Below, one piece after another: positions 1-64,000 of a stretch of 64,000 nt of DNA. Under the pieces are notes generated by a model. It saw only the letters and a list, made by a program, of their open reading frames with translations, was not told where the DNA came from and searched no databases. How positions within the stretch are numbered: the first letter of the stretch is position 1; each line of letters opens with the position of its first letter. The position numbers were made by a program, and so were the translations under genes. The DNA is taken from contig NZ_JAPDPI010000003.1 in assembly GCF_026013615.1 (NCBI RefSeq), positions 1-64,000 of the forward strand, given 5' to 3'. The stretch comes from Plebeiibacterium marinum (GTDB lineage: Bacteria; Bacteroidota; Bacteroidia; Bacteroidales; Marinilabiliaceae).

Positions 1-282
1 ACTTTTGTCTCAAGCCGACGGGCTTTTACTTTCTTCCTTCAGCTGAAGAAAGTAAACAAAGAAAGCCGCCGCTGACATGAAAAAGCTAAAAATCATCGCT
101 CTTCGCTAAAAGAAAAGAACTCACTGCGTTCAAACAGCTTTTCTTTCTTAACGCTTCGTTTACTGATTTTTTTAACGCTTTTACATGAAGGCGGTTTAGA
201 TACCTTAACATATCGCTCAATATCATATAGCCTTTGTTAATATTAACAATATCTATACTCTTATATTTTTTCTCGGTCAGTA
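1..282. repeat. Dispersed hairpin-rich repeat, copy 1
   Basis: Nearly the same sequence recurs at 8049-8424, and this copy may extend beyond the window start. It is built from inverted repeats. A hairpin around the palindrome CTTCAGCTGAAG (37-48) is followed by a long imperfect inverted repeat whose arms lie near 60-118 and 140-200. The loop between these arms differs completely from the loop in the second copy. It lies just past the 3' end of the GH78-like gene. No convincing gene is seen in it. Confidence 0.85.
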
Positions 283-311
283 ATGATTTTCGATATAAAA
301 AAATCGACTTT

Positions 312-2879
312 CTAACGTTTACTTGTGCTTACAAAGGTATAATTTCCGGGATTCACTTTAAACTTTATATACGCTTCGTCCTCGCTATCGAATTCTACAC
401 CATCCATAAGGAAACCTGGTTTATTATTGCGCCAAATTGTAACGGAATTAACTGTAATTTTCACTTTTTTACTGCCCCCAAATACTTTTTTAGGAATACA
501 AACAAGACAGACTGTATGATCCGGCGATGATATTTCTTGTGTAAAACATTTTGCTTCGTTATCAAGATTAAATGATGCTGATATTGTTCCATGCGGCGTA
601 GGAACTGTTCCTGAAATATGAGTTAAATCAGCTGTTATGGGTAAAAATTCGTATAGAGAATAAGCTGGCTTTAGTGGCCTAATCCCCAAATAGAATGCAC
701 TCAAATTATAAAGTGGACCTGCTGACCATGCGTGGTTTGTACTACCCTTTGCCGGGAACTCTTCCCATAAAGTTGATGACCAACTATCAACCATGGCTTT
801 ATACCTGGTTCTGATACGGTTTAATGTAGCAACAGGATCAAGCTGTAACATGGCCATATCGATGTACATCTCCTGATAAGGACTGGCATCGTATCGGGTC
901 TTTAAAATTTCCAGAATTTTATCTTTCTTGTCCTCATCAGCAAATCCGGCAAGTACAGCCCAGGCATTGGTACGATCATCTACCACTTTTGATTGCACAC
1001 CATCCTTTTTATGATAGGCGTATGCTTCTCCATTCCAGAAATAATCGTTAAAATGAACTTTCACTTTTTCTTGCAAGCCTTTGTAAAAGAGTATATCATC
1101 AGTCTTGTTAAGTGTTTCTGCAATATGTATCATATTGGATAGCAAAACACTATAAATAGCATTACTTACGGCATTTACACTACCTGTCTCATTATCCATG
1201 TTACCGCCCCAATCTATCCAGTTCCAAACATCAGGCTGAAGTATCAACAGTCCATCAGCATTTGAAGTAGAAACCAAATAGTTGATGTATTTCTTTATAT
1301 AAGGATAAAGTTCCACTAGTAATTCTTTATCACCAGTATACAAGTAATAATTCCAAAGCATGGATACTGCAGCAAGGTTTTGGTCTGGCAGATGGAATTC
1401 TGTGCCTGGTGCAGTGGTATAAAGCGAACCATCTTCTTTTTGGGTATACATTAGTTCCCGATAAGCCTTTTTAGAAAGCAGGGTACTCTGCTGACCATAA
1501 ATATAAAAGGCATAAAGGATCTGTTCAGAAACATCTCCCCACCATTGCCCGCGTTCACGATCAGGACAATCAAAGAAATAATCACGCATACATACCAGTG
1601 ATGTGTTTTTGCACTTTTCCCACAATGTATTCAACAGCGTATCATTTGAATTAAAAGAACCTATAATCTCTGTATTATATGAAGTTTGATGAAACTTTAA
1701 ATCAAGTATTTCAATTGATCCGCTTACATTGTTAAACTGTAATTGTACCTTGTGACTACTTGAATTTTGCCATGCAAAACATTCAAACTCCTGTTCTCCT
1801 TCTTTGGTAATATAATCCTGGTAATAATAGTCGTTTAACACCATGCGTAAACGAACACCTGCGGGGGCATTTATTTTAAAGTAGGGCATGCCTTGGATAT
1901 TATTATCAAGAATCGCCTCAATAGTATCGTTCCCTGAAATTGTTGTCAGCAGCTCTGACTGGTTGGTAAACTCTAAATAGCCATTATCTTTCCACATCGG
2001 AATGGTACGATTAACCAGTTTATTCCATGGAGAAACCGGAGGTATACCTTTCTCTGTAGCATATGTCCATGATGAATCATCATAATCGTAAGTGTGCCAG
2101 CCTTTAATTTCAAGTCTTGCATCATAAGTAACGGGGTAAGCCAACCATTTAAAAGAATTCCAAATGCGCAAGGGAGATTCTGTATTACCATAAGCAATAT
2201 CGCATTTTTCAGGTAAGGTGAATGATTCGTTTTCGTTGGCACATTGTTTAAAAGGTTGTGTGCTGCCGGCAGGTCTGTAATATCCAAACTTTGGCATACC
2301 TTCAAGAGGATCACCACCAAAGTTATCATTACTAAAAGTTACGGTTCCACTCACTCCATATTTGTACTTTAGCACACCACGTAAAAACGCTGAATCAACT
2401 TTTATCTTCCAGGTTCTGTCTGTAAGAATTTCCGTTAGAGTTGATCCTGTTAGATGAGATTCAAAAAGAAATCCTCCATTTTCTATGGTTCGTTGCGTAT
2501 AGCAATCGGGCCCACCCTTATGCCAAACCAACGCACTTATAATGTTTTCACCACTTGTTAAATATGGTGCCAGATCAATTTCATCATAGTAGGTATTTTG
2601 TAAATCAGGTCGGGTATCCAAACCACCATCGTTCACCACTAACGAATCGTTTACAAACAACCAATATTTATTTTCAGCAGCTATTCGGGTTAAGGCTGTG
2701 GTTGGTTTTGAATCGAGGGTTACTTTCTTTCGGATATTCACCCAGGTGTTATCCAGTCCAGTTTCATTGGTCCAGATCCAGTTTGCAGTCCAGGTTTCTG
2801 ATTGAGCAAAAGTGAATTGAAAGTTTAACGAAAGTGCCAGGCTCAAAAATATGATTGCTTTTCTGATAAATATATTCAT
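312..2879 (-). CDS. GH78-like alpha-L-rhamnosidase, secreted
   Basis: 855 residues from the ATG at 2879. This start is preferred over one 15 codons upstream because it gives a standard signal peptide (MNIFIRK, hydrophobic core, then FAQ). After the signal come beta-sandwich domains of the rhamnosidase N-terminal type, then an (alpha/alpha)6 barrel with the GH78 hallmark DCPDRERGQWWGD near residue 430. GH78 enzymes release terminal L-rhamnose from plant glycans and bacterial polysaccharides. The gene stands alone and has an A-tract/ATGAGTAAT motif about 50 bp upstream. It is more divergent than the GH78 at 41692-44421, so the exact substrate is unknown. The location is periplasm or outer membrane, by inference. 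Confidence 0.85.
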   Translation of the reverse strand: MNIFIRKAIIFLSLALSLNFQFTFAQSETWTANWIWTNETGLDNTWVNIRKKVTLDSKPTTALTRIAAENKYWLFVNDSLVVNDGGLDTRPDLQNTYYDEIDLAPYLTSGENIISALVWHKGGPDCYTQRTIENGGFLFESHLTGSTLTEILTDRTWKIKVDSAFLRGVLKYKYGVSGTVTFSNDNFGGDPLEGMPKFGYYRPAGSTQPFKQCANENESFTLPEKCDIAYGNTESPLRIWNSFKWLAYPVTYDARLEIKGWHTYDYDDSSWTYATEKGIPPVSPWNKLVNRTIPMWKDNGYLEFTNQSELLTTISGNDTIEAILDNNIQGMPYFKINAPAGVRLRMVLNDYYYQDYITKEGEQEFECFAWQNSSSHKVQLQFNNVSGSIEILDLKFHQTSYNTEIIGSFNSNDTLLNTLWEKCKNTSLVCMRDYFFDCPDRERGQWWGDVSEQILYAFYIYGQQSTLLSKKAYRELMYTQKEDGSLYTTAPGTEFHLPDQNLAAVSMLWNYYLYTGDKELLVELYPYIKKYINYLVSTSNADGLLILQPDVWNWIDWGGNMDNETGSVNAVSNAIYSVLLSNMIHIAETLNKTDDILFYKGLQEKVKVHFNDYFWNGEAYAYHKKDGVQSKVVDDRTNAWAVLAGFADEDKKDKILEILKTRYDASPYQEMYIDMAMLQLDPVATLNRIRTRYKAMVDSWSSTLWEEFPAKGSTNHAWSAGPLYNLSAFYLGIRPLKPAYSLYEFLPITADLTHISGTVPTPHGTISASFNLDNEAKCFTQEISSPDHTVCLVCIPKKVFGGSKKVKITVNSVTIWRNNKPGFLMDGVEFDSEDEAYIKFKVNPGNYTFVSTSKR

Positions 2880-2931
2880 TCGAGAGGAGTTTTTATAAAG
2901 GTTCATATACCTATAAAAGAACAAAGCAAAG

Positions 2932-2960
2932 ATTACTCATTCCTCCTATTTCTTTTTTTT
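2932..2960 (-). promoter_or_regulatory. A-tract + ATGAGTAAT motif before the GH78-like gene
   Basis: Read on the minus strand: eight A residues then G, 11 nt, then ATGAGTAAT followed by CTTTG. The motif ends about 52 bp before the ATG at 2879. Similar bipartite sequences precede five other genes in the window. Confidence 0.4.
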
Positions 2961-2993
2961 AACTACAAATTTTAAACCCACTCCAAATAATAA

Positions 2994-3029
2994 AATCCCC
3001 AAACAAGCATCAAACCTATTAGGGGATTT
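2994..3029 (-). terminator. Stem-loop terminator after the GH43/ricin/AbfB gene
   Basis: The inverted repeat AATCCCC...GGGGATT lies about 33 bp beyond the stop at 3062. On the minus strand it is followed by a short T-rich stretch (ATTTTATT). Confidence 0.6.
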
Positions 3030-3061
3030 CAATTAATCTTCAAAAACTTTCCTTGCTATCC

Positions 3062-5206
3062 CTAAATAAGAATCACTTTACTGATATAAGTTTCCTTTCC
3101 TGTAGATATTTCAATGAAGTAAATGCCTTTGGAAAACGTGGATATATCAAGGGTTTCGCAATCGGATAAAATTGCCAGTACCTGCTTGCCGGAAATATCA
3201 TAAACTTTAATTTCTTTTTCTCCCTGATCCAATCCCCTGATATGTAATATCCCCTTGGTTGGGTTTGGGAACAAACGGATATTTTGCTTCCTTTCTATTT
3301 CATCATTATTGGTATTAATACCCCTATCGCCTATTTGGGCAAAAGTAGCATCCTTTTTATCCAGGTCTGAAGAAATAGTCTCCACATATAGGAGGTTGTT
3401 TCTATGCCTGATATATTTATCCGGATACAAATAGCATTGAAAAGAAACCAATTTATCATGGGCCAGACCGGGGCTCTCAATAAACGTGGCCTGATTATAA
3501 AAATCCTGGGTACTTTCGTTTTCACTCAATACTAAATCCCCATTATTATAACACAAATAATTGGATGGATAGTTCATGGATTGTAATGAAACTCCCTGAC
3601 CTGCTAATCCCGGAACTATTTTCCAATAAGCATCCCGGGCATCTGTCATATAACTGTCCATGCGTCCCCTCCCATTTTGATGACGGATAAATTTTCCCGG
3701 CATATTGTAGCTTTCCCATGAAACATACCCCGGGTCCGGGTTCACATATTCACCGGCAAAAACAAGATCGAATTGCTGATTTGTAGTATTTAACAGCTCA
3801 TACTGCTGCAAATTGGCGCCACTCTCTGCGGAACTCAGGGCAATTTCAAGTGCCTTATTACTTCTTTTAGATACAATATTATAGTATCCCTCTGAACTCT
3901 CTATAATTTCCCACATCTGGCAATCTGCTGAATTGGGCAACCACAATCCCACATTGGCACCATTTGCCACCGAACAATTTGACACATCTAAAGCCAGTCC
4001 GCCAGCTACAGCTGTTATCGTATAATACCCATCCGAAGTAGCCTGAATCACCCATTTTTGGCAATCCAAACCATTATCGTCCCACTGGTGCACATTGGTT
4101 CCTGCTGCCTGCGAACATGCAGCAACATCAAGAGCCTTACTGCTGTGGCGAGCCAATATTTTATATACGCCATTTTCAACAGGTAACTGAGATGGCAAAA
4201 GAGTCTCTCCGGAAGGGGCTTTATAGCGGACTCCGGTAGGTAAGGCTTCTCTAAAGTCTGGTGTTCCATCGGTATTCCAAAATAGCTTCTGTGCCCTTAC
4301 ACTACGGGTATGATCACAAGCACCTCCCGATTCTGTTGTGGCATGATAGGCAAACCAATCTTCAGTGCCATCAATTGAGGTAAAAAAACAATGGTGTCCG
4401 GGTCCATAAACCTGAAACTCCGGCTTTTTAACAAATACAGGATCCGGATATTTATACCACGCCTGCAGATTCAAAGGATCTGCCGTTTCATCCATTGACA
4501 ACATCCCTAAAATATAATCCGGTGTCCAGCAACCATTGGCTGAATACACCAAAAATACTTTACCATTTCTTTTAAGGATCTCGGGACCTTCATTCACACT
4601 CCCGTTATTTTCCCATGATTGATCGGGACTGCTGAGCAGGGTTCTTCCCGGCACCAAGGTCCATGGATTGCTCATTTCAGCGATATATATCCGTTGTGGC
4701 TTATCCCCATCAGAAGGATGGGCAACTCCTGACCAAACAAAATAATTCTTTCCATTTAACGACAGTATTGTTCCATCAATAGCCCAATAGTCAGCCGATG
4801 AATCATATATCCTACCCTTACTAACCCAGGATTGCGTTTGGGGATTATCGGATGAATTTTCGATCACATATGTTCTTTGTCCGCTTAAATTATCTATATC
4901 ATTGGCTGTATAGTAGATATACCATTTATTGTTTAAACGGTGTAATTCCGGCGCCCAATAAGCACAACACGGACCTCCTTTTGCCGGGGAAAATACCTCA
5001 ATAGCCGGAGCTGATTTTAACCCTTCCAGGGTAGCCGACTTTTTAAGAACAATGTTCCCGCCTGTAGTCCCCGTTGCATAATAATTCCCGTTATAAACTA
5101 CAATATGAGGGTCTTCCAGTTCATATATAGGATTTGTAAAGCTTTGGCCACAAACTGAAAATAAACTTATAAGCAAACTAAAAACTAATACACTAAACTT
5201 CATCAT
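3062..5206 (-). CDS. Secreted GH43 protein with ricin-type and AbfB lectin domains and a T9SS tail
   Basis: 714 residues. A signal peptide (residues 1-20) is followed by a GH43 five-bladed propeller (about 25-325). It carries the general base Asp32 in ELEDPH, a pKa-modulating Asp in WAIDGT and the acid Glu in NEGPEIL. Next come a ricin-B/CBM13-type trefoil (about 340-480, with repeated ALDVA and QxW motifs) and an AbfB/CBM42-like trefoil (about 490-625, FIRHQNGRG). A type IX secretion sorting domain (about 640-714, FPNPTKG) closes the protein, so export to the cell surface or medium is expected. GH43 with these binding modules usually acts on arabinan or arabinoxylan side chains; the linkage here is inferred. 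It appears monocistronic. Confidence 0.9.
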   Translation of the reverse strand: MMKFSVLVFSLLISLFSVCGQSFTNPIYELEDPHIVVYNGNYYATGTTGGNIVLKKSATLEGLKSAPAIEVFSPAKGGPCCAYWAPELHRLNNKWYIYYTANDIDNLSGQRTYVIENSSDNPQTQSWVSKGRIYDSSADYWAIDGTILSLNGKNYFVWSGVAHPSDGDKPQRIYIAEMSNPWTLVPGRTLLSSPDQSWENNGSVNEGPEILKRNGKVFLVYSANGCWTPDYILGMLSMDETADPLNLQAWYKYPDPVFVKKPEFQVYGPGHHCFFTSIDGTEDWFAYHATTESGGACDHTRSVRAQKLFWNTDGTPDFREALPTGVRYKAPSGETLLPSQLPVENGVYKILARHSSKALDVAACSQAAGTNVHQWDDNGLDCQKWVIQATSDGYYTITAVAGGLALDVSNCSVANGANVGLWLPNSADCQMWEIIESSEGYYNIVSKRSNKALEIALSSAESGANLQQYELLNTTNQQFDLVFAGEYVNPDPGYVSWESYNMPGKFIRHQNGRGRMDSYMTDARDAYWKIVPGLAGQGVSLQSMNYPSNYLCYNNGDLVLSENESTQDFYNQATFIESPGLAHDKLVSFQCYLYPDKYIRHRNNLLYVETISSDLDKKDATFAQIGDRGINTNNDEIERKQNIRLFPNPTKGILHIRGLDQGEKEIKVYDISGKQVLAILSDCETLDISTFSKGIYFIEISTGKETYISKVILI

Positions 5207-5301
5207 GGCATGTAATTTAAATATTTCATGAATTAAACCCGATTGATACTACATAAATCGGGCAACACGGGCCAGGCTTGTGGTATAATAGAAACAACAA
5301 A

Positions 5302-5343
5302 GGGGCTGTTATAAAAATACTTCATATTTTTAATAACAGCCCC
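5302..5343 (-). terminator. Terminator after the first DUF4965 gene
   Basis: GGGGCTGTTAT pairs with ATAACAGCCCC across a 20-nt loop, about 20 bp beyond the stop at 5363. The stem is strong; the minus-strand tract after it is only weakly T-rich. Confidence 0.65.
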
Positions 5344-5362
5344 CTATCAAGGCATCATACTA

Positions 5363-7870
5363 CTACTCTAAAAGTTTGATAAAGTAACCACCAACCACTG
5401 AACGGGCTTGAAATCCTACCTGACGTGCATTCGGAGTTTCATACCAGTCTGTCATAGGAACACGGTCTTCGGTTTCTGTTACAAACAGGTGTAAAGGATC
5501 AATAAACTGTTGGAATTCTTCATTACTATTAGCCATGGTTGCTGTCCATACTACCCAATCGGATTTTGTATAGGTACGACGATTATCCAATGGCAAACCA
5601 TATTTGTTTTGTTTGGTCAGGTAATAATCAATCTCTGTTTGTATCACATCCTTTGGAAAGATATTAAACCCTAGAAGTTTATCCCAAACCAGGTTATACT
5701 TCTGACTCCAGGTACCCGGTTTATCAAAAGTCAGCTTATAGTGATCGCCATCTTTAGCCATCTCTATCCATTTTGCTGCCATATCCTTTGCAGCCGACAT
5801 ATATTTATCTGCAATTTCATTTTTGTTAAGCATAGAAGCTAAACGCCCGAAACTGGCTACTCCCATAATTGCCTTAGCCGAAAGGTTAACATTATGAGCA
5901 AAATGTCCTGCAAAATCATCAGTACATAACTGATTTTCCGGATCCAATCCGTTTTCCAACAGGTAATCAGCCCAAACAGTCAACACTTCCCAATGTTTTG
6001 CTGCATAGTCAGCATTTCTCTCCTGATGCGCAATGGCTGCGGTTAATACCAACATATTTCCACATTCCTCAACAGGCATATCGCCACCGTATGTTTGTCC
6101 GTTAGCCAATGGATAAGTACCAACATCGTGTGCAGCAAAAGGCTTTGTCCATTTTCCGCTTTCTGAATAATAAAAAATTGGGTTCAGCATTCCTTTTAAT
6201 AATTCAGGATTATACTTTAAATACAAAGGAGCCGAAGGGTAAGTCACATCAACCGTTCCGATAGATCCGTTACTAAAGTTTTCTTTCGACAAGAACAGGA
6301 TATTTCCTTGCTTATCTTTTACGAGCTTATGGGCTGCAATGGATTGACGGAAAGCCAACACACATAATTCAGCATAGTTTTTACCACCGGCATTCAGGGC
6401 TTCGTTCCAAACCTGGTTATCCAGTTTATTACATGCTTCAACAACCGATACATAATCGTTTGCTGCCAAGGTTAAAACCTCATCAAACGACACTTCTCCA
6501 TCATGAGCCCACCAGGCCTTTAGGTTATCGCCAAAATACTGAATAGACTCCACATCATCATAAGCCACCATAACTGTGCTTTGGGCTGGTTTTAATCCAA
6601 CAGACCCCAGGTTATCGCATACAAACATTGAAACCATTTCCTGACTCGGACGGGTTACTTTTGAAGCCAGCTGTGAGCTAATCATACCTTTTTGCTTAAA
6701 GTCGTTTTTCACGCCATTATAGTCACCTAACCCAACTGTTTTATCCTGATCAGCTGCTGCCACTAAATAAGCATATCCCCAATCAATACGCACATTATCA
6801 CCTTTACGCTTTAATATTTCCTGCTTGGTGGTACCTGCTTTAACATAGGCCAGGTTGTTAATAGTACCCCTGGTTACTTCTGCCTCTTGCGAAGGGCTAT
6901 TTACTGCCCACTCCGGAGTCATTTCAAAGAAAACCTGAACCTCATGCTCTTTGCCATCATTGGATACCACATCATAATCCACATAATTTACCGGACGTGA
7001 AAGAATATCCAGGTCGCCAGGCAGCAATGGAGAAATAAACCTTACATCCAAATCAACCGGACCACACGTAAAGTTATAGTGCGTTTGAGTTGCAGACAAA
7101 GCTACCTTGTTTTGAACCGCAGTTTTTGAAAAAGCCTGCTCCCTGTCATTCTCCACATAAATACCAAAATCAAGGTAAGCCAAACCACCCCTGTCTTGGC
7201 AATAAGCAGCAAATACATTGTTTCCATCCTTTTTTAACAAGGAAGCATCAAACTCAACAATACGGTTATCTCTGGCACTGTTACCAGTATTCAACACTTC
7301 TTCCCCATTTAAAAACAACACAAAATCATCATCATGCGAGTATCTTAAATATACCTTTGATACACCAGATAAATCAACACCTGAAACCTCGCGGCGCACC
7401 CAGATATGTTCTGTTTCCCAGATTGTTTGTGCATTTTGGTTGCCGTTGTTTCCAAAGGCTCCATTACCTTCTTTCCATGATTTATCATTAAAATCAGATT
7501 TGAACCAGTTTTTTGATGGCTTGCTGGTAGTGTATTTTGCCTTCCATGCTCCTTCACTGGCCATAGGCACAATTGCTTTTAACGGGATATCTTCTTTACC
7601 CAAAAAACGATATACTTCGCCATCAACCCTGATTGCACCAATTAAGGATTGAGTTTTCCCTGTCCAGTGACGGACAGGGATATCAAAAAGCTGGTCTGAC
7701 ATAGACCATGCACTGGTATAAGGATCAATTGTTATTAAAGGATAAGCAGGAGCACGCATCTCCGCTGTATATGAAGCTTGCTTATTTGAACTCATTGTAC
7801 ATGAAGACAATATAGTGCAAAACACAACCACCCCATTTAAACCATGTTTAATTAATTTCTTTAATTTCAT
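5363..7870 (-). CDS. DUF4965 / glutaminase-A-like lipoprotein (paralogue 1)
   Basis: 835 residues. A lipoprotein signal ends in LSSC with Cys24. The N-terminal block (about 40-70, PAYPLITIDPYTSAWS) matches the opening of the DUF4964/DUF5127/DUF4965/DUF1793 family, named after fungal glutaminase A. A jelly-roll module typical of sugar-binding domains is inserted at about 105-230. The C-terminal half is an (alpha/alpha)-toroid region with DVGTYPLANG and LCTDDFAGHFAHN. The glutaminase name is by homology only; glycan-active proteins with similar folds make this doubtful in a PUL. A close paralogue lies at 28010-30514, and the two proteins share the same C-terminal 17 residues. The gene lies outside the GH76-GH125 operon and has its own motif and terminator. 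Confidence 0.85.
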   Translation of the reverse strand: MKLKKLIKHGLNGVVVFCTILSSCTMSSNKQASYTAEMRAPAYPLITIDPYTSAWSMSDQLFDIPVRHWTGKTQSLIGAIRVDGEVYRFLGKEDIPLKAIVPMASEGAWKAKYTTSKPSKNWFKSDFNDKSWKEGNGAFGNNGNQNAQTIWETEHIWVRREVSGVDLSGVSKVYLRYSHDDDFVLFLNGEEVLNTGNSARDNRIVEFDASLLKKDGNNVFAAYCQDRGGLAYLDFGIYVENDREQAFSKTAVQNKVALSATQTHYNFTCGPVDLDVRFISPLLPGDLDILSRPVNYVDYDVVSNDGKEHEVQVFFEMTPEWAVNSPSQEAEVTRGTINNLAYVKAGTTKQEILKRKGDNVRIDWGYAYLVAAADQDKTVGLGDYNGVKNDFKQKGMISSQLASKVTRPSQEMVSMFVCDNLGSVGLKPAQSTVMVAYDDVESIQYFGDNLKAWWAHDGEVSFDEVLTLAANDYVSVVEACNKLDNQVWNEALNAGGKNYAELCVLAFRQSIAAHKLVKDKQGNILFLSKENFSNGSIGTVDVTYPSAPLYLKYNPELLKGMLNPIFYYSESGKWTKPFAAHDVGTYPLANGQTYGGDMPVEECGNMLVLTAAIAHQERNADYAAKHWEVLTVWADYLLENGLDPENQLCTDDFAGHFAHNVNLSAKAIMGVASFGRLASMLNKNEIADKYMSAAKDMAAKWIEMAKDGDHYKLTFDKPGTWSQKYNLVWDKLLGFNIFPKDVIQTEIDYYLTKQNKYGLPLDNRRTYTKSDWVVWTATMANSNEEFQQFIDPLHLFVTETEDRVPMTDWYETPNARQVGFQARSVVGGYFIKLLE

Positions 7871-7942
7871 TACAATTACATTATTTAAATATTAATTTTC
7901 TATTCATTACCATCCATATTTAAATACAACCAGGGTAAGTTT

Positions 7943-7968
7943 ATTACTCATTAGATTACTGCTTTTTT
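7943..7968 (-). promoter_or_regulatory. A-tract + ATGAGTAAT motif before DUF4965 paralogue 1
   Basis: On the minus strand: AAAAAAG, 10 nt, ATGAGTAAT, about 70 bp before the ATG at 7870. It belongs to the six-member motif set described in the findings. Confidence 0.4.
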
Positions 7969-8048
7969 GTATTATTTGTAATAATCATAATTGGCATGAT
8001 ATTTTATCACTAGTGTCCAACTAAAATATTAATCTTCAGACTTACATT

Positions 8049-8424
8049 ACTTTTGTCTCAAGCCGACGGGCTTTTACTTTAGCTCACGAATTATAATATA
8101 GGTGTTCGTGATTTCCGCTTTGCTCCAATTCTTCCTTCAGCTGAAGAAAGTAAACAAAGAAAGCCGCCGCTGACATGAAAAAGCTAAAAAATCACCGCTC
8201 TTCGCTAAAAGAAAAGAACTCTCCCGTTTTAGAATTTGTAGGGATTTGAAATTCAAATCCCACAATGTTCTTGAACGGGATTTTCTTTCTTAACGCTTCG
8301 TTTACTGATTTTTTTAACGCTTTTACATGAAGGCGGTTTAGATACCCTAACATATCGCTCATTATCATATAACCTTTATTAGTATTAACAATATGCATAC
8401 TCTTATATTTTTGTGACGGTCAGT
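8049..8424. repeat. Dispersed hairpin-rich repeat, copy 2
   Basis: Matches 1-282 closely apart from two replaced or inserted loops. One loop near 8080-8130 contains the inverted pair TCACGAA/TTCGTGA. The other near 8220-8280 has outer arms TCCCGTT/AACGGGA around an inner pair GGGATTTGAA/TTCAAATCCC with a one-base centre. The conserved parts form the arms of a larger imperfect inverted repeat. A 68-codon minus-strand frame crosses it, but it follows the repeat structure and is not supported as a gene. Confidence 0.85.
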
Positions 8425-8501
8425 TAAGATATTTCATGAAAATTGGTGAGAGATAACTTTCACTCCGAACGCACAAGGGCATCGCCTCCGCAGAGTAGCT
8501 G

Positions 8502-8722
8502 TGACTAAATGGTTATTCCCGGAAATATCAAAATTTTGGCCGTGACTAAACGGTCATGGGGCAAAAAAATGGTTTTGGAGCCTTTAACTAAACAGTCATG
8601 GCCATTTTTTTGCTTTTTTGGCCCGTGACTAAATGGTTAAAGGGCATTTTAAAAAAAAAATGGGCCTTGACTATATAGTTACGCCCCATTTAATTCAAAA
8701 GTCGGGTTTGACTGTTTAGTCA
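8502..8722. repeat. Array of six phased TGACT-N4-AGTCA palindromes
   Basis: Copies start at 8502, 8543, 8585, 8626, 8668 and 8709, giving spacings of 41, 42, 41, 42 and 41 bp. Each core is 14 bp, for example TGACTAAACGGTCA or the perfect TGACTGTTTAGTCA. Several cores are bracketed by complementary GGCC-rich flanks and separated by A/T-rich linkers. In five of six copies every arm difference still pairs as G-U in plus-strand RNA. It lies 3' of the GH76 gene and next to the hairpin-rich repeat. No known family was recognised. Confidence 0.85.
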
Positions 8723-8780
8723 CGGGGTAAATTTTTCAACGGACTGTTGATTGACATCGGGATATGGAGTAAAAACATAA

Positions 8781-8799
8781 CCCCATGCGTTGCATGGGG
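8781..8799 (-). terminator. Terminator after the GH76 gene
   Basis: Perfect 8-bp stem CCCCATGC/GCATGGGG with a 3-nt loop, 35 bp beyond the stop at 8834. A T-rich stretch (TTATGTTTTTAC) follows on the minus strand. Confidence 0.75.
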
Positions 8800-8833
8800 C
8801 CAGGATAAAATCGAGTTTTCTTTCAAACACTGT

Positions 8834-9961
8834 TTACTTCAATTTTGGAGGAACAAGCTGCATCAGGGCAGGACAACCACTGGCATCATAAACTTCAATA
8901 TCCCCTTCGGGGCATGGAATAGCAAAATCTTTGAAAGTCAATTTTCTCATCTGATCCCTGTTTTTCCAGGAGTTGTTGATATTTTTTAGCAACCACTTAT
9001 GATATTGAGGCTGATCACAATCTATTAGTTCAACAATGTATTGGGCAAAAATTGCGGCATAAACGCCTTGTTCTATTCCATTTTCGAATGGGAACATTCC
9101 TTTTGCATCGCACATTTCGTTTTTTACATAATCAGCAGCCAAAACAGCATCCGCTAAATATTTTGATTCATGTGTAATTTGATACAAGGCAACTCCAGCC
9201 CCTATACAGCTTCCCTGATTATACAAGTGCATTTTCCAATGCGGTTCCCCATCACCATGTTTGGAATCGGCAACGGCTCCGGTGGATTTATTAAACAAAT
9301 TATCACCAGACCAATCGTATATTTCTTTTGCCTTGTTTAAATAATCCTCTTTTCCGGTAAGCTGATACAATAAAGCCGAACCAACAACTGTAGGGTAATT
9401 GATACATGACATTTTACCTTTCCACTCGTCACGTTTCCATCCCCATCGCATACCGCCTTTTTCTTTATCATACGATCCACGTTCATCAATCCCTTCCGAA
9501 CCATACCATACCCGATCAAAACCGGAAACAGCCAATTCAAGGTATTTATCTTCTCCTGTTATCTCGTATGCACGGCAGAGTGATATAACCCACCACATAA
9601 TGTCATCATAAATAAACCATTCTGTTGTGTTGTTCCAGTTAAAATTATCGTACTGGCCACAGGCGCCTTCGTATATCTCATGTATCAGCTTAAAATATTT
9701 TTGATCCTTGGTACGACTGTAGGCATTCATAATCATATCCCAGTAAATAGCCTGGGTCCAAATGGCTGCACGCTGTTTTTTTTCGGTGGATATGTTATAA
9801 ACTTTTGTAGAGGTATTATAAAAGGCTTTGTTAAAGGCATCGATGCAAACTGTTGCCTCATGTGGGGTAAAGTTTGTTTTGCTTTTTTCATTGTTTTTTC
9901 TCCTGTCGCAATTAGCATGTAAAAAAGTAAATAACAAGAGTATGGCGGATATGTATTTCAT
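8834..9961 (-). CDS. GH76 endo-alpha-1,6-mannanase
   Basis: 375 residues, the usual GH76 length. The N-terminus is a signal with a Cys at position 18 (LHANC), which could be lipidated although the lipobox is not canonical. The family's paired catalytic aspartates are Asp119-Asp120 in WFIYDDIMWW, and MRWGWKRDEWKG fits the active-site cleft region. GH76 enzymes cut the alpha-1,6-mannan backbone of fungal mannan and related glycans. Placed with SusC/SusD and upstream GH38 and GH125, it supports an alpha-mannan PUL. Surface or periplasmic location cannot be decided here. Its 5' region contains the heptamer array 9981-10029. Confidence 0.92.
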   Translation of the reverse strand: MKYISAILLLFTFLHANCDRRKNNEKSKTNFTPHEATVCIDAFNKAFYNTSTKVYNISTEKKQRAAIWTQAIYWDMIMNAYSRTKDQKYFKLIHEIYEGACGQYDNFNWNNTTEWFIYDDIMWWVISLCRAYEITGEDKYLELAVSGFDRVWYGSEGIDERGSYDKEKGGMRWGWKRDEWKGKMSCINYPTVVGSALLYQLTGKEDYLNKAKEIYDWSGDNLFNKSTGAVADSKHGDGEPHWKMHLYNQGSCIGAGVALYQITHESKYLADAVLAADYVKNEMCDAKGMFPFENGIEQGVYAAIFAQYIVELIDCDQPQYHKWLLKNINNSWKNRDQMRKLTFKDFAIPCPEGDIEVYDASGCPALMQLVPPKLK

Positions 9962-9980
9962 GATTATTTATTTTATAACA

Positions 9981-10029
9981 CAAGTATCAAGTATCAAGTG
10001 AAAAGTATAAAGTTTAAAGTTTAAAGACT
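9981..10029. repeat. Heptamer repeat array 1
   Basis: Seven consecutive 7-bp units: CAAGTAT, CAAGTAT, CAAGTGA, AAAGTAT, AAAGTTT, AAAGTTT, AAAGACT. It sits 20 bp upstream of the GH76 start codon. Related arrays occur at four other intergenic sites. Confidence 0.8.
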
Positions 10030-10095
10030 CCTTTGTTATGTTTGGGAAGTATAGAACAAAATTATTATCTTATTGATTTTAAGCGAATTGTAAAT

Positions 10096-10130
10096 CAGTC
10101 TAATTTCTATTATCTAAAATCTAACGATCA
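10096..10130 (-). repeat. Heptamer repeat array 2
   Basis: Read on the minus strand, five 7-bp units: TGATCGT, TAGATTT, TAGATAA, TAGAAAT, TAGACTG. Nineteen bases of it (GATCGTTAGATTTTAGATA) are identical to part of the array at 40377-40425. It overlaps the 3' end of the interrupted membrane-protein gene. Confidence 0.75.
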
Positions 10131-10738
10131 ATTGATTTAACACGCCTTCGATTTATCAACAATTGAACACCTATCAATATAAGTATTATAATAACCAATA
10201 ACATCCCCAAAACGCTAACTCCAAAAGAACCAAGCCCATCATTAATCCCTGATTTTTTCATATTATGAGCCATATGTAATAACATAAAATGAGTTGCTAA
10301 AAACTGACTCACTATACTAATAACCTGAGTTCGATTAAAATTTTAGAATTCAGATTGTCATAAAAAGCTGATATACAAGGCAAATTTTGCAGGGCTAGCG
10401 AGCTAGCTCGAAAAATTTAACGCAGGAGATTAGTTTTTTATGACAAAGCATATAAGTTTCGCTTATAAACAGCGATTTTCTTCCTGAAAATTATTCAAAA
10501 TAGCCCGCTATTCTTTCATAATTTCCAGTTGAAACTCACTATTTATAAGCGATCTGAATCCAAAATTTTATGTCGAACTCAGGTTAATAGTACAAACAAT
10601 CCAAAATTTAAGTTTAATCTTATGCCTAAGAGCCTTTAATCCTGCAACTATTTGAAAAATTACCGGTGAAAAGAAAAACACCAATAAGATTGAGGGTAAA
10701 ATTTTCTGTGTAATTAAAGCTATTATCATCCCTGACAT
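10121..10738 (-). pseudogene. Small membrane-protein gene split by a MITE-like insertion
   Basis: The 5' part (ATG at 10738, 51 codons to the ATT at 10588-10586) encodes MSGMIIALITQK followed by a hydrophobic segment. The 3' part (10318-10121) encodes another strong membrane segment (MLLVIIILILIGV) and a basic tail. Removing the 264-bp element plus one ATT copy joins them in frame into a protein of 116 residues. As it stands, translation from the ATG would stop inside the element at 10568. The protein family was not recognised; two to three membrane spans are visible. It lies between the SusE-position gene and GH76, so it was probably the penultimate gene of that segment. Confidence 0.75.
10322..10585. 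mobile_element. MITE-like element with three-stem fold
   Basis: 264 bp, bounded by 3-bp direct repeats AAT (10319-10321 and 10586-10588). The ends are perfect terminal inverted repeats AACCTGAGTTCGA that continue imperfectly for over 30 bp. Inside are two more inverted repeats, 10356-10445 (centre at GCTAGCGAGCTAGC) and 10460-10551 (centre at AATAGCCCGCTATT). The whole would fold as an outer stem with two inner hairpins. No transposase is encoded, so it would need one in trans. It interrupts the membrane-protein gene at 10121-10738. Confidence 0.82.
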
Positions 10739-10760
10739 GGTATTTGAAATAAAAAAACAT

Positions 10761-10788
10761 AGGGTGTTATCAAATTAAATAACACCCT
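10761..10788 (-). terminator. Terminator after the SusE-position gene
   Basis: AGGGTGTTAT pairs with ATAACACCCT over an 8-nt loop. On the minus strand it is followed by ATGTTTTTTTATTT. It marks the likely end of the 18675-10914 transcript. Confidence 0.85.
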
Positions 10789-10913
10789 GTAAAAAAGTTT
10801 TAGCCTGTACAAGCTGGCAAATTATGCTAATCAAGAATTGAAATAATCGTTCGACTCCTCTGCCTGTCTTTTACAGAGGGGAAGTCGTACTTTCAAACCT
10901 TGACAAACAATAT

Positions 10914-11897
10914 TTACCATTGAATAGCCTGATCTTCATCCGGAATCTGGGTGTTTATACTTCTATGAAGCATAATGGTACCCTGAACGGTATAGTTAAT
11001 CTCATACCCTTCTACCGAAGTATAATCTGTAAAGTCGTAATCAATATTACTAATAGTCACATAACGATCCAATATGTAAGGATGCTCATAATTCACCTCT
11101 TCTTCAATTGAAAACACAGGTGTACTGTTTGATACAAATTTAATATTAGGATCCTCTGCAGTAAGCGTTACGGTATTGTCTTCATTAAATTTTGCATTAA
11201 TCTTATAGCTACGACGATCGGTATTATCTTCATCCACTGTACCGGCATAAAAGAATGCAGTGCTTTCATCCACCACATAAAGCATTGTTGTACTACGAAC
11301 AATTGCTGCATCATCCTCATAACCTTTTAAATAAATGCTTAAAGCCGTACTACTGTATGAACCTGAATAATCATTAAAAGGCATAACCCTGAGCAATGCT
11401 TTTTTATAGTTCTTGTTAGGATTTGCCACATAATTATATGAATCATCATTAAGTATGGTCAAAGGCAAAACCCATTTATCCACCAAATCAATATCTTTTA
11501 AAGAGTAATTGATATCCAATAAAGCGGTATTTTCACCACTTGCAATATCTATGGTAGGAGCCATTTCATAATACGAGCTTCCCAGTTCTCTATAATATAA
11601 CTCTTCGCGACTTTGGAAACGTGCATAATTATGAGTTGTTAAGGTATCTGAATCCACACCTATATGAACCTGCAGGTTTTCCATGTTATTTTTAGAGCCG
11701 CTAACAATTAGCGGAAGCTTATAGGTAACTGCCCCATCTGCTTTATATCGTACATATACAGGAGTTACCCCATTATCATCAAGAGGAGCCTTAAACGAAA
11801 CATAGTGCTCGAACTGCTCATCTTCCCATTCATCGTTACATGAACTATACATTACCAGTATAGTCAGTAAAAATAGTATTTGATATATATTTTTCAT
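10914..11897 (-). CDS. SusE-position outer-membrane lipoprotein (DUF1735-like)
   Basis: 327 residues from the ATG at 11897. This start is chosen because it directly opens a lipoprotein signal (MKNIYQ to MYSSC, Cys near residue 20). The first half resembles the DUF1735-type immunoglobulin-like domains common in lipoproteins that follow SusD. The second half is a beta-rich domain ending in a conserved-looking strand region. No catalytic motif is seen, so it is probably a surface glycan-binding protein that helps SusC/SusD capture mannan. It is the last intact gene of the SusC operon and is separated from SusD by 132 bp that carry heptamer array 3. Confidence 0.75.
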   Translation of the reverse strand: MKNIYQILFLLTILVMYSSCNDEWEDEQFEHYVSFKAPLDDNGVTPVYVRYKADGAVTYKLPLIVSGSKNNMENLQVHIGVDSDTLTTHNYARFQSREELYYRELGSSYYEMAPTIDIASGENTALLDINYSLKDIDLVDKWVLPLTILNDDSYNYVANPNKNYKKALLRVMPFNDYSGSYSSTALSIYLKGYEDDAAIVRSTTMLYVVDESTAFFYAGTVDEDNTDRRSYKINAKFNEDNTVTLTAEDPNIKFVSNSTPVFSIEEEVNYEHPYILDRYVTISNIDYDFTDYTSVEGYEINYTVQGTIMLHRSINTQIPDEDQAIQW

Positions 11898-11908
11898 CTG
11901 TTTAAAAA

Positions 11909-11943
11909 TTAGTATCAAGACGCAAGTATCAAGTATCAAGACT
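11909..11943. repeat. Heptamer repeat array 3
   Basis: Five units: TTAGTAT, CAAGACG, CAAGTAT, CAAGTAT, CAAGACT. It lies 12 bp upstream of the SusE-position start codon, a placement like that before GH76 and GH38. Confidence 0.75.
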
Positions 11944-12029
11944 GATTAGCACACATGCAGAGATAAGAAAACTCTGAGCTTTTAATCATTATCCTGTGTG
12001 AGTAATACTTAATCATGATATTTTTACTC

Positions 12030-14087
12030 TTAATTATAATATGTCCATCCCGGGTTTTGAGTCAAACGCTCGTTTCGTCTTAGCTCCTCATGTTTGATTG
12101 GCCAAAACCACATTTTTTCAGAGAACGTTGACTGGAGCGCAAATGCAGCAACAGGCGTGTGGAACAAGTCTTTTTCTCCGGAAGTCATTAAAACATTACA
12201 TCCATAAATCTGAATAGACTCTTCAACAGGAGCATCTTTCCAACGGCGCAAATCATAATAACGTTTTCCTTCGCCCATCAATTCAATTTGTCTTTCACGC
12301 TTCAGCTTTTTCCTGAATAAATCCTGATCAGAATACACATCCGCAGAATAGTCAGGAACCCCTGCCCTAATACGTACCGGCTTAATTCCCTTTGCCATTT
12401 CGTTTACATCCCTGCTAATGGCATAAGTTTGAGAACCATCCCACGATTGGATAGAGTATGATCCGCTCAATTCGTTTAGTGCCTCGGCATACATCAGCAA
12501 CACATCAGCATAACGTATGGCAGGTTCTGTTTTGTCCACCACATTATTAATATCACCATTTTCGTAGGTATCCCTTGGGTGCACAAACTTCATCACACCA
12601 ATACCAGTACGAAGCCAGAACATGGTATTGGTATAGCCGTTACCATCTTTATCGCCACGATAGTAGAATACTTGCTGTTCCCTGTTAACTTCTTCCGATT
12701 CGTTTTCTAAATGCCAAACACTTCCGTTATAGGCTACTGAGGCATAAAAACGGGGTTCCCTGTTGGCATACTGAAGCGAAACACCTTTAGCAAGCGGCTT
12801 ATAATTACCATAATAGGCATCATACGCAGTAACATACCCGGTAACCCTTTCACTACCGTCTCCACGACCAATTTCCTTATCTTTTCCGGGACAATCAGTA
12901 CCATCATTCATATAATAAGCATCACACTGTTTTTGTGTAAGACCATGGGTGTTCCAGCCTGAAGCAATTCGAGGCAACTGGTGAGCCACCATTGCATCCG
13001 GAGTTTCTCCTCCGTTGTTACCCCTTGTAAATATTAACTCAGGGTTATCCGAAGCACTCACCGTTCCGTTAAACACAGCACGGTACGATTCAAAAGGATC
13101 GATATTAGCCCATCCTTCAGGCCAATCCTTATTAGAAAACTCAGCGTTTTCAGGTGGTGTTATAGTAGCCGGAAAAGAAGAAGTACCTGCTGTTCTGTAA
13201 CTGGCCACGTACAAATCATAAACCCCCAGTTCAATAACATCTTTAGCTGCAGCCGCTGCTTTTGCCCATTTTTCTTCGTTGTACTCTGTAGACAACAATA
13301 ACCTTCCTTCATCATCTGTAAGCTGTTGTGCATAACCATCAGTATTACCGTTTGCCAAAGGACTGGCAGCATAAAGAAGCACCATAGCCCTGGTTGCCAA
13401 AGCAGCCCCCCTGGTAGGCCTTCCTATGGATTGCTCATCGCGGTATGTTTTCAGATCCCTGGCAGCAAGAACCATCTCACTACTGATATATGCTGCACAT
13501 TCCTCATACGAATTACGAGGCAAGGCAATATCCTCATAGCTATCCGTATAATCAATACCTTCATCAGGTAATAAAGGAATAGGACCATATTTACGAAGCA
13601 ACAACCAATAATAATATGCCCTTACAAAACGTGCCTGAGCCTTATAATCGGCTATCCCTTCCGCATCAAGATCTTCATTGATATCTATATTCTTGATAAA
13701 TATAGATGCGTTACGTATCCCTTTATAACATTGAGTCCAGGTATCCTGCTTGGTATTTTCATCATAACTACCCATATGAAACTGGTTATACGACAAAGAA
13801 TTTGTTTCCTTATTATCATACTCTATATCCCTGTCACCATAATACATATCATCAGCAAAACAATGAGGAGTATACCCCTTACTGCTAACATCTGCACATT
13901 CATTTTTCAAGAATGAATAGGTATGAGCCAGCCATTCTTCAGAATACAACTTACTCGAAAATATTTTTTCATCGGTAACCCGATCTTTAAAATACTCGTC
14001 TGAATCCAGATAATCTCCGCAGGAACCAAAGATGCCTGCTAAAATGGATAGTATTGAAAATATTTTTATTTTATTTATCATCGCCAT
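12030..14087 (-). CDS. susD: SusD/RagB outer-membrane lipoprotein (PUL A)
   Basis: 685 residues, on the long side for SusD. A lipoprotein signal ends IFGSC with Cys near 23. The N-terminal helical TPR-like region contains ARFVRAYYYWLLLRKYGPIPLL, typical of the family, and the C-terminal region has IRYADVLLMYAEALNE and RRWKDAP. SusD proteins cap the SusC transporter and bind the oligosaccharide to be imported. The SusC gene ends 5 bp upstream, so the two are co-transcribed and probably form one complex. With GH76, GH38 and GH125 nearby, the predicted ligand is an alpha-mannan fragment. Confidence 0.95.
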   Translation of the reverse strand: MAMINKIKIFSILSILAGIFGSCGDYLDSDEYFKDRVTDEKIFSSKLYSEEWLAHTYSFLKNECADVSSKGYTPHCFADDMYYGDRDIEYDNKETNSLSYNQFHMGSYDENTKQDTWTQCYKGIRNASIFIKNIDINEDLDAEGIADYKAQARFVRAYYYWLLLRKYGPIPLLPDEGIDYTDSYEDIALPRNSYEECAAYISSEMVLAARDLKTYRDEQSIGRPTRGAALATRAMVLLYAASPLANGNTDGYAQQLTDDEGRLLLSTEYNEEKWAKAAAAAKDVIELGVYDLYVASYRTAGTSSFPATITPPENAEFSNKDWPEGWANIDPFESYRAVFNGTVSASDNPELIFTRGNNGGETPDAMVAHQLPRIASGWNTHGLTQKQCDAYYMNDGTDCPGKDKEIGRGDGSERVTGYVTAYDAYYGNYKPLAKGVSLQYANREPRFYASVAYNGSVWHLENESEEVNREQQVFYYRGDKDGNGYTNTMFWLRTGIGVMKFVHPRDTYENGDINNVVDKTEPAIRYADVLLMYAEALNELSGSYSIQSWDGSQTYAISRDVNEMAKGIKPVRIRAGVPDYSADVYSDQDLFRKKLKRERQIELMGEGKRYYDLRRWKDAPVEESIQIYGCNVLMTSGEKDLFHTPVAAFALQSTFSEKMWFWPIKHEELRRNERLTQNPGWTYYN

Positions 14088-14092
14088 TAGTA

Positions 14093-17000
14093 TTATAAGT
14101 TTACGCTTAATCCAAATGTTATTGACCTTGAAGGAGGATATTTCTCTCCTCGCGGACTACCCATTTCCGGATCCCACAATTTAAATTTAGACCATGTTAT
14201 CAAATTTGTTCCTACCAAAGATATACGGGCATTGCTTATATGTAGCTTGTTAACAATCCTCTTTGGAATAGTAAAACCTAAATCCACTGTTTTCAATCTT
14301 AGATATGATCCATCGCGTAACCAGTAAGTTGAATTGCGGTAATTATTGTCATTTCCTCCATAACTTAACCTTGGATATTTCGCATTCGGGTTTTCTGTGG
14401 ATGGATCTCCTGATATTTCAGAAGAAATCCAACGATCAGAAGTAACCATTCCTGACAATACGTTACCCCACATCCCTTCGCTAAATGCATATACACATTT
14501 ACCATAAATAGGGAAATCGCTTTTACCAGCACCCTGAAAATGAACATTTACATCCAGGTTCTTCCATCTGGCTGTGGTACCCATACCATAAATTAAACTA
14601 GGTCTTCTTGTTGATCCAATGGCAACTTCATCACCACCATTAACCACACCATCTCCATTTACATCTTTATACTTGATATCACCAGGCTGGTAAGTCCCGA
14701 ACTCTTGTGTCGGACTGTTTCTGATATCATCATAATCTTTAAAAAGGCCAAGAGCAATTAATCCTTTATTCTGATCTACGCGGTATCCTTTTTCCTGTTG
14801 ATAATGATAAATAGTATTTCTTTCATCCTTTTCCAATATTTCGTTTTTACTATAAGTAATAGTACCACGAACCGTTAAATCAACAGCACCAACTTTTTGT
14901 TTGTAGTCAAAGCGGCCATCAAAACCTTTGGTTTCAACTATACCCACATTGGCACTTGGAATCAGAACCCCTTTATCACCATCATCATAGTAATCATAAT
15001 TTTCTAACCCAACCATATCCGGCAAATAGTTCCTATCCATATAAATACCATCACGTCTTTCTTCAAAATAATCGACGTTTGCAGATAGTTTATCATTAAA
15101 GATAGAAAAATCAACCCCAAGGTCTTTTTTGGTGGCAATTTCCCAGGTTACATAAGGCGAAGCAACCTGTCTGTAAAAAGCACCACTGTATGATCGGTCA
15201 TTTCCATACTCAGCCCATTGATAGCCCAATCCACCTCGATGTTCCTCCGGAAGTAAATCTGCTATTTGAACGGTATACAAGTATGGGAAACGGTTATCAC
15301 CTAAATTATCATTACCAATTTTTCCATAAGAATAACGTACCTTAAACATATTCATCCAGGGAAGGTTGTTTTTAATAAACCCTTCTTCAGCCATATTCCA
15401 ACCTACAGAAAACGCAGGAAAGAAACCAAACTGATGCCCCGGAGCAAAGTTTTCGGAACCATTATAACCAAAATTAAAATCTGCAAAATAACGTAGATTC
15501 CAGTTATAGGTAGCTTGTCCGGCTATACCCTGGTTACGTCTGGCCACTCCGGTTTTAAGATCATCTCCTAAATTCTGTGTATTAATAAAGGCATCCTGGG
15601 TATATTTAAAAGTACCTCCAATGTGATGGTTGCCATATGCACGATCGTACTTCATGGTCAGGTCAAGGAATTCTCTTCTGTTACCATTTGAACTACTCGC
15701 CTGAAACATAGGTGAAGATTCTGTGACTCTTTTATAATCCAATGTTCCATCTGGCTTTCTTCTTTGGGCATACCATTGCTCAGGCCATTTTCTTCTTTGT
15801 ATATTATTGCTGTTATTGGTATCATATCCAAAATGACCGATAAAACGAAGACCTTCTGTTACAAAATTCAGATTTTGCTCAAGGGTAACGTTGGTTTGAA
15901 TTTTATTATCCCAGTTTTCATTAAAACCTGTTTGAGTTGAAACCACCCATGGGTTTGTTAAAATTCCTTGTCCATAAGCAGGAATACGACCATCTGAATA
16001 GGTAATAGGAGAAAGCAAAGGAGTATATCCAAATAACACACCCCAAAGATCATCACCCAAACCAGGTGTATTTTCCTTTGATAAAGAACCGGAAACACCC
16101 ACTTTTAAAAGTGTTGTTTGTGTAATATCAATATCTGTATTTAAACGGTAGTTCCACTGTTTGTAGTTTGCATTGGTATTGTACTCATTTTTTATTGCCT
16201 TATCTGTTTTGTACATACCTTGCTCTTCAATATAACTGGCAGAAACAAAATAACGGGCTTTGTTACTACCCCCACTGATATTAAGGTTTGCACGATAATT
16301 ATAAGCCCCGTCTTTAATTACTTTATCCCACCAATCCACATTTGGATAAAGATCAGGGTCAAGTCCATGCTGGATAATTGCTAACTCTTCATTAGAATAT
16401 TTGGGTATCATATTCCGGGTTACACGAGCTTCATTAAGCAATGATGCATAAGTATTACCATCCACAAACTCAGGCGTTATTGTTCTGGTATTGTAGGTAC
16501 TCTCTACTTTTGCATTAATCTTAACTTTACCGGCCTTACCATGCTTAGTTGTAATTAATATAACCCCATTCGCACCCTTTGATCCGTAAATCGCAGTTGC
16601 CGAAGCATCCTTCAATACTGAAAACGATTCGATATCCTCAATATTGATATCATTCAAATCACGTTCAAATCCATCAACCAACACATAGGCACTGTTTCCT
16701 GCACCAAAAGTAGAAATACCACGGATCCAGAATTCAGATACGTTTCTACCAGGTTGTCCTGACGATTGCATGGTCATTACACCTGCCACATTACCAGCCA
16801 GACTATTCGTAATACTTGCCGAAGGATTAGACTTCATCTCTTCAAGTTTTACGGTAGTGATAGCTCCGGTTACCGTAACCTTCTTTTTTGCCCCGGTACC
16901 AGTTACAACCACTTCTTCCAGCTCACTTCCTTCTGATTCCTTCATTTGTATATTAAGAACCCTTTGTTCTTTGATCAGAATCTCCTGTGTATCAAACCCA

Positions 17001-17227
17001 ATAAAAGAAAAAACCAGTTTATGGTAGGGTTCCATTGAAATTTTAAAATTTCCGTCAACATCAGTAATCGTACCTAAACCAGGCATATCACTTATGGTAA
17101 TGTTTACACCAACCAACGGTTCATTTTTCCCGTCGGTTACATTTCCTGTTACTACAACTTTTTCCTGTGCTATGGCATTAAATACAAAGCCAAACATCAG
17201 GACCATTGTATATAATAAATTCTTCAT
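14093..17227 (-). CDS. susC: SusC/RagA TonB-dependent glycan transporter (PUL A)
   Basis: 1044 residues. A signal peptide ends AIAQ; a carboxypeptidase-regulatory-like domain follows (about 22-110, VVVTGNVTDGKNEPLVGVNI). Next are a TonB plug with SVLKDASATAIYGSKGANGV and an outer-membrane beta barrel ending RSITFGLSVNL. Unlike the other two SusC proteins in the window, it has no STN signalling domain. Regulation through an adjacent FecR/sigma pair is therefore not expected, and none is adjacent. It imports oligosaccharides with SusD into the periplasm, where GH38 and GH125 could finish degradation. It starts 23 bp after the TIG/NHL lipoprotein gene. Confidence 0.96.
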   Translation of the reverse strand: MKNLLYTMVLMFGFVFNAIAQEKVVVTGNVTDGKNEPLVGVNITISDMPGLGTITDVDGNFKISMEPYHKLVFSFIGFDTQEILIKEQRVLNIQMKESEGSELEEVVVTGTGAKKKVTVTGAITTVKLEEMKSNPSASITNSLAGNVAGVMTMQSSGQPGRNVSEFWIRGISTFGAGNSAYVLVDGFERDLNDINIEDIESFSVLKDASATAIYGSKGANGVILITTKHGKAGKVKINAKVESTYNTRTITPEFVDGNTYASLLNEARVTRNMIPKYSNEELAIIQHGLDPDLYPNVDWWDKVIKDGAYNYRANLNISGGSNKARYFVSASYIEEQGMYKTDKAIKNEYNTNANYKQWNYRLNTDIDITQTTLLKVGVSGSLSKENTPGLGDDLWGVLFGYTPLLSPITYSDGRIPAYGQGILTNPWVVSTQTGFNENWDNKIQTNVTLEQNLNFVTEGLRFIGHFGYDTNNSNNIQRRKWPEQWYAQRRKPDGTLDYKRVTESSPMFQASSSNGNRREFLDLTMKYDRAYGNHHIGGTFKYTQDAFINTQNLGDDLKTGVARRNQGIAGQATYNWNLRYFADFNFGYNGSENFAPGHQFGFFPAFSVGWNMAEEGFIKNNLPWMNMFKVRYSYGKIGNDNLGDNRFPYLYTVQIADLLPEEHRGGLGYQWAEYGNDRSYSGAFYRQVASPYVTWEIATKKDLGVDFSIFNDKLSANVDYFEERRDGIYMDRNYLPDMVGLENYDYYDDGDKGVLIPSANVGIVETKGFDGRFDYKQKVGAVDLTVRGTITYSKNEILEKDERNTIYHYQQEKGYRVDQNKGLIALGLFKDYDDIRNSPTQEFGTYQPGDIKYKDVNGDGVVNGGDEVAIGSTRRPSLIYGMGTTARWKNLDVNVHFQGAGKSDFPIYGKCVYAFSEGMWGNVLSGMVTSDRWISSEISGDPSTENPNAKYPRLSYGGNDNNYRNSTYWLRDGSYLRLKTVDLGFTIPKRIVNKLHISNARISLVGTNLITWSKFKLWDPEMGSPRGEKYPPSRSITFGLSVNL

Positions 17228-17250
17228 GTATTTCGTATTTCAAGTATTTA

Positions 17251-18675
17251 TTAATCAACAACTATTGTACGGATTACATGATTATTGCAATCGCCAATAT
17301 AAAAAATCTTATTTGTCTCATCATAAGCCAGTGCTTCAGGTCGATTAAAACGAGCCTCATCCCTTAGGCCTCCATCGATATATCCGAATGCATCAGAGTT
17401 AACATTTTCGCTACCCCTTCCTGCATAGGTTGTTACCCTGCCTTCCGGTGATAAAATCCTGATATCATGATTACCCCGTTCTGTAAAGTAGAAATCATAA
17501 ACATCCTCTTTTCCTTGCGCTACGTAATTGTCATTTTTAACAAAAACTCCCTGGTAAGGATTATTTAAACGGGCACTGGTTCCGGCTCCATCAACCCATG
17601 CTGCACTCCTGGCCTCTCCACATACTACAAAAGGAGATGTAAATCTTTTTGTTTCCCAGTTATAATCGGTACGAAGGATATAATGTTGATTAATTACCAC
17701 GATATAGGCATAATCACCACTTGGGTGGATACGGATATTAAATTCCCATGCGTTATCCTGTATCTTAAACAATTCTTCATAATCCTTAATGCCTAATCCC
17801 CTGTCAAAATAAGTTTCCATATCAAAACGGTAGAACTGTCCTTTTTCATAGCTATTAAAATACAATTCTCCGTTTACCGGATGGATAGCGGCCCCGTTAC
17901 ATTGTTTATACGAAGTCAATATCTGAGGATCCTGGAAATAGTTAGTTCTGGAAAGAATAGATGTACTAATACCATTTTCATTTCCCTGGTCGTTAGAAAT
18001 AATCATGTATTCACCATCCATTGTCCAGTTAATACTTCTCATCCTACCCCAGTTCCCCATTGCCCTGGTAATAGGAGTGGTAACTGTTTCCGCTTCCAGG
18101 TCAAGCAAACGCACATCACCTCCGTCATTTCCATCCTGGGCCATATATAATAGGTTGGGCCTTTTAGGATCAAAAGTAAACCAGCTTGGATTAAAGAAAC
18201 CTCCACAATCATCAAAAGTACCATCTTTAACATCATATTCCCCTTCTTCATCAACCTCACCACAAAGAGTAGAAACAAGTGTTCTTTTAATATAATCGAG
18301 TTTTTCATCCAGTGTTGCCACAGCAGATAGGTTATCTCCCTCACCAACCTGTATTTTAATACTACCTTCGTCAGCCTGCCTTGGTATCAAACAATAAAGC
18401 ACATCATTTTTTACGCCAATTATCGTAGCCTCTTCTCCACCAATAGAAACATGAACAATTGAAGCATCACTACCAAAATTATTTCCATAAATCACCATTT
18501 GCTCATTTGCGCCCCCTGATTTTGGTATAAAATCAGTAACCTCCACCGCTCGTGAAGGATCGTATGATTGTTCAGGAGTTTCAATTGTATCATCTTTACA
18601 ACTGCCTAAACAAAATGTTAATGCCACGGTTATCCAACATACAACCTTGTGACTTTGCGTTAATAGATCTTTCAT
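17251..18675 (-). CDS. TIG/IPT and NHL-repeat surface lipoprotein
   Basis: 474 residues. A lipoprotein signal ends CLGSC (Cys26). An IPT/TIG immunoglobulin-like domain spans about 42-130 (VTDFIPKSGG...VIYGNNFG). The remainder is a beta-propeller of NHL type, ending with RFNRPEALAYDETNKIFYIG and NNHVIRTI. No hydrolase motif is visible. Proteins of this architecture next to SusC are thought to be surface glycan-binding or presenting proteins. It is the first gene of the SusC operon, with a 500-bp upstream intergenic region that should hold the promoter. Confidence 0.85.
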   Translation of the reverse strand: MKDLLTQSHKVVCWITVALTFCLGSCKDDTIETPEQSYDPSRAVEVTDFIPKSGGANEQMVIYGNNFGSDASIVHVSIGGEEATIIGVKNDVLYCLIPRQADEGSIKIQVGEGDNLSAVATLDEKLDYIKRTLVSTLCGEVDEEGEYDVKDGTFDDCGGFFNPSWFTFDPKRPNLLYMAQDGNDGGDVRLLDLEAETVTTPITRAMGNWGRMRSINWTMDGEYMIISNDQGNENGISTSILSRTNYFQDPQILTSYKQCNGAAIHPVNGELYFNSYEKGQFYRFDMETYFDRGLGIKDYEELFKIQDNAWEFNIRIHPSGDYAYIVVINQHYILRTDYNWETKRFTSPFVVCGEARSAAWVDGAGTSARLNNPYQGVFVKNDNYVAQGKEDVYDFYFTERGNHDIRILSPEGRVTTYAGRGSENVNSDAFGYIDGGLRDEARFNRPEALAYDETNKIFYIGDCNNHVIRTIVVD

Positions 18676-18735
18676 TCTATAAAAAACTTTAAAAATTATT
18701 TAGATTCTTTTAACTAATACAACTACCCTTTTTGT

Positions 18736-18763
18736 ACTACTCACAGGATTATTAACTTTTTTT
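18736..18763 (-). promoter_or_regulatory. A-tract + GTGAGTAGT motif before the PUL A operon
   Basis: On the minus strand: AAAAAAAG, 11 nt, GTGAGTAGT, about 61 bp before the ATG of the TIG/NHL gene. One base departs from the other members (AGT in place of AAT). Confidence 0.4.
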
Positions 18764-19089
18764 AAATTTTTCTATACATATTATAACAGATGGTTGCATA
18801 GCTTACAGTAATTCAAATTATTACAGGAGGGTTTTTACTTCATTAATGATAGAAAGAAAAGTGTATTTTTCTCTTGCTACCACATGATTGAATGTGGTTT
18901 TCATTAACCTTTTAAATCAACCATACGGGAGAATGTACGCGGCAACTGGAGTTTTACCAGAGGCTGTGGTCAACTGTGCTTTCTGCACGTAAAAGATAGC
19001 ATATCCGTTAACTATAAATAGATATTCTTGAGAAACTCTCAATCTAAAAGCACAACTCCTAACGCTAAACAATATGTGCAGAATAAAAA

Positions 19090-19115
19090 AAGCTGTCCGG
19101 TATCCCGAACAGCTT
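19090..19115 (-). terminator. Terminator after the GH38 gene
   Basis: AGCTGTTCGGG pairs with CCGGACAGCT (one mismatch or bulge) on the minus strand and is followed by a run of seven T residues. It lies about 60 bp beyond the stop at 19177. Confidence 0.85.
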
Positions 19116-19176
19116 TCTGATTAACAAATCTGCACTTCTAATATTAAACTAAATATGAAAAAAAACTGACAATTAT

Positions 19177-22100
19177 TTATTTCTTGAATACATAGGCTGC
19201 ATCTGTTTTAAAATCATCGTAAAGGGGTTGTAATGGATTTGCCTTTTCAGTACCTCCTTTGGTTGCTGTTATAGCCATGATTTTTATCCTGGAGTTGTCT
19301 GGAAGCACGATAGACTTTGCCCCCTTGGGTACGTTAAGTTCGTATTTATATAAATAACAATACTGGTACGACTGGTTTTTACCCGGATACCCCTGATGAC
19401 AATGAGAAGCAAACCATGCAATATTATCGGTTTTAACATAGGCATCTGATATGCCCGTAACCGTTAATCCATCCTGCGCAAACCGTCTGTTATAATGCTG
19501 CCCAATATACCCTGTCCAGTTTTGAATACTCAATGTTGTTTCCCGGTTACCTATCTTAAATGTGGCATCCGATACATCATCTGCGGCTGCCAATAAATAA
19601 ACCTTGTTATATCCTTCGGGCAAAGCTATTTCCTGTCCCCTGCAGTTTACAACATTCGCCTTTTCATCAGCCCGGCTTCCCATTCTGAACTCAACTCCCT
19701 CGCTAATTATAGTCTCCGGGATCAACTCAGAAGGATAAGACCATCCCCAGGTCATATCACCATCATGACGGTTATGATCAAAGGTCATTACATCCTGGTT
19801 ATATGGCAAGTCAATTGTTTTTTGAGACTCATTCTCTTTTGTTTGAGCAGACTTTAGCTTAACGGCATAACTTTTAATGGTATAATGCCCTAAATCAAAT
19901 GATAATTTATTCTTACTAAAGCTAGCTGCCCCAACCTTGTTTTCCTGTCCGTTTACTTCAAAGGCATCTTCAATTTCAGCAGCAAAGTTTAATGAAGCCA
20001 CTTTATGATCTTTCCCTAATACTTCTTTTACTCGTATCAGGTAATAATCCGAATCCTCCATTTTTTTGATGGCCATTAGGCCAACTGCAGGTGAACTAGC
20101 CGACATAAATGAAAAGGATTTTCCAAGACTACCCTTATGGTTTGAGGCTTCAAAAGCCATTAGCGGTTGATTGAAAAATTCTCCCTGAATAGCAGCATTT
20201 GCTTCTTTCCAGCTTTTGCTATGCCCGTAAATACCGTACCTGAATTGATGGCGTCCCCAATCCTGCGAATTCTGAACCTTATACCAATTATGGGTTTCAG
20301 GGGTATACATCAGGGTCAGCCTTAATTTATTATCCTCCGGTTTATCCGAACCATACTTACAATCTTCGAGAATGGTTACTCCGTACTTGCCTGATTGATC
20401 TGTTAAATCGAACCATTGCTTGGCCGGAACTTCAAACTTATTGCTTTCATTATTTCCCCTTTCCAGGGTTCCTACCCCCAAATTATAGGTAGCATTCTTA
20501 TTATTTACCGTTAAAGGAAATGCAGCTTTTAAGCTAACGCCCCTGCTCTGCCAGTTCAAATCATTTGATACTTCAATTCGCTTGCCTGACTTACCGGCAC
20601 AAAGACTGACTACCTGGGTAATGGCAGAGTTTCGTCCGCCGCGGGTAATTTTTAAAGCCACCCTGGCAGGACCGTTTTCCAGGATACTTATTTCACAATC
20701 ATCGTCCATAAAATCAATGGCCGGGTTCTGACGGTCGTCCCAATCCATATTCCACGCAGGCCATTCCTTAGGCGACTCATGCTGAAACTCTAATCTGGCG
20801 GGTTCAGCTAAAAGCTCTTTATTATTTACTTTATCCCTTATGCTTAGCATATCACCATTATCGGCAAAAATCACCTTGTAATATTCATTTTCAAGAGAAC
20901 GTGAGGTAACTTTTAAAGAACTGCTTTTGCTTACGGCACTGTTACCTGATCTAACATCAAACACATTTAAGCTTAAGGAAGGAACTTTTGCCACAAAAAT
21001 AAATTTCACTTTATTTCCTGCCCTGCCAATAATCTGCGATTTCAACGGTTTATTATTTGCATCGTAAACCACAATATTTTCGGGCACTTTATCAAAAGTA
21101 AGCTCTACAGACACAACATCTTCGCGTTCAGAAGCAACGGGATTGTATACTACAACCGCCTTTCCTTTAGTCTCTGTATTCATCTCACCCACCACTTCAC
21201 TAACACTGTGTTTTAGCACTTCGCCAAATCCATTGGCTGCAATAAACTCGTCATTCCAGGCATACTCATAAGCTTTGGGTATACTGGTTCCCGGTAAAAT
21301 ATCATGAAACTGAGAACCCAATACCAAATCCCACGACTTATTGATTTTTTCAGCCGGGTACGATGTTCCATTTAGCCAGTTTGCTGTTACGGCCAATTGT
21401 TCAGCCGATTTGGCAAGCAGTTCATTTTTACGGTTCATCCGCTTCATAAAAGCCTGCGAGGTTAACGACCCGGCACTATGTTCTATCAACAACAAATCTC
21501 CGGAATAAACAGGAAGCTTTGACCTGATTTCAGGCGTAATATCCTTATACATCTGGTCTGAAGAGCTTAACACTACCTTAAGGTCGGCATCAGCATTACT
21601 GAGGCTTCCTATCGCATTTTTCACATCTCTTTCGCGAGGAGCACCGCCCATATCGCCAACACCATAATATTTATAATCGAATTGAAAGCCATGATCCTTT
21701 TGGTTTTCATCAATACGTTTAGACCAATAATCACTCTTATCAAGCCGTAGCTCAACGCTGCTGGTATATGAAGTAGCATTTAGGGCTGCAATAATCCCTT
21801 TTCCGTCAGGGCCATTCCAAACACCTACATTAAAAGGCACACCTGCTGCCGAATGCCAGGTTAACTTTTGTGTAGAAAAACCTAATAAGCCACAGTGGTT
21901 CCATATGGTAGGCAGGTTGGCCAAAAAGCCAAAACAATCCGGCAACATATAATCTACACTCTCCACACCAAACTCCTTTTTAAAATATTGATTGCCATAC
22001 AAAACCTGGCGAATCAAGGATTCTGATGAAGAAACATTAACCTCCCCCTCGTCAACGGACGAACCCGAAACAAACCATCTCCCTTTGGAGATATATTCTT

Positions 22101-22407
22101 TTACCTGAGCATAGAGCTCCGGATAATATTCTTTCATCATCTGATACCGGCGCGAACCGGTAAAGTTGAAAACATATTCGGGGTATTTCTCAAGCAGGTA
22201 AAAATTCTCAGTCATTACATTTTTAATGCACTCATCAATGGTTGTTTTGTAGTCCCAGTTCCATTCTGTATCCAGATGACTATAACCAACCGTATAGAGT
22301 ACCTTATCTTTATTTATATCATATTCTGTTTTATCGGCAGGAGCCTGAGCCATTGAGAGCAAAGGACTGAACATCGCTGCGAGTAAAACATTATGGATTT
22401 TTTTCAT
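19177..22407 (-). CDS. GH38 alpha-mannosidase
   Basis: 1076 residues with a signal peptide (MKKIHNVLL...SMAQA). The zinc site opens with His44 and Asp46 in YSHLDTEWNW. Asp157 in LPDCFGF is the predicted nucleophile and zinc ligand. A central helical domain and C-terminal beta domains follow; the extreme C-terminus carries an extra beta-sandwich that may bind sugar. GH38 enzymes remove alpha-linked mannose by a retaining mechanism, and in fungal-mannan PULs they act on side chains in the periplasm. GH125 lies 133 bp upstream, and a heptamer array and one arm of a 22-bp inverted repeat lie between them. Confidence 0.95.
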   Translation of the reverse strand: MKKIHNVLLAAMFSPLLSMAQAPADKTEYDINKDKVLYTVGYSHLDTEWNWDYKTTIDECIKNVMTENFYLLEKYPEYVFNFTGSRRYQMMKEYYPELYAQVKEYISKGRWFVSGSSVDEGEVNVSSSESLIRQVLYGNQYFKKEFGVESVDYMLPDCFGFLANLPTIWNHCGLLGFSTQKLTWHSAAGVPFNVGVWNGPDGKGIIAALNATSYTSSVELRLDKSDYWSKRIDENQKDHGFQFDYKYYGVGDMGGAPRERDVKNAIGSLSNADADLKVVLSSSDQMYKDITPEIRSKLPVYSGDLLLIEHSAGSLTSQAFMKRMNRKNELLAKSAEQLAVTANWLNGTSYPAEKINKSWDLVLGSQFHDILPGTSIPKAYEYAWNDEFIAANGFGEVLKHSVSEVVGEMNTETKGKAVVVYNPVASEREDVVSVELTFDKVPENIVVYDANNKPLKSQIIGRAGNKVKFIFVAKVPSLSLNVFDVRSGNSAVSKSSSLKVTSRSLENEYYKVIFADNGDMLSIRDKVNNKELLAEPARLEFQHESPKEWPAWNMDWDDRQNPAIDFMDDDCEISILENGPARVALKITRGGRNSAITQVVSLCAGKSGKRIEVSNDLNWQSRGVSLKAAFPLTVNNKNATYNLGVGTLERGNNESNKFEVPAKQWFDLTDQSGKYGVTILEDCKYGSDKPEDNKLRLTLMYTPETHNWYKVQNSQDWGRHQFRYGIYGHSKSWKEANAAIQGEFFNQPLMAFEASNHKGSLGKSFSFMSASSPAVGLMAIKKMEDSDYYLIRVKEVLGKDHKVASLNFAAEIEDAFEVNGQENKVGAASFSKNKLSFDLGHYTIKSYAVKLKSAQTKENESQKTIDLPYNQDVMTFDHNRHDGDMTWGWSYPSELIPETIISEGVEFRMGSRADEKANVVNCRGQEIALPEGYNKVYLLAAADDVSDATFKIGNRETTLSIQNWTGYIGQHYNRRFAQDGLTVTGISDAYVKTDNIAWFASHCHQGYPGKNQSYQYCYLYKYELNVPKGAKSIVLPDNSRIKIMAITATKGGTEKANPLQPLYDDFKTDAAYVFKK

Positions 22408-22430
22408 AGACCTAAATTATTATTATGACA

Positions 22431-22493
22431 CCAGATACAAGTAGCAAGTAGCAAGACACAAGTATCAAGTACCAAGTATTAAGTATTAAATAG
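22431..22493. repeat. Heptamer repeat array 4
   Basis: Nine consecutive 7-bp units starting CCAGATA, then CAAGTAG twice, CAAGACA, CAAGTAT, CAAGTAC, CAAGTAT, TAAGTAT, TAAATAG. It begins 24 bp upstream of the GH38 start codon and is the longest of the five arrays. Confidence 0.8.
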
Positions 22494-22507
22494 TTTCTGC
22501 AAGAAAA
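22486..22507 (+). repeat. 22-bp inverted repeat flanking GH125, arm 1
   Basis: Matches 24241-24262 on the opposite strand at 21 of 22 bases (core TAGTTTCTGCAAGAAAA). The pair brackets the GH125 gene and its upstream repeats. Confidence 0.7.
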
Positions 22508-22540
22508 CACTACTTAATCATGATGGTTTCTGTTTATAAT

Positions 22541-23974
22541 TTAAATTTTTAAAAGATCTGACTTCCCTTCATCTACTACCTTCATGATTAATTCACCAAA
22601 TAAGGTATTTGCCCAGGCAAACCATGATCTGGAGAAGTTGGAAGGATCATCCTTATGGAAAGTTTCATGCATAAAACCTGTATCTGCATCCGTATTTCGC
22701 AAAGTTTTGATACAAGACTTGATTTCACTGTCACTACTGCTTGTCATTGCCTTCATGATAATACTCATAGGCCAAACCATATCATACCCAACATGCGGTC
22801 CACCAATTCCCTCAGCAGCTTTTCCTTTAAAGAAATAAGGATTGTCTTCGCTCCATACCAACTGACGGGTATTCTTATAAACCGGGTCATCCTTTTTTAC
22901 GCATCCAAGGTAAGGCAATGCCAATAAACTTGGTACATTGGCATCATCCATAAAAGTAGCGTTTCCAAAACCATCTACTTCAAAAGCATATACTTTACCA
23001 TATTTTTTATGCTCAACCACCGCATATTTTTTAATGGCAGCATCTACTTCATCAGCCATTGTAGTACACTGACGGGCAAAATCCTTATTATTTAAAATCT
23101 CTTCACTTATTTCTGCAAGTTGATGAAGCGAAGTAACAGCAAACAAATTAGACGGAACTAAAAAACCATAAGTAGAGGCATCATCCGATGGACGGAAAGA
23201 TGAGTTTATTAAACCCACAGGCTTTAATGGCCTACCAAAGCCCCTGTTTGATAACGTATCGAGCTGACGCTCTGTTTTGCGCTCAAAAACATAAGGACCA
23301 ACACCGTTTTTGCGTTGCTGCTCTTTAAACGTTTTAACAATTAATCCGGCAGCCTTTTGCCAATCCGCATCAAAAATGGATTTATCGCCGGTTGTTTTCC
23401 AGTAATGATATGCTAGCCTTACTGCATAACAAAGCGAATCTATTTCCCATTTACGTTCATGAACCCCGGCTTTCATATCTGTTTTATCCGTCATCCACTC
23501 GCCTTTTTCATGAACATCTTTATTAAAGGCATTGGCATAAGAATCGAGCAAAATACATTTTGTTTGTCGATGTACAACACCTGCCAGCAACGACTGAAGA
23601 TTTTTATCCTTTTTAGCCAAAGGCAGGTAAGGCCAAACCTGGGCTGTTGAATCGCGAAGCCACATGGCATGGATATCACCTGTAATTACAAATGTATCGG
23701 GCTTTCCGTTTTCAATTGTATATTCCACAGTTGTATCCAGGGTATTGGGAAAACAGTTTTCAAACATCCAGGCTAGTTTATCGTCAGCTATTTCCTTTTT
23801 AATACGTTTGATTGTTTTTTCCACAGCCGCTGAAACAAAATGCCTATCCCCTTCGGCAGGTCGGTTGGTAACATATGATACAGGGTTTGTCATTAGTGCT
23901 TTTGCCGGTCCTAACAGCGATAGCCCTGCAACTGCCAAACCTCCTTTTTTCAAAAAATCTCTTCTGGTTGTCAT
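22541..23974 (-). CDS. GH125 exo-alpha-1,6-mannosidase with Tat signal
   Basis: 477 residues. The N-terminus MTTRRDFLKKGG plus a hydrophobic stretch ending GPAKA is a twin-arginine signal, so folded export to the periplasm is predicted. The (alpha/alpha)6 barrel shows family blocks such as HAMWLRDSTAQVWPY near 150 and the C-terminal HETFHKDDPSNFSRSWFAW. GH125 enzymes invert alpha-1,6-mannosidic bonds, removing terminal mannose from backbone fragments made by GH76. It precedes GH38 and probably shares its transcript. Length and motifs are complete. Confidence 0.93.
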   Translation of the reverse strand: MTTRRDFLKKGGLAVAGLSLLGPAKALMTNPVSYVTNRPAEGDRHFVSAAVEKTIKRIKKEIADDKLAWMFENCFPNTLDTTVEYTIENGKPDTFVITGDIHAMWLRDSTAQVWPYLPLAKKDKNLQSLLAGVVHRQTKCILLDSYANAFNKDVHEKGEWMTDKTDMKAGVHERKWEIDSLCYAVRLAYHYWKTTGDKSIFDADWQKAAGLIVKTFKEQQRKNGVGPYVFERKTERQLDTLSNRGFGRPLKPVGLINSSFRPSDDASTYGFLVPSNLFAVTSLHQLAEISEEILNNKDFARQCTTMADEVDAAIKKYAVVEHKKYGKVYAFEVDGFGNATFMDDANVPSLLALPYLGCVKKDDPVYKNTRQLVWSEDNPYFFKGKAAEGIGGPHVGYDMVWPMSIIMKAMTSSSDSEIKSCIKTLRNTDADTGFMHETFHKDDPSNFSRSWFAWANTLFGELIMKVVDEGKSDLLKI

Positions 23975-24025
23975 TTTATAATAGAGTTTTGTTTTAATAC
24001 GATATTCTTAATACAAGATCAATCA

Positions 24026-24082
24026 TAAATATACTCATAAAAAAAGGCCCCCATTGGAGGCCTCTTTTTATGAGTATATTTA
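24026..24082 (-). terminator. Long-stem terminator after the LamG gene
   Basis: Two 24-nt arms (24026-24049 and 24059-24082) match at 23 positions around a 9-nt loop. On the minus strand the GC core AGGCC...GGCC is followed by seven T residues, an intrinsic terminator shape. The stem then continues through ATGAGTATATTTA. It also lies only 52 bp upstream of the GH125 start. Confidence 0.85.
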
Positions 24083-24117
24083 GTGCTTGCAAGAAAACTG
24101 CTAAAATTTTGTTAGCC

Positions 24118-24235
24118 CACCCACACCCCTCAGTCCCCTAAAGGGGAAGTAGCTTCCGCACAGTGCGTTGGAGTTTTCCCCTTTAGAGCTTGTCCCGATC
24201 AAACGGGAGGAATCAAAGGGGTGAGCGTAGGAATC
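24118..24235. repeat. Intergenic C/G-tract repeat-like sequence
   Basis: Contains CCCCTAAAGGGG, a distal TTCCCCTTTAG and ATCAAAGGGGTG, giving nested inverted pairing. This resembles the degenerate CCCCTTTAGGGG-type repeats scattered in Bacteroidota genomes (established pattern, recognised by eye). No coding sense is seen. Confidence 0.5.
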
Positions 24236-24240
24236 ATAAA

Positions 24241-24262
24241 TTTTCTTGCGGAAACTATTTAA
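24241..24262 (-). repeat. 22-bp inverted repeat flanking GH125, arm 2
   Basis: Partner of 22486-22507, inverted, with one mismatch. It lies immediately before the stop codon end of the LamG gene. Confidence 0.7.
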
Positions 24263-24265
24263 AAC

Positions 24266-26122
24266 TTATTTTTTAACAACTTTGTAAGTATTGGTAACAC
24301 CTTCACTTACAACCTGAACAAGATAAATACCTGGGTTATCAACTGTAAAAGTTGCTGATAATCCATCTGGTTGTATTTGCTTAATCACGTTACCGCTTAA
24401 ATCGTAAACAGTAATGGTTCCTGACTGATCTTTAAATTCAACATTAAATACATCATTGGATACAGTTGGATATAAAGTAGAAATTTTAGCTACTGTTTTT
24501 TCAACACCTGTAGGAGTAATTCCGTAAGCTTCACACCTTTGAGCTACTGTTGCTGCATCCATTTCACCACTGTAAATATTAAACTCTTCAACTGTTGCAA
24601 CCAATAAAGGATCATCCCAGGTTCCAACACCTAAATAAGCTACTTCTGTTCCAACATTTGAAATAAAGTTTGCGGCGTCAGAAATTTGCGATTCACTAAC
24701 TAAAGCTCCATCTAAATAATACTTAACATATCCATAACTCATAACAACTACATAGTGGTGCGTTGTAAATGGTTCTTGTTCCGGACAAGCTGCGTAGGCC
24801 TTAACATCGTTGTTTGCACTAATTTGTGCCCAGCTTTCATTAGCATCAGAACCATCTGTTAAACGTAACAGTGTAGCATTATCATTACCATTACCTCCAA
24901 AATAATACAATATGGTGTACCCCCCATTTTCGCCCAATGTAACATGGCCCTCAAATGTAATTGATGGATAAGTATTTATAGCAATTGCTGCAGGATCTAA
25001 AACGATTTTAGCTGATTGATCACCATCTGCATGCCATGCTCCATCAAATACTGTCATTACATCTGTTGTTGTACCATTCGCTCCTCCAACTACATCATTT
25101 ACAGCAAAAGCATCTTCAAAATCGTACGAATGCTTTAATGTAAGATCAGTGTTCACAAGGTAATGAATTGAATAGTCAGTCTGACCATTGTCAGTAATAA
25201 CTGAAATAGTAATATCTCCGGATTCATCAGATACATCAATACCACTTAAATCCATATTACTATTGCCGTCCATAACAAGTGCGCCTTCTTCAAAGGCCAC
25301 AGCTAACACGTCCATTGAAGTTGTTCCGGGATTTAAAACGGCAGTATATTCTGTTACAGATGGGTTAAATGATGGGTAAAGTGATCCATTTGTAACCGAA
25401 AGGCTTTTTAATTTTGAATCATCGGTAACAACCCCAAAATCTTTTGCATGAGTATAAATAGTAGAGTTATCTAATTCGCCTTCATAAATATTCCATTCAT
25501 AAATGGTGCCTTTAAAACTTTTATCCGGCCAGGTACTTTTACCAATATACGCGGTAGCAGGATGATCAGGATGAGTACCTATGTTTGAAATTAAATCACC
25601 TGATGTGGCTTTTTCGCTAACTAAAACCCCATCAATATATAATTTTAATGCTTGTTTGGTTAAAATAGACACATAATGATGTGTTTCACCATTTACAGGT
25701 TCCGGACCAGCAGCACCCAAACCGTTAACTTCTGTTTGACAGGTATTACTACCACGCACTATTGATAACAAATAATCATTACTAGCCCTATATCCATTAA
25801 AAGACCATACTGCATTGTACTCACCATCAGCATTCTCACCCCTCTTTACATAGGTTTCTACTGTTATGGATTCATATTCATTTAAAGCTATAGCTGCAGC
25901 ATCAAATTCAATAAACTCATCTCCGGCAAACATTACGTAACCACCATTCTCAAACACACCTCCAGATACTGTACCGTTTACATTACCTACAACATCATTG
26001 GCAGTGCCATCTTCAAATGTGTATGAGTGTTTTAGAGTTTGGGCATTCATGGTTGTAATACCCAAAAGACCGCTTAAAGCAGAAGTTAAAATAAATTTTG
26101 AAAGTAAACTTCTTTTTTTCAT
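24266..26122 (-). CDS. Secreted double LamG-like protein with T9SS tail
   Basis: 618 residues from the ATG at 26122, chosen because it opens a clear signal peptide (MKKRSLLSK to MNAQ). Two concanavalin/LamG-like domains (about 30-190 and 290-480) each contain the YIGxxTW or YLGVGTWDD strand pattern. They are separated by a cadherin-like beta-sandwich (about 200-285). The C-terminal 80 residues form a type IX sorting domain (TVYDLSGNVIKQI, then GIYLVQVVSEG). No enzymatic motif is seen, so a role in surface or extracellular glycan binding is inferred. It is monocistronic, with a promoter-like motif upstream and a strong terminator. Confidence 0.85.
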   Translation of the reverse strand: MKKRSLLSKFILTSALSGLLGITTMNAQTLKHSYTFEDGTANDVVGNVNGTVSGGVFENGGYVMFAGDEFIEFDAAAIALNEYESITVETYVKRGENADGEYNAVWSFNGYRASNDYLLSIVRGSNTCQTEVNGLGAAGPEPVNGETHHYVSILTKQALKLYIDGVLVSEKATSGDLISNIGTHPDHPATAYIGKSTWPDKSFKGTIYEWNIYEGELDNSTIYTHAKDFGVVTDDSKLKSLSVTNGSLYPSFNPSVTEYTAVLNPGTTSMDVLAVAFEEGALVMDGNSNMDLSGIDVSDESGDITISVITDNGQTDYSIHYLVNTDLTLKHSYDFEDAFAVNDVVGGANGTTTDVMTVFDGAWHADGDQSAKIVLDPAAIAINTYPSITFEGHVTLGENGGYTILYYFGGNGNDNATLLRLTDGSDANESWAQISANNDVKAYAACPEQEPFTTHHYVVVMSYGYVKYYLDGALVSESQISDAANFISNVGTEVAYLGVGTWDDPLLVATVEEFNIYSGEMDAATVAQRCEAYGITPTGVEKTVAKISTLYPTVSNDVFNVEFKDQSGTITVYDLSGNVIKQIQPDGLSATFTVDNPGIYLVQVVSEGVTNTYKVVKK

Positions 26123-26221
26123 AGTTAAAATTTTAATTATTAATAGATTAAATACAGCTAACGACAATCCATCATTTTATTAAATGGCCGTTAACTGCTA
26201 CTATTACAATTACCAAAAACT

Positions 26222-26241
26222 ATTTACTCACACGTTTTTTT
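26222..26241 (-). promoter_or_regulatory. A-tract + GTGAGTAAAT motif before the LamG gene
   Basis: On the minus strand: seven A residues, C, eight nt, GTGAGTAAAT, about 100 bp before the ATG at 26122. Confidence 0.4.
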
Positions 26242-26910
26242 GTTTTTTTTAATCTTTTTTACATTTTTATTAATAAAGTATAGCAAAACCCATGAAGAGG
26301 CTTCTGATTTACAGCTTTGTTATTATGTGGTGTACATGTTTTGGTTCCATGAAGAGGAAAAGTCCCCTCCTGGATATAGCGGTGTACAAAAAGGAGTTAT
26401 GCTTTCAAATTGATAGTTTCTCAAGAATATTTGTATTTTTATGCACAACCATGCAAATACTCTATAAAATCCGTAAAATATGAATCTCGTCAATGGAAAT
26501 GCATCTTTTTGACCGTTAAAATCATCCATTTTCACAAAAAACATACGTTTTTTTTTGCTTAAATAGTACATTGTTAATTGAACTATAAGGAATTAACCAT
26601 TTGACACATCGATTTTCAATGGCTGTATATGATTTTGATGATTTAAAAGGTCGATTGTTAATTGAACTGTTTGTTTTTGATGGTTTAAAAGACCGATTCT
26701 TGTGCAAAATCTAGCATTTGGATGGATAAAAAGGGTGTCCGATTCTTTCCGATTGGGCAAATAATGGTTGAAAAGTACGAATGCCGGGAGTATGCAATAA
26801 ACTGTGTCAACGACAACTTTGATGATAATCATATATTTATAACTAACGCTTGGATTCAAACCATTTTTTGGTAGTTTAGGTTTCGTTTTTACAACGATTA
26901 AACAAGATAA

Positions 26911-27243
26911 ATTTCAACCATTCTTGATTTAGCAGATATTTACCATAATGAGAATATAGATAAATTAGCCTTCAATATTATTGAAAAGTATAGTATTGTA
27001 AAAGGCCGATATGATAATGTATTAAGCGCAAAATACTCAATTCCGACTCATTGGGATATTGGAAAAGTTTACAAGCGTCTAATTATCATGCTGAATAAAA
27101 ACAATGAGAAATCATTGATTGAAAATCTAATAGAAGTATACAACTCGTGGTTATCAAGGAAAATTGAAGACTTTAACAGTAGTGTCTATTATGAAAGTCC
27201 TGAATATCTTTATCAATCTTATTTAAAGGGAGATAACCTATAA
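26911..27243 (+). pseudogene. Decayed plus-strand gene fragment
   Basis: An open frame of 110 codons (begins ISTILDLADIYHNENIDKLA, ends YLYQSYLKGDNL and a stop). It starts immediately after an in-frame TAA with no suitable start codon. The composition (charged, helical, WDIGKVYKRL) looks like real protein rather than noise. In a different frame just upstream, a short open stretch (GFVFTTIKQDKFQPFLI) may be the continuation before a frameshift. The family was not recognised. Confidence 0.5.
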
Positions 27244-27257
27244 ACACCAGCACCTAA

Positions 27258-27385
27258 AGGAGTAGATCGACGATAGGCTAAAAGTCTACAAGAGGACCTC
27301 TCACACCACGACTTTTTACTTCATAAAAAGTACGTACGTGTCTTCCCAACAATATCGGGACAGGCAGTATACGACGGTTCTTTAC
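27258..27385 (-). other. Group II intron 3'-end-like remnant (domains V-VI)
   Basis: On the minus strand the order GAACCGTCGTATAC ... GTACGTAC ... GTGGTGTGAGAGG ... CTACTC recalls domain V and VI of bacterial group II introns. The expected 34-nt domain V is broken by an enlarged loop and by a small hairpin insertion (ACTTTTTA/TAAAAAGT). No reverse transcriptase frame is adjacent, so at best this is a dead remnant. The assignment rests on remembered consensus only. Confidence 0.3.
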
Positions 27386-27419
27386 ATCATGGGGAAAAGA
27401 CTGTTGGTTTTAATTATAA

Positions 27420-27581
27420 AGAAAGACCATTACGACACCATACACTCAACTTAACGTTTATGCAAAAAAGATTCATTTTGAAAGGAAGTTCAAGGTAAGC
27501 GATAAGTTTCTGTTTGATCCAAATATTGAATTGGTAATATTTAACGATGAAACTGAAAAAGGAATTTTATATTGGCAATGA
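27420..27581 (+). pseudogene. Second plus-strand reading-frame fragment
   Basis: 53 open codons ending FNDETEKGILYWQ then TGA. The frame is entered just after an in-frame TAA and has no start codon. The residue pattern (KKIHFERKFKVSDKFLFDPN) looks protein-like. It may be the 3' end of a gene lost by rearrangement, or of the same decayed unit as 26911-27243. Function unknown. Confidence 0.35.
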
Positions 27582-27866
27582 GAATTATATAAATTATTTG
27601 ACTGACCGATATTTATAAAAAGCACAAAACTCTAACATCAAATATATCACATAGTGAGGATTGTTGTTATTTGATAGTTTGTATGGTGTTTGAACACCGC
27701 CGAAGCTTTTGCTTCGGCTATAATTGAATAAAGGTATAACCAAAACAAAAACTTCGGCTAAGTAGAGGTCAGAAGGATTAGCTTTTCAAAGTGCCATACG
27801 CATCATATTTTACACTTTGTGCCACATACTAGACGCCACTGTACTACAAATAAAAATTAGATAACA

Positions 27867-27950
27867 ATGGATTTTTCAAATGTAACAAACGGGATTCTAA
27901 AGTACATTGATACTTGGGAGCAAAAATTGACAGGAACTAAAAAAAGGTAA
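27867..27950 (+). pseudogene. Truncated plus-strand gene start
   Basis: An ATG opens 27 codons (MDFSNVTNGILKYIDTWEQK, then LTGTKKR) before a stop in an A-rich run. The sequence is reminiscent of the N-terminus of DinB-like proteins, but this is too short to assign. Confidence 0.25.
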
Positions 27951-28009
27951 CACCAGACCCGTAATTACAGGACTAATGTTACCCACAGAAATACTAAAAA
28001 ATGTAATAC

Positions 28010-30514
28010 CTATTCTAAAAGTTTAATAAAATATCCTCCTACAACAGAACGGGCCTGGAAGCCAACTTTGCTCCCATCTGTAGTTTCATACCAGTCAGAC
28101 ATTGGAACCCTGTCTTCTGTTTTGGTTACAAACCGGTGAACCGGATCAATGAACTTACCAAATGTTTCCATATCGTTAGCTAAAGTAGCGGTCCATATAA
28201 TCCAGTCGGACTTGGTATAAGTACGACGGTTGTCCAAAGGCAAGCCAAAGCTATTTTGCATGGTTAAATAATAGGCCAGTTCCTTTTCAACCACTTCAGA
28301 TGGGAAAATACCAAGATCCAACAATTTATCCCAAACCAGATTATACTTTTGGCTCCAGGTTCCCGGCTTATCAAATGTTAGTTTATAGTGATCACCATCC
28401 TCAGCCTTTTGGCACCATTGGGCAGCCATATCCCTGGCAGCACTCTGGTACTGATTGGCAAGCCCATCTTTTCCTAACATGTCGGCCAGTTGCGCATAAC
28501 ACGCAACCCCCATGATGGCTTTAACAGAAAGGTTTGCATTGTGAGCAAAGTGCCCTGCAAAATCATCGGTACAAAGCTGATTTTCCGGATCCAGGCCATT
28601 TTCGAGCAGGTAATTTACCCAGGTAGTCAACACATCCCAGTGTTTTTGAGCATAATCTGCATTTCCTTCACGATTGGCAATAGCTGCTGTTAACACCAAC
28701 ATGTTTCCACATTCCTCAACAGGCATATCTCCACCATAAGTTTGTCCGTTAGCCAACGGATAAGTCCCCACATCATGAGCAGCAAAGGGTTTATTCCATT
28801 TCCCGCTCTCAGAATAATAAAAGATCGGGTTTAACATCCCCTTTAATAAATCCGGGTTATATCTTAAAAACAAAGGTGCAGAAGGATAAGTAACATCAAC
28901 AGTACCAATTGATCCGTTACTAAAGTTCTCTTTGGATAAAAACAATATATTGCCTTGCTGATCCTTAACCAATTTATGCGCTGCAATAGCTTGTCGGTAC
29001 GCCAAAACACATAGATCTGCATAATTTTGCCCTCCGGCACTCAAACATTCCTCCCACATATCAACATCAAAACTTTTGCATCTTTCAATAATATCATCAT
29101 GCCCTTTAACAGCCGACACAAGAATATCATCCATTTGAATTTTGCCCTCTTGAGTCCACCAGGCTTTTAGGTTATCTCCAAAATACTGAATAGATTCCTT
29201 ATCATCATATCCAACCATAGCATAACCACTTTCAGGAGCAGCACCCACTTTACCCAGGTTATTGGTTATGGCAAGAGCCGGCATGTTCCTAACCAGGTTA
29301 TCGGCAATAGCTGTTTCAGAACCGGAAATAACACCTTTTTGAACAAATTCTTTTTTCAAATCATGGTAGTCGCCAATGGCAACCACATTAGATGGCGCCT
29401 TATCTGAAGCCAGGTAGGCATATCCCCAGTCTATTCTTAAATCATCTCCCTTTTTCTTTAAAACAGGCTGTTCAACTGTACCTGCTCTGGCAAAGCTTAC
29501 GTTACCCGTTTCGCCCTTACTAACCTCAACAACCTGATGAAGTTCGTTAACAGCCCATTCCGGAGTCTTTTCAATATAAATCTGAACATCATGTTCCTGT
29601 CCATCGTTTGATACCACCTGATAATCGATGTAATTTATAGGACGAGACATCAGGTCAAGATCATCTAAAAGCAATGGAGAAACAAACTGCACATCCAAAT
29701 CAACCGGTCCGCAAGTAAAGTTATACTGGGTTTGGGTTGCCGTAAGTTTAACACTGTTTTGCACAGCTGTCTGAACAAACTGCTCTTTATTTTCACTCTC
29801 CTGATAAATACCGAAATCGACATAAGCCCCACCCATTTTGTTTTTACAGTAGGCAGCTATTACATTTTTAGCCCCAGGATTCAATAGCGATTTATCCAGT
29901 TTCAGTTGCACATCATTATGCCATTCGTAACCTGTTTTTACCAGTTGCTTGCCATTTAAATACAGCTCAAAGGTATCATCATGAGAATAAACCAGATACA
30001 AATCCCTATCCGACAAATTATCAGGCATTACAAATTCCCTGCGAACCCAAATATCTGCAGTTTCCCAAGGGGTTGATAAGGCAGGCATATCCCTGGTACC
30101 AAAAGCTCCCATACCGGTTTTCCAGTTTTTAGCTTTATAGCCTGGTTTTTCCCATTTTCCCGATGGTTTTTCAAAGGAATATTTTCCTTCCCAGGGTTCA
30201 ACTTTAGCCATTGGGATAACAGGTTGCAACCTGATCTCTTCTTTTCCTAAAAAGCGGTAGACTTTACCATCAACCCTTACTGCACCAATTAGTGAATGAA
30301 TACGCCCTGTCCAGTGACGAACCGCATCATCGTACAATTTATCGGTTTTAGACCATGCACAAGTGTACGGGTCAATAGTTATCAATGGGTAGGCCGGAGC
30401 TCTTAACTCTGTTGCCACCGTTTTTTCATTACCTATTCCCTGACAAGAAGACAAACCAATTCCTGTCACAAACAAAACAAGCAAAGCACACAAAAAATTA
30501 CTTTTCTTCATCAT
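28010..30514 (-). CDS. DUF4965 / glutaminase-A-like lipoprotein (paralogue 2)
   Basis: 834 residues from the ATG at 30514, picked because it directly precedes a lipoprotein signal (MMKKSNF to LSSC). Domain order matches the 5363-7870 protein: N-terminal PAYPLITIDPYTCAWS, an inserted jelly-roll (VRREFVMPDNLSD...YSHDDTFELYLNG) and a C-terminal toroid with NGSIGTVDVTYPSAPL, DVGTYPLANG and DRRTYTKSDW-like blocks. The C-terminal half is far more similar to its paralogue than the N-terminal half. Neither copy sits within a SusC operon core, though this one follows PUL B by 135 bp and its terminator. Biochemical activity is unknown; glutaminase naming comes from fungal homologues. Confidence 0.85.
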   Translation of the reverse strand: MMKKSNFLCALLVLFVTGIGLSSCQGIGNEKTVATELRAPAYPLITIDPYTCAWSKTDKLYDDAVRHWTGRIHSLIGAVRVDGKVYRFLGKEEIRLQPVIPMAKVEPWEGKYSFEKPSGKWEKPGYKAKNWKTGMGAFGTRDMPALSTPWETADIWVRREFVMPDNLSDRDLYLVYSHDDTFELYLNGKQLVKTGYEWHNDVQLKLDKSLLNPGAKNVIAAYCKNKMGGAYVDFGIYQESENKEQFVQTAVQNSVKLTATQTQYNFTCGPVDLDVQFVSPLLLDDLDLMSRPINYIDYQVVSNDGQEHDVQIYIEKTPEWAVNELHQVVEVSKGETGNVSFARAGTVEQPVLKKKGDDLRIDWGYAYLASDKAPSNVVAIGDYHDLKKEFVQKGVISGSETAIADNLVRNMPALAITNNLGKVGAAPESGYAMVGYDDKESIQYFGDNLKAWWTQEGKIQMDDILVSAVKGHDDIIERCKSFDVDMWEECLSAGGQNYADLCVLAYRQAIAAHKLVKDQQGNILFLSKENFSNGSIGTVDVTYPSAPLFLRYNPDLLKGMLNPIFYYSESGKWNKPFAAHDVGTYPLANGQTYGGDMPVEECGNMLVLTAAIANREGNADYAQKHWDVLTTWVNYLLENGLDPENQLCTDDFAGHFAHNANLSVKAIMGVACYAQLADMLGKDGLANQYQSAARDMAAQWCQKAEDGDHYKLTFDKPGTWSQKYNLVWDKLLDLGIFPSEVVEKELAYYLTMQNSFGLPLDNRRTYTKSDWIIWTATLANDMETFGKFIDPVHRFVTKTEDRVPMSDWYETTDGSKVGFQARSVVGGYFIKLLE

Positions 30515-30582
30515 TTTCTTCTTAAAACATTTATATATAAGCATTTATTCAACAATCAATTCCTTACCAACCGGGCATAAAA

Positions 30583-30623
30583 ATGGCCATCAAGGTTCAC
30601 CGAAGCATATCCCGGATGGCCAG
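30583..30623 (-). terminator. Terminator after PUL B SusCD operon
   Basis: TGGCCATC pairs with GGATGGCCA across a large loop. On the minus strand the stem is followed by TTTTTATG. It lies about 30 bp after the DUF3823 stop. Confidence 0.7.
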
Positions 30624-30649
30624 TTAATCTAAATATTCACCAAAAATAT

Positions 30650-31354
30650 TTACAGACTGATTTTCTCTACGCCCGAAAAAAGCATATCTTCTCTTCCTTC
30701 TATTTTAACACCTATCCGTGTAAAAACATAGTTTTGGGATGGAACAATATCAGGCACCGTTAAAGTCATTGATATGGAAGTCATATCTTCTATATCTTCC
30801 CCATCAATTGAAACATCTGCCACCTTCCACTGAAAATCCACGAACCTGGTTTTATTCATATAGAAACTGACTTTTTCAACAGAGCGGGCATCCTCGTCAG
30901 TTATCACCTGCTCCAAGCCAAATGTTGCTGTCACTTCTCTGCCAATAACATCAAAACCTACATTTCTAATCATATAGTAAGGCTCCACTTCAATATTAAA
31001 ATTCTTGTTACCATTTACCTCTACAATTATGGTATCCGAATTTGTTACTGCATTGTTCACACACCTAAATGGCCCCTGATGTTCCGGGATAATTAGTTTA
31101 TAGGTAGCATCAAATAAACTTGCGGAATACGCTCCATCCTGATTTACGGACACATAAATGGGCGCACTCTTTTGCCAGCCCGGCTCCCACAATTCAAACT
31201 CCACACTATTATTACTAATATGAATTGGCTCTCCATTAAACACAAGGTTTCCTTGAAGAAGAGAACCCGGTTCAGAATAATTATCATACTCACAACACAC
31301 AAATAGTAAAGCGAGGATTCCAGACCATATTATCGATTGAAATACTTTCATCAT
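30650..31354 (-). CDS. DUF3823 lipoprotein, SusE position (PUL B)
   Basis: 234 residues. A lipoprotein signal ends LLFVCC. The N-terminal domain (about 35-115, GNLVFNGEPIHI...FELWEPGWQKSAPIYVSVNQDG) matches DUF3823 proteins found directly after SusD in many Bacteroidota PULs. The C-terminal part is another beta-sandwich. It is non-enzymatic and probably a surface glycan-binding partner of the SusC/SusD complex. The gene follows SusD by 7 bp and ends the operon at a terminator. Confidence 0.85.
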   Translation of the reverse strand: MMKVFQSIIWSGILALLFVCCEYDNYSEPGSLLQGNLVFNGEPIHISNNSVEFELWEPGWQKSAPIYVSVNQDGAYSASLFDATYKLIIPEHQGPFRCVNNAVTNSDTIIVEVNGNKNFNIEVEPYYMIRNVGFDVIGREVTATFGLEQVITDEDARSVEKVSFYMNKTRFVDFQWKVADVSIDGEDIEDMTSISMTLTVPDIVPSQNYVFTRIGVKIEGREDMLFSGVEKISL

Positions 31355-31361
31355 CTTTACT

Positions 31362-33257
31362 TTATAATTGATTTGGGTTTTTAACCAAAAGAGGGTTTTT
31401 GCTTAAAACATCATCAGAAATATTTGAATAATAATTTCCTAATCTAAAATAATCGCAGCCCGTGACTTCATTAGGCAAAACCTGCTTAAACAAGTATTTT
31501 CCATCATTTTCATCACCTGGATTATAGTATTTGTATGGCCACAATCCATACACCCTATTACTCACTTCATCAGCTTTCCAGGGTTTATTGGTCAATGGCA
31601 CCGTTTCACCATTCCATACTTTATGTGCCAGTCGCCAACGCTTCATATCCCATAACAAATGCCCTTCAAAGGCAAGCTCTACCTTTCTTTCATGTACAAT
31701 CCTATCAAAAGACATATCACTTTCGCTTAAATCAATTGTAAAACCAGCACGGCGCCTGACTACATTTATATATTCAGCTGCTATTGACACTTTTCCCAAT
31801 TCAAAAGCTGCCTCGGCTGCATTTAAGTACACTTCTGCCAGGCGGTATCGTATCCACCATACTTCACTTTTTAATCCACGCTGCCCTGAACCTGTTGCCG
31901 GATCAAGATACTTTCGACAATAGAAACCTGTTTGTGCCGAAAATTCAAGGCCATTAATTGGGCCGTCAATGCCTACAACCTGTTCTTCCACATCCCTGCC
32001 CGGCAACACTTTTCGTTGACCATATGTATCACCGGTGATAACTGAGCCATCTGCCAGCACATATCCTGCCCAAATATCAAGGTCTTTACCTTTAAATTTT
32101 GTACCCGGAACCAAAACCGTTCCTTTTAAACGGGCATCCCTGCCTTCAAACATTTTTTCAGGACTATCAAAAAACAAATATCCTCCGGCAGCATCTTTGG
32201 TTTGAAATGTTTGAAATGAATTATCCAGCAATTCAAACGACTGAACCAGATTTAAAGACGGATTCATCCTTCCACCTTCCAGATCTTCAGCACCCGACCA
32301 TGGTTGATTTTCCACAGTGAAATTTACTGTTTTACCACTTTGCAATTTAAAGTCCTTAACAAAAAGAACCTCCCTGTTATTGGCTTTCTTAAGAAATACA
32401 TCTGCAAAGTTTGCTGACAAATCTTCCTGATTTTCCTGATAAAGGCTATACCCATATTTAGAAGCATCCAATAAGGTTTCTGCCAGCAACAATGCCTTTT
32501 GATAATAGGTATCCGCTTTTGATACCTCAATACCTACTTCCCCACCGACAAGTGTAACCTCAGGCGTATTTACCCCATACCTGGCAATTGAACCAGCGTA
32601 TAAGGCAACCCTACAACCCATTGCCAACACCAATCCCTGGGTAGCCCGGCTTTTGATCTCAATATCGTTTGGCAAGTCATCCAAAATATCATCCAGCTCG
32701 TTTAAAACAAAATCATAAATTTCATGCTCTTTTGAACGAGGGGTGCGCAGATACGATGGGTCGCCACTAAAATCATATGACAAAGGCTCTGTAATTAAAG
32801 GAACACCACCTACACGTTTAACCATCTCAAAGTAAATTGCAGCCCTTATAAAGCGTCCTTCAGCAATATACCTTGCTTTTATCGTGTTATCATTAAGATA
32901 GAATCCGGCCTTTTGTATAAACAAATTTACTTCCCTTATTAATGTATAATAGTCGTACCAGGCCACAGTCCATTCGCTATAATCCCATTTATTGTTTTTA
33001 TGCCTCCAGTAATCACTATAACTCGATCCAAAAGCCTGGTCAAAATCGGCAAAGTTCCACCAGTTTTGGGTACTTTGATATTCCGGTATCCTATCGTACA
33101 AATCAGCCAGCAAGGATAATATTAATGAATTATCGCTCCACAACTGATCATCTGACAAAACATCTGTGGGTTCACGATCCAGAAAACGATCATCGTTACA
33201 CCCCATTGTTGAGAACAGAAACAAAACGAATATTATACAAGCAAACCTATTCATCAA
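31362..33257 (-). CDS. susD: SusD/RagB outer-membrane lipoprotein (PUL B)
   Basis: 631 residues. The lipoprotein signal ends STMGC; the mature start DDRFLDREPTDVLS is typical of SusD. Family blocks include RFIRAAIYFEMVKRVGGVPL and RYRLAEVYLNAAEAAFELG. It lies 16 bp after SusC. The ligand is unknown: PUL B contains no glycoside hydrolase of its own between the sigma factor and terminator, so its enzymes are either upstream (38640-49412) or elsewhere. Confidence 0.95.
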   Translation of the reverse strand: MMNRFACIIFVLFLFSTMGCNDDRFLDREPTDVLSDDQLWSDNSLILSLLADLYDRIPEYQSTQNWWNFADFDQAFGSSYSDYWRHKNNKWDYSEWTVAWYDYYTLIREVNLFIQKAGFYLNDNTIKARYIAEGRFIRAAIYFEMVKRVGGVPLITEPLSYDFSGDPSYLRTPRSKEHEIYDFVLNELDDILDDLPNDIEIKSRATQGLVLAMGCRVALYAGSIARYGVNTPEVTLVGGEVGIEVSKADTYYQKALLLAETLLDASKYGYSLYQENQEDLSANFADVFLKKANNREVLFVKDFKLQSGKTVNFTVENQPWSGAEDLEGGRMNPSLNLVQSFELLDNSFQTFQTKDAAGGYLFFDSPEKMFEGRDARLKGTVLVPGTKFKGKDLDIWAGYVLADGSVITGDTYGQRKVLPGRDVEEQVVGIDGPINGLEFSAQTGFYCRKYLDPATGSGQRGLKSEVWWIRYRLAEVYLNAAEAAFELGKVSIAAEYINVVRRRAGFTIDLSESDMSFDRIVHERKVELAFEGHLLWDMKRWRLAHKVWNGETVPLTNKPWKADEVSNRVYGLWPYKYYNPGDENDGKYLFKQVLPNEVTGCDYFRLGNYYSNISDDVLSKNPLLVKNPNQL

Positions 33258-33273
33258 ATCCTACATCTTCTGG

Positions 33274-36200
33274 TTAAAATGACACATTAACACCCAAATT
33301 AATAAACTTACTTTGAGGATACTGTAATCCGTTCTGGTTTTGAATTTCCGGATCTACACCTATCTCCTTTAAATTGTCGAATGAAAACAGATTATATGTA
33401 TTTACATAAAACCTGAATTTTTCAACACCTACTTTTGATATAATTTCTGTTGGCAGCGAATACCCGATTTCTAAAGTACGCAACCTTAAATACCTCACAT
33501 TGGTTAACCAAAAAGTAGAATTCTTATTGTAATTGCTATGCCAATCCGTATTATATCTTAAAGCCGGATATTTGCCATGTATCCAAGCACTATTTACGTC
33601 AAACGGATCTTCCCGGTGCCATCGGTCTTCATAAAATATTTTAAGCAAGTTACCTCCATTAAGATAAGGAGTGCGCATTTCGCCACTTTGATTATATGAA
33701 TACATAGCCCCTCCGGACAGGTTTGCTTTAAAATCGATTCGCTTATAGTTGGCCTCAATATTAAATCCATAATTAATTACCGGATTATTACCTGTAGAAT
33801 ACCCGATAGGCCTTTCATCCCTATAATCAATCAAGCCATCTTTATTCATATCCTTATAGATAATATCACCTGGCAATAAAGTCTGGTTTCCCTCTCCATC
33901 AATATTAACAGGATAACTGTTTATCTGATCGACAGATTGAAACTGGCCTATTGCCTCATATCCCCAAAAAACACCTGTATACCTTCCTTCACTGGAGTGG
34001 GTAAAGTAATCGTACGAATTAGAAAATTTGGGCTTATATGATTGTAAATATTTTTCCCTGGCATATGAAAAACTTCCACCAACTGAAAAGGATAATTCTC
34101 CGATTTTGCCTCCATACACAATTGAAAAATCATATCCGGATATGGCGTCAGTATTAATATTTTCATCGGGAAGATCATAGCCTATCTCGTCAGGTACTAT
34201 CACATCATCCTTACTGCCTTTTAGCCCATCCCTTTTTCGGTAGAAATAGTCTATTTCACCACTGATTTTTCCATTTAAAATGGAGTAGTCAATTCCTATA
34301 TCGGTAATTTTACTGGTATACCATGAAATATTTGTCACCGGTACCCCTTTGTCCCTGGCTCCTGTAACTACTGTGCCATCAATAATAACTGTGGATGTGC
34401 CATAATTGTACCCTTCCAGATAATCAAATGCACCTAAATTAGAAATATTATCATCTCCCAGTTTTCCATACGAGGCCCTTAGTTTAAGGTCAACCAGTGA
34501 ATTCCCCAATAAAGTCTTTACAAATTTTTCTTCCGTTATTCTCCATCCGGCTGATGCTGAATAAAACAAGCCCCATCTGTCATCAGGCGAGAATTTCCAG
34601 GAAGCATCCTTTCTGCCGGCAAACTCTAAATAGTACTTATTATTATAATTATAATTGATCCGTCCTATATATCCAATTCTTGCCTCTTCATAATCACTAT
34701 CATCATAGGTATCCATATCACTAAACTGAATCAGAGAAAAGGCATTTGTTTCAGGTATGGCATGAACCCATTCTGATTTATCTTTTCTTTCGATACGTTC
34801 GTTTACAAATGTTACCTTCAGATCATGCATTCCAATTTTTTTGGCATAATCCAACTGAAACTGCGAGGCATTTTCAATGACTTTACGGGTACCCCTTTCC
34901 CGCCAGGGGTTTTGCATGGTGAATGTAACCTGGTATTGTTCCCCTTCCGGATTGTTAGGAAAATAAGTATATGCATCATAAGTATATTCATGGCCATCCA
35001 TTACACGGTCGGCCAAATAATACGAATATCTGGCACTTGCTTTTAATCCTTCAATTGGCAAATCATATTCTCCATCGAGGTTTAACTGAACTACACGCCA
35101 ATTTTCGGTCCAGTAACCGGAGCTTTTTTTATTTAAAATTGCCCAGTTTTCAGAATTGTGTCCAATATCGTTTATATAATCAGGGTTATCGTTGGCATAA
35201 GGTCTCTCTGTAGGTCTGTTGCGCAATAAGGCATATACCGGAGCCCAGTAATCGTCACTACCCGGAATTCCGGGATTGTCTCTGGTTTCAACCCGGCCAT
35301 TAATCTGAATACCAAGTTTTATACGCTCCCCTATTTGGGAATCCAGGTTAGATTGTATATTTGTTCTTCCAAAGCTAAACTCATCGCCCAACACTGAATT
35401 TTGGTTTAACTGAGTTAGTGACAGATAATAATTGATATTACCGGATCCTCCGGAAGTACTGACATTTACCGATGTTTGCGGAGAGTTTTTGGCTATAATA
35501 AAATCATACCAATCAAAGCTTTTGTATCCGTTTTTGTTACCCTCATTCCATTTTTGCAGCTCATCGGGTGTTATACTGGTGCTGCCATACGAATTCATTT
35601 CTGCATCCGCTTTCCCCAGCATCCATTCATAAGCATTTACTGTTTCCGGAAAACGCGACCAGTTCTGCCAGCCGGTATAGGCATTTACATTAATCTCATT
35701 GGAGGAGTCGCGGTTACCTCTTTTGGTTGTAACAACAATAACGCCATTAGCGGCCCTTACACCATAAATTGCTGCTGAGGCATCTTTTAAGAAGGAAATA
35801 CTCTCTATATCGTTAGGTGATATATTATTAAACTGCCCCACATCTTTTTGAAACCCATCTATTACATACAACGGGGCTCCCATATTCCTGATTTGTATAG
35901 AAGCGGAACTTCCAGGGCGGCCATCTGCCATCCGGTAACTTACACCAGCAATCTTTCCTGCCAGAGTTGAACTTAGTGTGGAGGAATGCACCATTTCAAT
36001 ATCACCTGATGCTATATCGGAAATGGATCCGGTAATGGACTTTTTTTTCATCTTGCCATATCCCACGGCAATCACTTCATCAATATCGAAAGAGGAATCA
36101 ACAAGAACAACATCAATCCTTAACTGATCACCCACCTCAATTATTTTCTTCTCCATCCCGATGAAAGAGAAAATCAAAAATTTAGAATCGTCTTCAAATT

Positions 36201-36693
36201 CCAGCGAGTAAAAACCATTTATGTCAGTTATTGAACCTTTCATTTTTCCTTCCACAATAACAGTTACTCCAGGTATAACTTCACCGGAACTATTAGAAAC
36301 TATCCCTGTTATCTTTCGTTTCCTTGTTCTGCCCTGTAATTCAGTATTTAGTACAATTAAATTATTATCCTTTATTTCAAACTTTATGTTTGTTCCTGAA
36401 AACAACTCTGTTAAAACCTCTGTAATGGTCTTATTTTTAAAACTAATATTAACAACCTTGTCGGTATTGATGTAATTATCACTGATGAAAAAATGATAAC
36501 TACTATGTTTTTCAATCTCAGAAAATACCTCTTTTAATGTTTTATTTTTATATGTACCACTTAGCTTTGTTTGTGCAAAAGCAAGGTTTACCCCAACCAA
36601 CATGAATAACAATATTACAGTACGCCGCATTTCCTGAACATTAATATTCCTCTTGCTCAATAAAAAACAAATTCCTGATAGCATTTCCTTCAT
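33274..36693 (-). CDS. susC: SusC TonB-dependent transporter with STN domain (PUL B)
   Basis: 1139 residues; an internal start at 36630 (MRRTVILL...AFAQ) would give a tighter signal peptide. An STN (secretin and TonB N-terminal) domain spans about 45-120 (KTLKEVFSEIEKHSSYHFF). A carboxypeptidase-regulatory-like domain, plug (SISFLKDASAAIYGVRAANGV) and barrel follow. The STN domain is the part that contacts a FecR-type anti-sigma factor on substrate binding, and such a gene lies 116 bp upstream. It works with the downstream SusD in oligosaccharide import. Confidence 0.96.
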   Translation of the reverse strand: MKEMLSGICFLLSKRNINVQEMRRTVILLFMLVGVNLAFAQTKLSGTYKNKTLKEVFSEIEKHSSYHFFISDNYINTDKVVNISFKNKTITEVLTELFSGTNIKFEIKDNNLIVLNTELQGRTRKRKITGIVSNSSGEVIPGVTVIVEGKMKGSITDINGFYSLEFEDDSKFLIFSFIGMEKKIIEVGDQLRIDVVLVDSSFDIDEVIAVGYGKMKKKSITGSISDIASGDIEMVHSSTLSSTLAGKIAGVSYRMADGRPGSSASIQIRNMGAPLYVIDGFQKDVGQFNNISPNDIESISFLKDASAAIYGVRAANGVIVVTTKRGNRDSSNEINVNAYTGWQNWSRFPETVNAYEWMLGKADAEMNSYGSTSITPDELQKWNEGNKNGYKSFDWYDFIIAKNSPQTSVNVSTSGGSGNINYYLSLTQLNQNSVLGDEFSFGRTNIQSNLDSQIGERIKLGIQINGRVETRDNPGIPGSDDYWAPVYALLRNRPTERPYANDNPDYINDIGHNSENWAILNKKSSGYWTENWRVVQLNLDGEYDLPIEGLKASARYSYYLADRVMDGHEYTYDAYTYFPNNPEGEQYQVTFTMQNPWRERGTRKVIENASQFQLDYAKKIGMHDLKVTFVNERIERKDKSEWVHAIPETNAFSLIQFSDMDTYDDSDYEEARIGYIGRINYNYNNKYYLEFAGRKDASWKFSPDDRWGLFYSASAGWRITEEKFVKTLLGNSLVDLKLRASYGKLGDDNISNLGAFDYLEGYNYGTSTVIIDGTVVTGARDKGVPVTNISWYTSKITDIGIDYSILNGKISGEIDYFYRKRDGLKGSKDDVIVPDEIGYDLPDENINTDAISGYDFSIVYGGKIGELSFSVGGSFSYAREKYLQSYKPKFSNSYDYFTHSSEGRYTGVFWGYEAIGQFQSVDQINSYPVNIDGEGNQTLLPGDIIYKDMNKDGLIDYRDERPIGYSTGNNPVINYGFNIEANYKRIDFKANLSGGAMYSYNQSGEMRTPYLNGGNLLKIFYEDRWHREDPFDVNSAWIHGKYPALRYNTDWHSNYNKNSTFWLTNVRYLRLRTLEIGYSLPTEIISKVGVEKFRFYVNTYNLFSFDNLKEIGVDPEIQNQNGLQYPQSKFINLGVNVSF

Positions 36694-36809
36694 TCACCCC
36701 TATTTATAGAATTATCAACCTCTTGTTCATTGACTCTGATGATCCTTTAAATTTACCAAATATTTATTTGGTTCACCGGTTCTATTTTCCCGAATAAGTA
36801 AATACTATT

Positions 36810-37880
36810 CTAATATTTTTTAAATTTCCCGATACGTTTGTTGTCCCTTCCGATATATACATCTTTCCCTTTTACTTCGTAATTAACCGGAGTAGACAAT
36901 TTTATTACATCTAAAATTTCATTCAATCCCATATCTGTAATAGTACCCGAAAACATATACGACTTAATTTCCTCTGAATTAAAATGGATTTTACAATCAT
37001 ACATCCTTTCCAAATCAACGGACAGATCTTCTAATCTTTCCTTGTTCAAAATAAGCTGGTTATTCTTCCATGCAATATTTGGAGATAAATCCACATTGGG
37101 CCTAATAATCAATCTTGGCCTATTATTTCCCTTGCTTTTGTTTTTATAAAAAGTTGCTTTGTGGTTTGGGTTTAAATATATGTTATCTGCAATTTTTTCG
37201 GAGGCATGTTCCAGTTTAACCTTTCCTTCCACCAGAGAGGTAACAATTGCTTCATCTTCTTTATAGGCCCTAACGTTAAATTCCGTTCCAACAGCTTCTA
37301 CAATAAAGTGGTCTGCATCTACCCTGAAAGGTATCTTTTTGTTCTTGGCCACTTTAAAATAGCCTTCACCTTCAAGGGTCAGGTTACGGTCAACCTGATT
37401 AAACAAGTTGGAATATTTCAACCTACTGCCTGCATTTAACCACACTATTGAATTATCTGGAAGCACCACTTTAGACTTAGAACCCAATGGAGCATATATT
37501 TCACAATAGGAGGTTGGCTGTGGCTTTTCAGCTGTTACCCTTTCATATACAAAAAGAGAACCTGCCCCTAACACAAAAACTATCAGGATAGCAGCTGCCT
37601 GCACTAATTTAAGGTACAAACTCCTTAGTTTTCCTTCTTTTTTATCAACAACAATCTCTCCCTTAATTTTATCAAACAGTTTACTTTTATTAAAGGTATG
37701 TACCGTTGGATATTGAGCTTCTTCCAGTTCTGCATACATATGTTGTTGGATATGATCCGCACTTCTTTCATCTTCCATTAGCAACTCCAGCTCTTCGAGT
37801 TCGCTAACAGAACATTCCCCACGGCCAAACCTGTCCTGAAGTTCCTTAAATCTACCTTGTATTTCTTCTTTATTTCTCAT
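36810..37880 (-). CDS. FecR-type anti-sigma factor (PUL B)
   Basis: 356 residues. A cytoplasmic N-terminal region (about 1-80) is followed by a single membrane segment (about 88-112, AAAILIVFVLGAGSLFVY). The periplasmic FecR domain contains LPDNSIVWLNAGSRL and VEAVGTEFNVRAYKEDEAIV, and a C-terminal DUF4974-like domain contains YDCKIHFNSEEI. Established function of the family: it holds the partner ECF sigma factor inactive until SusC signals ligand. The sigma gene lies 64 bp upstream. A GTGAGTAAT motif sits between them, so the anti-sigma gene may also have its own promoter. Confidence 0.93.
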   Translation of the reverse strand: MRNKEEIQGRFKELQDRFGRGECSVSELEELELLMEDERSADHIQQHMYAELEEAQYPTVHTFNKSKLFDKIKGEIVVDKKEGKLRSLYLKLVQAAAILIVFVLGAGSLFVYERVTAEKPQPTSYCEIYAPLGSKSKVVLPDNSIVWLNAGSRLKYSNLFNQVDRNLTLEGEGYFKVAKNKKIPFRVDADHFIVEAVGTEFNVRAYKEDEAIVTSLVEGKVKLEHASEKIADNIYLNPNHKATFYKNKSKGNNRPRLIIRPNVDLSPNIAWKNNQLILNKERLEDLSVDLERMYDCKIHFNSEEIKSYMFSGTITDMGLNEILDVIKLSTPVNYEVKGKDVYIGRDNKRIGKFKKY

Positions 37881-37910
37881 CTCTGTTTATAATACAATCT
37901 CAAACTCTTT

Positions 37911-37934
37911 ATTACTCACATCAATCTTGTTTTT
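37911..37934 (-). promoter_or_regulatory. A-tract + GTGAGTAAT motif before FecR (PUL B)
   Basis: On the minus strand: GAAAAAC, 9 nt, GTGAGTAAT, about 30 bp before the FecR ATG and after the sigma gene. It is the weakest A-tract of the set (five A residues). Confidence 0.35.
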
Positions 37935-37944
37935 CAGCATTTTT

Positions 37945-38547
37945 TCATTTTATAAAATATAACAGACAAAATACCGCTAAATGATATTCTTCTTTTAAAT
38001 GCTGTTTAAGATATTTGGTGGCCCTATAAATTTGATTTTCCACTGTCCTTATCGACAATCCCAATTTTTCCGAGATCTTGGGATTTGTCAACCCTTCAAT
38101 CCGGCTAAGGTTAAATATATTTCTTTGTTGATCAGGCAGTTTTTCCAACAAAACCTGAATTTTCTGGTTCAACTCTTTATACTGCAAGCTTTCTTCAGGC
38201 AAATTTGCTGAAGCCTGGTAATAGTTCATCAAATATTTCTCATATTTTTGCTCCACAACCTGATGCTTCATTTGGTTATACACTTTATTTACAGTCATTT
38301 TATATAAAAAACTCTTAAATGACTTGTTTTCATCAATCCCCTCTCTAATTTCCCATATTCTAACGAATACTTCCTGAACAATTTCTTCTGATTCTGAAGG
38401 GTTTTTCAGGTATGAATAAGCAAAATGATACAAGCTTTCACTATAATAATTGTATATATGCTCATACGCCTTAATATCCCCTTCCTTTAATCTTTGAATT
38501 AATTGTATACTTATATTTGTAGATTTTTTAGCTTCCAACTTCTCCAA
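37945..38547 (-). CDS. ECF sigma factor (PUL B)
   Basis: 200 residues. Region 2 has the family pattern YNYYSESLYHFAYSYLKNP and EEIVQEVFVRIWE; region 4 has LPDQQRNIFNLSRIEGLTNPKISEKLG, a helix-turn-helix for the -35 element. Paired with FecR and an STN-type SusC, it should switch on the PUL B transporter genes when the ligand is bound. It may also drive the upstream or downstream enzyme operons. It lies 92 bp after the GH43 at 38640. Confidence 0.95.
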   Translation of the reverse strand: MEKLEAKKSTNISIQLIQRLKEGDIKAYEHIYNYYSESLYHFAYSYLKNPSESEEIVQEVFVRIWEIREGIDENKSFKSFLYKMTVNKVYNQMKHQVVEQKYEKYLMNYYQASANLPEESLQYKELNQKIQVLLEKLPDQQRNIFNLSRIEGLTNPKISEKLGLSIRTVENQIYRATKYLKQHLKEEYHLAVFCLLYFIK

Positions 38548-38639
38548 TTTAGATTAACACATTGATTTTACAACTTCGATTTTTCTTTGGTTGGTTATAG
38601 TTACTTAATCTTTCATCATCCTCCCTCTATTCATTTTTT

Positions 38640-40229
38640 TTAATTTAATCCTGATTCCTTGGTATCTAAGCTTGTTAGCTTTACACTTTTTATATTAACA
38701 AATTCTTCGGCTTTACCTTTTGCAACTAGGCCTAACCTAAATCCCATTCCCCAGGGCACGTAAGCCGAAGCATCAATATTGCCTGCTACTTTTTCCCATC
38801 TATCTTCCACCTTTACAAAAAAGTTAATTAGATACCCATCGTTTACTTCCATTTTTAAATTAACCATATCATCCTGGAGTTCACTTACCAGGACTTCACC
38901 TAATATAGATGTTTCATGGTTAACCGTTCTCCATGCCTTAATTAAATTATGGTCTACAGAAATACCCAATCCTGCCAATGGGGCATAAAACTCATTACTT
39001 GCTGCTCCTATCAAAGCAATACCTCCCTCCGAATTCATTCCTGTATTGCCTAAATCCACGGTTGCAACAAACTGATAATCGGTAGACCGAACTGATTGTA
39101 CAAGCAAACTACCCAACTCAAGGTTTTCGTTGGAAGCCTCCAACATCAAGCCATCTTCGCCTGTTGCATAACTTAAATCATGGGTGACCCTCCATTGCCA
39201 GATCAGGTTCAGCGCATCAGTAAAATGATCTTCAAAATTCAATTTCTCTTTCGGACTGTTTAATATTTGTGCATTTTTAAAGTAAGGCCAATTGTCTTTC
39301 CTCCAAAACAGCTTTTCCAACACCCCTTGCCTACCTATATAAACACTTCCCTGACGGCTATAGGCATGGTATAATAAGAACAGGTCATCATCTTTTGGAA
39401 CTACGGCTCCCTGACCTGGGCATTTCCATTCAACATTGGTCCGTAATATGGGATTATCTTCAAATTTTTCCCAGGGCCCCAGTAAACTCTTTGCCCTTGC
39501 AACCCCAACTTTATAATTACACTCTTTGTCACAACAATTCCCCGAAGAGTAGAACATATAAAAATAATCGCCTTTGGCAAACAGGCAAACACCTTCAACC
39601 AAGCCACCTTCCCAGTCCTTATCATTCCTTATTAATTCAACTTTTTCGCCCAGAAGACGACTCCTGTCGTTTGATACTTCCTGGGCATATATTGGAGTTG
39701 GTAATCCTATACTACTGCCATCTTCTTTCCATATCAAATATATTTTCCCATCCCTATCCCTCATTTCAAATGCATCAATGGAGCCCATTTCCTGAGACAC
39801 AAAGGGTCCATGGTCTACAAATGGCTTTTCGGGAGATTCAGCACTTGCAACACCAATGGTCATTCTGTTTGTTTTCTTATCCCTGGCAGAATAATACACA
39901 TAAACCCGATCCTGCTCCTTATCGTAGGCCAGTTCGGGCGACCAAAAGTTTTTATCTGCCCAATCCGGAGCTCCCCCCGGAAAAACATACGAAATCAGTT
40001 TCCAGTTAATTAAATCCTTTGACTTAAAAATCGGAAACAAGGGAGACCATTCATTACTTGTTGCAGACGCGTAATAACAATCCTTTATCTTAATAACTGT
40101 TGGATTGGGATAATCGCCCGGTAAAACAGGGTTATATATCATCCCCTTACTATTATCTTTTATCCAACAGCCTGATAGCCCATTTAACAACACTACAACA
40201 AAGACAATAGCATAAATAATTTTATTCAT
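38640..40229 (-). CDS. GH43 lipoprotein with C-terminal beta-sandwich
   Basis: 529 residues. Lipobox LSGC with Cys21. The propeller carries Asp39 in GDYPNP (base), an Asp in GSIDAF and a Glu in GGLVEGV (acid). About 335-525 is a beta-sandwich (ITFDDHF-like start, then FRLGLVAKG) of the type that forms part of the active site in some GH43 subfamilies. Activity is likely on arabinofuranosides or xylosides; the subfamily was not determined. It is the last gene of the PUL C enzyme group before the PUL B sigma gene, but the 402-bp gap upstream suggests its own promoter. Confidence 0.88.
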   Translation of the reverse strand: MNKIIYAIVFVVVLLNGLSGCWIKDNSKGMIYNPVLPGDYPNPTVIKIKDCYYASATSNEWSPLFPIFKSKDLINWKLISYVFPGGAPDWADKNFWSPELAYDKEQDRVYVYYSARDKKTNRMTIGVASAESPEKPFVDHGPFVSQEMGSIDAFEMRDRDGKIYLIWKEDGSSIGLPTPIYAQEVSNDRSRLLGEKVELIRNDKDWEGGLVEGVCLFAKGDYFYMFYSSGNCCDKECNYKVGVARAKSLLGPWEKFEDNPILRTNVEWKCPGQGAVVPKDDDLFLLYHAYSRQGSVYIGRQGVLEKLFWRKDNWPYFKNAQILNSPKEKLNFEDHFTDALNLIWQWRVTHDLSYATGEDGLMLEASNENLELGSLLVQSVRSTDYQFVATVDLGNTGMNSEGGIALIGAASNEFYAPLAGLGISVDHNLIKAWRTVNHETSILGEVLVSELQDDMVNLKMEVNDGYLINFFVKVEDRWEKVAGNIDASAYVPWGMGFRLGLVAKGKAEEFVNIKSVKLTSLDTKESGLN

Positions 40230-40321
40230 CGTTTAAACCTTTTTCATAAACCATTGCAAATTACATAAGTTTTTAGTGGATATAACACCCCTTTACTGCC
40301 CTATTACAACTTGCGCACATA

Positions 40322-40348
40322 ATTTACTCACAAAAATTTACTTTTTTT
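40322..40348 (-). promoter_or_regulatory. A-tract + GTGAGTAAAT motif before the GH43 at 38640
   Basis: On the minus strand: AAAAAAAG, 9 nt, GTGAGTAAAT, about 93 bp before the ATG at 40229. Confidence 0.4.
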
Positions 40349-40376
40349 GAATAAAATATTTACATCTTCATACACT

Positions 40377-40425
40377 AGATCGTTAGATTTTAGATAAGAG
40401 ATAAGGGATAAGAGATAAGAGACTC
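40377..40425. repeat. Heptamer repeat array 5
   Basis: Seven units: AGATCGT, TAGATTT, TAGATAA, GAGATAA, GGGATAA, GAGATAA, GAGACTC. The first part is identical to array 2 in the opposite orientation. Like arrays 1 and 3, it ends in a GACT unit. Confidence 0.8.
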
Positions 40426-40541
40426 ATTTACAAGATGCTTAAAATCAGATTTTTACCCTACCTAAGTTAATTTTATTAAATATCTCATAATCTTACACTT
40501 ATAAAAAACTAACGAACTATTGAATGAGATAAAAACAAAAA

Positions 40542-40572
40542 AATGCAGCCGAACAATAAAGCCAGCTGCATT
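40542..40572 (-). terminator. Terminator after the GH43 at 40632
   Basis: AATGCAGC pairs with GCTGCATT over a 15-nt loop; the minus strand continues TTTTTTGTTTTTATC. It marks the end of the PUL C enzyme operon. Confidence 0.85.
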
Positions 40573-40631
40573 ATCAATTATTTTTTCTTAATATGCTATT
40601 TTCTTTTCCAAAACTTACATATAGATCATCC

Positions 40632-41675
40632 TTATTCTATTGATTTAGTTACCGGGACAATCACATTATCACCTTTTACCGAAAAGGTATAAACACTACC
40701 CTTTTCATCCCATTTCATTTCAACAGGTACAATTCGGGTTCTTCTTGGTGACACTTGAGATTTTGAAAAATGAACATGGTACACATAATATAATCTGCCA
40801 TCCTTACCTTTAAAAACATCTCCATGTCCAGCTCCATTTTCACCAACTATTGAACGATGTATAATCGGGCTATTATCACTTTTTTCCCATGGTCCATAAG
40901 GTGAGTCAGCGGTTGCATATCCAACAGAATAGTCAATATTCATAAAATGATTGGCAGAATAAAACATATAGTATTTGTTCTTAAGTTTTATTACTGTTGG
41001 CCCCTCCATTATAGGATCTGAAGGATAATTATCTGTTGCTTCCCATGCCTTTGTCTGGCCAAAGCACTGTTTCAAGGTTTCTGATTTAATTTTCCCAGTA
41101 TTAATATCATACTCTGCTACCCACAAGTAGTTTCCATGGTTAAACCTCACATGGTACAAGTAATATTTTCCGTCATCGTCTTTAAAAATATAAGGATCTA
41201 TATTCTTTTGAGAACCATCAATAGGCTCTATCGTTTTTTGCGTATATGGTCCCAATAGTTTTTTTGATTTGGCCAACACAACTTGCTCATTGGCGGTATA
41301 AGCAAATAGAAACATCTTGTTATATTCAAGTATCTGGGGTGCCCAAAAACCATTATCACCAAATGTTTTATTCCCCTTTTCCAAAATCATATGACGTTCA
41401 TTTTTTGAAGGAGAATGCCATTCCTTTAGATCATCTGATTCAAGAACAGCAAAACCCAACGGCTCCCTGTTTCGTGTACCCGTCAAATAGTACTTTCCAT
41501 CCTTTTCGTAAATAGTAGGATCTGCATAAAAAATCTCCTTGCTGTCTCCATCTTGTCCCGGAGTATTTACTGTACTGACACAGTTATCTTTTTTTTCACA
41601 ACTGATGCCTTTTTTAGCAAATGCAGTAAACTGTACAGCACATAAAATAATTAATACTAATCTCCAATTTTTCAT
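40632..41675 (-). CDS. GH43 glycoside hydrolase
   Basis: 347 residues from the ATG at 41675. This start opens a signal peptide (MKNWRLVLIIL...TAFA) and avoids overlap with the GH78 gene, which ends at 41692. Visible motifs: the base Asp in FYADPTIY, an Asp in KNIDPYIF and the acid Glu in PIMEGPTV. Length and motif spacing fit single-domain exo-acting GH43 enzymes such as arabinofuranosidases, xylosidases or exo-galactanases. It is the last gene of a tightly spaced run that includes GH78 and the GH5-like enzyme. Confidence 0.9.
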   Translation of the reverse strand: MKNWRLVLIILCAVQFTAFAKKGISCEKKDNCVSTVNTPGQDGDSKEIFYADPTIYEKDGKYYLTGTRNREPLGFAVLESDDLKEWHSPSKNERHMILEKGNKTFGDNGFWAPQILEYNKMFLFAYTANEQVVLAKSKKLLGPYTQKTIEPIDGSQKNIDPYIFKDDDGKYYLYHVRFNHGNYLWVAEYDINTGKIKSETLKQCFGQTKAWEATDNYPSDPIMEGPTVIKLKNKYYMFYSANHFMNIDYSVGYATADSPYGPWEKSDNSPIIHRSIVGENGAGHGDVFKGKDGRLYYVYHVHFSKSQVSPRRTRIVPVEMKWDEKGSVYTFSVKGDNVIVPVTKSIE

Positions 41676-41691
41676 TCTCTTCTTTTCTTTA

Positions 41692-44421
41692 CTAATTATT
41701 AATATTACCCATGGCATACTTGATCTGATAATTACCAGATCCCAACACAAACCCCTCTTGTTCCTTATGTGTTTCTACTCCTGAATAGCTATTTGCCGGG
41801 ATTGAATTTATGCTAACCTCTTCTAGTTTTGAACCTGGTAAAATAATCCTTGCAGATGTATTTGCCGGAATTGAAATATTATAAACAAATTCTTTTCCTT
41901 CCAATACCCATTCCGACCTAATTTCGCCATACATAGAATCATAAGTACTACTGACTTGTGTTAATCCTCCGCCAACATGAGGTGATAATATAAAATGCTT
42001 ATATCCTGGAAATTGCGCATCCATTTTTATTCCGGCAACATAAGTATACAACCACTCACCAATGGCCCCATAAGCATAATGGTTAAAACTATTCATACTA
42101 ACATCCTGAAATGATCCATCTGTCTTTTGACCGTCCCAACGCTCCCATATGGTTGTGGCTCCTTGCGTAACAGGATACAACCACGAGGGGTATTCTTTTC
42201 GCATTAACAACATAAAGGCCAAATCATCTCTCCCTATAGCAGACAGGGTACTACAAAGTAGTGGTGTTCCAACAAACCCCGTGGTAAGGTGTCGGAATTT
42301 TTCCACATCTCCAGCTAAATATTCAGCCGCCTGGCTTTTCAATGCATCCGGTAATATACCAAACGAAATGGCCAGCACATATGCTGTTTGTGTATGTGAA
42401 ACCAATCTTCCATTAGGAGTCACATATTCTGAAACAAACGCTTTTTTTATCTTATCACATAAACCACGGTAGCTTTCTTCATCATCCTTTTTACCGATAA
42501 CACCTGCAATTTTACTAAGCAAGTTGGTTGAATGGTAAAAATAGGCTGTTGCAATCAGGTCTTTCTCGGTAGTTGCTCCCGGATAATCTGAATTTGTTGT
42601 GGCAAAAGCCAACCAATCGCCAAAATGATTTCCGTTGGTCCATAAATAATTATCACCGGCATTGGTTTTCATATAATCAACCCAGGCCTGCATACTTTGG
42701 TATTGATCTTCCAAAATACGGGTATCTCCATAAACCTGGTAAATTGTCCATGGTATAATTACTGACACATCAGCCCAGGCTGTTGACCCGCCGTCTCTTC
42801 CTAACATCACATCCGGTACCACATGAGGAACTACCCCATTGGCAAATTGATCCACAGCAACATCCTTCATCCATTTTGTAAAAAATGGGGCTACATTATA
42901 ATTATAGGCTGCTGTTGGACAAAATACCTGCGCATCACCTGTCCACCCCAAACGCTCATCACGTTGCGGACAATCAGTAGGCACATCCAAAAAATTATCG
43001 CATTGTCCCCATTGGATATTATGCTGTAATTGGTTTATCAAAGAATCTGAACAAGAAAATTCACCAGTTGGCTTCATTGCAGAATAGATGGCCACCCCTG
43101 TGAAATCATCCAGTTCGGGGGTTCCCGGATAACCTTCCAGCTTTACATACCGAAATCCATGAAAAGTAAAGTGTGGTTCAAACGTTTCATCACTACCGCC
43201 TTTAAGCACATAAGTATCTGTTGCTTTAGCACGCCTAAGGTTCTCGGTATAAAAATTCCCATGTTTATCTAAAACCTCGGCAAAAGAAAGCACTACTTTG
43301 TCACCGCTCTTTCCATTTACTACCATACGTACCCAGCCAGTCATATTTTGCCCCATATCCAGAACTGTTTCACCTTTTGGAGTAGTAATCAGTTTAATTG
43401 GCTTGAGTTCTTTTACACCCTGAACCGGATCACTCTGCGAGGATACCAATATTTTTTTAGAATGGTCTATTGATGCAACGGATTGCCAATCAACATCATC
43501 AAAACCCTGACTTGACCAATCCCCTAATTCCAACCGGGCATCATACGATTCACCATGATAGATACTAGAGCCCAGAATAGGACCAGTGGTTGCTTTCCAA
43601 TTATCATCACTAATAATTGTCTCACTTGTTCCATCTGTATAATTGATTTCCAATTGCAGCAACAAAGCCAATTTTTCTCCATAGTAATTATTTTGTTTTG
43701 CCCAACCAATCTCTCCCCTATACCAACCATCTCCTAAAATAGCACCCACCGCATTTTGGTTACCAATCATGGAAGTCACATCGTAAACTTGATACTGAAG
43801 ACGTTTATTATAGCTGGTCCAACCTGGAGTAAATAAATCCTTACTTACTTTTTTTCCATTAATAAACAATTGATACAAACCCAAAGATGTTACATAAACT
43901 CGGGCAGAACTAACCTTTTTAGATGTATCAAATTCCTTCCTGAAATATTGACAGGGACGAGTTTCCCCGCCTTTCTCCTCCTTTACTGAAATCCAATTGG
44001 CCGTCCATGTATCTTCATCTAATATTCCCATTTCCCATGTGGCCCGGTCACTCCATTTAGATACTTTCCCCTTTTGATCCCAGATACGTACCTGCCACTC
44101 TACTTTTTGCATTGATTTCAATGCTTTTCCCTGGTATTCAACATTTACTGACTGGTCAGAAGTAACTTTCCCGGAGTTCCATAAAATTCCTCCCGTATTG
44201 TCAACAACTTTTATCTCGTATGCTTTTTGCATCACGTTCTCTTCATCAGAAACAATCTTCCAGCTTAACCGGGGATGCTGATTTGCAATACCAATAGGGT
44301 TTTGGAGATATTCGCACACCAATTCCGAAAGCCGTGTTTTTGCCATTACAGAAAGTTCGGCAAGAGCAAATAACACGACGACTACAGAATATCTTAATAA
44401 TAGATTTTTTTTTATCATCAT
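41692..44421 (-). CDS. GH78 alpha-L-rhamnosidase
   Basis: 909 residues with a signal peptide (to LSVMAKT). Domains in order: N-terminal fibronectin-like domain, rhamnosidase beta-sandwich (VTSLGLYQLFINGKKV), a second beta domain (WRMVVNG-type), the (alpha/alpha)6 catalytic barrel with CPQRDERLGWTGDAQVF (acid) and TTIWERWDG (base), and a C-terminal beta-sandwich. GH78 releases alpha-linked L-rhamnose. Together with GH43, GH28, GH42 and GH115 in the neighbourhood it points to rhamnogalacturonan or rhamnose-capped arabinogalactan. The GH5-like gene ends 6 bp upstream. Confidence 0.95.
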   Translation of the reverse strand: MMIKKNLLLRYSVVVVLFALAELSVMAKTRLSELVCEYLQNPIGIANQHPRLSWKIVSDEENVMQKAYEIKVVDNTGGILWNSGKVTSDQSVNVEYQGKALKSMQKVEWQVRIWDQKGKVSKWSDRATWEMGILDEDTWTANWISVKEEKGGETRPCQYFRKEFDTSKKVSSARVYVTSLGLYQLFINGKKVSKDLFTPGWTSYNKRLQYQVYDVTSMIGNQNAVGAILGDGWYRGEIGWAKQNNYYGEKLALLLQLEINYTDGTSETIISDDNWKATTGPILGSSIYHGESYDARLELGDWSSQGFDDVDWQSVASIDHSKKILVSSQSDPVQGVKELKPIKLITTPKGETVLDMGQNMTGWVRMVVNGKSGDKVVLSFAEVLDKHGNFYTENLRRAKATDTYVLKGGSDETFEPHFTFHGFRYVKLEGYPGTPELDDFTGVAIYSAMKPTGEFSCSDSLINQLQHNIQWGQCDNFLDVPTDCPQRDERLGWTGDAQVFCPTAAYNYNVAPFFTKWMKDVAVDQFANGVVPHVVPDVMLGRDGGSTAWADVSVIIPWTIYQVYGDTRILEDQYQSMQAWVDYMKTNAGDNYLWTNGNHFGDWLAFATTNSDYPGATTEKDLIATAYFYHSTNLLSKIAGVIGKKDDEESYRGLCDKIKKAFVSEYVTPNGRLVSHTQTAYVLAISFGILPDALKSQAAEYLAGDVEKFRHLTTGFVGTPLLCSTLSAIGRDDLAFMLLMRKEYPSWLYPVTQGATTIWERWDGQKTDGSFQDVSMNSFNHYAYGAIGEWLYTYVAGIKMDAQFPGYKHFILSPHVGGGLTQVSSTYDSMYGEIRSEWVLEGKEFVYNISIPANTSARIILPGSKLEEVSINSIPANSYSGVETHKEQEGFVLGSGNYQIKYAMGNINN

Positions 44422-44427
44422 AAACTG

Positions 44428-45522
44428 CTATTCCTTTGTCAAACTTTTAATCAGGTCAACCTCTTCCTGGCTATATGGTTTGCCATCAGGATGGAAAATT
44501 TCATGGAACCACAAAGGAGGCTCTGATCCATCTGCAATAGGTTCATCCCAGGCATACTTGGTGTTTGACTTACCGGCTACCAATCCCCAGTTAATGGCAC
44601 CCACATTTTCCTTTTTCAAGATAGGCATGATATTCTGGAAATAACTGTTATTCCTCCTTGCCATATACTCAGTACAAACCATAGGGCGACCAATTGTTTT
44701 CAGGCTATCAATTGTTGCCTGGTGTTTTTCAGGTCCTTCATAATTATGGTAAGTGATGATATCAGAATTTTCAACCTGAAACTTGTTCAAATCGGACAAA
44801 GACAAATTCCAAACACCTGCAGATAACGGTTGCGCTGGACGAACTTCCCATCCCCATGCAAATACTTTCTTTAATAAAGGCATCGACCTGTTGCCATAAC
44901 CCGAATTACCAGGTTCATTATATAAATCCCAAATAACAATCCTTTTATCATCTTTAAAAGCTGTCAGGATATCTTTAACATAAATTTCTAAGGTATCAAC
45001 CAACGTGGAATCCTCATATAATAAATCACCCGGATCCCGAACCCATCCTGAATTGTGAACACCTGGTTTTGGTTCAGGTTGTTTTCCTGCTTTATAAGTT
45101 GCATTCCAACAATCGTCAAAAAACACAAAAATGGTTTTAATGCCATGTTTTTCGGCAATATTCAAATACTGTTTCATTCTATCTTTAAAACCATCCTTAT
45201 CCACTTGCCAGGCAACATGGTGAAGATAAACACGCATACAGTTCATCCCAATTTCTTCGGCCCAGCCCAATTCACGATCAATTGTTTCTGTATCAAAAGA
45301 TTCTGCCTGCCATGTTTCCAATTGATTTATTGCAGTACTTGGGTTAAAATTACACCCGCGAAGCCAGCCATTTTCAGCTCCCCATTGACTGGCTTGCTCC
45401 ATGGTCCATATTTTAGAAGCCGGCTTGTTTTCAGCGGATATTTTTTCGGCATTTTTTGTCTTATTCTGACAAGCTGTAAATGCCACAACAGCCATTAATA
45501 TTATAATTATTCCCTTTTTCAT
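44428..45522 (-). CDS. GH5-like (clan GH-A) lipoprotein
   Basis: 364 residues. The lipoprotein signal ends FTAC. The (beta/alpha)8 barrel shows an acid Glu in DLYNEPGNSG and a nucleophile Glu in VCTEYMARR, the two-glutamate pattern of clan GH-A. MNCMRVYLHHVAW fits an early barrel strand. Such PUL proteins are often labelled cellulase-like, but I cannot assign the subfamily or substrate. It overlaps no neighbour and is spaced 6 and 24 bp from GH78 and the Asp-box gene, so it is cotranscribed. The likely role is cleavage of a backbone or side-chain linkage in the PUL C glycan. Confidence 0.75.
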   Translation of the reverse strand: MKKGIIIILMAVVAFTACQNKTKNAEKISAENKPASKIWTMEQASQWGAENGWLRGCNFNPSTAINQLETWQAESFDTETIDRELGWAEEIGMNCMRVYLHHVAWQVDKDGFKDRMKQYLNIAEKHGIKTIFVFFDDCWNATYKAGKQPEPKPGVHNSGWVRDPGDLLYEDSTLVDTLEIYVKDILTAFKDDKRIVIWDLYNEPGNSGYGNRSMPLLKKVFAWGWEVRPAQPLSAGVWNLSLSDLNKFQVENSDIITYHNYEGPEKHQATIDSLKTIGRPMVCTEYMARRNNSYFQNIMPILKKENVGAINWGLVAGKSNTKYAWDEPIADGSEPPLWFHEIFHPDGKPYSQEEVDLIKSLTKE

Positions 45523-45546
45523 AGTACAATATTTAAATGATTGTGT

Positions 45547-47316
45547 TTATTTAATAAATACCGGACACCATGTATATGGACTATCAGAATCGCAATTTGG
45601 TAACGATTCACTGATAACACTACTTTGGGTCGGGTAAGATAATTCAAAGTTCAGTCCCAATTCATTTTCAAAATTTCCACCTATCACCTGCACCGGAATA
45701 GCCATTTCAATCTTACTTGTATTACTATTATTTATTAACTGATATTTAATTCCTTCCGGAAGCTCATAATCGATCCACGTACCAAAACTCCCTACTTTCA
45801 TGCTCAAATTCTTATCAAAACCGCAAATAAACGAATAGATTCTTTCATGAGGTTTTTCATAGCCTTTCCTTTCTATATCCAGCTGAAAAGTTACAGTCCC
45901 ACCATTCTCAAATCCTGATGGAAGATTATTGACTTCAACTCCCACATATAAATAGTTCTCATCCATACATAATGATGATTTCATATTTGATGCACCTTTA
46001 TGCCCCACAAAATAAGGCCATTCATGTTGCCAGCAGTCGTCATGTAATTCACCATCAATGGTAGCAGTGCCATTTTTTACTGAATATTCAGGAATCACAT
46101 GCCCCTTAACCATCCAGACTTCGGTTGAGCCATATGAATATGCATTTGTTGATGTAACTGCAACCGGAATAGTCCCGTTTTCTATTACGGAAACTGAATT
46201 CCATAATCCCCATTTTGTTATGGGAATATTAAACGGCATGCTCCTGTTTTTAAAATTTTCACCATTACTATTGCCCACTTCAACAACCATGCACGAACGA
46301 TCCCAAATATCACTTCTGTTCCAGGTGGACTGGTACGAAAGCAGAACCTCACCACTTTTTAAACGAGCCAAATAGGGCGCCCCGGCATAAATATCATCCG
46401 ACAGCACATCAACCAATGGATGATAATCTCTTCGGCTATCGTTTTCTGATATATATCCATTTACCCAATTATCAGTTATTTTCTCATGATAAATACTGGG
46501 CTTAAATTCCCCTTTCTTGTTATCCTCTACGGCAACCAATATCTCTCCTTTATCTTCGAGTAGCAAAGGAACAGGCATCCCATCCCGGCGCCCCGGCCTG
46601 AATCCTGCAACAATTGGTGCATCAGACCATGTTTCACCATTATCAACTGACCGTAACATTGATATATTTTGCTCATCAGAAGATATAAATGTACCTTCAT
46701 TTGCAAAAAACAACTGTAATTCACCATTAGGAAGCTGAACGAATGATGGCTCCCAACACCCATTGTTAAAAGTTGATTGCGCCTCATAAACCAGTTGCTC
46801 ATCGTGCCAGCTTTCACCTCCATCTATACTTTTTCTAACCATAATACCGAACTTCCTGTCATCGGTATAAGGTTCTCTTGGACGGGGGTTACACGCAATA
46901 AGAATCGAATGGTCATTAAGTTCTATAATATCGGGAACGGCCATGTTGATACTATTCCGTGTAGCAAAAATAGTTTTTGGATAGCTCCAGGTTGCTCCTA
47001 TATCCTCACTGAACACTAATTCCACATTTCCAGAAGAGGTTTCATATACACATGCTAATCGACCATCATAAAGTTGTACCAAACGCGAATAACCGCAATA
47101 AGCCTCTGTTCGCCCGGCTGCCGGAGCCACCTTTACCTTACTGCTATAGTCCCAGGCAATTCTTGTTCCATCAATATTTTGGTTCTTATCAGGAACCTCT
47201 TGAGGATCAATAACACCATCCTCCTTATTACATGCCAGCAAAACACTTGCACATAAAAACAAAAACGGCATCAGGAAAACCCTTTGTTTTTGCATATTGA
47301 ATTTTATTGCTTTCAT
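45547..47316 (-). CDS. Sialidase-fold Asp-box protein with CBM9-like C-terminus
   Basis: 589 residues (a start at 47295 would shorten the signal region); the lipobox ends LLAC. About 50-380 is a six-bladed sialidase-type propeller with three Asp-box motifs (SEDIGATWS, SIDGGESWH, SVDNGETWS). About 410-589 resembles a CBM9-like domain (TIDGELHDDCWQ...LYVGVEV). The sialidase fold alone does not prove sialidase activity. The neighbours are pectin- and arabinogalactan-type enzymes, so another uronic or deoxy sugar linkage is as likely. It lies 21 bp after a GH43 gene and 24 bp before the GH5-like one. Confidence 0.8.
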   Translation of the reverse strand: MKAIKFNMQKQRVFLMPFLFLCASVLLACNKEDGVIDPQEVPDKNQNIDGTRIAWDYSSKVKVAPAAGRTEAYCGYSRLVQLYDGRLACVYETSSGNVELVFSEDIGATWSYPKTIFATRNSINMAVPDIIELNDHSILIACNPRPREPYTDDRKFGIMVRKSIDGGESWHDEQLVYEAQSTFNNGCWEPSFVQLPNGELQLFFANEGTFISSDEQNISMLRSVDNGETWSDAPIVAGFRPGRRDGMPVPLLLEDKGEILVAVEDNKKGEFKPSIYHEKITDNWVNGYISENDSRRDYHPLVDVLSDDIYAGAPYLARLKSGEVLLSYQSTWNRSDIWDRSCMVVEVGNSNGENFKNRSMPFNIPITKWGLWNSVSVIENGTIPVAVTSTNAYSYGSTEVWMVKGHVIPEYSVKNGTATIDGELHDDCWQHEWPYFVGHKGASNMKSSLCMDENYLYVGVEVNNLPSGFENGGTVTFQLDIERKGYEKPHERIYSFICGFDKNLSMKVGSFGTWIDYELPEGIKYQLINNSNTSKIEMAIPVQVIGGNFENELGLNFELSYPTQSSVISESLPNCDSDSPYTWCPVFIK

Positions 47317-47337
47317 ACACCAGGTTTAAATCCTATC

Positions 47338-48312
47338 TTATTTTAATAAAGGCGTGATATAATCCGAATCGATAGTCATCACATCTGTCCCTCCCATATT
47401 TTCAAAACCAACAGTGGTGACATACATCTGGCGTGGATGTATGGCTGTTTTGCTATTATGGGCATGAAATACCTTACAAAGATTTCCTTCTTTATCTGTA
47501 AACATGGCACTATGACCAACACCTACAAGCTCGCCGGGCATTTGAAAAACAGGGTTGTTTTCATATTTTACCCAAGGTCCCATTATATTAGTGGCAGTAG
47601 CAAAACCAACACCATAAAACTGACTCTCATAGCTATTGGCCGAATAAGTCATATAATAAATTCCGTTGTGCTTTGTAATAAATGATCCTTCGTTCACCCT
47701 TGGCCAAACCTGCTCCCATTGTTGCGACACATTAAGGCATTTGGTCATGGTTCCCATTTTAATGGTTTTCAGATCATTTTCCATTTCTGCAATCCAGATA
47801 TTATTGCCATCATTAAATCGAACAAACGTAAGATATGGGGTACCATCATCATCAATAAACAATGAATTATCAATACACTTTTCTCCCTCAATCATCGGTT
47901 TTAAAACATCTTGTTTAAAAGGCCCACATGGGCTATCACTGGTAGCCACACAAATATGTTCATCTGCAGAATAGTACATATAAAACTTACCATTTACATG
48001 ATATACCTCCGGTGCCCAAAACCACCTGTCTGCCCACACATCGTTTTTATTTAATGCCAATCCATATTTTGCTTCTTCAGGAACTTTCCATGTCAATAAG
48101 TCGTCTGATGCATAAACCGCAATTCCATTAGCCGAATAAGTTCCATATGCATAGTAAGTATCTTCATAAAGCATAATAAAAGGATCGCCCAATGGAACTT
48201 TTATTGCTTTTGTTTCCGTGTTGTTCTCTGTTTCGTCTTTATCATCTTTTGAACACGACGACGTATTTGCCAAAATTAAAGCAACAAATAGTGTAAATAT
48301 TATTCTTTTCAC
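47338..48312 (-). CDS. GH43 lipoprotein
   Basis: 324 residues. The lipobox ends TSSC near residue 20. Motifs include an Asp in LGDPFIML (base), an Asp in KCIDNSLF and a Glu in RVNEGSFI (acid), with a C-terminal strand AIHPRQMYVTTV. Its single-domain length resembles the GH43 at 40632. It probably removes arabinose or a related sugar from the PUL C substrate. Its start lies 53 bp after the stop of the propeller gene 48366. Confidence 0.88.
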   Translation of the reverse strand: MKRIIFTLFVALILANTSSCSKDDKDETENNTETKAIKVPLGDPFIMLYEDTYYAYGTYSANGIAVYASDDLLTWKVPEEAKYGLALNKNDVWADRWFWAPEVYHVNGKFYMYYSADEHICVATSDSPCGPFKQDVLKPMIEGEKCIDNSLFIDDDGTPYLTFVRFNDGNNIWIAEMENDLKTIKMGTMTKCLNVSQQWEQVWPRVNEGSFITKHNGIYYMTYSANSYESQFYGVGFATATNIMGPWVKYENNPVFQMPGELVGVGHSAMFTDKEGNLCKVFHAHNSKTAIHPRQMYVTTVGFENMGGTDVMTIDSDYITPLLK

Positions 48313-48365
48313 GTTTTGTTAAATTTATTACGTTTAACCAATTTATATATTAGACCTGCATTTTA

Positions 48366-49412
48366 TTATTTATCAATTCCAAAATGCGATGTTAAATTTT
48401 CATATTCCTGTTTTGTAATGGTTATCATACAACCGTGCCGTACACTTTCAGGCAAACTGTATTTATCCCAATCGTGATAAAATGTATATCCAGAAGCCTG
48501 ATACCAAGGGCCATTCATATTATCCGCTATCGAAAGTCCATAAGATACACCCGGGTACTGTTCGTAATACATATACCAGATTTTGTTATCCGGAGATGGG
48601 ATCAACATTGGAGCTTCCCTGAAATTTGGGCTTATTGGCGCAGCTGGTTCCGAATAGGGACCTAACAAAGAGGGAGCCTTTGAAACACGAATGGTTTTTC
48701 CGGTTGTCCAATAAAGTGTAGGATATGTTTCATCTTTTAAAACAGCATAATAGTCATCACCAATCTTCCTTATAAACACATCAATTGTTCCCATATCCCA
48801 ATCAAACAAACGACTTGGATGGTTTGAGAATGTTTTTAAATCTTTAGAAAGCACATATAAAGTGCGCTGACTTGCCCAATAAACTTCGCCACCTTCTTTA
48901 TGAGGGGTATGCCATGTTACCACATACTGTTTTGAGTCCTGATCGAAGAAAATTTTGGGTGCCCCTATGCGTTGCAGTGCATATGAATAATCTGGTGTAC
49001 TTTTTAAATCAGGCGTATAAGTACTGTGCTTTTCCCATTTAATTAAATCATCGGAAACCCAGAAGTTTATCACGGGCGAGGCATCACTGGTATTTCCTGC
49101 AATGTAATATCTGCCATCATGACCCTTACAAATATCCGGATGTCCTTTATATTCATTAAAAACCCTTTGCTTATTATTTAAAGAATGCCAATGTAATCCG
49201 TCTAAGCTAACAGAATAATATAGTCTCCCGTAATCTTCATGAGTCATATGGGCAAATAAGTAAGCCTGGTTTACTGCTTCATCAGGATTGTTAACCTGAC
49301 CGGGAGGATCTGGTTGCTGTGCTCTTAAATTACCAGCGAAAAATAGAAGAATTGAAGTTGCCAGAACAGCTTTCAAGCATACCAACCTAAATGAAAAACT
49401 CAAATATCTCAT
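48366..49412 (-). CDS. GH43-like five-bladed propeller, family not settled
   Basis: 348 residues with a signal peptide ending LRAQ. Repeated propeller blades show HPDICKGHDGRYYI (possible base Asp), MGTIDVFIRK (possible Asp) and NFREAPMLIPSP (possible acid Glu), in the order expected for the GH43/GH117 fold. The spacing differs from the two simple GH43 genes nearby, so I cannot name the family. It is the first enzyme after SusD in PUL C, a place often held by an enzyme acting at the outer membrane. 217 bp separate it from SusD. Confidence 0.65.
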   Translation of the reverse strand: MRYLSFSFRLVCLKAVLATSILLFFAGNLRAQQPDPPGQVNNPDEAVNQAYLFAHMTHEDYGRLYYSVSLDGLHWHSLNNKQRVFNEYKGHPDICKGHDGRYYIAGNTSDASPVINFWVSDDLIKWEKHSTYTPDLKSTPDYSYALQRIGAPKIFFDQDSKQYVVTWHTPHKEGGEVYWASQRTLYVLSKDLKTFSNHPSRLFDWDMGTIDVFIRKIGDDYYAVLKDETYPTLYWTTGKTIRVSKAPSLLGPYSEPAAPISPNFREAPMLIPSPDNKIWYMYYEQYPGVSYGLSIADNMNGPWYQASGYTFYHDWDKYSLPESVRHGCMITITKQEYENLTSHFGIDK

Positions 49413-49583
49413 AATTGTTGCATTGAAATGTAGAATGAGAGCCCAGATAAATAAAGAAATACAAAACCAAGGCTTTAAAAAATAGGATACATATCCAAAC
49501 CAATATATTGCTATGGATATTTATAAGAAGACAAGTAATAATCCGAATTATAATCAGACCATACACATTGTTGGTAATAAGTG

Positions 49584-49609
49584 GAGAAGACTGCTTTCAC
49601 AGCCTTCTC
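49584..49609 (-). other. Stem-loop after PUL C SusD
   Basis: GAGAAGACTG pairs with CAGCCTTCTC with one mismatch, 21 bp after the SusD stop. No T-run follows on the minus strand, so it may be an mRNA-end or partial-attenuation hairpin between SusCD and the downstream enzymes rather than a full terminator. Confidence 0.45.
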
Positions 49610-49629
49610 TCTAACACTTACCTAATTTA

Positions 49630-51180
49630 TTAATACATTGGGTTTTGATCAAGATTTGGATTGTTATCCACTTCTGTTTGAGGGATAGGCAATCTGCTTG
49701 ATTTACCCACTACAAAATTACCAAAGTCAGGATCGCGACTAATCAACTCATTTAACCCTTCGCTAGTTTCCCATAAATTCCATCGCTTTAAGTCAGCCCA
49801 GCGAACACCTTCCAAACAAAGTTCTAGAGAACGCTCTGTTTGAAGACGCTTTAAGAATGCATCCTTTGATCCAACAACCGACGAATATAAGGTACTATTC
49901 TCCAATTTTGCCAAACCAGCACGCTCACGAACACGGTCTACTAACTCCACCGCTAATGCAGGAGGAGTTCCTCCACCCAATTCTGCTAAACACTCTGCAT
50001 ACAGTAGCAACACATCAGCATAACGGATAACCCTATAGTTAATTGGCGAGTAATAATCTTCGTGATCGCGGTAATAATCACCCTGATACTTTCTGAAGAA
50101 GCAATCAGTTCCCCAGCCGGCTTCCCAATCACGACCATATATTTTCTCGCCAGGATAATCTGTTTGAATCTCAGGGTAAAATATGCTGGCACGTAGACGT
50201 GGATCGATCTGACCATCAACGGTAGCTTCTTTTTTGTATTCATCAACCAACCATCTGCGAGGCTGACCATCACACCAACCAATACCACGGGGAGCGAAAA
50301 ATTGTGCCCTGTTTGATCCCACATTCTGATTTGGCTCATCACCATCTCCACTTGGATTTATATCTGAAAACTGTATTTCAAACACTGATTCAATATTGTT
50401 TTCAGTAGTATGCATAAAGTTATCCTTATAATTTGAAACCAAACCATAATATTGAGCTCCGTTACCTTCTACCAACCAGTTCAATGCATCTTTTGCTTCT
50501 TGCCACTCGTGCAATTGCATATGAACTTTACCTAACAATGCTAAGGCAGAACCTTTTGTTGGTCTTCCCAAATTGCTATCATCCCACTGCTCAGGTAAAC
50601 TATTTACTGCATCATCCAGGTCAAGCTTTATTTGCGCATATACTTCACTCTCTGATTTCTGTTCTGGTACATCATCAGGACTAGAGGCATTAAGAACCAA
50701 AGGAACATTATCAAACATTAACGCCAAATGATAGTAATAAAAAGCCCTTAAAAACTTTGCCTGTCCTAATATCCGATCCTTATCAGCCTGGTTTTCGAAC
50801 TCAATATCCGGAACAAAATCCAACACCTGGTTGCAACGGAAAATAGCTTTATAATGGTCGCGCCACATCCACGCATTACCTTCCCAAAAATTATAGTTAA
50901 AATAGATGAATCGAGTCCACTCTTTTAGCTCGTTCCAAGGACTGGCACTATACCCCTCGTCAGATGTTAAGTCAAACCTAAAGTAGATCCAACGTGTCCA
51001 GCTACCTGGTTTATAAAACATAGTATAAACGGCATTCAAACCAGTCTGTGCATCTTCCGGACTTTTCCAAAAAGTATCAGTAGTTGGAAAGTTTGGATTC
51101 TTAATATCAATTTGGTCTTCAGAACAAGATACTATAGTGAAGACTATTGCTAATAAACTATATATTAATATTTTTTTCAT
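49630..51180 (-). CDS. susD: SusD/RagB outer-membrane lipoprotein (PUL C)
   Basis: 516 residues. The lipoprotein signal ends IVSC. Blocks typical of the family: DTFWKSPEDAQTGLNAVYT, AKFLRAFYYYHLALMFDNVPL, VIRYADVLLLYAECLAELGG and RSLELCLEGVRWADLKRWN. It follows SusC by 12 bp. It should bind the oligosaccharide imported by the PUL C SusC; a pectic or arabinogalactan fragment is inferred from the enzymes downstream. Confidence 0.95.
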   Translation of the reverse strand: MKKILIYSLLAIVFTIVSCSEDQIDIKNPNFPTTDTFWKSPEDAQTGLNAVYTMFYKPGSWTRWIYFRFDLTSDEGYSASPWNELKEWTRFIYFNYNFWEGNAWMWRDHYKAIFRCNQVLDFVPDIEFENQADKDRILGQAKFLRAFYYYHLALMFDNVPLVLNASSPDDVPEQKSESEVYAQIKLDLDDAVNSLPEQWDDSNLGRPTKGSALALLGKVHMQLHEWQEAKDALNWLVEGNGAQYYGLVSNYKDNFMHTTENNIESVFEIQFSDINPSGDGDEPNQNVGSNRAQFFAPRGIGWCDGQPRRWLVDEYKKEATVDGQIDPRLRASIFYPEIQTDYPGEKIYGRDWEAGWGTDCFFRKYQGDYYRDHEDYYSPINYRVIRYADVLLLYAECLAELGGGTPPALAVELVDRVRERAGLAKLENSTLYSSVVGSKDAFLKRLQTERSLELCLEGVRWADLKRWNLWETSEGLNELISRDPDFGNFVVGKSSRLPIPQTEVDNNPNLDQNPMY

Positions 51181-51192
51181 TGTATTTCTTAA

Positions 51193-54100
51193 TTAGAATT
51201 GAAACGAAAGCGAGAAAACAACTGATTTTGGCGAAGGATAAGACGCATCATCCTGTCCTTTAACCCAAATGTCAGGAGACTTAAATTCAGGGTCTAATCC
51301 CGAATAATTAGTAAAAGTAATCAGGTTTTGACCTGTCACTGACATTCTCATATTATCCAAAACATTGAACAGTTGAGCTTTTTTAAAGGTATATCCAAGG
51401 GTCATTTGTCTTATTTTAAAATATGATCCCTTTTCAATCCAACGATCCTGATCACCTCTGGCATTCCTGTTATCTGCATAGATCACCCTAGGATTTTTTG
51501 TATTAGGATCTTCAGCTGTCCATGGCTTATATCCTGATAAGTGGTTTGTATTATCTGAAAATCCACCCATCCAGCTTGCTGCTCCGTTAAATACATCCTG
51601 ACCAAATGAACCAAAACCAGCAAAACTAAAATCCAGGTTTTTATAACTCACTTTACCATTTATACCTAGTTCAAATTTAGGCCATGGATTACCTGTAATT
51701 GTTCTATCTTCATTATTGATTTGTCCATCATCATTCACATCAACGTAACGAATATCGCCAGGTTTTGCATTAGGCTGAATTACTGTACCTGAAGAACTTG
51801 TGTGAGATAACACTTCACTCTCATTTTGGAAAATACCATCAGTTTTAATAGTATAGAACATACCTAATGGCTCACCAATTTCTGTTTTAGTTATCCATGT
51901 ATATTGCTCTACCTTTCCATATCCAAATTCCAATACTTCATTTCTCAATCTTGAAAAAGTAGCTCCTACCGAATAGTTAAAATCGCCAATTTTATCTCTC
52001 CAGTTTGCAGTAACCTCAATACCTTTATTTCTTAAACTGGCAGCATTTACATAAGGATTTCCTCCATCATTACCTGTTGTCATTAGGATAGGCATCGGAG
52101 TTAGCACATCCTTGGTTGTTGAAATAAAGTACTCAGCACTCATTTGCAACCTGTTATCAAGGAAAGCCACATCCATTCCATAGTTATCCTGAGTTTGTTC
52201 TTCCCACTTCAGATCACGGTTTACCAATTTAATTTGTGTCATTCCTGTTTCCAAATGCTGATCATTACCAAAAACAGCAATAGGGAACGAATTTAGAACG
52301 GCTACATAATCCCAGTTTCCAATATTTACATTACCTAAAGTACCGTGACTATACCTTAATTTCAAATCACTAATCCAAGGCACATTAAAGAAATTCTCTT
52401 TGCTAATTCTCCATCCTGCAGAAACCGAAGGGAAAAATCCCCATTTATTTCCTGGAGCAAACTTTGAAGAACCATCATTCCTAAACGTAGCACTCAATAA
52501 ATATTTTTCGGCAAAAGTATAATTAAGACGTCCAAAATATGAAATTAAGGATGATTCACCTATGTTACCCCAAGCATTTGGATCTGTTGTACCGGCATCT
52601 ATTACATCAAAGTAATTGTCTCCAATTGTTACCAGGTTTTTCTTTTGGGCAGCGATCATTTCACGATACGTACTCTGATAAGAGTAACCAACTACAACAT
52701 TAACATCATGATTTCCAAACTGCTTTTGATAAGTTAAAGTATTTTCTATAAGCTTATTCAAATACTTAGCTTTATTTTCATATCTGGTAGATGGTTCATA
52801 AGGCTGATTCAAAGTAAAATTACCTTCTTTTCGTAACCATTTATGATTATCCTGACTTGTTTCAAACCCTACATTCAATTTATATTGTAACCCATCCAAA
52901 ATATCGATAGTAGTATAAAGGTTTCCTCTAATTCTTAGATTTTCATCACTATTATACATTATATCTTCAGTTCCAATAGGATTAGATCCAAAAGTACGGG
53001 CTGTGGCTTCATTTCCATATCCGTAACCACCAAAATTATTTTCGTCGTACACCGGAATAATTGGCAACATACGTAACACATCAATATGCTTTGAAAACAC
53101 AGAGTTTTGGTTCTCAACGAAAGTATTGGTAATAGCCAGGTTTTCACCGATAGTGAAAATACCTTTCTTTCCTTCAGTATTTACCCTGAAACTATATCTA
53201 TCCATAGAAGTACCATAAACAGTACCCGGATTATCATAGAAGTTGGCCGAAACCAGGTATTTATTGTCTTCACCACCACCTGAGAATGAAAGGTTGTGAT
53301 CTTGTACCACTGCAGTCCTGAATACTTCTTCATTCCAGTCTGTATTTCCATCCATCCAGTTTGGCACTTCATAAACGTCAGGCACTCCATCAGCAATAGC
53401 ATTTTTATAAGCCTGGGTTGTAATATCAATCCATTCTTCCCTGCCCATTAAGTCCATCATAGGAAGGTTATCAATACTAAGTTTACCTGAATAGTTAACT
53501 TTCATTTCACCGGCTTTACCTTTTTTGGTTTCAATAATGATAACCCCGTTTGCAGCACGAGAACCATAAATTGCGGCGGCAGAAGCATCTTTTAACACCT
53601 GAATAGATTCAATATCATTGGTATTAAAATCCCTGTTTCCGGAAGTTGGCAAACCATCAATTATATAAAGTGGATCATTATTAGTAAAATTACCTAATCC
53701 ACGAATTTCTACAGTTGGTTCGCTACCAATACCTCCACTTGAGCGAATATTAACACCAGAAACCAATCCCTGGATTGCATCTGCCACATTAAGCGCTGTT
53801 ACATTCTTAAAATCATCAGATTTAACAACAGAAACAGCTCCGGTTAAATCAGCCTTTTTAATAGTACCATAACCAATGGCTACCACCTCGTCAAGACCAA
53901 TAGCATCCTGCACCATTACCACGTTAATTGTAGATTGTCCGGCAACAGAAACTTCCTGGTTTACCATACCAACAAACGAGAAAATTAAAATTCCGTTTTC
54001 AGGTACACTGCTAAACATATAATTACCATCAATATCGGAAATTGTACCCGTTGTTGTTCCTTTTAATAAAATGGATACACCAGGAATAGGCTCCCCATTT

Positions 54101-54513
54101 TCGTCGGTAACTTTACCTGCAATTCGTCTGTTTACTTGTTGCTGTGATGCCACCATGCTTGAAGGTCTCAATACAACAACATCTCCTTCAACTACATACG
54201 TTAAATTTGTATTTTCCAATACCTTATCAAGTACATCTGTAACCTCCATCTGGTTTACATTTATACTCACCTTTTTGTCCATGTCTACGAACTTAGGACT
54301 ATAGGCAAACCTGAAATCGCACTGTTTTTCTATCTCTTCCAATACATCCAATACATCTCCCCCATTTATAGACACATCTACTTTTTGTCCATTAATACTG
54401 GTCGCATAAGTAAGACTACAAAACAGCAAAAAAACTGACAAAATTTTCATAATACGAAAAAGTCTGGTCCTGCCTGAAATAAGACATGACGTGTTAATAC
54501 ATTTTTTTTTCAT
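51193..54513 (-). CDS. susC: SusC TonB-dependent transporter with STN domain (PUL C)
   Basis: 1106 residues. A long N-terminal extension precedes the hydrophobic signal (MKILSVFLLFCSLTYA). An STN domain (about 45-120, VDVSINGGDVLDVLEEIEKQ), a carboxypeptidase-regulatory-like domain (about 130-215), plug (SIQVLKDASAAAIYGSRAANGV) and barrel (ends SVVFSLSFQF) follow. The STN domain should relay ligand binding to the FecR encoded 108 bp upstream. It forms the import complex with the following SusD. Confidence 0.96.
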   Translation of the reverse strand: MKKKCINTSCLISGRTRLFRIMKILSVFLLFCSLTYATSINGQKVDVSINGGDVLDVLEEIEKQCDFRFAYSPKFVDMDKKVSINVNQMEVTDVLDKVLENTNLTYVVEGDVVVLRPSSMVASQQQVNRRIAGKVTDENGEPIPGVSILLKGTTTGTISDIDGNYMFSSVPENGILIFSFVGMVNQEVSVAGQSTINVVMVQDAIGLDEVVAIGYGTIKKADLTGAVSVVKSDDFKNVTALNVADAIQGLVSGVNIRSSGGIGSEPTVEIRGLGNFTNNDPLYIIDGLPTSGNRDFNTNDIESIQVLKDASAAAIYGSRAANGVIIIETKKGKAGEMKVNYSGKLSIDNLPMMDLMGREEWIDITTQAYKNAIADGVPDVYEVPNWMDGNTDWNEEVFRTAVVQDHNLSFSGGGEDNKYLVSANFYDNPGTVYGTSMDRYSFRVNTEGKKGIFTIGENLAITNTFVENQNSVFSKHIDVLRMLPIIPVYDENNFGGYGYGNEATARTFGSNPIGTEDIMYNSDENLRIRGNLYTTIDILDGLQYKLNVGFETSQDNHKWLRKEGNFTLNQPYEPSTRYENKAKYLNKLIENTLTYQKQFGNHDVNVVVGYSYQSTYREMIAAQKKNLVTIGDNYFDVIDAGTTDPNAWGNIGESSLISYFGRLNYTFAEKYLLSATFRNDGSSKFAPGNKWGFFPSVSAGWRISKENFFNVPWISDLKLRYSHGTLGNVNIGNWDYVAVLNSFPIAVFGNDQHLETGMTQIKLVNRDLKWEEQTQDNYGMDVAFLDNRLQMSAEYFISTTKDVLTPMPILMTTGNDGGNPYVNAASLRNKGIEVTANWRDKIGDFNYSVGATFSRLRNEVLEFGYGKVEQYTWITKTEIGEPLGMFYTIKTDGIFQNESEVLSHTSSSGTVIQPNAKPGDIRYVDVNDDGQINNEDRTITGNPWPKFELGINGKVSYKNLDFSFAGFGSFGQDVFNGAASWMGGFSDNTNHLSGYKPWTAEDPNTKNPRVIYADNRNARGDQDRWIEKGSYFKIRQMTLGYTFKKAQLFNVLDNMRMSVTGQNLITFTNYSGLDPEFKSPDIWVKGQDDASYPSPKSVVFSLSFQF

Positions 54514-54559
54514 AAATTTGTAACGCTAAATAATAAATTAAAAACTTTGTTTTTAGACG

Positions 54560-54582
54560 GGGAAGTGGTAACGACACTTCCC
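54560..54582. other. Hairpin between FecR and SusC (PUL C)
   Basis: GGGAAGTG pairs perfectly with CACTTCCC around a 7-nt loop, about 40 bp after the FecR stop. The T-run follows on the plus-strand side only, so for the minus-strand message this is a hairpin without a T tail. It could lower read-through or stabilise the susC 5' end. Confidence 0.5.
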
Positions 54583-54621
54583 TGTTTTTAGTTCACTTAA
54601 AAAGTTGGCTCATAACCTTAA

Positions 54622-55608
54622 CTAGTTATTCATTCTCTTATACTTCTCATTGTCGAGTTGGATTTTAATAATTTCACTATTCGTAATAATTTTTACCGGT
54701 AACGCTGAGCTTATTAAATTCATAATTGATTCAACACGCTCGTTTCTTATTGTAAAAGTTAATGTAAACTCTTTTAATACAGGATCCGTAACCTCCTCAA
54801 ATTTAATCCCATACCTACGCTCCAAAACTTTCAACAAATCCGGGAGCTTATTATTTTCAAAATACAATACGCCCTGCGTCCACGAGGTATAGTCCTCTAT
54901 CTTGACAGTACTCCTCCTAAACTTGTTGGAATTCGCATTATACACTATTTGCTCCCCTGGCTTCATAAATGCAATATAACCAGGATTGGAGCTATGGGAT
55001 AACTCTACCCTTCCTTCTTCCAAAGTAACACTAACATCCTCATTTTTATAGGCTTTTACATTAAACTGAGTACCTGTAACATGAACTTTAACCTGATTTG
55101 CGTACACATCAAATTCACTAAATTCTTTCTTGTTTACTTCAAAATAAGCTTCACCCTCAAGATTTACTTTTCTTTTAAGACCTAAAAAGCTCGTACTATA
55201 TCTTAATACTGATGCAGAATTGATAAACACCCTGGTTGAATCAGGAAGGTATACTTCGGTTAACTGCCCTGCCTCTGTTTTGATATAAAATTGTGATTGG
55301 TCAACTTTACTCATAAGTAAGGACAAGGATACGCCTAACAAAATGACAATACTAGCAGCTGCTGATGTTATTTTTAATAACGTTTTTTTACCAAATGAAA
55401 TTTGAGGATTAATTTTACTTTCAACTTGCTTCCAATCATAGAAAGTATTTAAAGAAATAGATTTTTCCTGATCTCTTTTCCATTCTTCCTTCGCCTGTTC
55501 AAAATATTTTAAATTTGATTGCGACTTACGAACAAATGCCAACACCTGTTTCTGTTCGCCCTTTGTTGCTCTCCCCTCAAAGTATTTTATAAATAAAAAT
55601 CTGTCCAT
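54622..55608 (-). CDS. FecR-type anti-sigma factor (PUL C)
   Basis: 328 residues. An N-terminal cytoplasmic helical domain (about 1-75), one membrane segment (about 83-105, ITSAAASIVILLGVSLSLLM), a FecR periplasmic domain (about 115-210, LPDSTRVFINSASVLRYS and VTGTQFNVKAYKNEDVSVTL) and a C-terminal DUF4974-like STN-related domain (FENNKLPDLLKVLERRYG). It should hold the PUL C sigma factor until the STN-type SusC signals. The sigma gene ends 66 bp upstream. Confidence 0.93.
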   Translation of the reverse strand: MDRFLFIKYFEGRATKGEQKQVLAFVRKSQSNLKYFEQAKEEWKRDQEKSISLNTFYDWKQVESKINPQISFGKKTLLKITSAAASIVILLGVSLSLLMSKVDQSQFYIKTEAGQLTEVYLPDSTRVFINSASVLRYSTSFLGLKRKVNLEGEAYFEVNKKEFSEFDVYANQVKVHVTGTQFNVKAYKNEDVSVTLEEGRVELSHSSNPGYIAFMKPGEQIVYNANSNKFRRSTVKIEDYTSWTQGVLYFENNKLPDLLKVLERRYGIKFEEVTDPVLKEFTLTFTIRNERVESIMNLISSALPVKIITNSEIIKIQLDNEKYKRMNN

Positions 55609-55674
55609 TTTTCTGCGTTTCTATATAAAATACACGAAACACAAAAAAAACCCTACCTTAAATATTAATTATTA

Positions 55675-56274
55675 TTAAAATTCTATAAAAAATAAAGCTA
55701 TCATGCTTAAAGCCGGGAACTTAAGTTCGAGATGTTTTTTTAATTTTCCTTTAGCAGTGGAGATATGTTTTTCTACAGCCTTAACAGATATACCAAGCTC
55801 TTCAGCTATTTCATGTTGTTTTTTGCCTTCATATTTGTTCATGACAAACACTTGCCTACATTTCTCCGGAAGTTTTTCGATCGAGCGTTCTATTTCATTT
55901 ATTAACATTTCTTCGATGGACTCTTCTTCCTTCCCTAAAAAATCATATTGAGATAAATGTTGAACAGAAGTTTCTTCTATAGTATATTGATCAAGATGCT
56001 TTTGATAGGTTTTATTTTCACGCAAATAGTTCAGACACCGGTTTCTAACCGACTTAAATATCAAGGCCTCTATTGATTTTCCTGTCCGTAACTCTTTGCG
56101 CTTCTCCCAAAAATGAACAAAGGCTTCCTGTACCAGATCCGATGCTATAAAATCTTCCTTTATAAACAACCTGGCATAATTAAGCAATCTGTTATGTGAA
56201 TTCTGAAAAAAATTTTCAAAAGCAGATATATTACCATTCTTTATATCAAGCAATAATTGCTCATCAACATTCAT
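55675..56274 (-). CDS. ECF sigma factor (PUL C)
   Basis: 199 residues. Region 2: FFQNSHNRLLNYARLFIKED and DLVQEAFVHFWEKRK. Region 4: LPEKCRQVFVMNKYEGKKQHEIAEELGIS, a helix-turn-helix. It is homologous in role to the PUL B sigma gene but clearly different in sequence, so each PUL should have its own signal. It starts 71 bp after the GH42 stop, with no obvious terminator between them. Confidence 0.95.
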   Translation of the reverse strand: MNVDEQLLLDIKNGNISAFENFFQNSHNRLLNYARLFIKEDFIASDLVQEAFVHFWEKRKELRTGKSIEALIFKSVRNRCLNYLRENKTYQKHLDQYTIEETSVQHLSQYDFLGKEEESIEEMLINEIERSIEKLPEKCRQVFVMNKYEGKKQHEIAEELGISVKAVEKHISTAKGKLKKHLELKFPALSMIALFFIEF

Positions 56275-56344
56275 AGGCCTTTAACATTTTTAAACAAATG
56301 TAGAAATTTTCTGGAACTACAAAAATAAAATATCAAAGGTTTAA

Positions 56345-58420
56345 TTATTTAATCTTCCATACCAATACTCCTGCTGTAGGTATTTTTTTTGTTCCGATCA
56401 ATACATCTGTTTTCTCAGGCAACACCATATCATATGGCTTATCGGAATAGTTCATGGCAATACCAAAACCATCTCGATACTCAACAATAATACCTTTAGG
56501 ATATTTCTCGATATCAATATTTAACTTATCATAAAGCTTTCGCAACACATCGTGTTCAAACACGCCATCATTACTATCTGCACCAACATAAGTAACGGTT
56601 CCTTTTCCTAAGGAATTAAATATTACAGAGGGTTTCCCTGAATAAAAATCACCAGAATAAGATGCCCAGACTTCAGTGTTTTTATTAGGTTTTAGTATGT
56701 CACCCCAGCTAGTCCATGCATAACGATTGTTATCCATTACCACTGTGTCTGCAGCATAAGGTCTCAACAAATCGTAAAACTCAATTTCTGCCCCAATCAA
56801 TTTATAAATTGGCTGAGCATGTTTTGCCTCCCACAAATGCCCCTGTTCATCCTGATGCCCTGTCCTGCACGACATAACAAGGTTTCCACCATTCTCAACA
56901 TAGGTTTCTAGCTTATCAATCAACTCCAAACTCATCTGCTGATAAGCCGGAACCACAACAACAGGATACTTGTCAAAATTCATATTCTCCCGGATAAAAT
57001 CAACAGGAGCACCAAATGACTTTAAAGCTTTATAATATTTCAGCACATGTTGCTCTGTATCCCAAACGCTGTTTTGTTTGTTCTGATTGATAGCCACTGT
57101 ATTATCGGGATCATACAAAATGGCTGTTTTACGGTTCACATACTCTTTTGGCATTAATCCCAAAGAAGACTCTTTTCTAAGTGTTTTAATCTCTTCAATA
57201 AATTGCTGATATTCCAAACCTCCTGGTGTTGGAGTAACTCCATCAGGCCCTACTATGCCGTAATGATACTGCTCATAACCATATATAGGTGCCCGGAAAC
57301 GATAAGTGCATGTAAACTGGCTTCCACCAGCAAAAACGTGCCATAACCACAAATGAACAGCTCCAGGTAAAGGTTGTGAGTTAATGGATCCCCAGTTAAC
57401 CTGACCGGGCTGTAACTCCATCACACCATATAAAGGAGTTAGTGGCCTGAAATAATCATTTGCCATGGCAATCCTGGAATACTCACCAACCCTATAACCT
57501 TTTGATCCAATGCCTTTATGCTCTCCATAAACCATATAGCGGGTATATGATATAAAATCCAACTCTTTATTACCCCCAATGCAACGAGATTCATACATGG
57601 GAATATAATTGGTAGTGACCCATTGTTCCGGTTTGGCATATTTTTTAATGGTAAGAGCCTGATCATCTAAAAAAGAAGCTGTTTCCTCATCAACAAACCG
57701 GCTATGGTCAAGCTTTTGATATAAATTCATTCCCCACTGACTATATTGGGGAATATTGATTTCTGAAAACGAGGAATAAGTCCCGCTCCAAAAGTTTGTT
57801 CCCCAGGCTTTATTCAGCACATCCACCGTTTTGTATTTATTCTTTAACCAATCCCTGAACCTCTGTTGCGCGTCCTTACCATAGTCGCGCATTCCCCTGG
57901 GTTCATTATCAACCTGCCAACCTATAATCCTGTCATCATTTCCATAGTGCTTTGCCAGTTCTGCAATCATTTTTTGTGAATATTCACGATAATAATTATT
58001 TGAAAAAGAAGCATGTTGACGAGAACCATGATCATCTTTAGTACCATCTTCATGCTGAATCAGTATATCAGGATACTTGCGCACTAACCAAACCGGTGGA
58101 GTAGCTGTTGATGTACACATGATTACTTTTAAATTGTATTTGGCAGCAATATTAACAGCCTTATCCAGCCATTTAAAATCATAAACGCCTTCTTCCGGTT
58201 CAAGCTGAGCCCAGGCAAATTCAGCAAAATGCGTAAACTCAAATCCCATTTCAGCCATCTTTTTTAAATCCCTGTCCCACTGCAATTCATCCCAATGTTC
58301 AGGATAATAATAAGCCCCAACAGAGGTTAAATCTTTTGATGAGAAATATTCCTTGTTATTTTGTGCATTTGAATTTAACCCAACAAAAAGGATCAGTAGA
58401 ATTATGTAGATTTTTTGCAT
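56345..58420 (-). CDS. GH42 beta-galactosidase
   Basis: 691 residues with a signal peptide ending NSNAQ, unusual because many GH42 enzymes are cytoplasmic. Barrel blocks YYPEHWDELQW and WQVDNEPRG (Glu173, acid/base), a nucleophile Glu in GVMELQPGQ, then a trimerisation-type Rossmann domain (DFIRENMNFDKYPVVVVPAY) and a small beta domain. GH42 enzymes release beta-galactose, here probably from galactan or arabinogalactan. It ends the PUL D enzyme run of GH28, GH115 and SGNH. Confidence 0.92.
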   Translation of the reverse strand: MQKIYIILLILFVGLNSNAQNNKEYFSSKDLTSVGAYYYPEHWDELQWDRDLKKMAEMGFEFTHFAEFAWAQLEPEEGVYDFKWLDKAVNIAAKYNLKVIMCTSTATPPVWLVRKYPDILIQHEDGTKDDHGSRQHASFSNNYYREYSQKMIAELAKHYGNDDRIIGWQVDNEPRGMRDYGKDAQQRFRDWLKNKYKTVDVLNKAWGTNFWSGTYSSFSEINIPQYSQWGMNLYQKLDHSRFVDEETASFLDDQALTIKKYAKPEQWVTTNYIPMYESRCIGGNKELDFISYTRYMVYGEHKGIGSKGYRVGEYSRIAMANDYFRPLTPLYGVMELQPGQVNWGSINSQPLPGAVHLWLWHVFAGGSQFTCTYRFRAPIYGYEQYHYGIVGPDGVTPTPGGLEYQQFIEEIKTLRKESSLGLMPKEYVNRKTAILYDPDNTVAINQNKQNSVWDTEQHVLKYYKALKSFGAPVDFIRENMNFDKYPVVVVPAYQQMSLELIDKLETYVENGGNLVMSCRTGHQDEQGHLWEAKHAQPIYKLIGAEIEFYDLLRPYAADTVVMDNNRYAWTSWGDILKPNKNTEVWASYSGDFYSGKPSVIFNSLGKGTVTYVGADSNDGVFEHDVLRKLYDKLNIDIEKYPKGIIVEYRDGFGIAMNYSDKPYDMVLPEKTDVLIGTKKIPTAGVLVWKIK

Positions 58421-58533
58421 GACTAATGGTGAAATTAAATTGAAATAATACTCAAATATAATAGATCGTTAAATTATAGCCAAAGGACTAATTTGCAATA
58501 TTTAATATATCAACAGAAACCTTCTGTATTAAA

Positions 58534-59280
58534 TCAATCTTCATCAACTATTTTTTTGATAACAGGCTTTTCAAAAGCAACCCATTTGGCATAGCCTTGG
58601 GGGCTTAGGTGAACACCATCCACAGTCATTTCCTTCATCAATTCACCTTTTTCATCAACAAACTCCTTATACAAATCGATCATTGTATAAAAACCTTTAC
58701 TTTCGTTAATCCTGATAATTTCATTTACCTGCAAAATATCCTTATCAACATACCCCCGGCGAGTAGGTAAAATAGTGCGAACATATACCTTTGTTTCCGG
58801 AGATTTCCTTTTTATATAACGAGACATCTTTAAGATATTCTTTGCCACATATTCTGCTGAAGGTACAATTTTATCATATTTAAATCTTCCATTGCCTTCT
58901 TTATAGTGCTTATTAAAGAGATCGTTGATTCCGATAAGGATAAATACTGCTTTGGGTTTGAAATATACTATTTCTGTTAACCGTTTTAATACTCCATCTG
59001 TCACATCGCCGGCAATTCCCCGGTTACTAACATTAGCAATATTAAATTTTTCACTCCAGTCCCTGCCTTTTTCGGTGATACTATTCCCTATAAAAACAAT
59101 ATCTCCCATTTTCAACGGATCGTTTTTAAATACTTTGATACGCTGTTTATAGTGTTTCTGTGTCCAATCATTATGATAACGCGACACAACATCTTTGACA
59201 GGATATAGCTTTGCTATATCTTGCTGACTATAAACACTAATAAAAAAGCTGCAAAAAACAACTATCAATAAAAATCGCAT
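58534..59280 (-). CDS. SGNH/GDSL-type esterase, secreted
   Basis: 248 residues with a signal peptide (MRFLLIVVFCSFFISVYSQ). Block I IVFIGNSITEKG with Ser67, block II with Gly in RGIAGDVTDG, block III IGINDLFNK with Asn, and block V DGVHLSPQGY with the catalytic Asp/His pair. Members in PULs usually remove O-acetyl groups from glycans, for example from rhamnogalacturonan. The neighbours GH28, GH42 and GH115 agree with this. It sits 8 bp after GH115. Confidence 0.88.
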   Translation of the reverse strand: MRFLLIVVFCSFFISVYSQQDIAKLYPVKDVVSRYHNDWTQKHYKQRIKVFKNDPLKMGDIVFIGNSITEKGRDWSEKFNIANVSNRGIAGDVTDGVLKRLTEIVYFKPKAVFILIGINDLFNKHYKEGNGRFKYDKIVPSAEYVAKNILKMSRYIKRKSPETKVYVRTILPTRRGYVDKDILQVNEIIRINESKGFYTMIDLYKEFVDEKGELMKEMTVDGVHLSPQGYAKWVAFEKPVIKKIVDED

Positions 59281-59288
59281 AATTTCCT

Positions 59289-61640
59289 TTAGTTAAATAT
59301 TAGTATCTGATCTAAAATAACCCCCTCATCAATTGCCTTAATTTCAACCCTTTGCATACCCGGCTTCTGAATCATATGTTTTGTTTTTCTTTTGGCCTGA
59401 TTTCCCAGCACATTTAACTTCCACTCTTCACTTCTGCCTTTGGTACTGTAATCAATTACCTGCAGAGGCTCCTCATTCACAGAAATGGCATACCTTATCT
59501 GTTCCCCATTAACCGGATGGTTTGGAGCCAAAGCCATCTCAATCAATAAAGAGTCCGTACCTTCCACTTCAATTTCAAATATAACCGAACTTCCTTTGGA
59601 AATCTGTATCGCACCATTCTCATAGCCCATTCCAGTTTCTATGGGTTTGGTTCCGTTAAAGGAATGATACTCTTCCCCATTAAATTTATAAAGTGGCAAC
59701 ACTTCCTCTTCCATAGAATTTTCAGCGTTAATGCGCGAAACTTGTTGGTAAACAGGTAAGTTTCGCGGATGAGAACTCATCATCCTGTTCCACTTCCCAT
59801 TATTTTCTGAATTATATCTCTCTGTCAGCAATTGAATTTGCTCATAAGCTTCTTCACTTAATTCCCAGTTAGACTTTCCATGTCGAGCCAGTTGGGCAAA
59901 TAAGTGTTTTTTATTCATCTCAGCTGCACATAATACAGGATATTCTACCAATTGAAACCACGAATACTTTTTATCTGGTACAATACCATTTGATAATGCT
60001 TTCACTTTCTCTTCAATTGCTTCATAATCATTTAATCTCGACCTGATATAAGATTCACTCCAAGGCAGATCGGAAACTACTTTATATTTAGGATCCCTTT
60101 CTTCTGTTCTTGTATTACCCATAAATTCTGGCTTTCGGATATATGCCAAACGATAATACTCATTCATCACAGGAAGTAACTGATTAGCCATATTCATACC
60201 AAATTCGCGGGATAACCATGCTTTCAGATGTTGATTCAAACCTTCCTTATTATTAGGTATTGCCTTAATATCCCAAGCCATATCCAAAAACAACTCAATT
60301 AAATATTCGGCAGGTTTAATATCCCCAACATTGAGTACCCACATATCCTGAACACCTTTATCATAAGCCAGTTTCATTTGAGTGTATACTTGTGCCGGAT
60401 GCGTTGATGCCAGCCAAAGATAATCGTGTGGACGCCCCCAGTAAGAGATGTGATAATACATACCATTCCCTCCTTTTCTTGACCTTTCAACACTATCCGG
60501 GAAATGACGAATGTAGCCATAGTTATCATCCGTCCACATCAAAGTAACATCTTCCGGAACCTCAAGACCTAACTTATAGGCATATAAAACCTCTTTGTAA
60601 GGAATAAACACCTGTGAAATCTTTGTAACATCAGGATTAACAACGCGGGCCAGCATTTCTCGCTGATCTTTTAAAACATTAGCCAAAGCCTCTTTCTGCT
60701 GTTCGGCTGTTTTAGCCCCTTCCATCTTTCCATCGTGAACTCCCCTGATCCCAAGGGTGAAAATATTGTCAGATTTCTCCAGTTCTTTTACACGTTGTTC
60801 CCAAAACTTTAAAACATTTTCTCGGTTTGTTATATAGTTATAATCTCCTTCTCCGTACTTTTTCCATTCAGCATTGGTATTCCTCACCATGGGTTCACAA
60901 TGCGATGTACCAACATAGATGCCATATTTATCGGCAATTTCCTTATTTCCGGGAGTAAGATAGAAGGCCTCTGAACATTTATGCATAGCAGGCCAAAATG
61001 TATTGGCTCTTAAACGCAACAGCAACTCAAATATACGTGCGTGTGTTTGGGGTCCTATCCTACCTTTTACTTCTGAAGGTTCATAGGTTTTATTACTCCA
61101 AGGAGTCAACCCCCAATCTTCATCATTAAGGAAAATCCCCCTTCTGGCAACCGATGGATATTGCAAATTGCGGTAATCCTCTGGCAACGAAAACTGTTCT
61201 TTTTTCTCTTTGGGAGAGTCGGCCCACCATTCCCAGGGGGAAACACCAATTAACCTGGATAGTTCTAAGATGCCATAAGCAGTTCCTCGTTTATCACTTC
61301 CGGCAATTACCAGTTTATCACCAACCACTATAATTACAAAAGCCTCATCATGTGCACTTAGCTCTGCTATATCCCGTTGACTAAGCAAGGACTCGGCCTT
61401 TGTTTTTAATCCCAATGTTCCGATCAGAATGTTTCCCTTTTTATCGGAGAATTTAAAATCAGTATCAAACACCTTAACATAGTCCTGTTGAAACATTTGC
61501 AATGCGGTATATACTACATCTTCTTCATTACTACTGACAACAACTTTTTGTATTTTCCCTTTATTAAATGTGATGCCCGACCACCCTTTTATGGGAATCA
61601 ACAACATGAATAGTATGGGGATTAAAATAATATTCTTCAT
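59289..61640 (-). CDS. GH115 alpha-glucuronidase
   Basis: 783 residues with a signal peptide (MKNIILIPILFMLL...GWSG). Family blocks include RRGIFLNDEDWGLTPWS, FWPAMHKCSEAF, MWTDDNYGYIRHFP and YYHISYWGRPHDYLWLAST. A C-terminal beta-sandwich (about 670-783, SSVIFEIEVEGTDSLL) completes it. It is somewhat shorter than many GH115 proteins. Family role: releases (methyl)glucuronic acid from xylan or arabinogalactan side chains, exo or internal; in this company, arabinogalactan or rhamnogalacturonan branches fit better than xylan. A 15-bp inverted repeat lies just upstream. Confidence 0.93.
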   Translation of the reverse strand: MKNIILIPILFMLLIPIKGWSGITFNKGKIQKVVVSSNEEDVVYTALQMFQQDYVKVFDTDFKFSDKKGNILIGTLGLKTKAESLLSQRDIAELSAHDEAFVIIVVGDKLVIAGSDKRGTAYGILELSRLIGVSPWEWWADSPKEKKEQFSLPEDYRNLQYPSVARRGIFLNDEDWGLTPWSNKTYEPSEVKGRIGPQTHARIFELLLRLRANTFWPAMHKCSEAFYLTPGNKEIADKYGIYVGTSHCEPMVRNTNAEWKKYGEGDYNYITNRENVLKFWEQRVKELEKSDNIFTLGIRGVHDGKMEGAKTAEQQKEALANVLKDQREMLARVVNPDVTKISQVFIPYKEVLYAYKLGLEVPEDVTLMWTDDNYGYIRHFPDSVERSRKGGNGMYYHISYWGRPHDYLWLASTHPAQVYTQMKLAYDKGVQDMWVLNVGDIKPAEYLIELFLDMAWDIKAIPNNKEGLNQHLKAWLSREFGMNMANQLLPVMNEYYRLAYIRKPEFMGNTRTEERDPKYKVVSDLPWSESYIRSRLNDYEAIEEKVKALSNGIVPDKKYSWFQLVEYPVLCAAEMNKKHLFAQLARHGKSNWELSEEAYEQIQLLTERYNSENNGKWNRMMSSHPRNLPVYQQVSRINAENSMEEEVLPLYKFNGEEYHSFNGTKPIETGMGYENGAIQISKGSSVIFEIEVEGTDSLLIEMALAPNHPVNGEQIRYAISVNEEPLQVIDYSTKGRSEEWKLNVLGNQAKRKTKHMIQKPGMQRVEIKAIDEGVILDQILIFN

Positions 61641-61688
61641 ATATTCTTTTTTTTGTTCAAGGAAAACATAATCTGCCTAATGTATTTT

Positions 61689-61730
61689 TACGTATTTTGT
61701 ACGCTTTATTATTGACGTACAAAATACGTA
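61689..61730. promoter_or_regulatory. 15-bp perfect inverted repeat between GH28 and GH115
   Basis: The arms TACGTATTTTGTACG (61689-61703) and its complement (61716-61730) flank a 12-nt loop, within the 133-bp GH28-GH115 gap. No T-tract follows on the minus strand, so a terminator is less likely than an operator or an mRNA hairpin. No regulator gene is adjacent. Confidence 0.55.
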
Positions 61731-61773
61731 TTTTATCCATATCTAAAAAACAAATGGAATTTGATCCAACCGT

Positions 61774-63141
61774 TTAATTTTTAACAAAACCTTCTACATT
61801 TTCTAATATTTCAAAAGCGGTGCTAACAGAATCGCAAGTAACATGGTTTAAAACCACATTATTAACAGGCAGCTCTTCCTGTCCTAGTATCCGGACTACA
61901 AACTTACCTTTATTGGCTTGAATATTTGTTAAATAAATATTTTCAATCGGGGTCAGCTTTCTTTCAATTGTTGGAACCAAATCTCGCCATTGGTACAATA
62001 CATCAGTTTCAATACCAAATACACCTTCTCTCATTATATCTCCTTTGATGTTGCTCACATGTATATTTTTTACATATCCGCCCCTGCGCTCATTGGTTTT
62101 AATAAACACCAGGTGAAACATACTGGCTCCATCAGCCACAGTACAACTATCCACAAATACGTTTTCGATACCTCCTGAAAGTTCACTGCCCACAGCCACT
62201 AACTGGTGACCGTTTTTAACGTAACAATTACGCATCACCAGGTTTTTTGTAGGTGTTTTCAATCGCCAGGCATCCTGATTGCGACCAGCTTTAATAGCAA
62301 TGGCATCATCGCCTTGATCAAACAAACAATCCTCAATTAAAATATTTTGTGTCATTTCAGGATCAACACCGTCATTATTATGCCCGTGTGCATATACATC
62401 CAGCTTACGCAACACCACATTCTTACACAAATAGGGGTGTATGGTCCAGAAAGGACTATTCCTTATGGAAACACCCTCTACCAAAACATTTTCACAACGG
62501 TTAAACTGAATAAATTGCGGGCGCAAATTTGAAGAGTCGTTTACCATCACCCTATCTTCAACGGGAGCATACTCTGCAGCTTTCATATATAACCACTTTA
62601 AGCTGTTCATATGCGCCGGGGGACGCTTATACCACTTTTTCCATACATCCAGCCTTGCTTTTAATTTCCCTTCTCCTGTTATGGCGACATTTTTACATTC
62701 GTAGGCATATACAAGAGGCGAGTAGTTATAACACTCCATCCCTTCCCAGGTAGTATGAACTGCCGGCAAATAATCTTCTGGTTTTTCAGAGAACAACAAA
62801 ACTGCATCCTTTTCCAAATGCAGGTTCACATTACTTTTTAAGTGAACCGCTTTGGTTAACCATTCGCCTTTTGGCACAACAACAGTACCCCCTCCATATT
62901 TACTGGCCACAGAAATAGCCTTTTTAATTGCCTCACAAATTTTATCTTTATTACCCTCAACTGCACCAAACTCGGTAATATCATATTTTTTACAGTTCTC
63001 AAAGTTAGGAATAGTAATAACCGGCATTTCAAAAGGAGCTTCAGCCTGAACGGTTTCCATTGTTATGGCTTGTTTGGTATCTGCACACGAGGCAAATACT
63101 ACAAAAAACATTATTATTAAATAAAAAGTTGTGTATTTCAT
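61774..63141 (-). CDS. GH28 polygalacturonase-family lipoprotein
   Basis: 455 residues from the ATG at 63141 (MKYTTFYL), six codons after an in-frame ATG at 63159; the lipobox ends VFASC. The right-handed beta-helix has the GH28 active-site motifs: NNDGVDPE, then QGDDAIAIK and a following GSE plus conserved His region (NGHQLVAVGSELSGG). GH28 enzymes cut galacturonan or rhamnogalacturonan backbones by inversion. As the first enzyme after the PUL D SusD it is probably an early step on the imported or surface-bound glycan. Confidence 0.92.
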   Translation of the reverse strand: MKYTTFYLIIMFFVVFASCADTKQAITMETVQAEAPFEMPVITIPNFENCKKYDITEFGAVEGNKDKICEAIKKAISVASKYGGGTVVVPKGEWLTKAVHLKSNVNLHLEKDAVLLFSEKPEDYLPAVHTTWEGMECYNYSPLVYAYECKNVAITGEGKLKARLDVWKKWYKRPPAHMNSLKWLYMKAAEYAPVEDRVMVNDSSNLRPQFIQFNRCENVLVEGVSIRNSPFWTIHPYLCKNVVLRKLDVYAHGHNNDGVDPEMTQNILIEDCLFDQGDDAIAIKAGRNQDAWRLKTPTKNLVMRNCYVKNGHQLVAVGSELSGGIENVFVDSCTVADGASMFHLVFIKTNERRGGYVKNIHVSNIKGDIMREGVFGIETDVLYQWRDLVPTIERKLTPIENIYLTNIQANKGKFVVRILGQEELPVNNVVLNHVTCDSVSTAFEILENVEGFVKN

Positions 63142-63395
63142 AGAAATTAAATTGAGCATAATTTATTTACAAAAATCGAAATTTAAGCACCATGGTAACA
63201 AGTAAAATAAGACTGAAAACATGGAATTTTGTAATATCCTAGGATAGATAGACTATAGGCAGCAGACATTACACTTACCTACAAATAATTCAATATCAAC
63301 ATTTTGACAAACAACCATCAATTTTGGCAACTTGTATAAAATCTATACTGTATGAAAACTTTATGAAGTATTATTATATAATGCTTGCACAAAAA

Positions 63396-63422
63396 AGCCA
63401 GTCCCCTAAAAATCAGGAACTG
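63396..63422 (-). terminator. Terminator after PUL D SusD
   Basis: GCCAGTTCCTGA... pairs with ...GGGGACTGGC around an A/T loop; the minus strand then runs into TTTTTTGTGC. It is 25 bp after the stop at 63447, separating SusD from GH28. Confidence 0.75.
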
Positions 63423-63446
63423 GCCTATTTTGCAGATTATTCCCAA

Positions 63447-63999
63447 TTAATAACCATCATTTTGCTTGATATTGCTGTTTTCATCCAACAAACTTTGCGG
63501 TAATGGATACAATACATGATGAGCTGCAGCATCCATACGGCCCAATTCATGAGCTTTTTCAATAAGCTTTCCGTGACGAATTAAATCCTGGCGTCTATGT
63601 CCTTCACAGAACAACTCTCTTCCTCTTTCATCTAAAATATAATCTCTCATATCAGTTTTTGACCAACCAGACTCTTCAATGAGCGAAGTATGTACTCTTC
63701 CTCTAATTTGATTCACCAAACCAACCACTTCAGAAATAGGCCCGTTTAATTCATTTAACGCTTCTGCCCTTGCTAATAAAACATCTGCATAACGATAACG
63801 GACAATATCATTACCTTGATAATATTTCAATTGATCAGGATCTTCCTGATATTTTTTAGGACTGGCACCAACTGCCTTTGAGTTTGACACTTCTCTAAAA
63901 TCAACCCAATTACCATCTGTATCATAATAATAGCGCACCATAGCTTCACCCAGACGATCATCATTTCCTTCCTCAAAAGTGTCATAAAACGACCATGGT
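63447..63999 (-). CDS. susD: SusD/RagB C-terminal part (PUL D), cut by window edge
   Basis: 184 codons plus a stop; the reading frame stays open through the window edge, so the start is outside. Visible blocks: NDIVRYRYADVLLARAEALNE, IRGRVHTS, LDERGRELFCEGHRRQDLIRH and the C-terminal LYPLPQSLLDEN, all typical of the SusD C-terminal half. Its SusC should lie to the right of the window. Its terminator separates it from the GH28 gene. Confidence 0.93.
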   Translation of the reverse strand, partial: PWSFYDTFEEGNDDRLGEAMVRYYYDTDGNWVDFREVSNSKAVGASPKKYQEDPDQLKYYQGNDIVRYRYADVLLARAEALNELNGPISEVVGLVNQIRGRVHTSLIEESGWSKTDMRDYILDERGRELFCEGHRRQDLIRHGKLIEKAHELGRMDAAAHHVLYPLPQSLLDENSNIKQNDGY

Positions 64000-64000
64000 G

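Follow-up and report, generated by a model that had tools for sequence, protein, structure and literature searches.

A helically phased palindrome array in Plebeiibacterium marinum and its putative kinship with arrays upstream of DUF6261 genes

Arrays of similar palindromes repeated every 41-42 bp are associated with genes of the DUF6261 (PF19775) family; they lie upstream of the gene, keep a fixed step, and differ in palindrome from gene to gene. One array of this geometry, without such a gene, is present in the window analysed here (64,000 nucleotides from Plebeiibacterium marinum, contig NZ_JAPDPI010000003.1, positions 1 to 64,000). In our judgement the case is evenly balanced that this array is a gene-less copy from a Bacteroidota-centred family of DNA-site arrays whose home is upstream of DUF6261, with DUF6261 putatively binding the dyads. 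The arrays are apparently an undescribed repeat class; no description was found in the literature searched, the scope of which excluded preprints and most subscription papers. The family name DUF6261 turned up in a single paper, on another subject judging by its title, and PF19775 in none. The original prediction, made from the letters of the DNA, had recognised no known element, and Rfam, fold and literature searches likewise gave nothing matching.

Six phased dyads in the window

The array consists of six TRACT-N4-RGTYA dyads at steps of 41, 42, 41, 42 and 41 bp. Palindromic cores had been predicted at 8502, 8543, 8585, 8626, 8668 and 8709, and both these positions and the 41-42 bp steps were borne out. 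The features of the window are as follows.

8501..8723, no strand: whole gene-less ("orphan") array, bounded by GTGACTAAA...TTTAGTCAC, with end-to-end homology to G000:C187:5660-5882
8502..8515, no strand: dyad unit 1, TGACTAAATGGTTA
8543..8556, no strand: dyad unit 2, TGACTAAACGGTCA
8585..8598, no strand: dyad unit 3, TAACTAAACAGTCA
8626..8639, no strand: dyad unit 4, TGACTAAATGGTTA
8668..8681, no strand: dyad unit 5, TGACTATATAGTTA
8709..8722, no strand: dyad unit 6, TGACTGTTTAGTCA
8834..9961, minus strand: flanking gene, GH76-like glycoside hydrolase (PF03663), stop 111 bp from the array
5363..7870, minus strand: other flanking gene, GtaA six-hairpin / DUF5127 / DUF4964, start about 630 bp from the array
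26518..26767, no strand: weaker dispersed element with three loose dyads at 26633, 26675 and 26717 (steps 42 and 42)

Several positions of the 14-mer are degenerate, being purine or pyrimidine (TRACTRNNYRGTYA), and strict palindrome scoring of the window units therefore gave mixed results. Taken over the outer five pairs, the claim that five of the six units keep their arms paired when G-U is allowed was borne out, the exception being unit 3 (TAACT..AGTCA) with its A-C mismatch. The linkers, described earlier as A/T-rich and not conserved, are indeed A/T-rich and variable within the array (mean pairwise identity 0.39, vs 0.77 for the cores), but they are largely common to a second genomic copy. 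A sequence-agnostic detector applied to 127 stretches of 1 kb gave scores of at least 5 in the window for the array at 8502-8722 and for one weaker array at 26633. In dinucleotide-shuffled window DNA, none of 508 stretches scored 6 or more. The window array exceeds chance. The class of DUF6261-linked arrays as defined here calls for three or more similar dyads spaced 41-42 bp apart, and the window array has six.

The array lies on the 3′ side of the GH76-like gene, since the stop of that gene is 111 bp away. A GC-rich inverted repeat resembling a terminator stem (CCCCATGCGTTGCATGGGG, 8781-8799) is located between the array and this stop. Neither the 64-kb window nor the 20 kb surrounding the second copy gave a DUF6261 match, and the array is termed "orphan" for this reason.

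Phased arrays lie upstream of DUF6261 genes

A detector based on geometry alone, requiring 4 or more exact arm pairs out of 6, resemblance of each unit to the next and a step of 38-44, was applied to 146 DUF6261 loci (145 distinct proteins), consisting of the best-scoring 86 and 60 hand-picked among the matches listed; 141 had enough upstream flank. With start codons set by rule and paralogues within one genome not independent, a phased palindrome array was found upstream of 79 of the 141 genes, in comparison with 6 of 137 downstream regions (L095, L115, L134, L138, L139 and L181) and 2 of 705 shuffles. Thus 62 genes were without a detected array, and 39 of 57 genomes had at least one upstream array. 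The value 79/141 is probably a lower bound because exact-arm scoring misses degenerate arrays (the TGACTA copy on contig C187 scored 7.5 in one run and failed another), and units of low complexity, as in L106, may in turn raise it. When steps of 41/42 earned a bonus, in an earlier version of the detector, the counts were 83/141 upstream, 5/137 downstream and 0/725 in shuffles.

The step was nearly constant. Of 329 array steps, 306 were 41-42 bp (191 of 41 bp, 115 of 42 bp, 23 others), with a mean of 41.38 bp, i.e., four turns at about 10.35 bp. When steps of 20-82 were scanned in 3-bp bins with no bonus, 78 loci appeared at 41-43, 36 at 80-82 (the double step), and 0-2 in each of the other bins; the same scan of DNA downstream of DUF6261 gave 4 loci at 41-43. 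The arrays have 2-21 units (3-7 in 71 of the 79) and end at a median of 181 bp before the start codon. The longest gene-linked array, in L168, has 21 units at exactly 41 bp and rather poor dyad symmetry. Constant but deviant steps were observed in L119 (40) and in L122 and L160 (43). The step of 41-42 bp is kept in arrays of unrelated sequence. Geometry is the trait that the arrays share, and because sequence differs at most loci the class can escape sequence-based repeat searches.

DUF6261 itself has a patchy distribution: it was present in 37 of 71 genomes of the family, 27 of 247 in the order sample, 3 of 118 in the phylum sample (the window genome being in each) and 0 of 14 controls, with up to 21 copies per genome. 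Nine genomes of the window genus, including that of the window, held 39 DUF6261 genes among the matches listed; five of these are in the window genome. A TGACTA array within 450 bp upstream was found at none of the 28 genus loci scored; inspection of the DNA revealed other palindromes at the same step. None of the five DUF6261 genes of the window genome has a TGACTA array.

Relatives of the TGACTA class

A search of the own and related genomes, proposed with the original prediction, yielded the second copy and, by a strict three-unit pattern, 20 loci in 84,980 species genomes. Of these loci, 18 are in entries labelled as Bacteroidota, one in an Ignavibacteriales MAG and one in an entry named only "bacterium"; they include Carboxylicivirga, Labilibacter, Saccharicrinis, Sunxiuqinia, Mangrovibacterium, Petrimonas, Capnocytophaga felis, and Bacteroidetes and Bacteroidales MAGs. 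In these relatives a step of 41 or 42 prevails; others are 38 or 40, and double steps also occur. The array DNA had no match at E<=0.001 in 8 genomes of the same genus; among 71 genomes of the family, related arrays were found in two genomes of another genus. The strict pattern gave no locus in viral contigs. A loose-pattern viral scan gave 15 loci (including L051 and L054) that resembled coding or simple repeats, and none was accepted as a relative.

At 10 of the 20 loci, spread over ten assemblies, the first gene beyond the array was DUF6261, and the array was always upstream (L064, L066, L067, L068, L069, L070, L074, L076, L078 in broken form, and L080). DUF6261 was called by Pfam for four of the ten loci and for L061 (the same locus as L070), and by our own profile for the rest. 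The distance from array to gene was 46-412 bp in the nine loci measured. The next gene in L062, a record of 363 bases, could not be judged. Five gene-less loci share an assembly with a gene-linked TGACTA array (L063 with L067, L065 with L064, L071 and L081 with L070, and L073 with L074).

Two side observations concern neighbouring genes. In the Ignavibacteriales MAG, the DUF6261 gene is split over two reading stretches with masked bases (L078:2208-3036), and the array and adjoining Type ISP-like gene resemble the L067 locus. Proteins of ~430 aa with a MAKSKTRKKK-like start lie beyond the array from DUF6261 (L061:5797-9732, with tandem paralogues; L064:1989-3275; L076:5232-6530); the three members scanned matched no Pfam family.

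Gene-less copies in the window genome

The window genome (5.6 Mb, 187 contigs) contains one further copy of the window array, on contig C187, so that only two TGACTA arrays were found in 5.6 Mb. The copy is 87% identical to the window over 8501 to about 8724, and the flanks are unrelated; homology ends at the outermost palindromes. Of the 84 core positions, 4 differ between the two copies, against 25 of the 139 in the linkers (Fisher p=0.004). The gene-less copies thus keep their cores more conserved than their linkers, and the cores look constrained, though neither copy has a DUF6261 gene. The C187 copy lies at most 6 bp from the stop codon of a histidine kinase gene. The one close relative of this kinase found in the genus, with 64% identity, has no array following its stop; because the DNA beyond that stop is unrelated, no insertion junction is readable at the empty site.

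A second class in this genome, TCGG..CCGA, is represented by an array upstream of the DUF6261 gene on C110 and by a relative on C113 that lacks the gene; a control with the reversed pattern gave 0. The C113 relative lies between convergent ORFs, its first linker is similar to that of C110, and one more linker is shared. The 250 bp of the weaker element (26518-26767) share 89.6% identity with a segment located 0.7-0.8 kb upstream of the DUF6261 gene on C44; further copies are present on C98 and C55, and the element is part of a longer repeat, of which 413 bp align with C55. Because the upstream dyads of the C44 gene itself score below the detector threshold, that gene does not figure among the 79 array-bearing genes. 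For this reason, and in view of its loose dyads and the longer repeat around it, the element is weighed lightly. A separate short dispersed repeat (46-58 bp, 76-78% identical) is common to the window (27252-27309) and two other contigs of the same genome (L238:40-97 and L239:6023-6068). In Rfam, window positions 26000-28100 had no bacterial match. By rough ORF calls, 8 of 12 orphan loci lie between co-directional genes, 4 between convergent genes and none between divergent genes; given these rough calls and some incomplete contexts, orphan arrays may have an operator role.

These dispersed copies raise the possibility of a mobile system resembling REPtrons, in which the array, with its ends GTGACTAAA...TTTAGTCAC, is a small non-autonomous element spread by DUF6261, as proposed for TnpAREP and REPs. 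The sharp ends of the TGACTA homology within unrelated flanks, the gene-less relatives within one genome of two more classes (TCGG and the C44-related element), and the co-occurrence of a DUF6261 gene with cognate palindromes are what such a system would produce. However, none of 8 DUF6261 members scanned against NCBIfam matched a transposase family, no target duplication was seen by eye at the two TGACTA copies, and only two such arrays were found in the genome. The homology of the C110/C113 pair extends 8 bp beyond the first palindrome, and REPs are handled as single-stranded hairpins according to PMC8266576, whereas the arrays here share a helical step. We therefore consider this explanation rather unlikely. 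Much of the same evidence suits it, and in part it complements binding by DUF6261, in that arrays get copied.

Each DUF6261 gene tends to have its own palindrome

The consensus palindromes of the 79 arrays are 78 distinct strings, a few of them near-identical (e.g., L083/L085 and L128/L129). Within one genome, paralogues for which an array was detected have different palindromes (e.g., 8 of 8 in G027 and 4 of 4 in the window genome). Mean palindrome similarity was 1.316 within genomes and 1.293 between genomes, and mutual avoidance of palindromes within genomes was not seen. Nearest neighbours in the protein tree share palindromes above chance (1.729, against a null mean of 1.287 and a highest value of 1.723 in 5000 permutations; with the TGACTA group removed, p=0.012). 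Tracking between protein and palindrome is weak (Spearman 0.155 for the whole protein); several 8-column protein segments pass the 95% null of 0.097, and none passes the largest of 300 permutations, 0.152. The L124 and L125 proteins are 88% identical and have different palindromes, and CCTGCA..TGCAGG recurs beside distant proteins (L084, L126, L128, L158 and L210). An N-terminal strand was considered as the specificity element following hints from L124/L125 and L083/L085, and this candidate was unsupported across 85 proteins.

The weak tracking, the differing palindromes of near-identical proteins and the recurrence of one palindrome beside distant proteins are also what would be seen if another regulator bound the palindromes and DUF6261 were merely a target gene. 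Palindromes of paralogues, however, differ as much within as between genomes, and about as many regulators as DUF6261 genes would therefore be needed. A separate regulator is accordingly a distinctly unlikely explanation in our view.

The palindromes appear to behave as double-stranded DNA sites

A composite of 78 arrays places the arms roughly 2-8 bp away from the centre, where identity within an array reaches 0.95; a further, less pronounced symmetric block occupies positions 13-19 bp out. Non-Watson-Crick arm pairs in 45 gene-oriented DUF6261 arrays comprised 40 G-T, 46 A-C and 93 others. Among changed arm cells in 65 arrays, 107 of 125 were single uncompensated changes, 12 were compensated doubles and 6 were other doubles. 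There is no excess of G-T over A-C, and arm changes are mostly uncompensated; the palindromes therefore appear to behave as double-stranded DNA sites and not as RNA hairpins. At positions 2/13 of 22 TGACTA-type arrays we counted GC 41, GT 22, AC 19, AT 19 and CC 2; these arrays are not gene-oriented, so that the GT and AC totals alone are compatible with RNA; GT and AC units do, however, occur together in 6 of the 22. The original prediction had left open structured RNA or an array of protein sites; protein sites on one face of the helix fit better than structured RNA. The DUF6261 link, the dispersed copies and the gene-specific palindromes were absent from that interpretation.

Doubles of any kind were in modest excess in the arms (18 vs 10.4 expected by independence), which could stem from a symmetric protein site or from shape recognition. 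If an extruded cruciform or hairpin were read by its shape, with likeness within an array arising through tandem duplication and conversion, sequence would be free to vary between genes while geometry stayed constant, as is observed; the 12 compensated doubles fit as well. The 107 uncompensated changes, and the four core-base differences between the two orphan copies, none of which is compensated, make recognition by shape very improbable.

RNA from the plus strand of the window gives better folds than shuffled sequence does (z -3.2 and -4.8); for the minus strand the values are -0.4 and -2.7. This folding, together with tandem repeats that differ from gene to gene upstream of a gene for a ~240-aa protein, recalls type III toxin-antitoxin systems, in which a tandem RNA repeat specific to the protein is transcribed upstream of its gene. 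The predicted folds, however, join neighbouring palindromes and do not form one hairpin per unit, G-U is not preferred over A-C in gene-oriented arrays, and a step of four DNA turns runs through unrelated arrays. Linkers are free to diverge, gene-less copies exist, and PADLOC gave no match. A system of this type is thus hardly to be expected here. Over the 64 kb, Rfam gave no match at gathering; its matches at E<=1 in 8000-9000 (microRNA, U5 and sRNA models) were all below the gathering score. Finally, a neutral satellite produced by slippage, with the palindrome incidental, would explain the near-identical linkers of some arrays (0.83 in L060 and L063, as in fresh duplications), but we give it almost no credence: it is already contradicted by core vs linker identities of 0.84/0.49 (L068), 0.96/0.46 (L074) and 0.90/0.46 (L077), by the better-conserved cores of the two orphan copies, and by one and the same step in front of a single gene family, in arrays whose sequences are unrelated.

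DUF6261 and a putative nucleoprotein array

An AlphaFold2 model of the L067 DUF6261 protein from an eight-sequence alignment (pLDDT 88.5, pTM 0.69) is all-helical, with a 51-residue helix. A second DUF6261 fold was made without an alignment and was discarded (pLDDT 38). Foldseek found nothing at E<=0.001 for the L067 model in PDB or viral models; the PDB row of highest probability was LemA protein 2etd (E 0.14, TM 0.53 by target length). Six DUF6261 proteins showed only DUF6261 above the curated cut-off, and the sequence matches to TnrA (E 0.11) and, for one member out of 8, to MarR-type RrpB (E 0.0034) are weak. Across 140 DUF6261 proteins the fixed residues of a D-x-x-R-D motif are each 91-96% conserved, but not in every member of the TGACTA class. 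One member had no tblastn match in phage and plasmid records.

We propose that an array offers mostly 3-7 double-stranded dyad sites, four helical turns apart and all facing one side of the DNA. DUF6261, which is predicted to be all-alpha, or a complex with it, would bind, as a dimer or tetramer, the dyads of its own array. Adjacent dimers may touch along one DNA face and build a cooperative nucleoprotein array, which would control the DUF6261 gene in cis. In trans, it may occupy the dispersed copies, and folding, insulating or marking of chromosomal DNA would be possible roles there. Counting against binding by DUF6261 are the lack of a recognised DNA-binding fold or motif, the L124/L125 mismatch, the weak tracking, the 12 compensated arm doubles (above the level of independence, as shape recognition also predicts), the 62 of 141 genes without a detected array, and the palindromes recurring beside distant proteins; in addition, the five DUF6261 genes of the window genome have no TGACTA array.

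A broader reading, which we offer tentatively and hold to be somewhat doubtful, is a self-addressed DNA system: each of the many paralogues in a genome would read private palindromes exactly four turns apart and build its own one-face nucleoprotein filament, and array copies seeded along the chromosome would make the paralogues parallel, fast-changing address codes by which the genome is organised or marked. DUF6261, a family of unknown function, thereby gains a hypothesis of one gene, one private palindrome and one fixed geometry. The loci also provide dozens of natural candidate protein-site pairs, some recently changed (L124/L125), that are useful for studying the evolution of DNA recognition.

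Comparison with known systems

By analogy, REPtrons are the closest counterpart of the DUF6261-linked arrays. In both, a gene has adjoining cognate palindromes, dispersed copies are intergenic, classes differ between genes, and the palindromes are often in tandem. The REPtron partner TnpAREP/RAYT is an HUH tyrosine nuclease; according to PMC8266576, REPs are handled as single-stranded hairpins and TnpAREP is mostly present in one copy per genome. The partner here is DUF6261, predicted to be all-alpha, with many more copies in some genomes. REP palindromes carry a GTAG or CGTC foot, and the accessible portions of PMC8266576 and PMC3733652 describe no fixed four-turn step, whereas DUF6261 arrays have one. 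By eye, neither GTAG nor CGTC was found at the feet of window units 2-6; a GTAG does occur 3 bp ahead of unit 1 (8495-8498), but beyond the limits of the copied element, and the second copy has none there. Because the partner family and the foot motif do not match, we do not file the DUF6261 arrays as a REPtron.

CRISPR arrays also have regular palindromic repeats with variable intervening DNA; the core here is only 14 bp, and the linkers are not unique spacers, being shared between the window and C187 copies, within several arrays and often between units. Type III toxin-antitoxin systems (ToxIN, CptIN, TenpIN) have a gene-specific tandem repeat upstream of the protein gene, whereas DUF6261 arrays show no G-U preference in their arms, have divergent linkers, include gene-less arrays and lack a family match. 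Helically phased operators and partition centromeres (parC, parH, tubC) place sites upstream of the gene for the binding protein, on one DNA face and specific to each system; DUF6261 arrays differ from them in being chromosomal, in having many paralogues per genome, and in their four-turn step.
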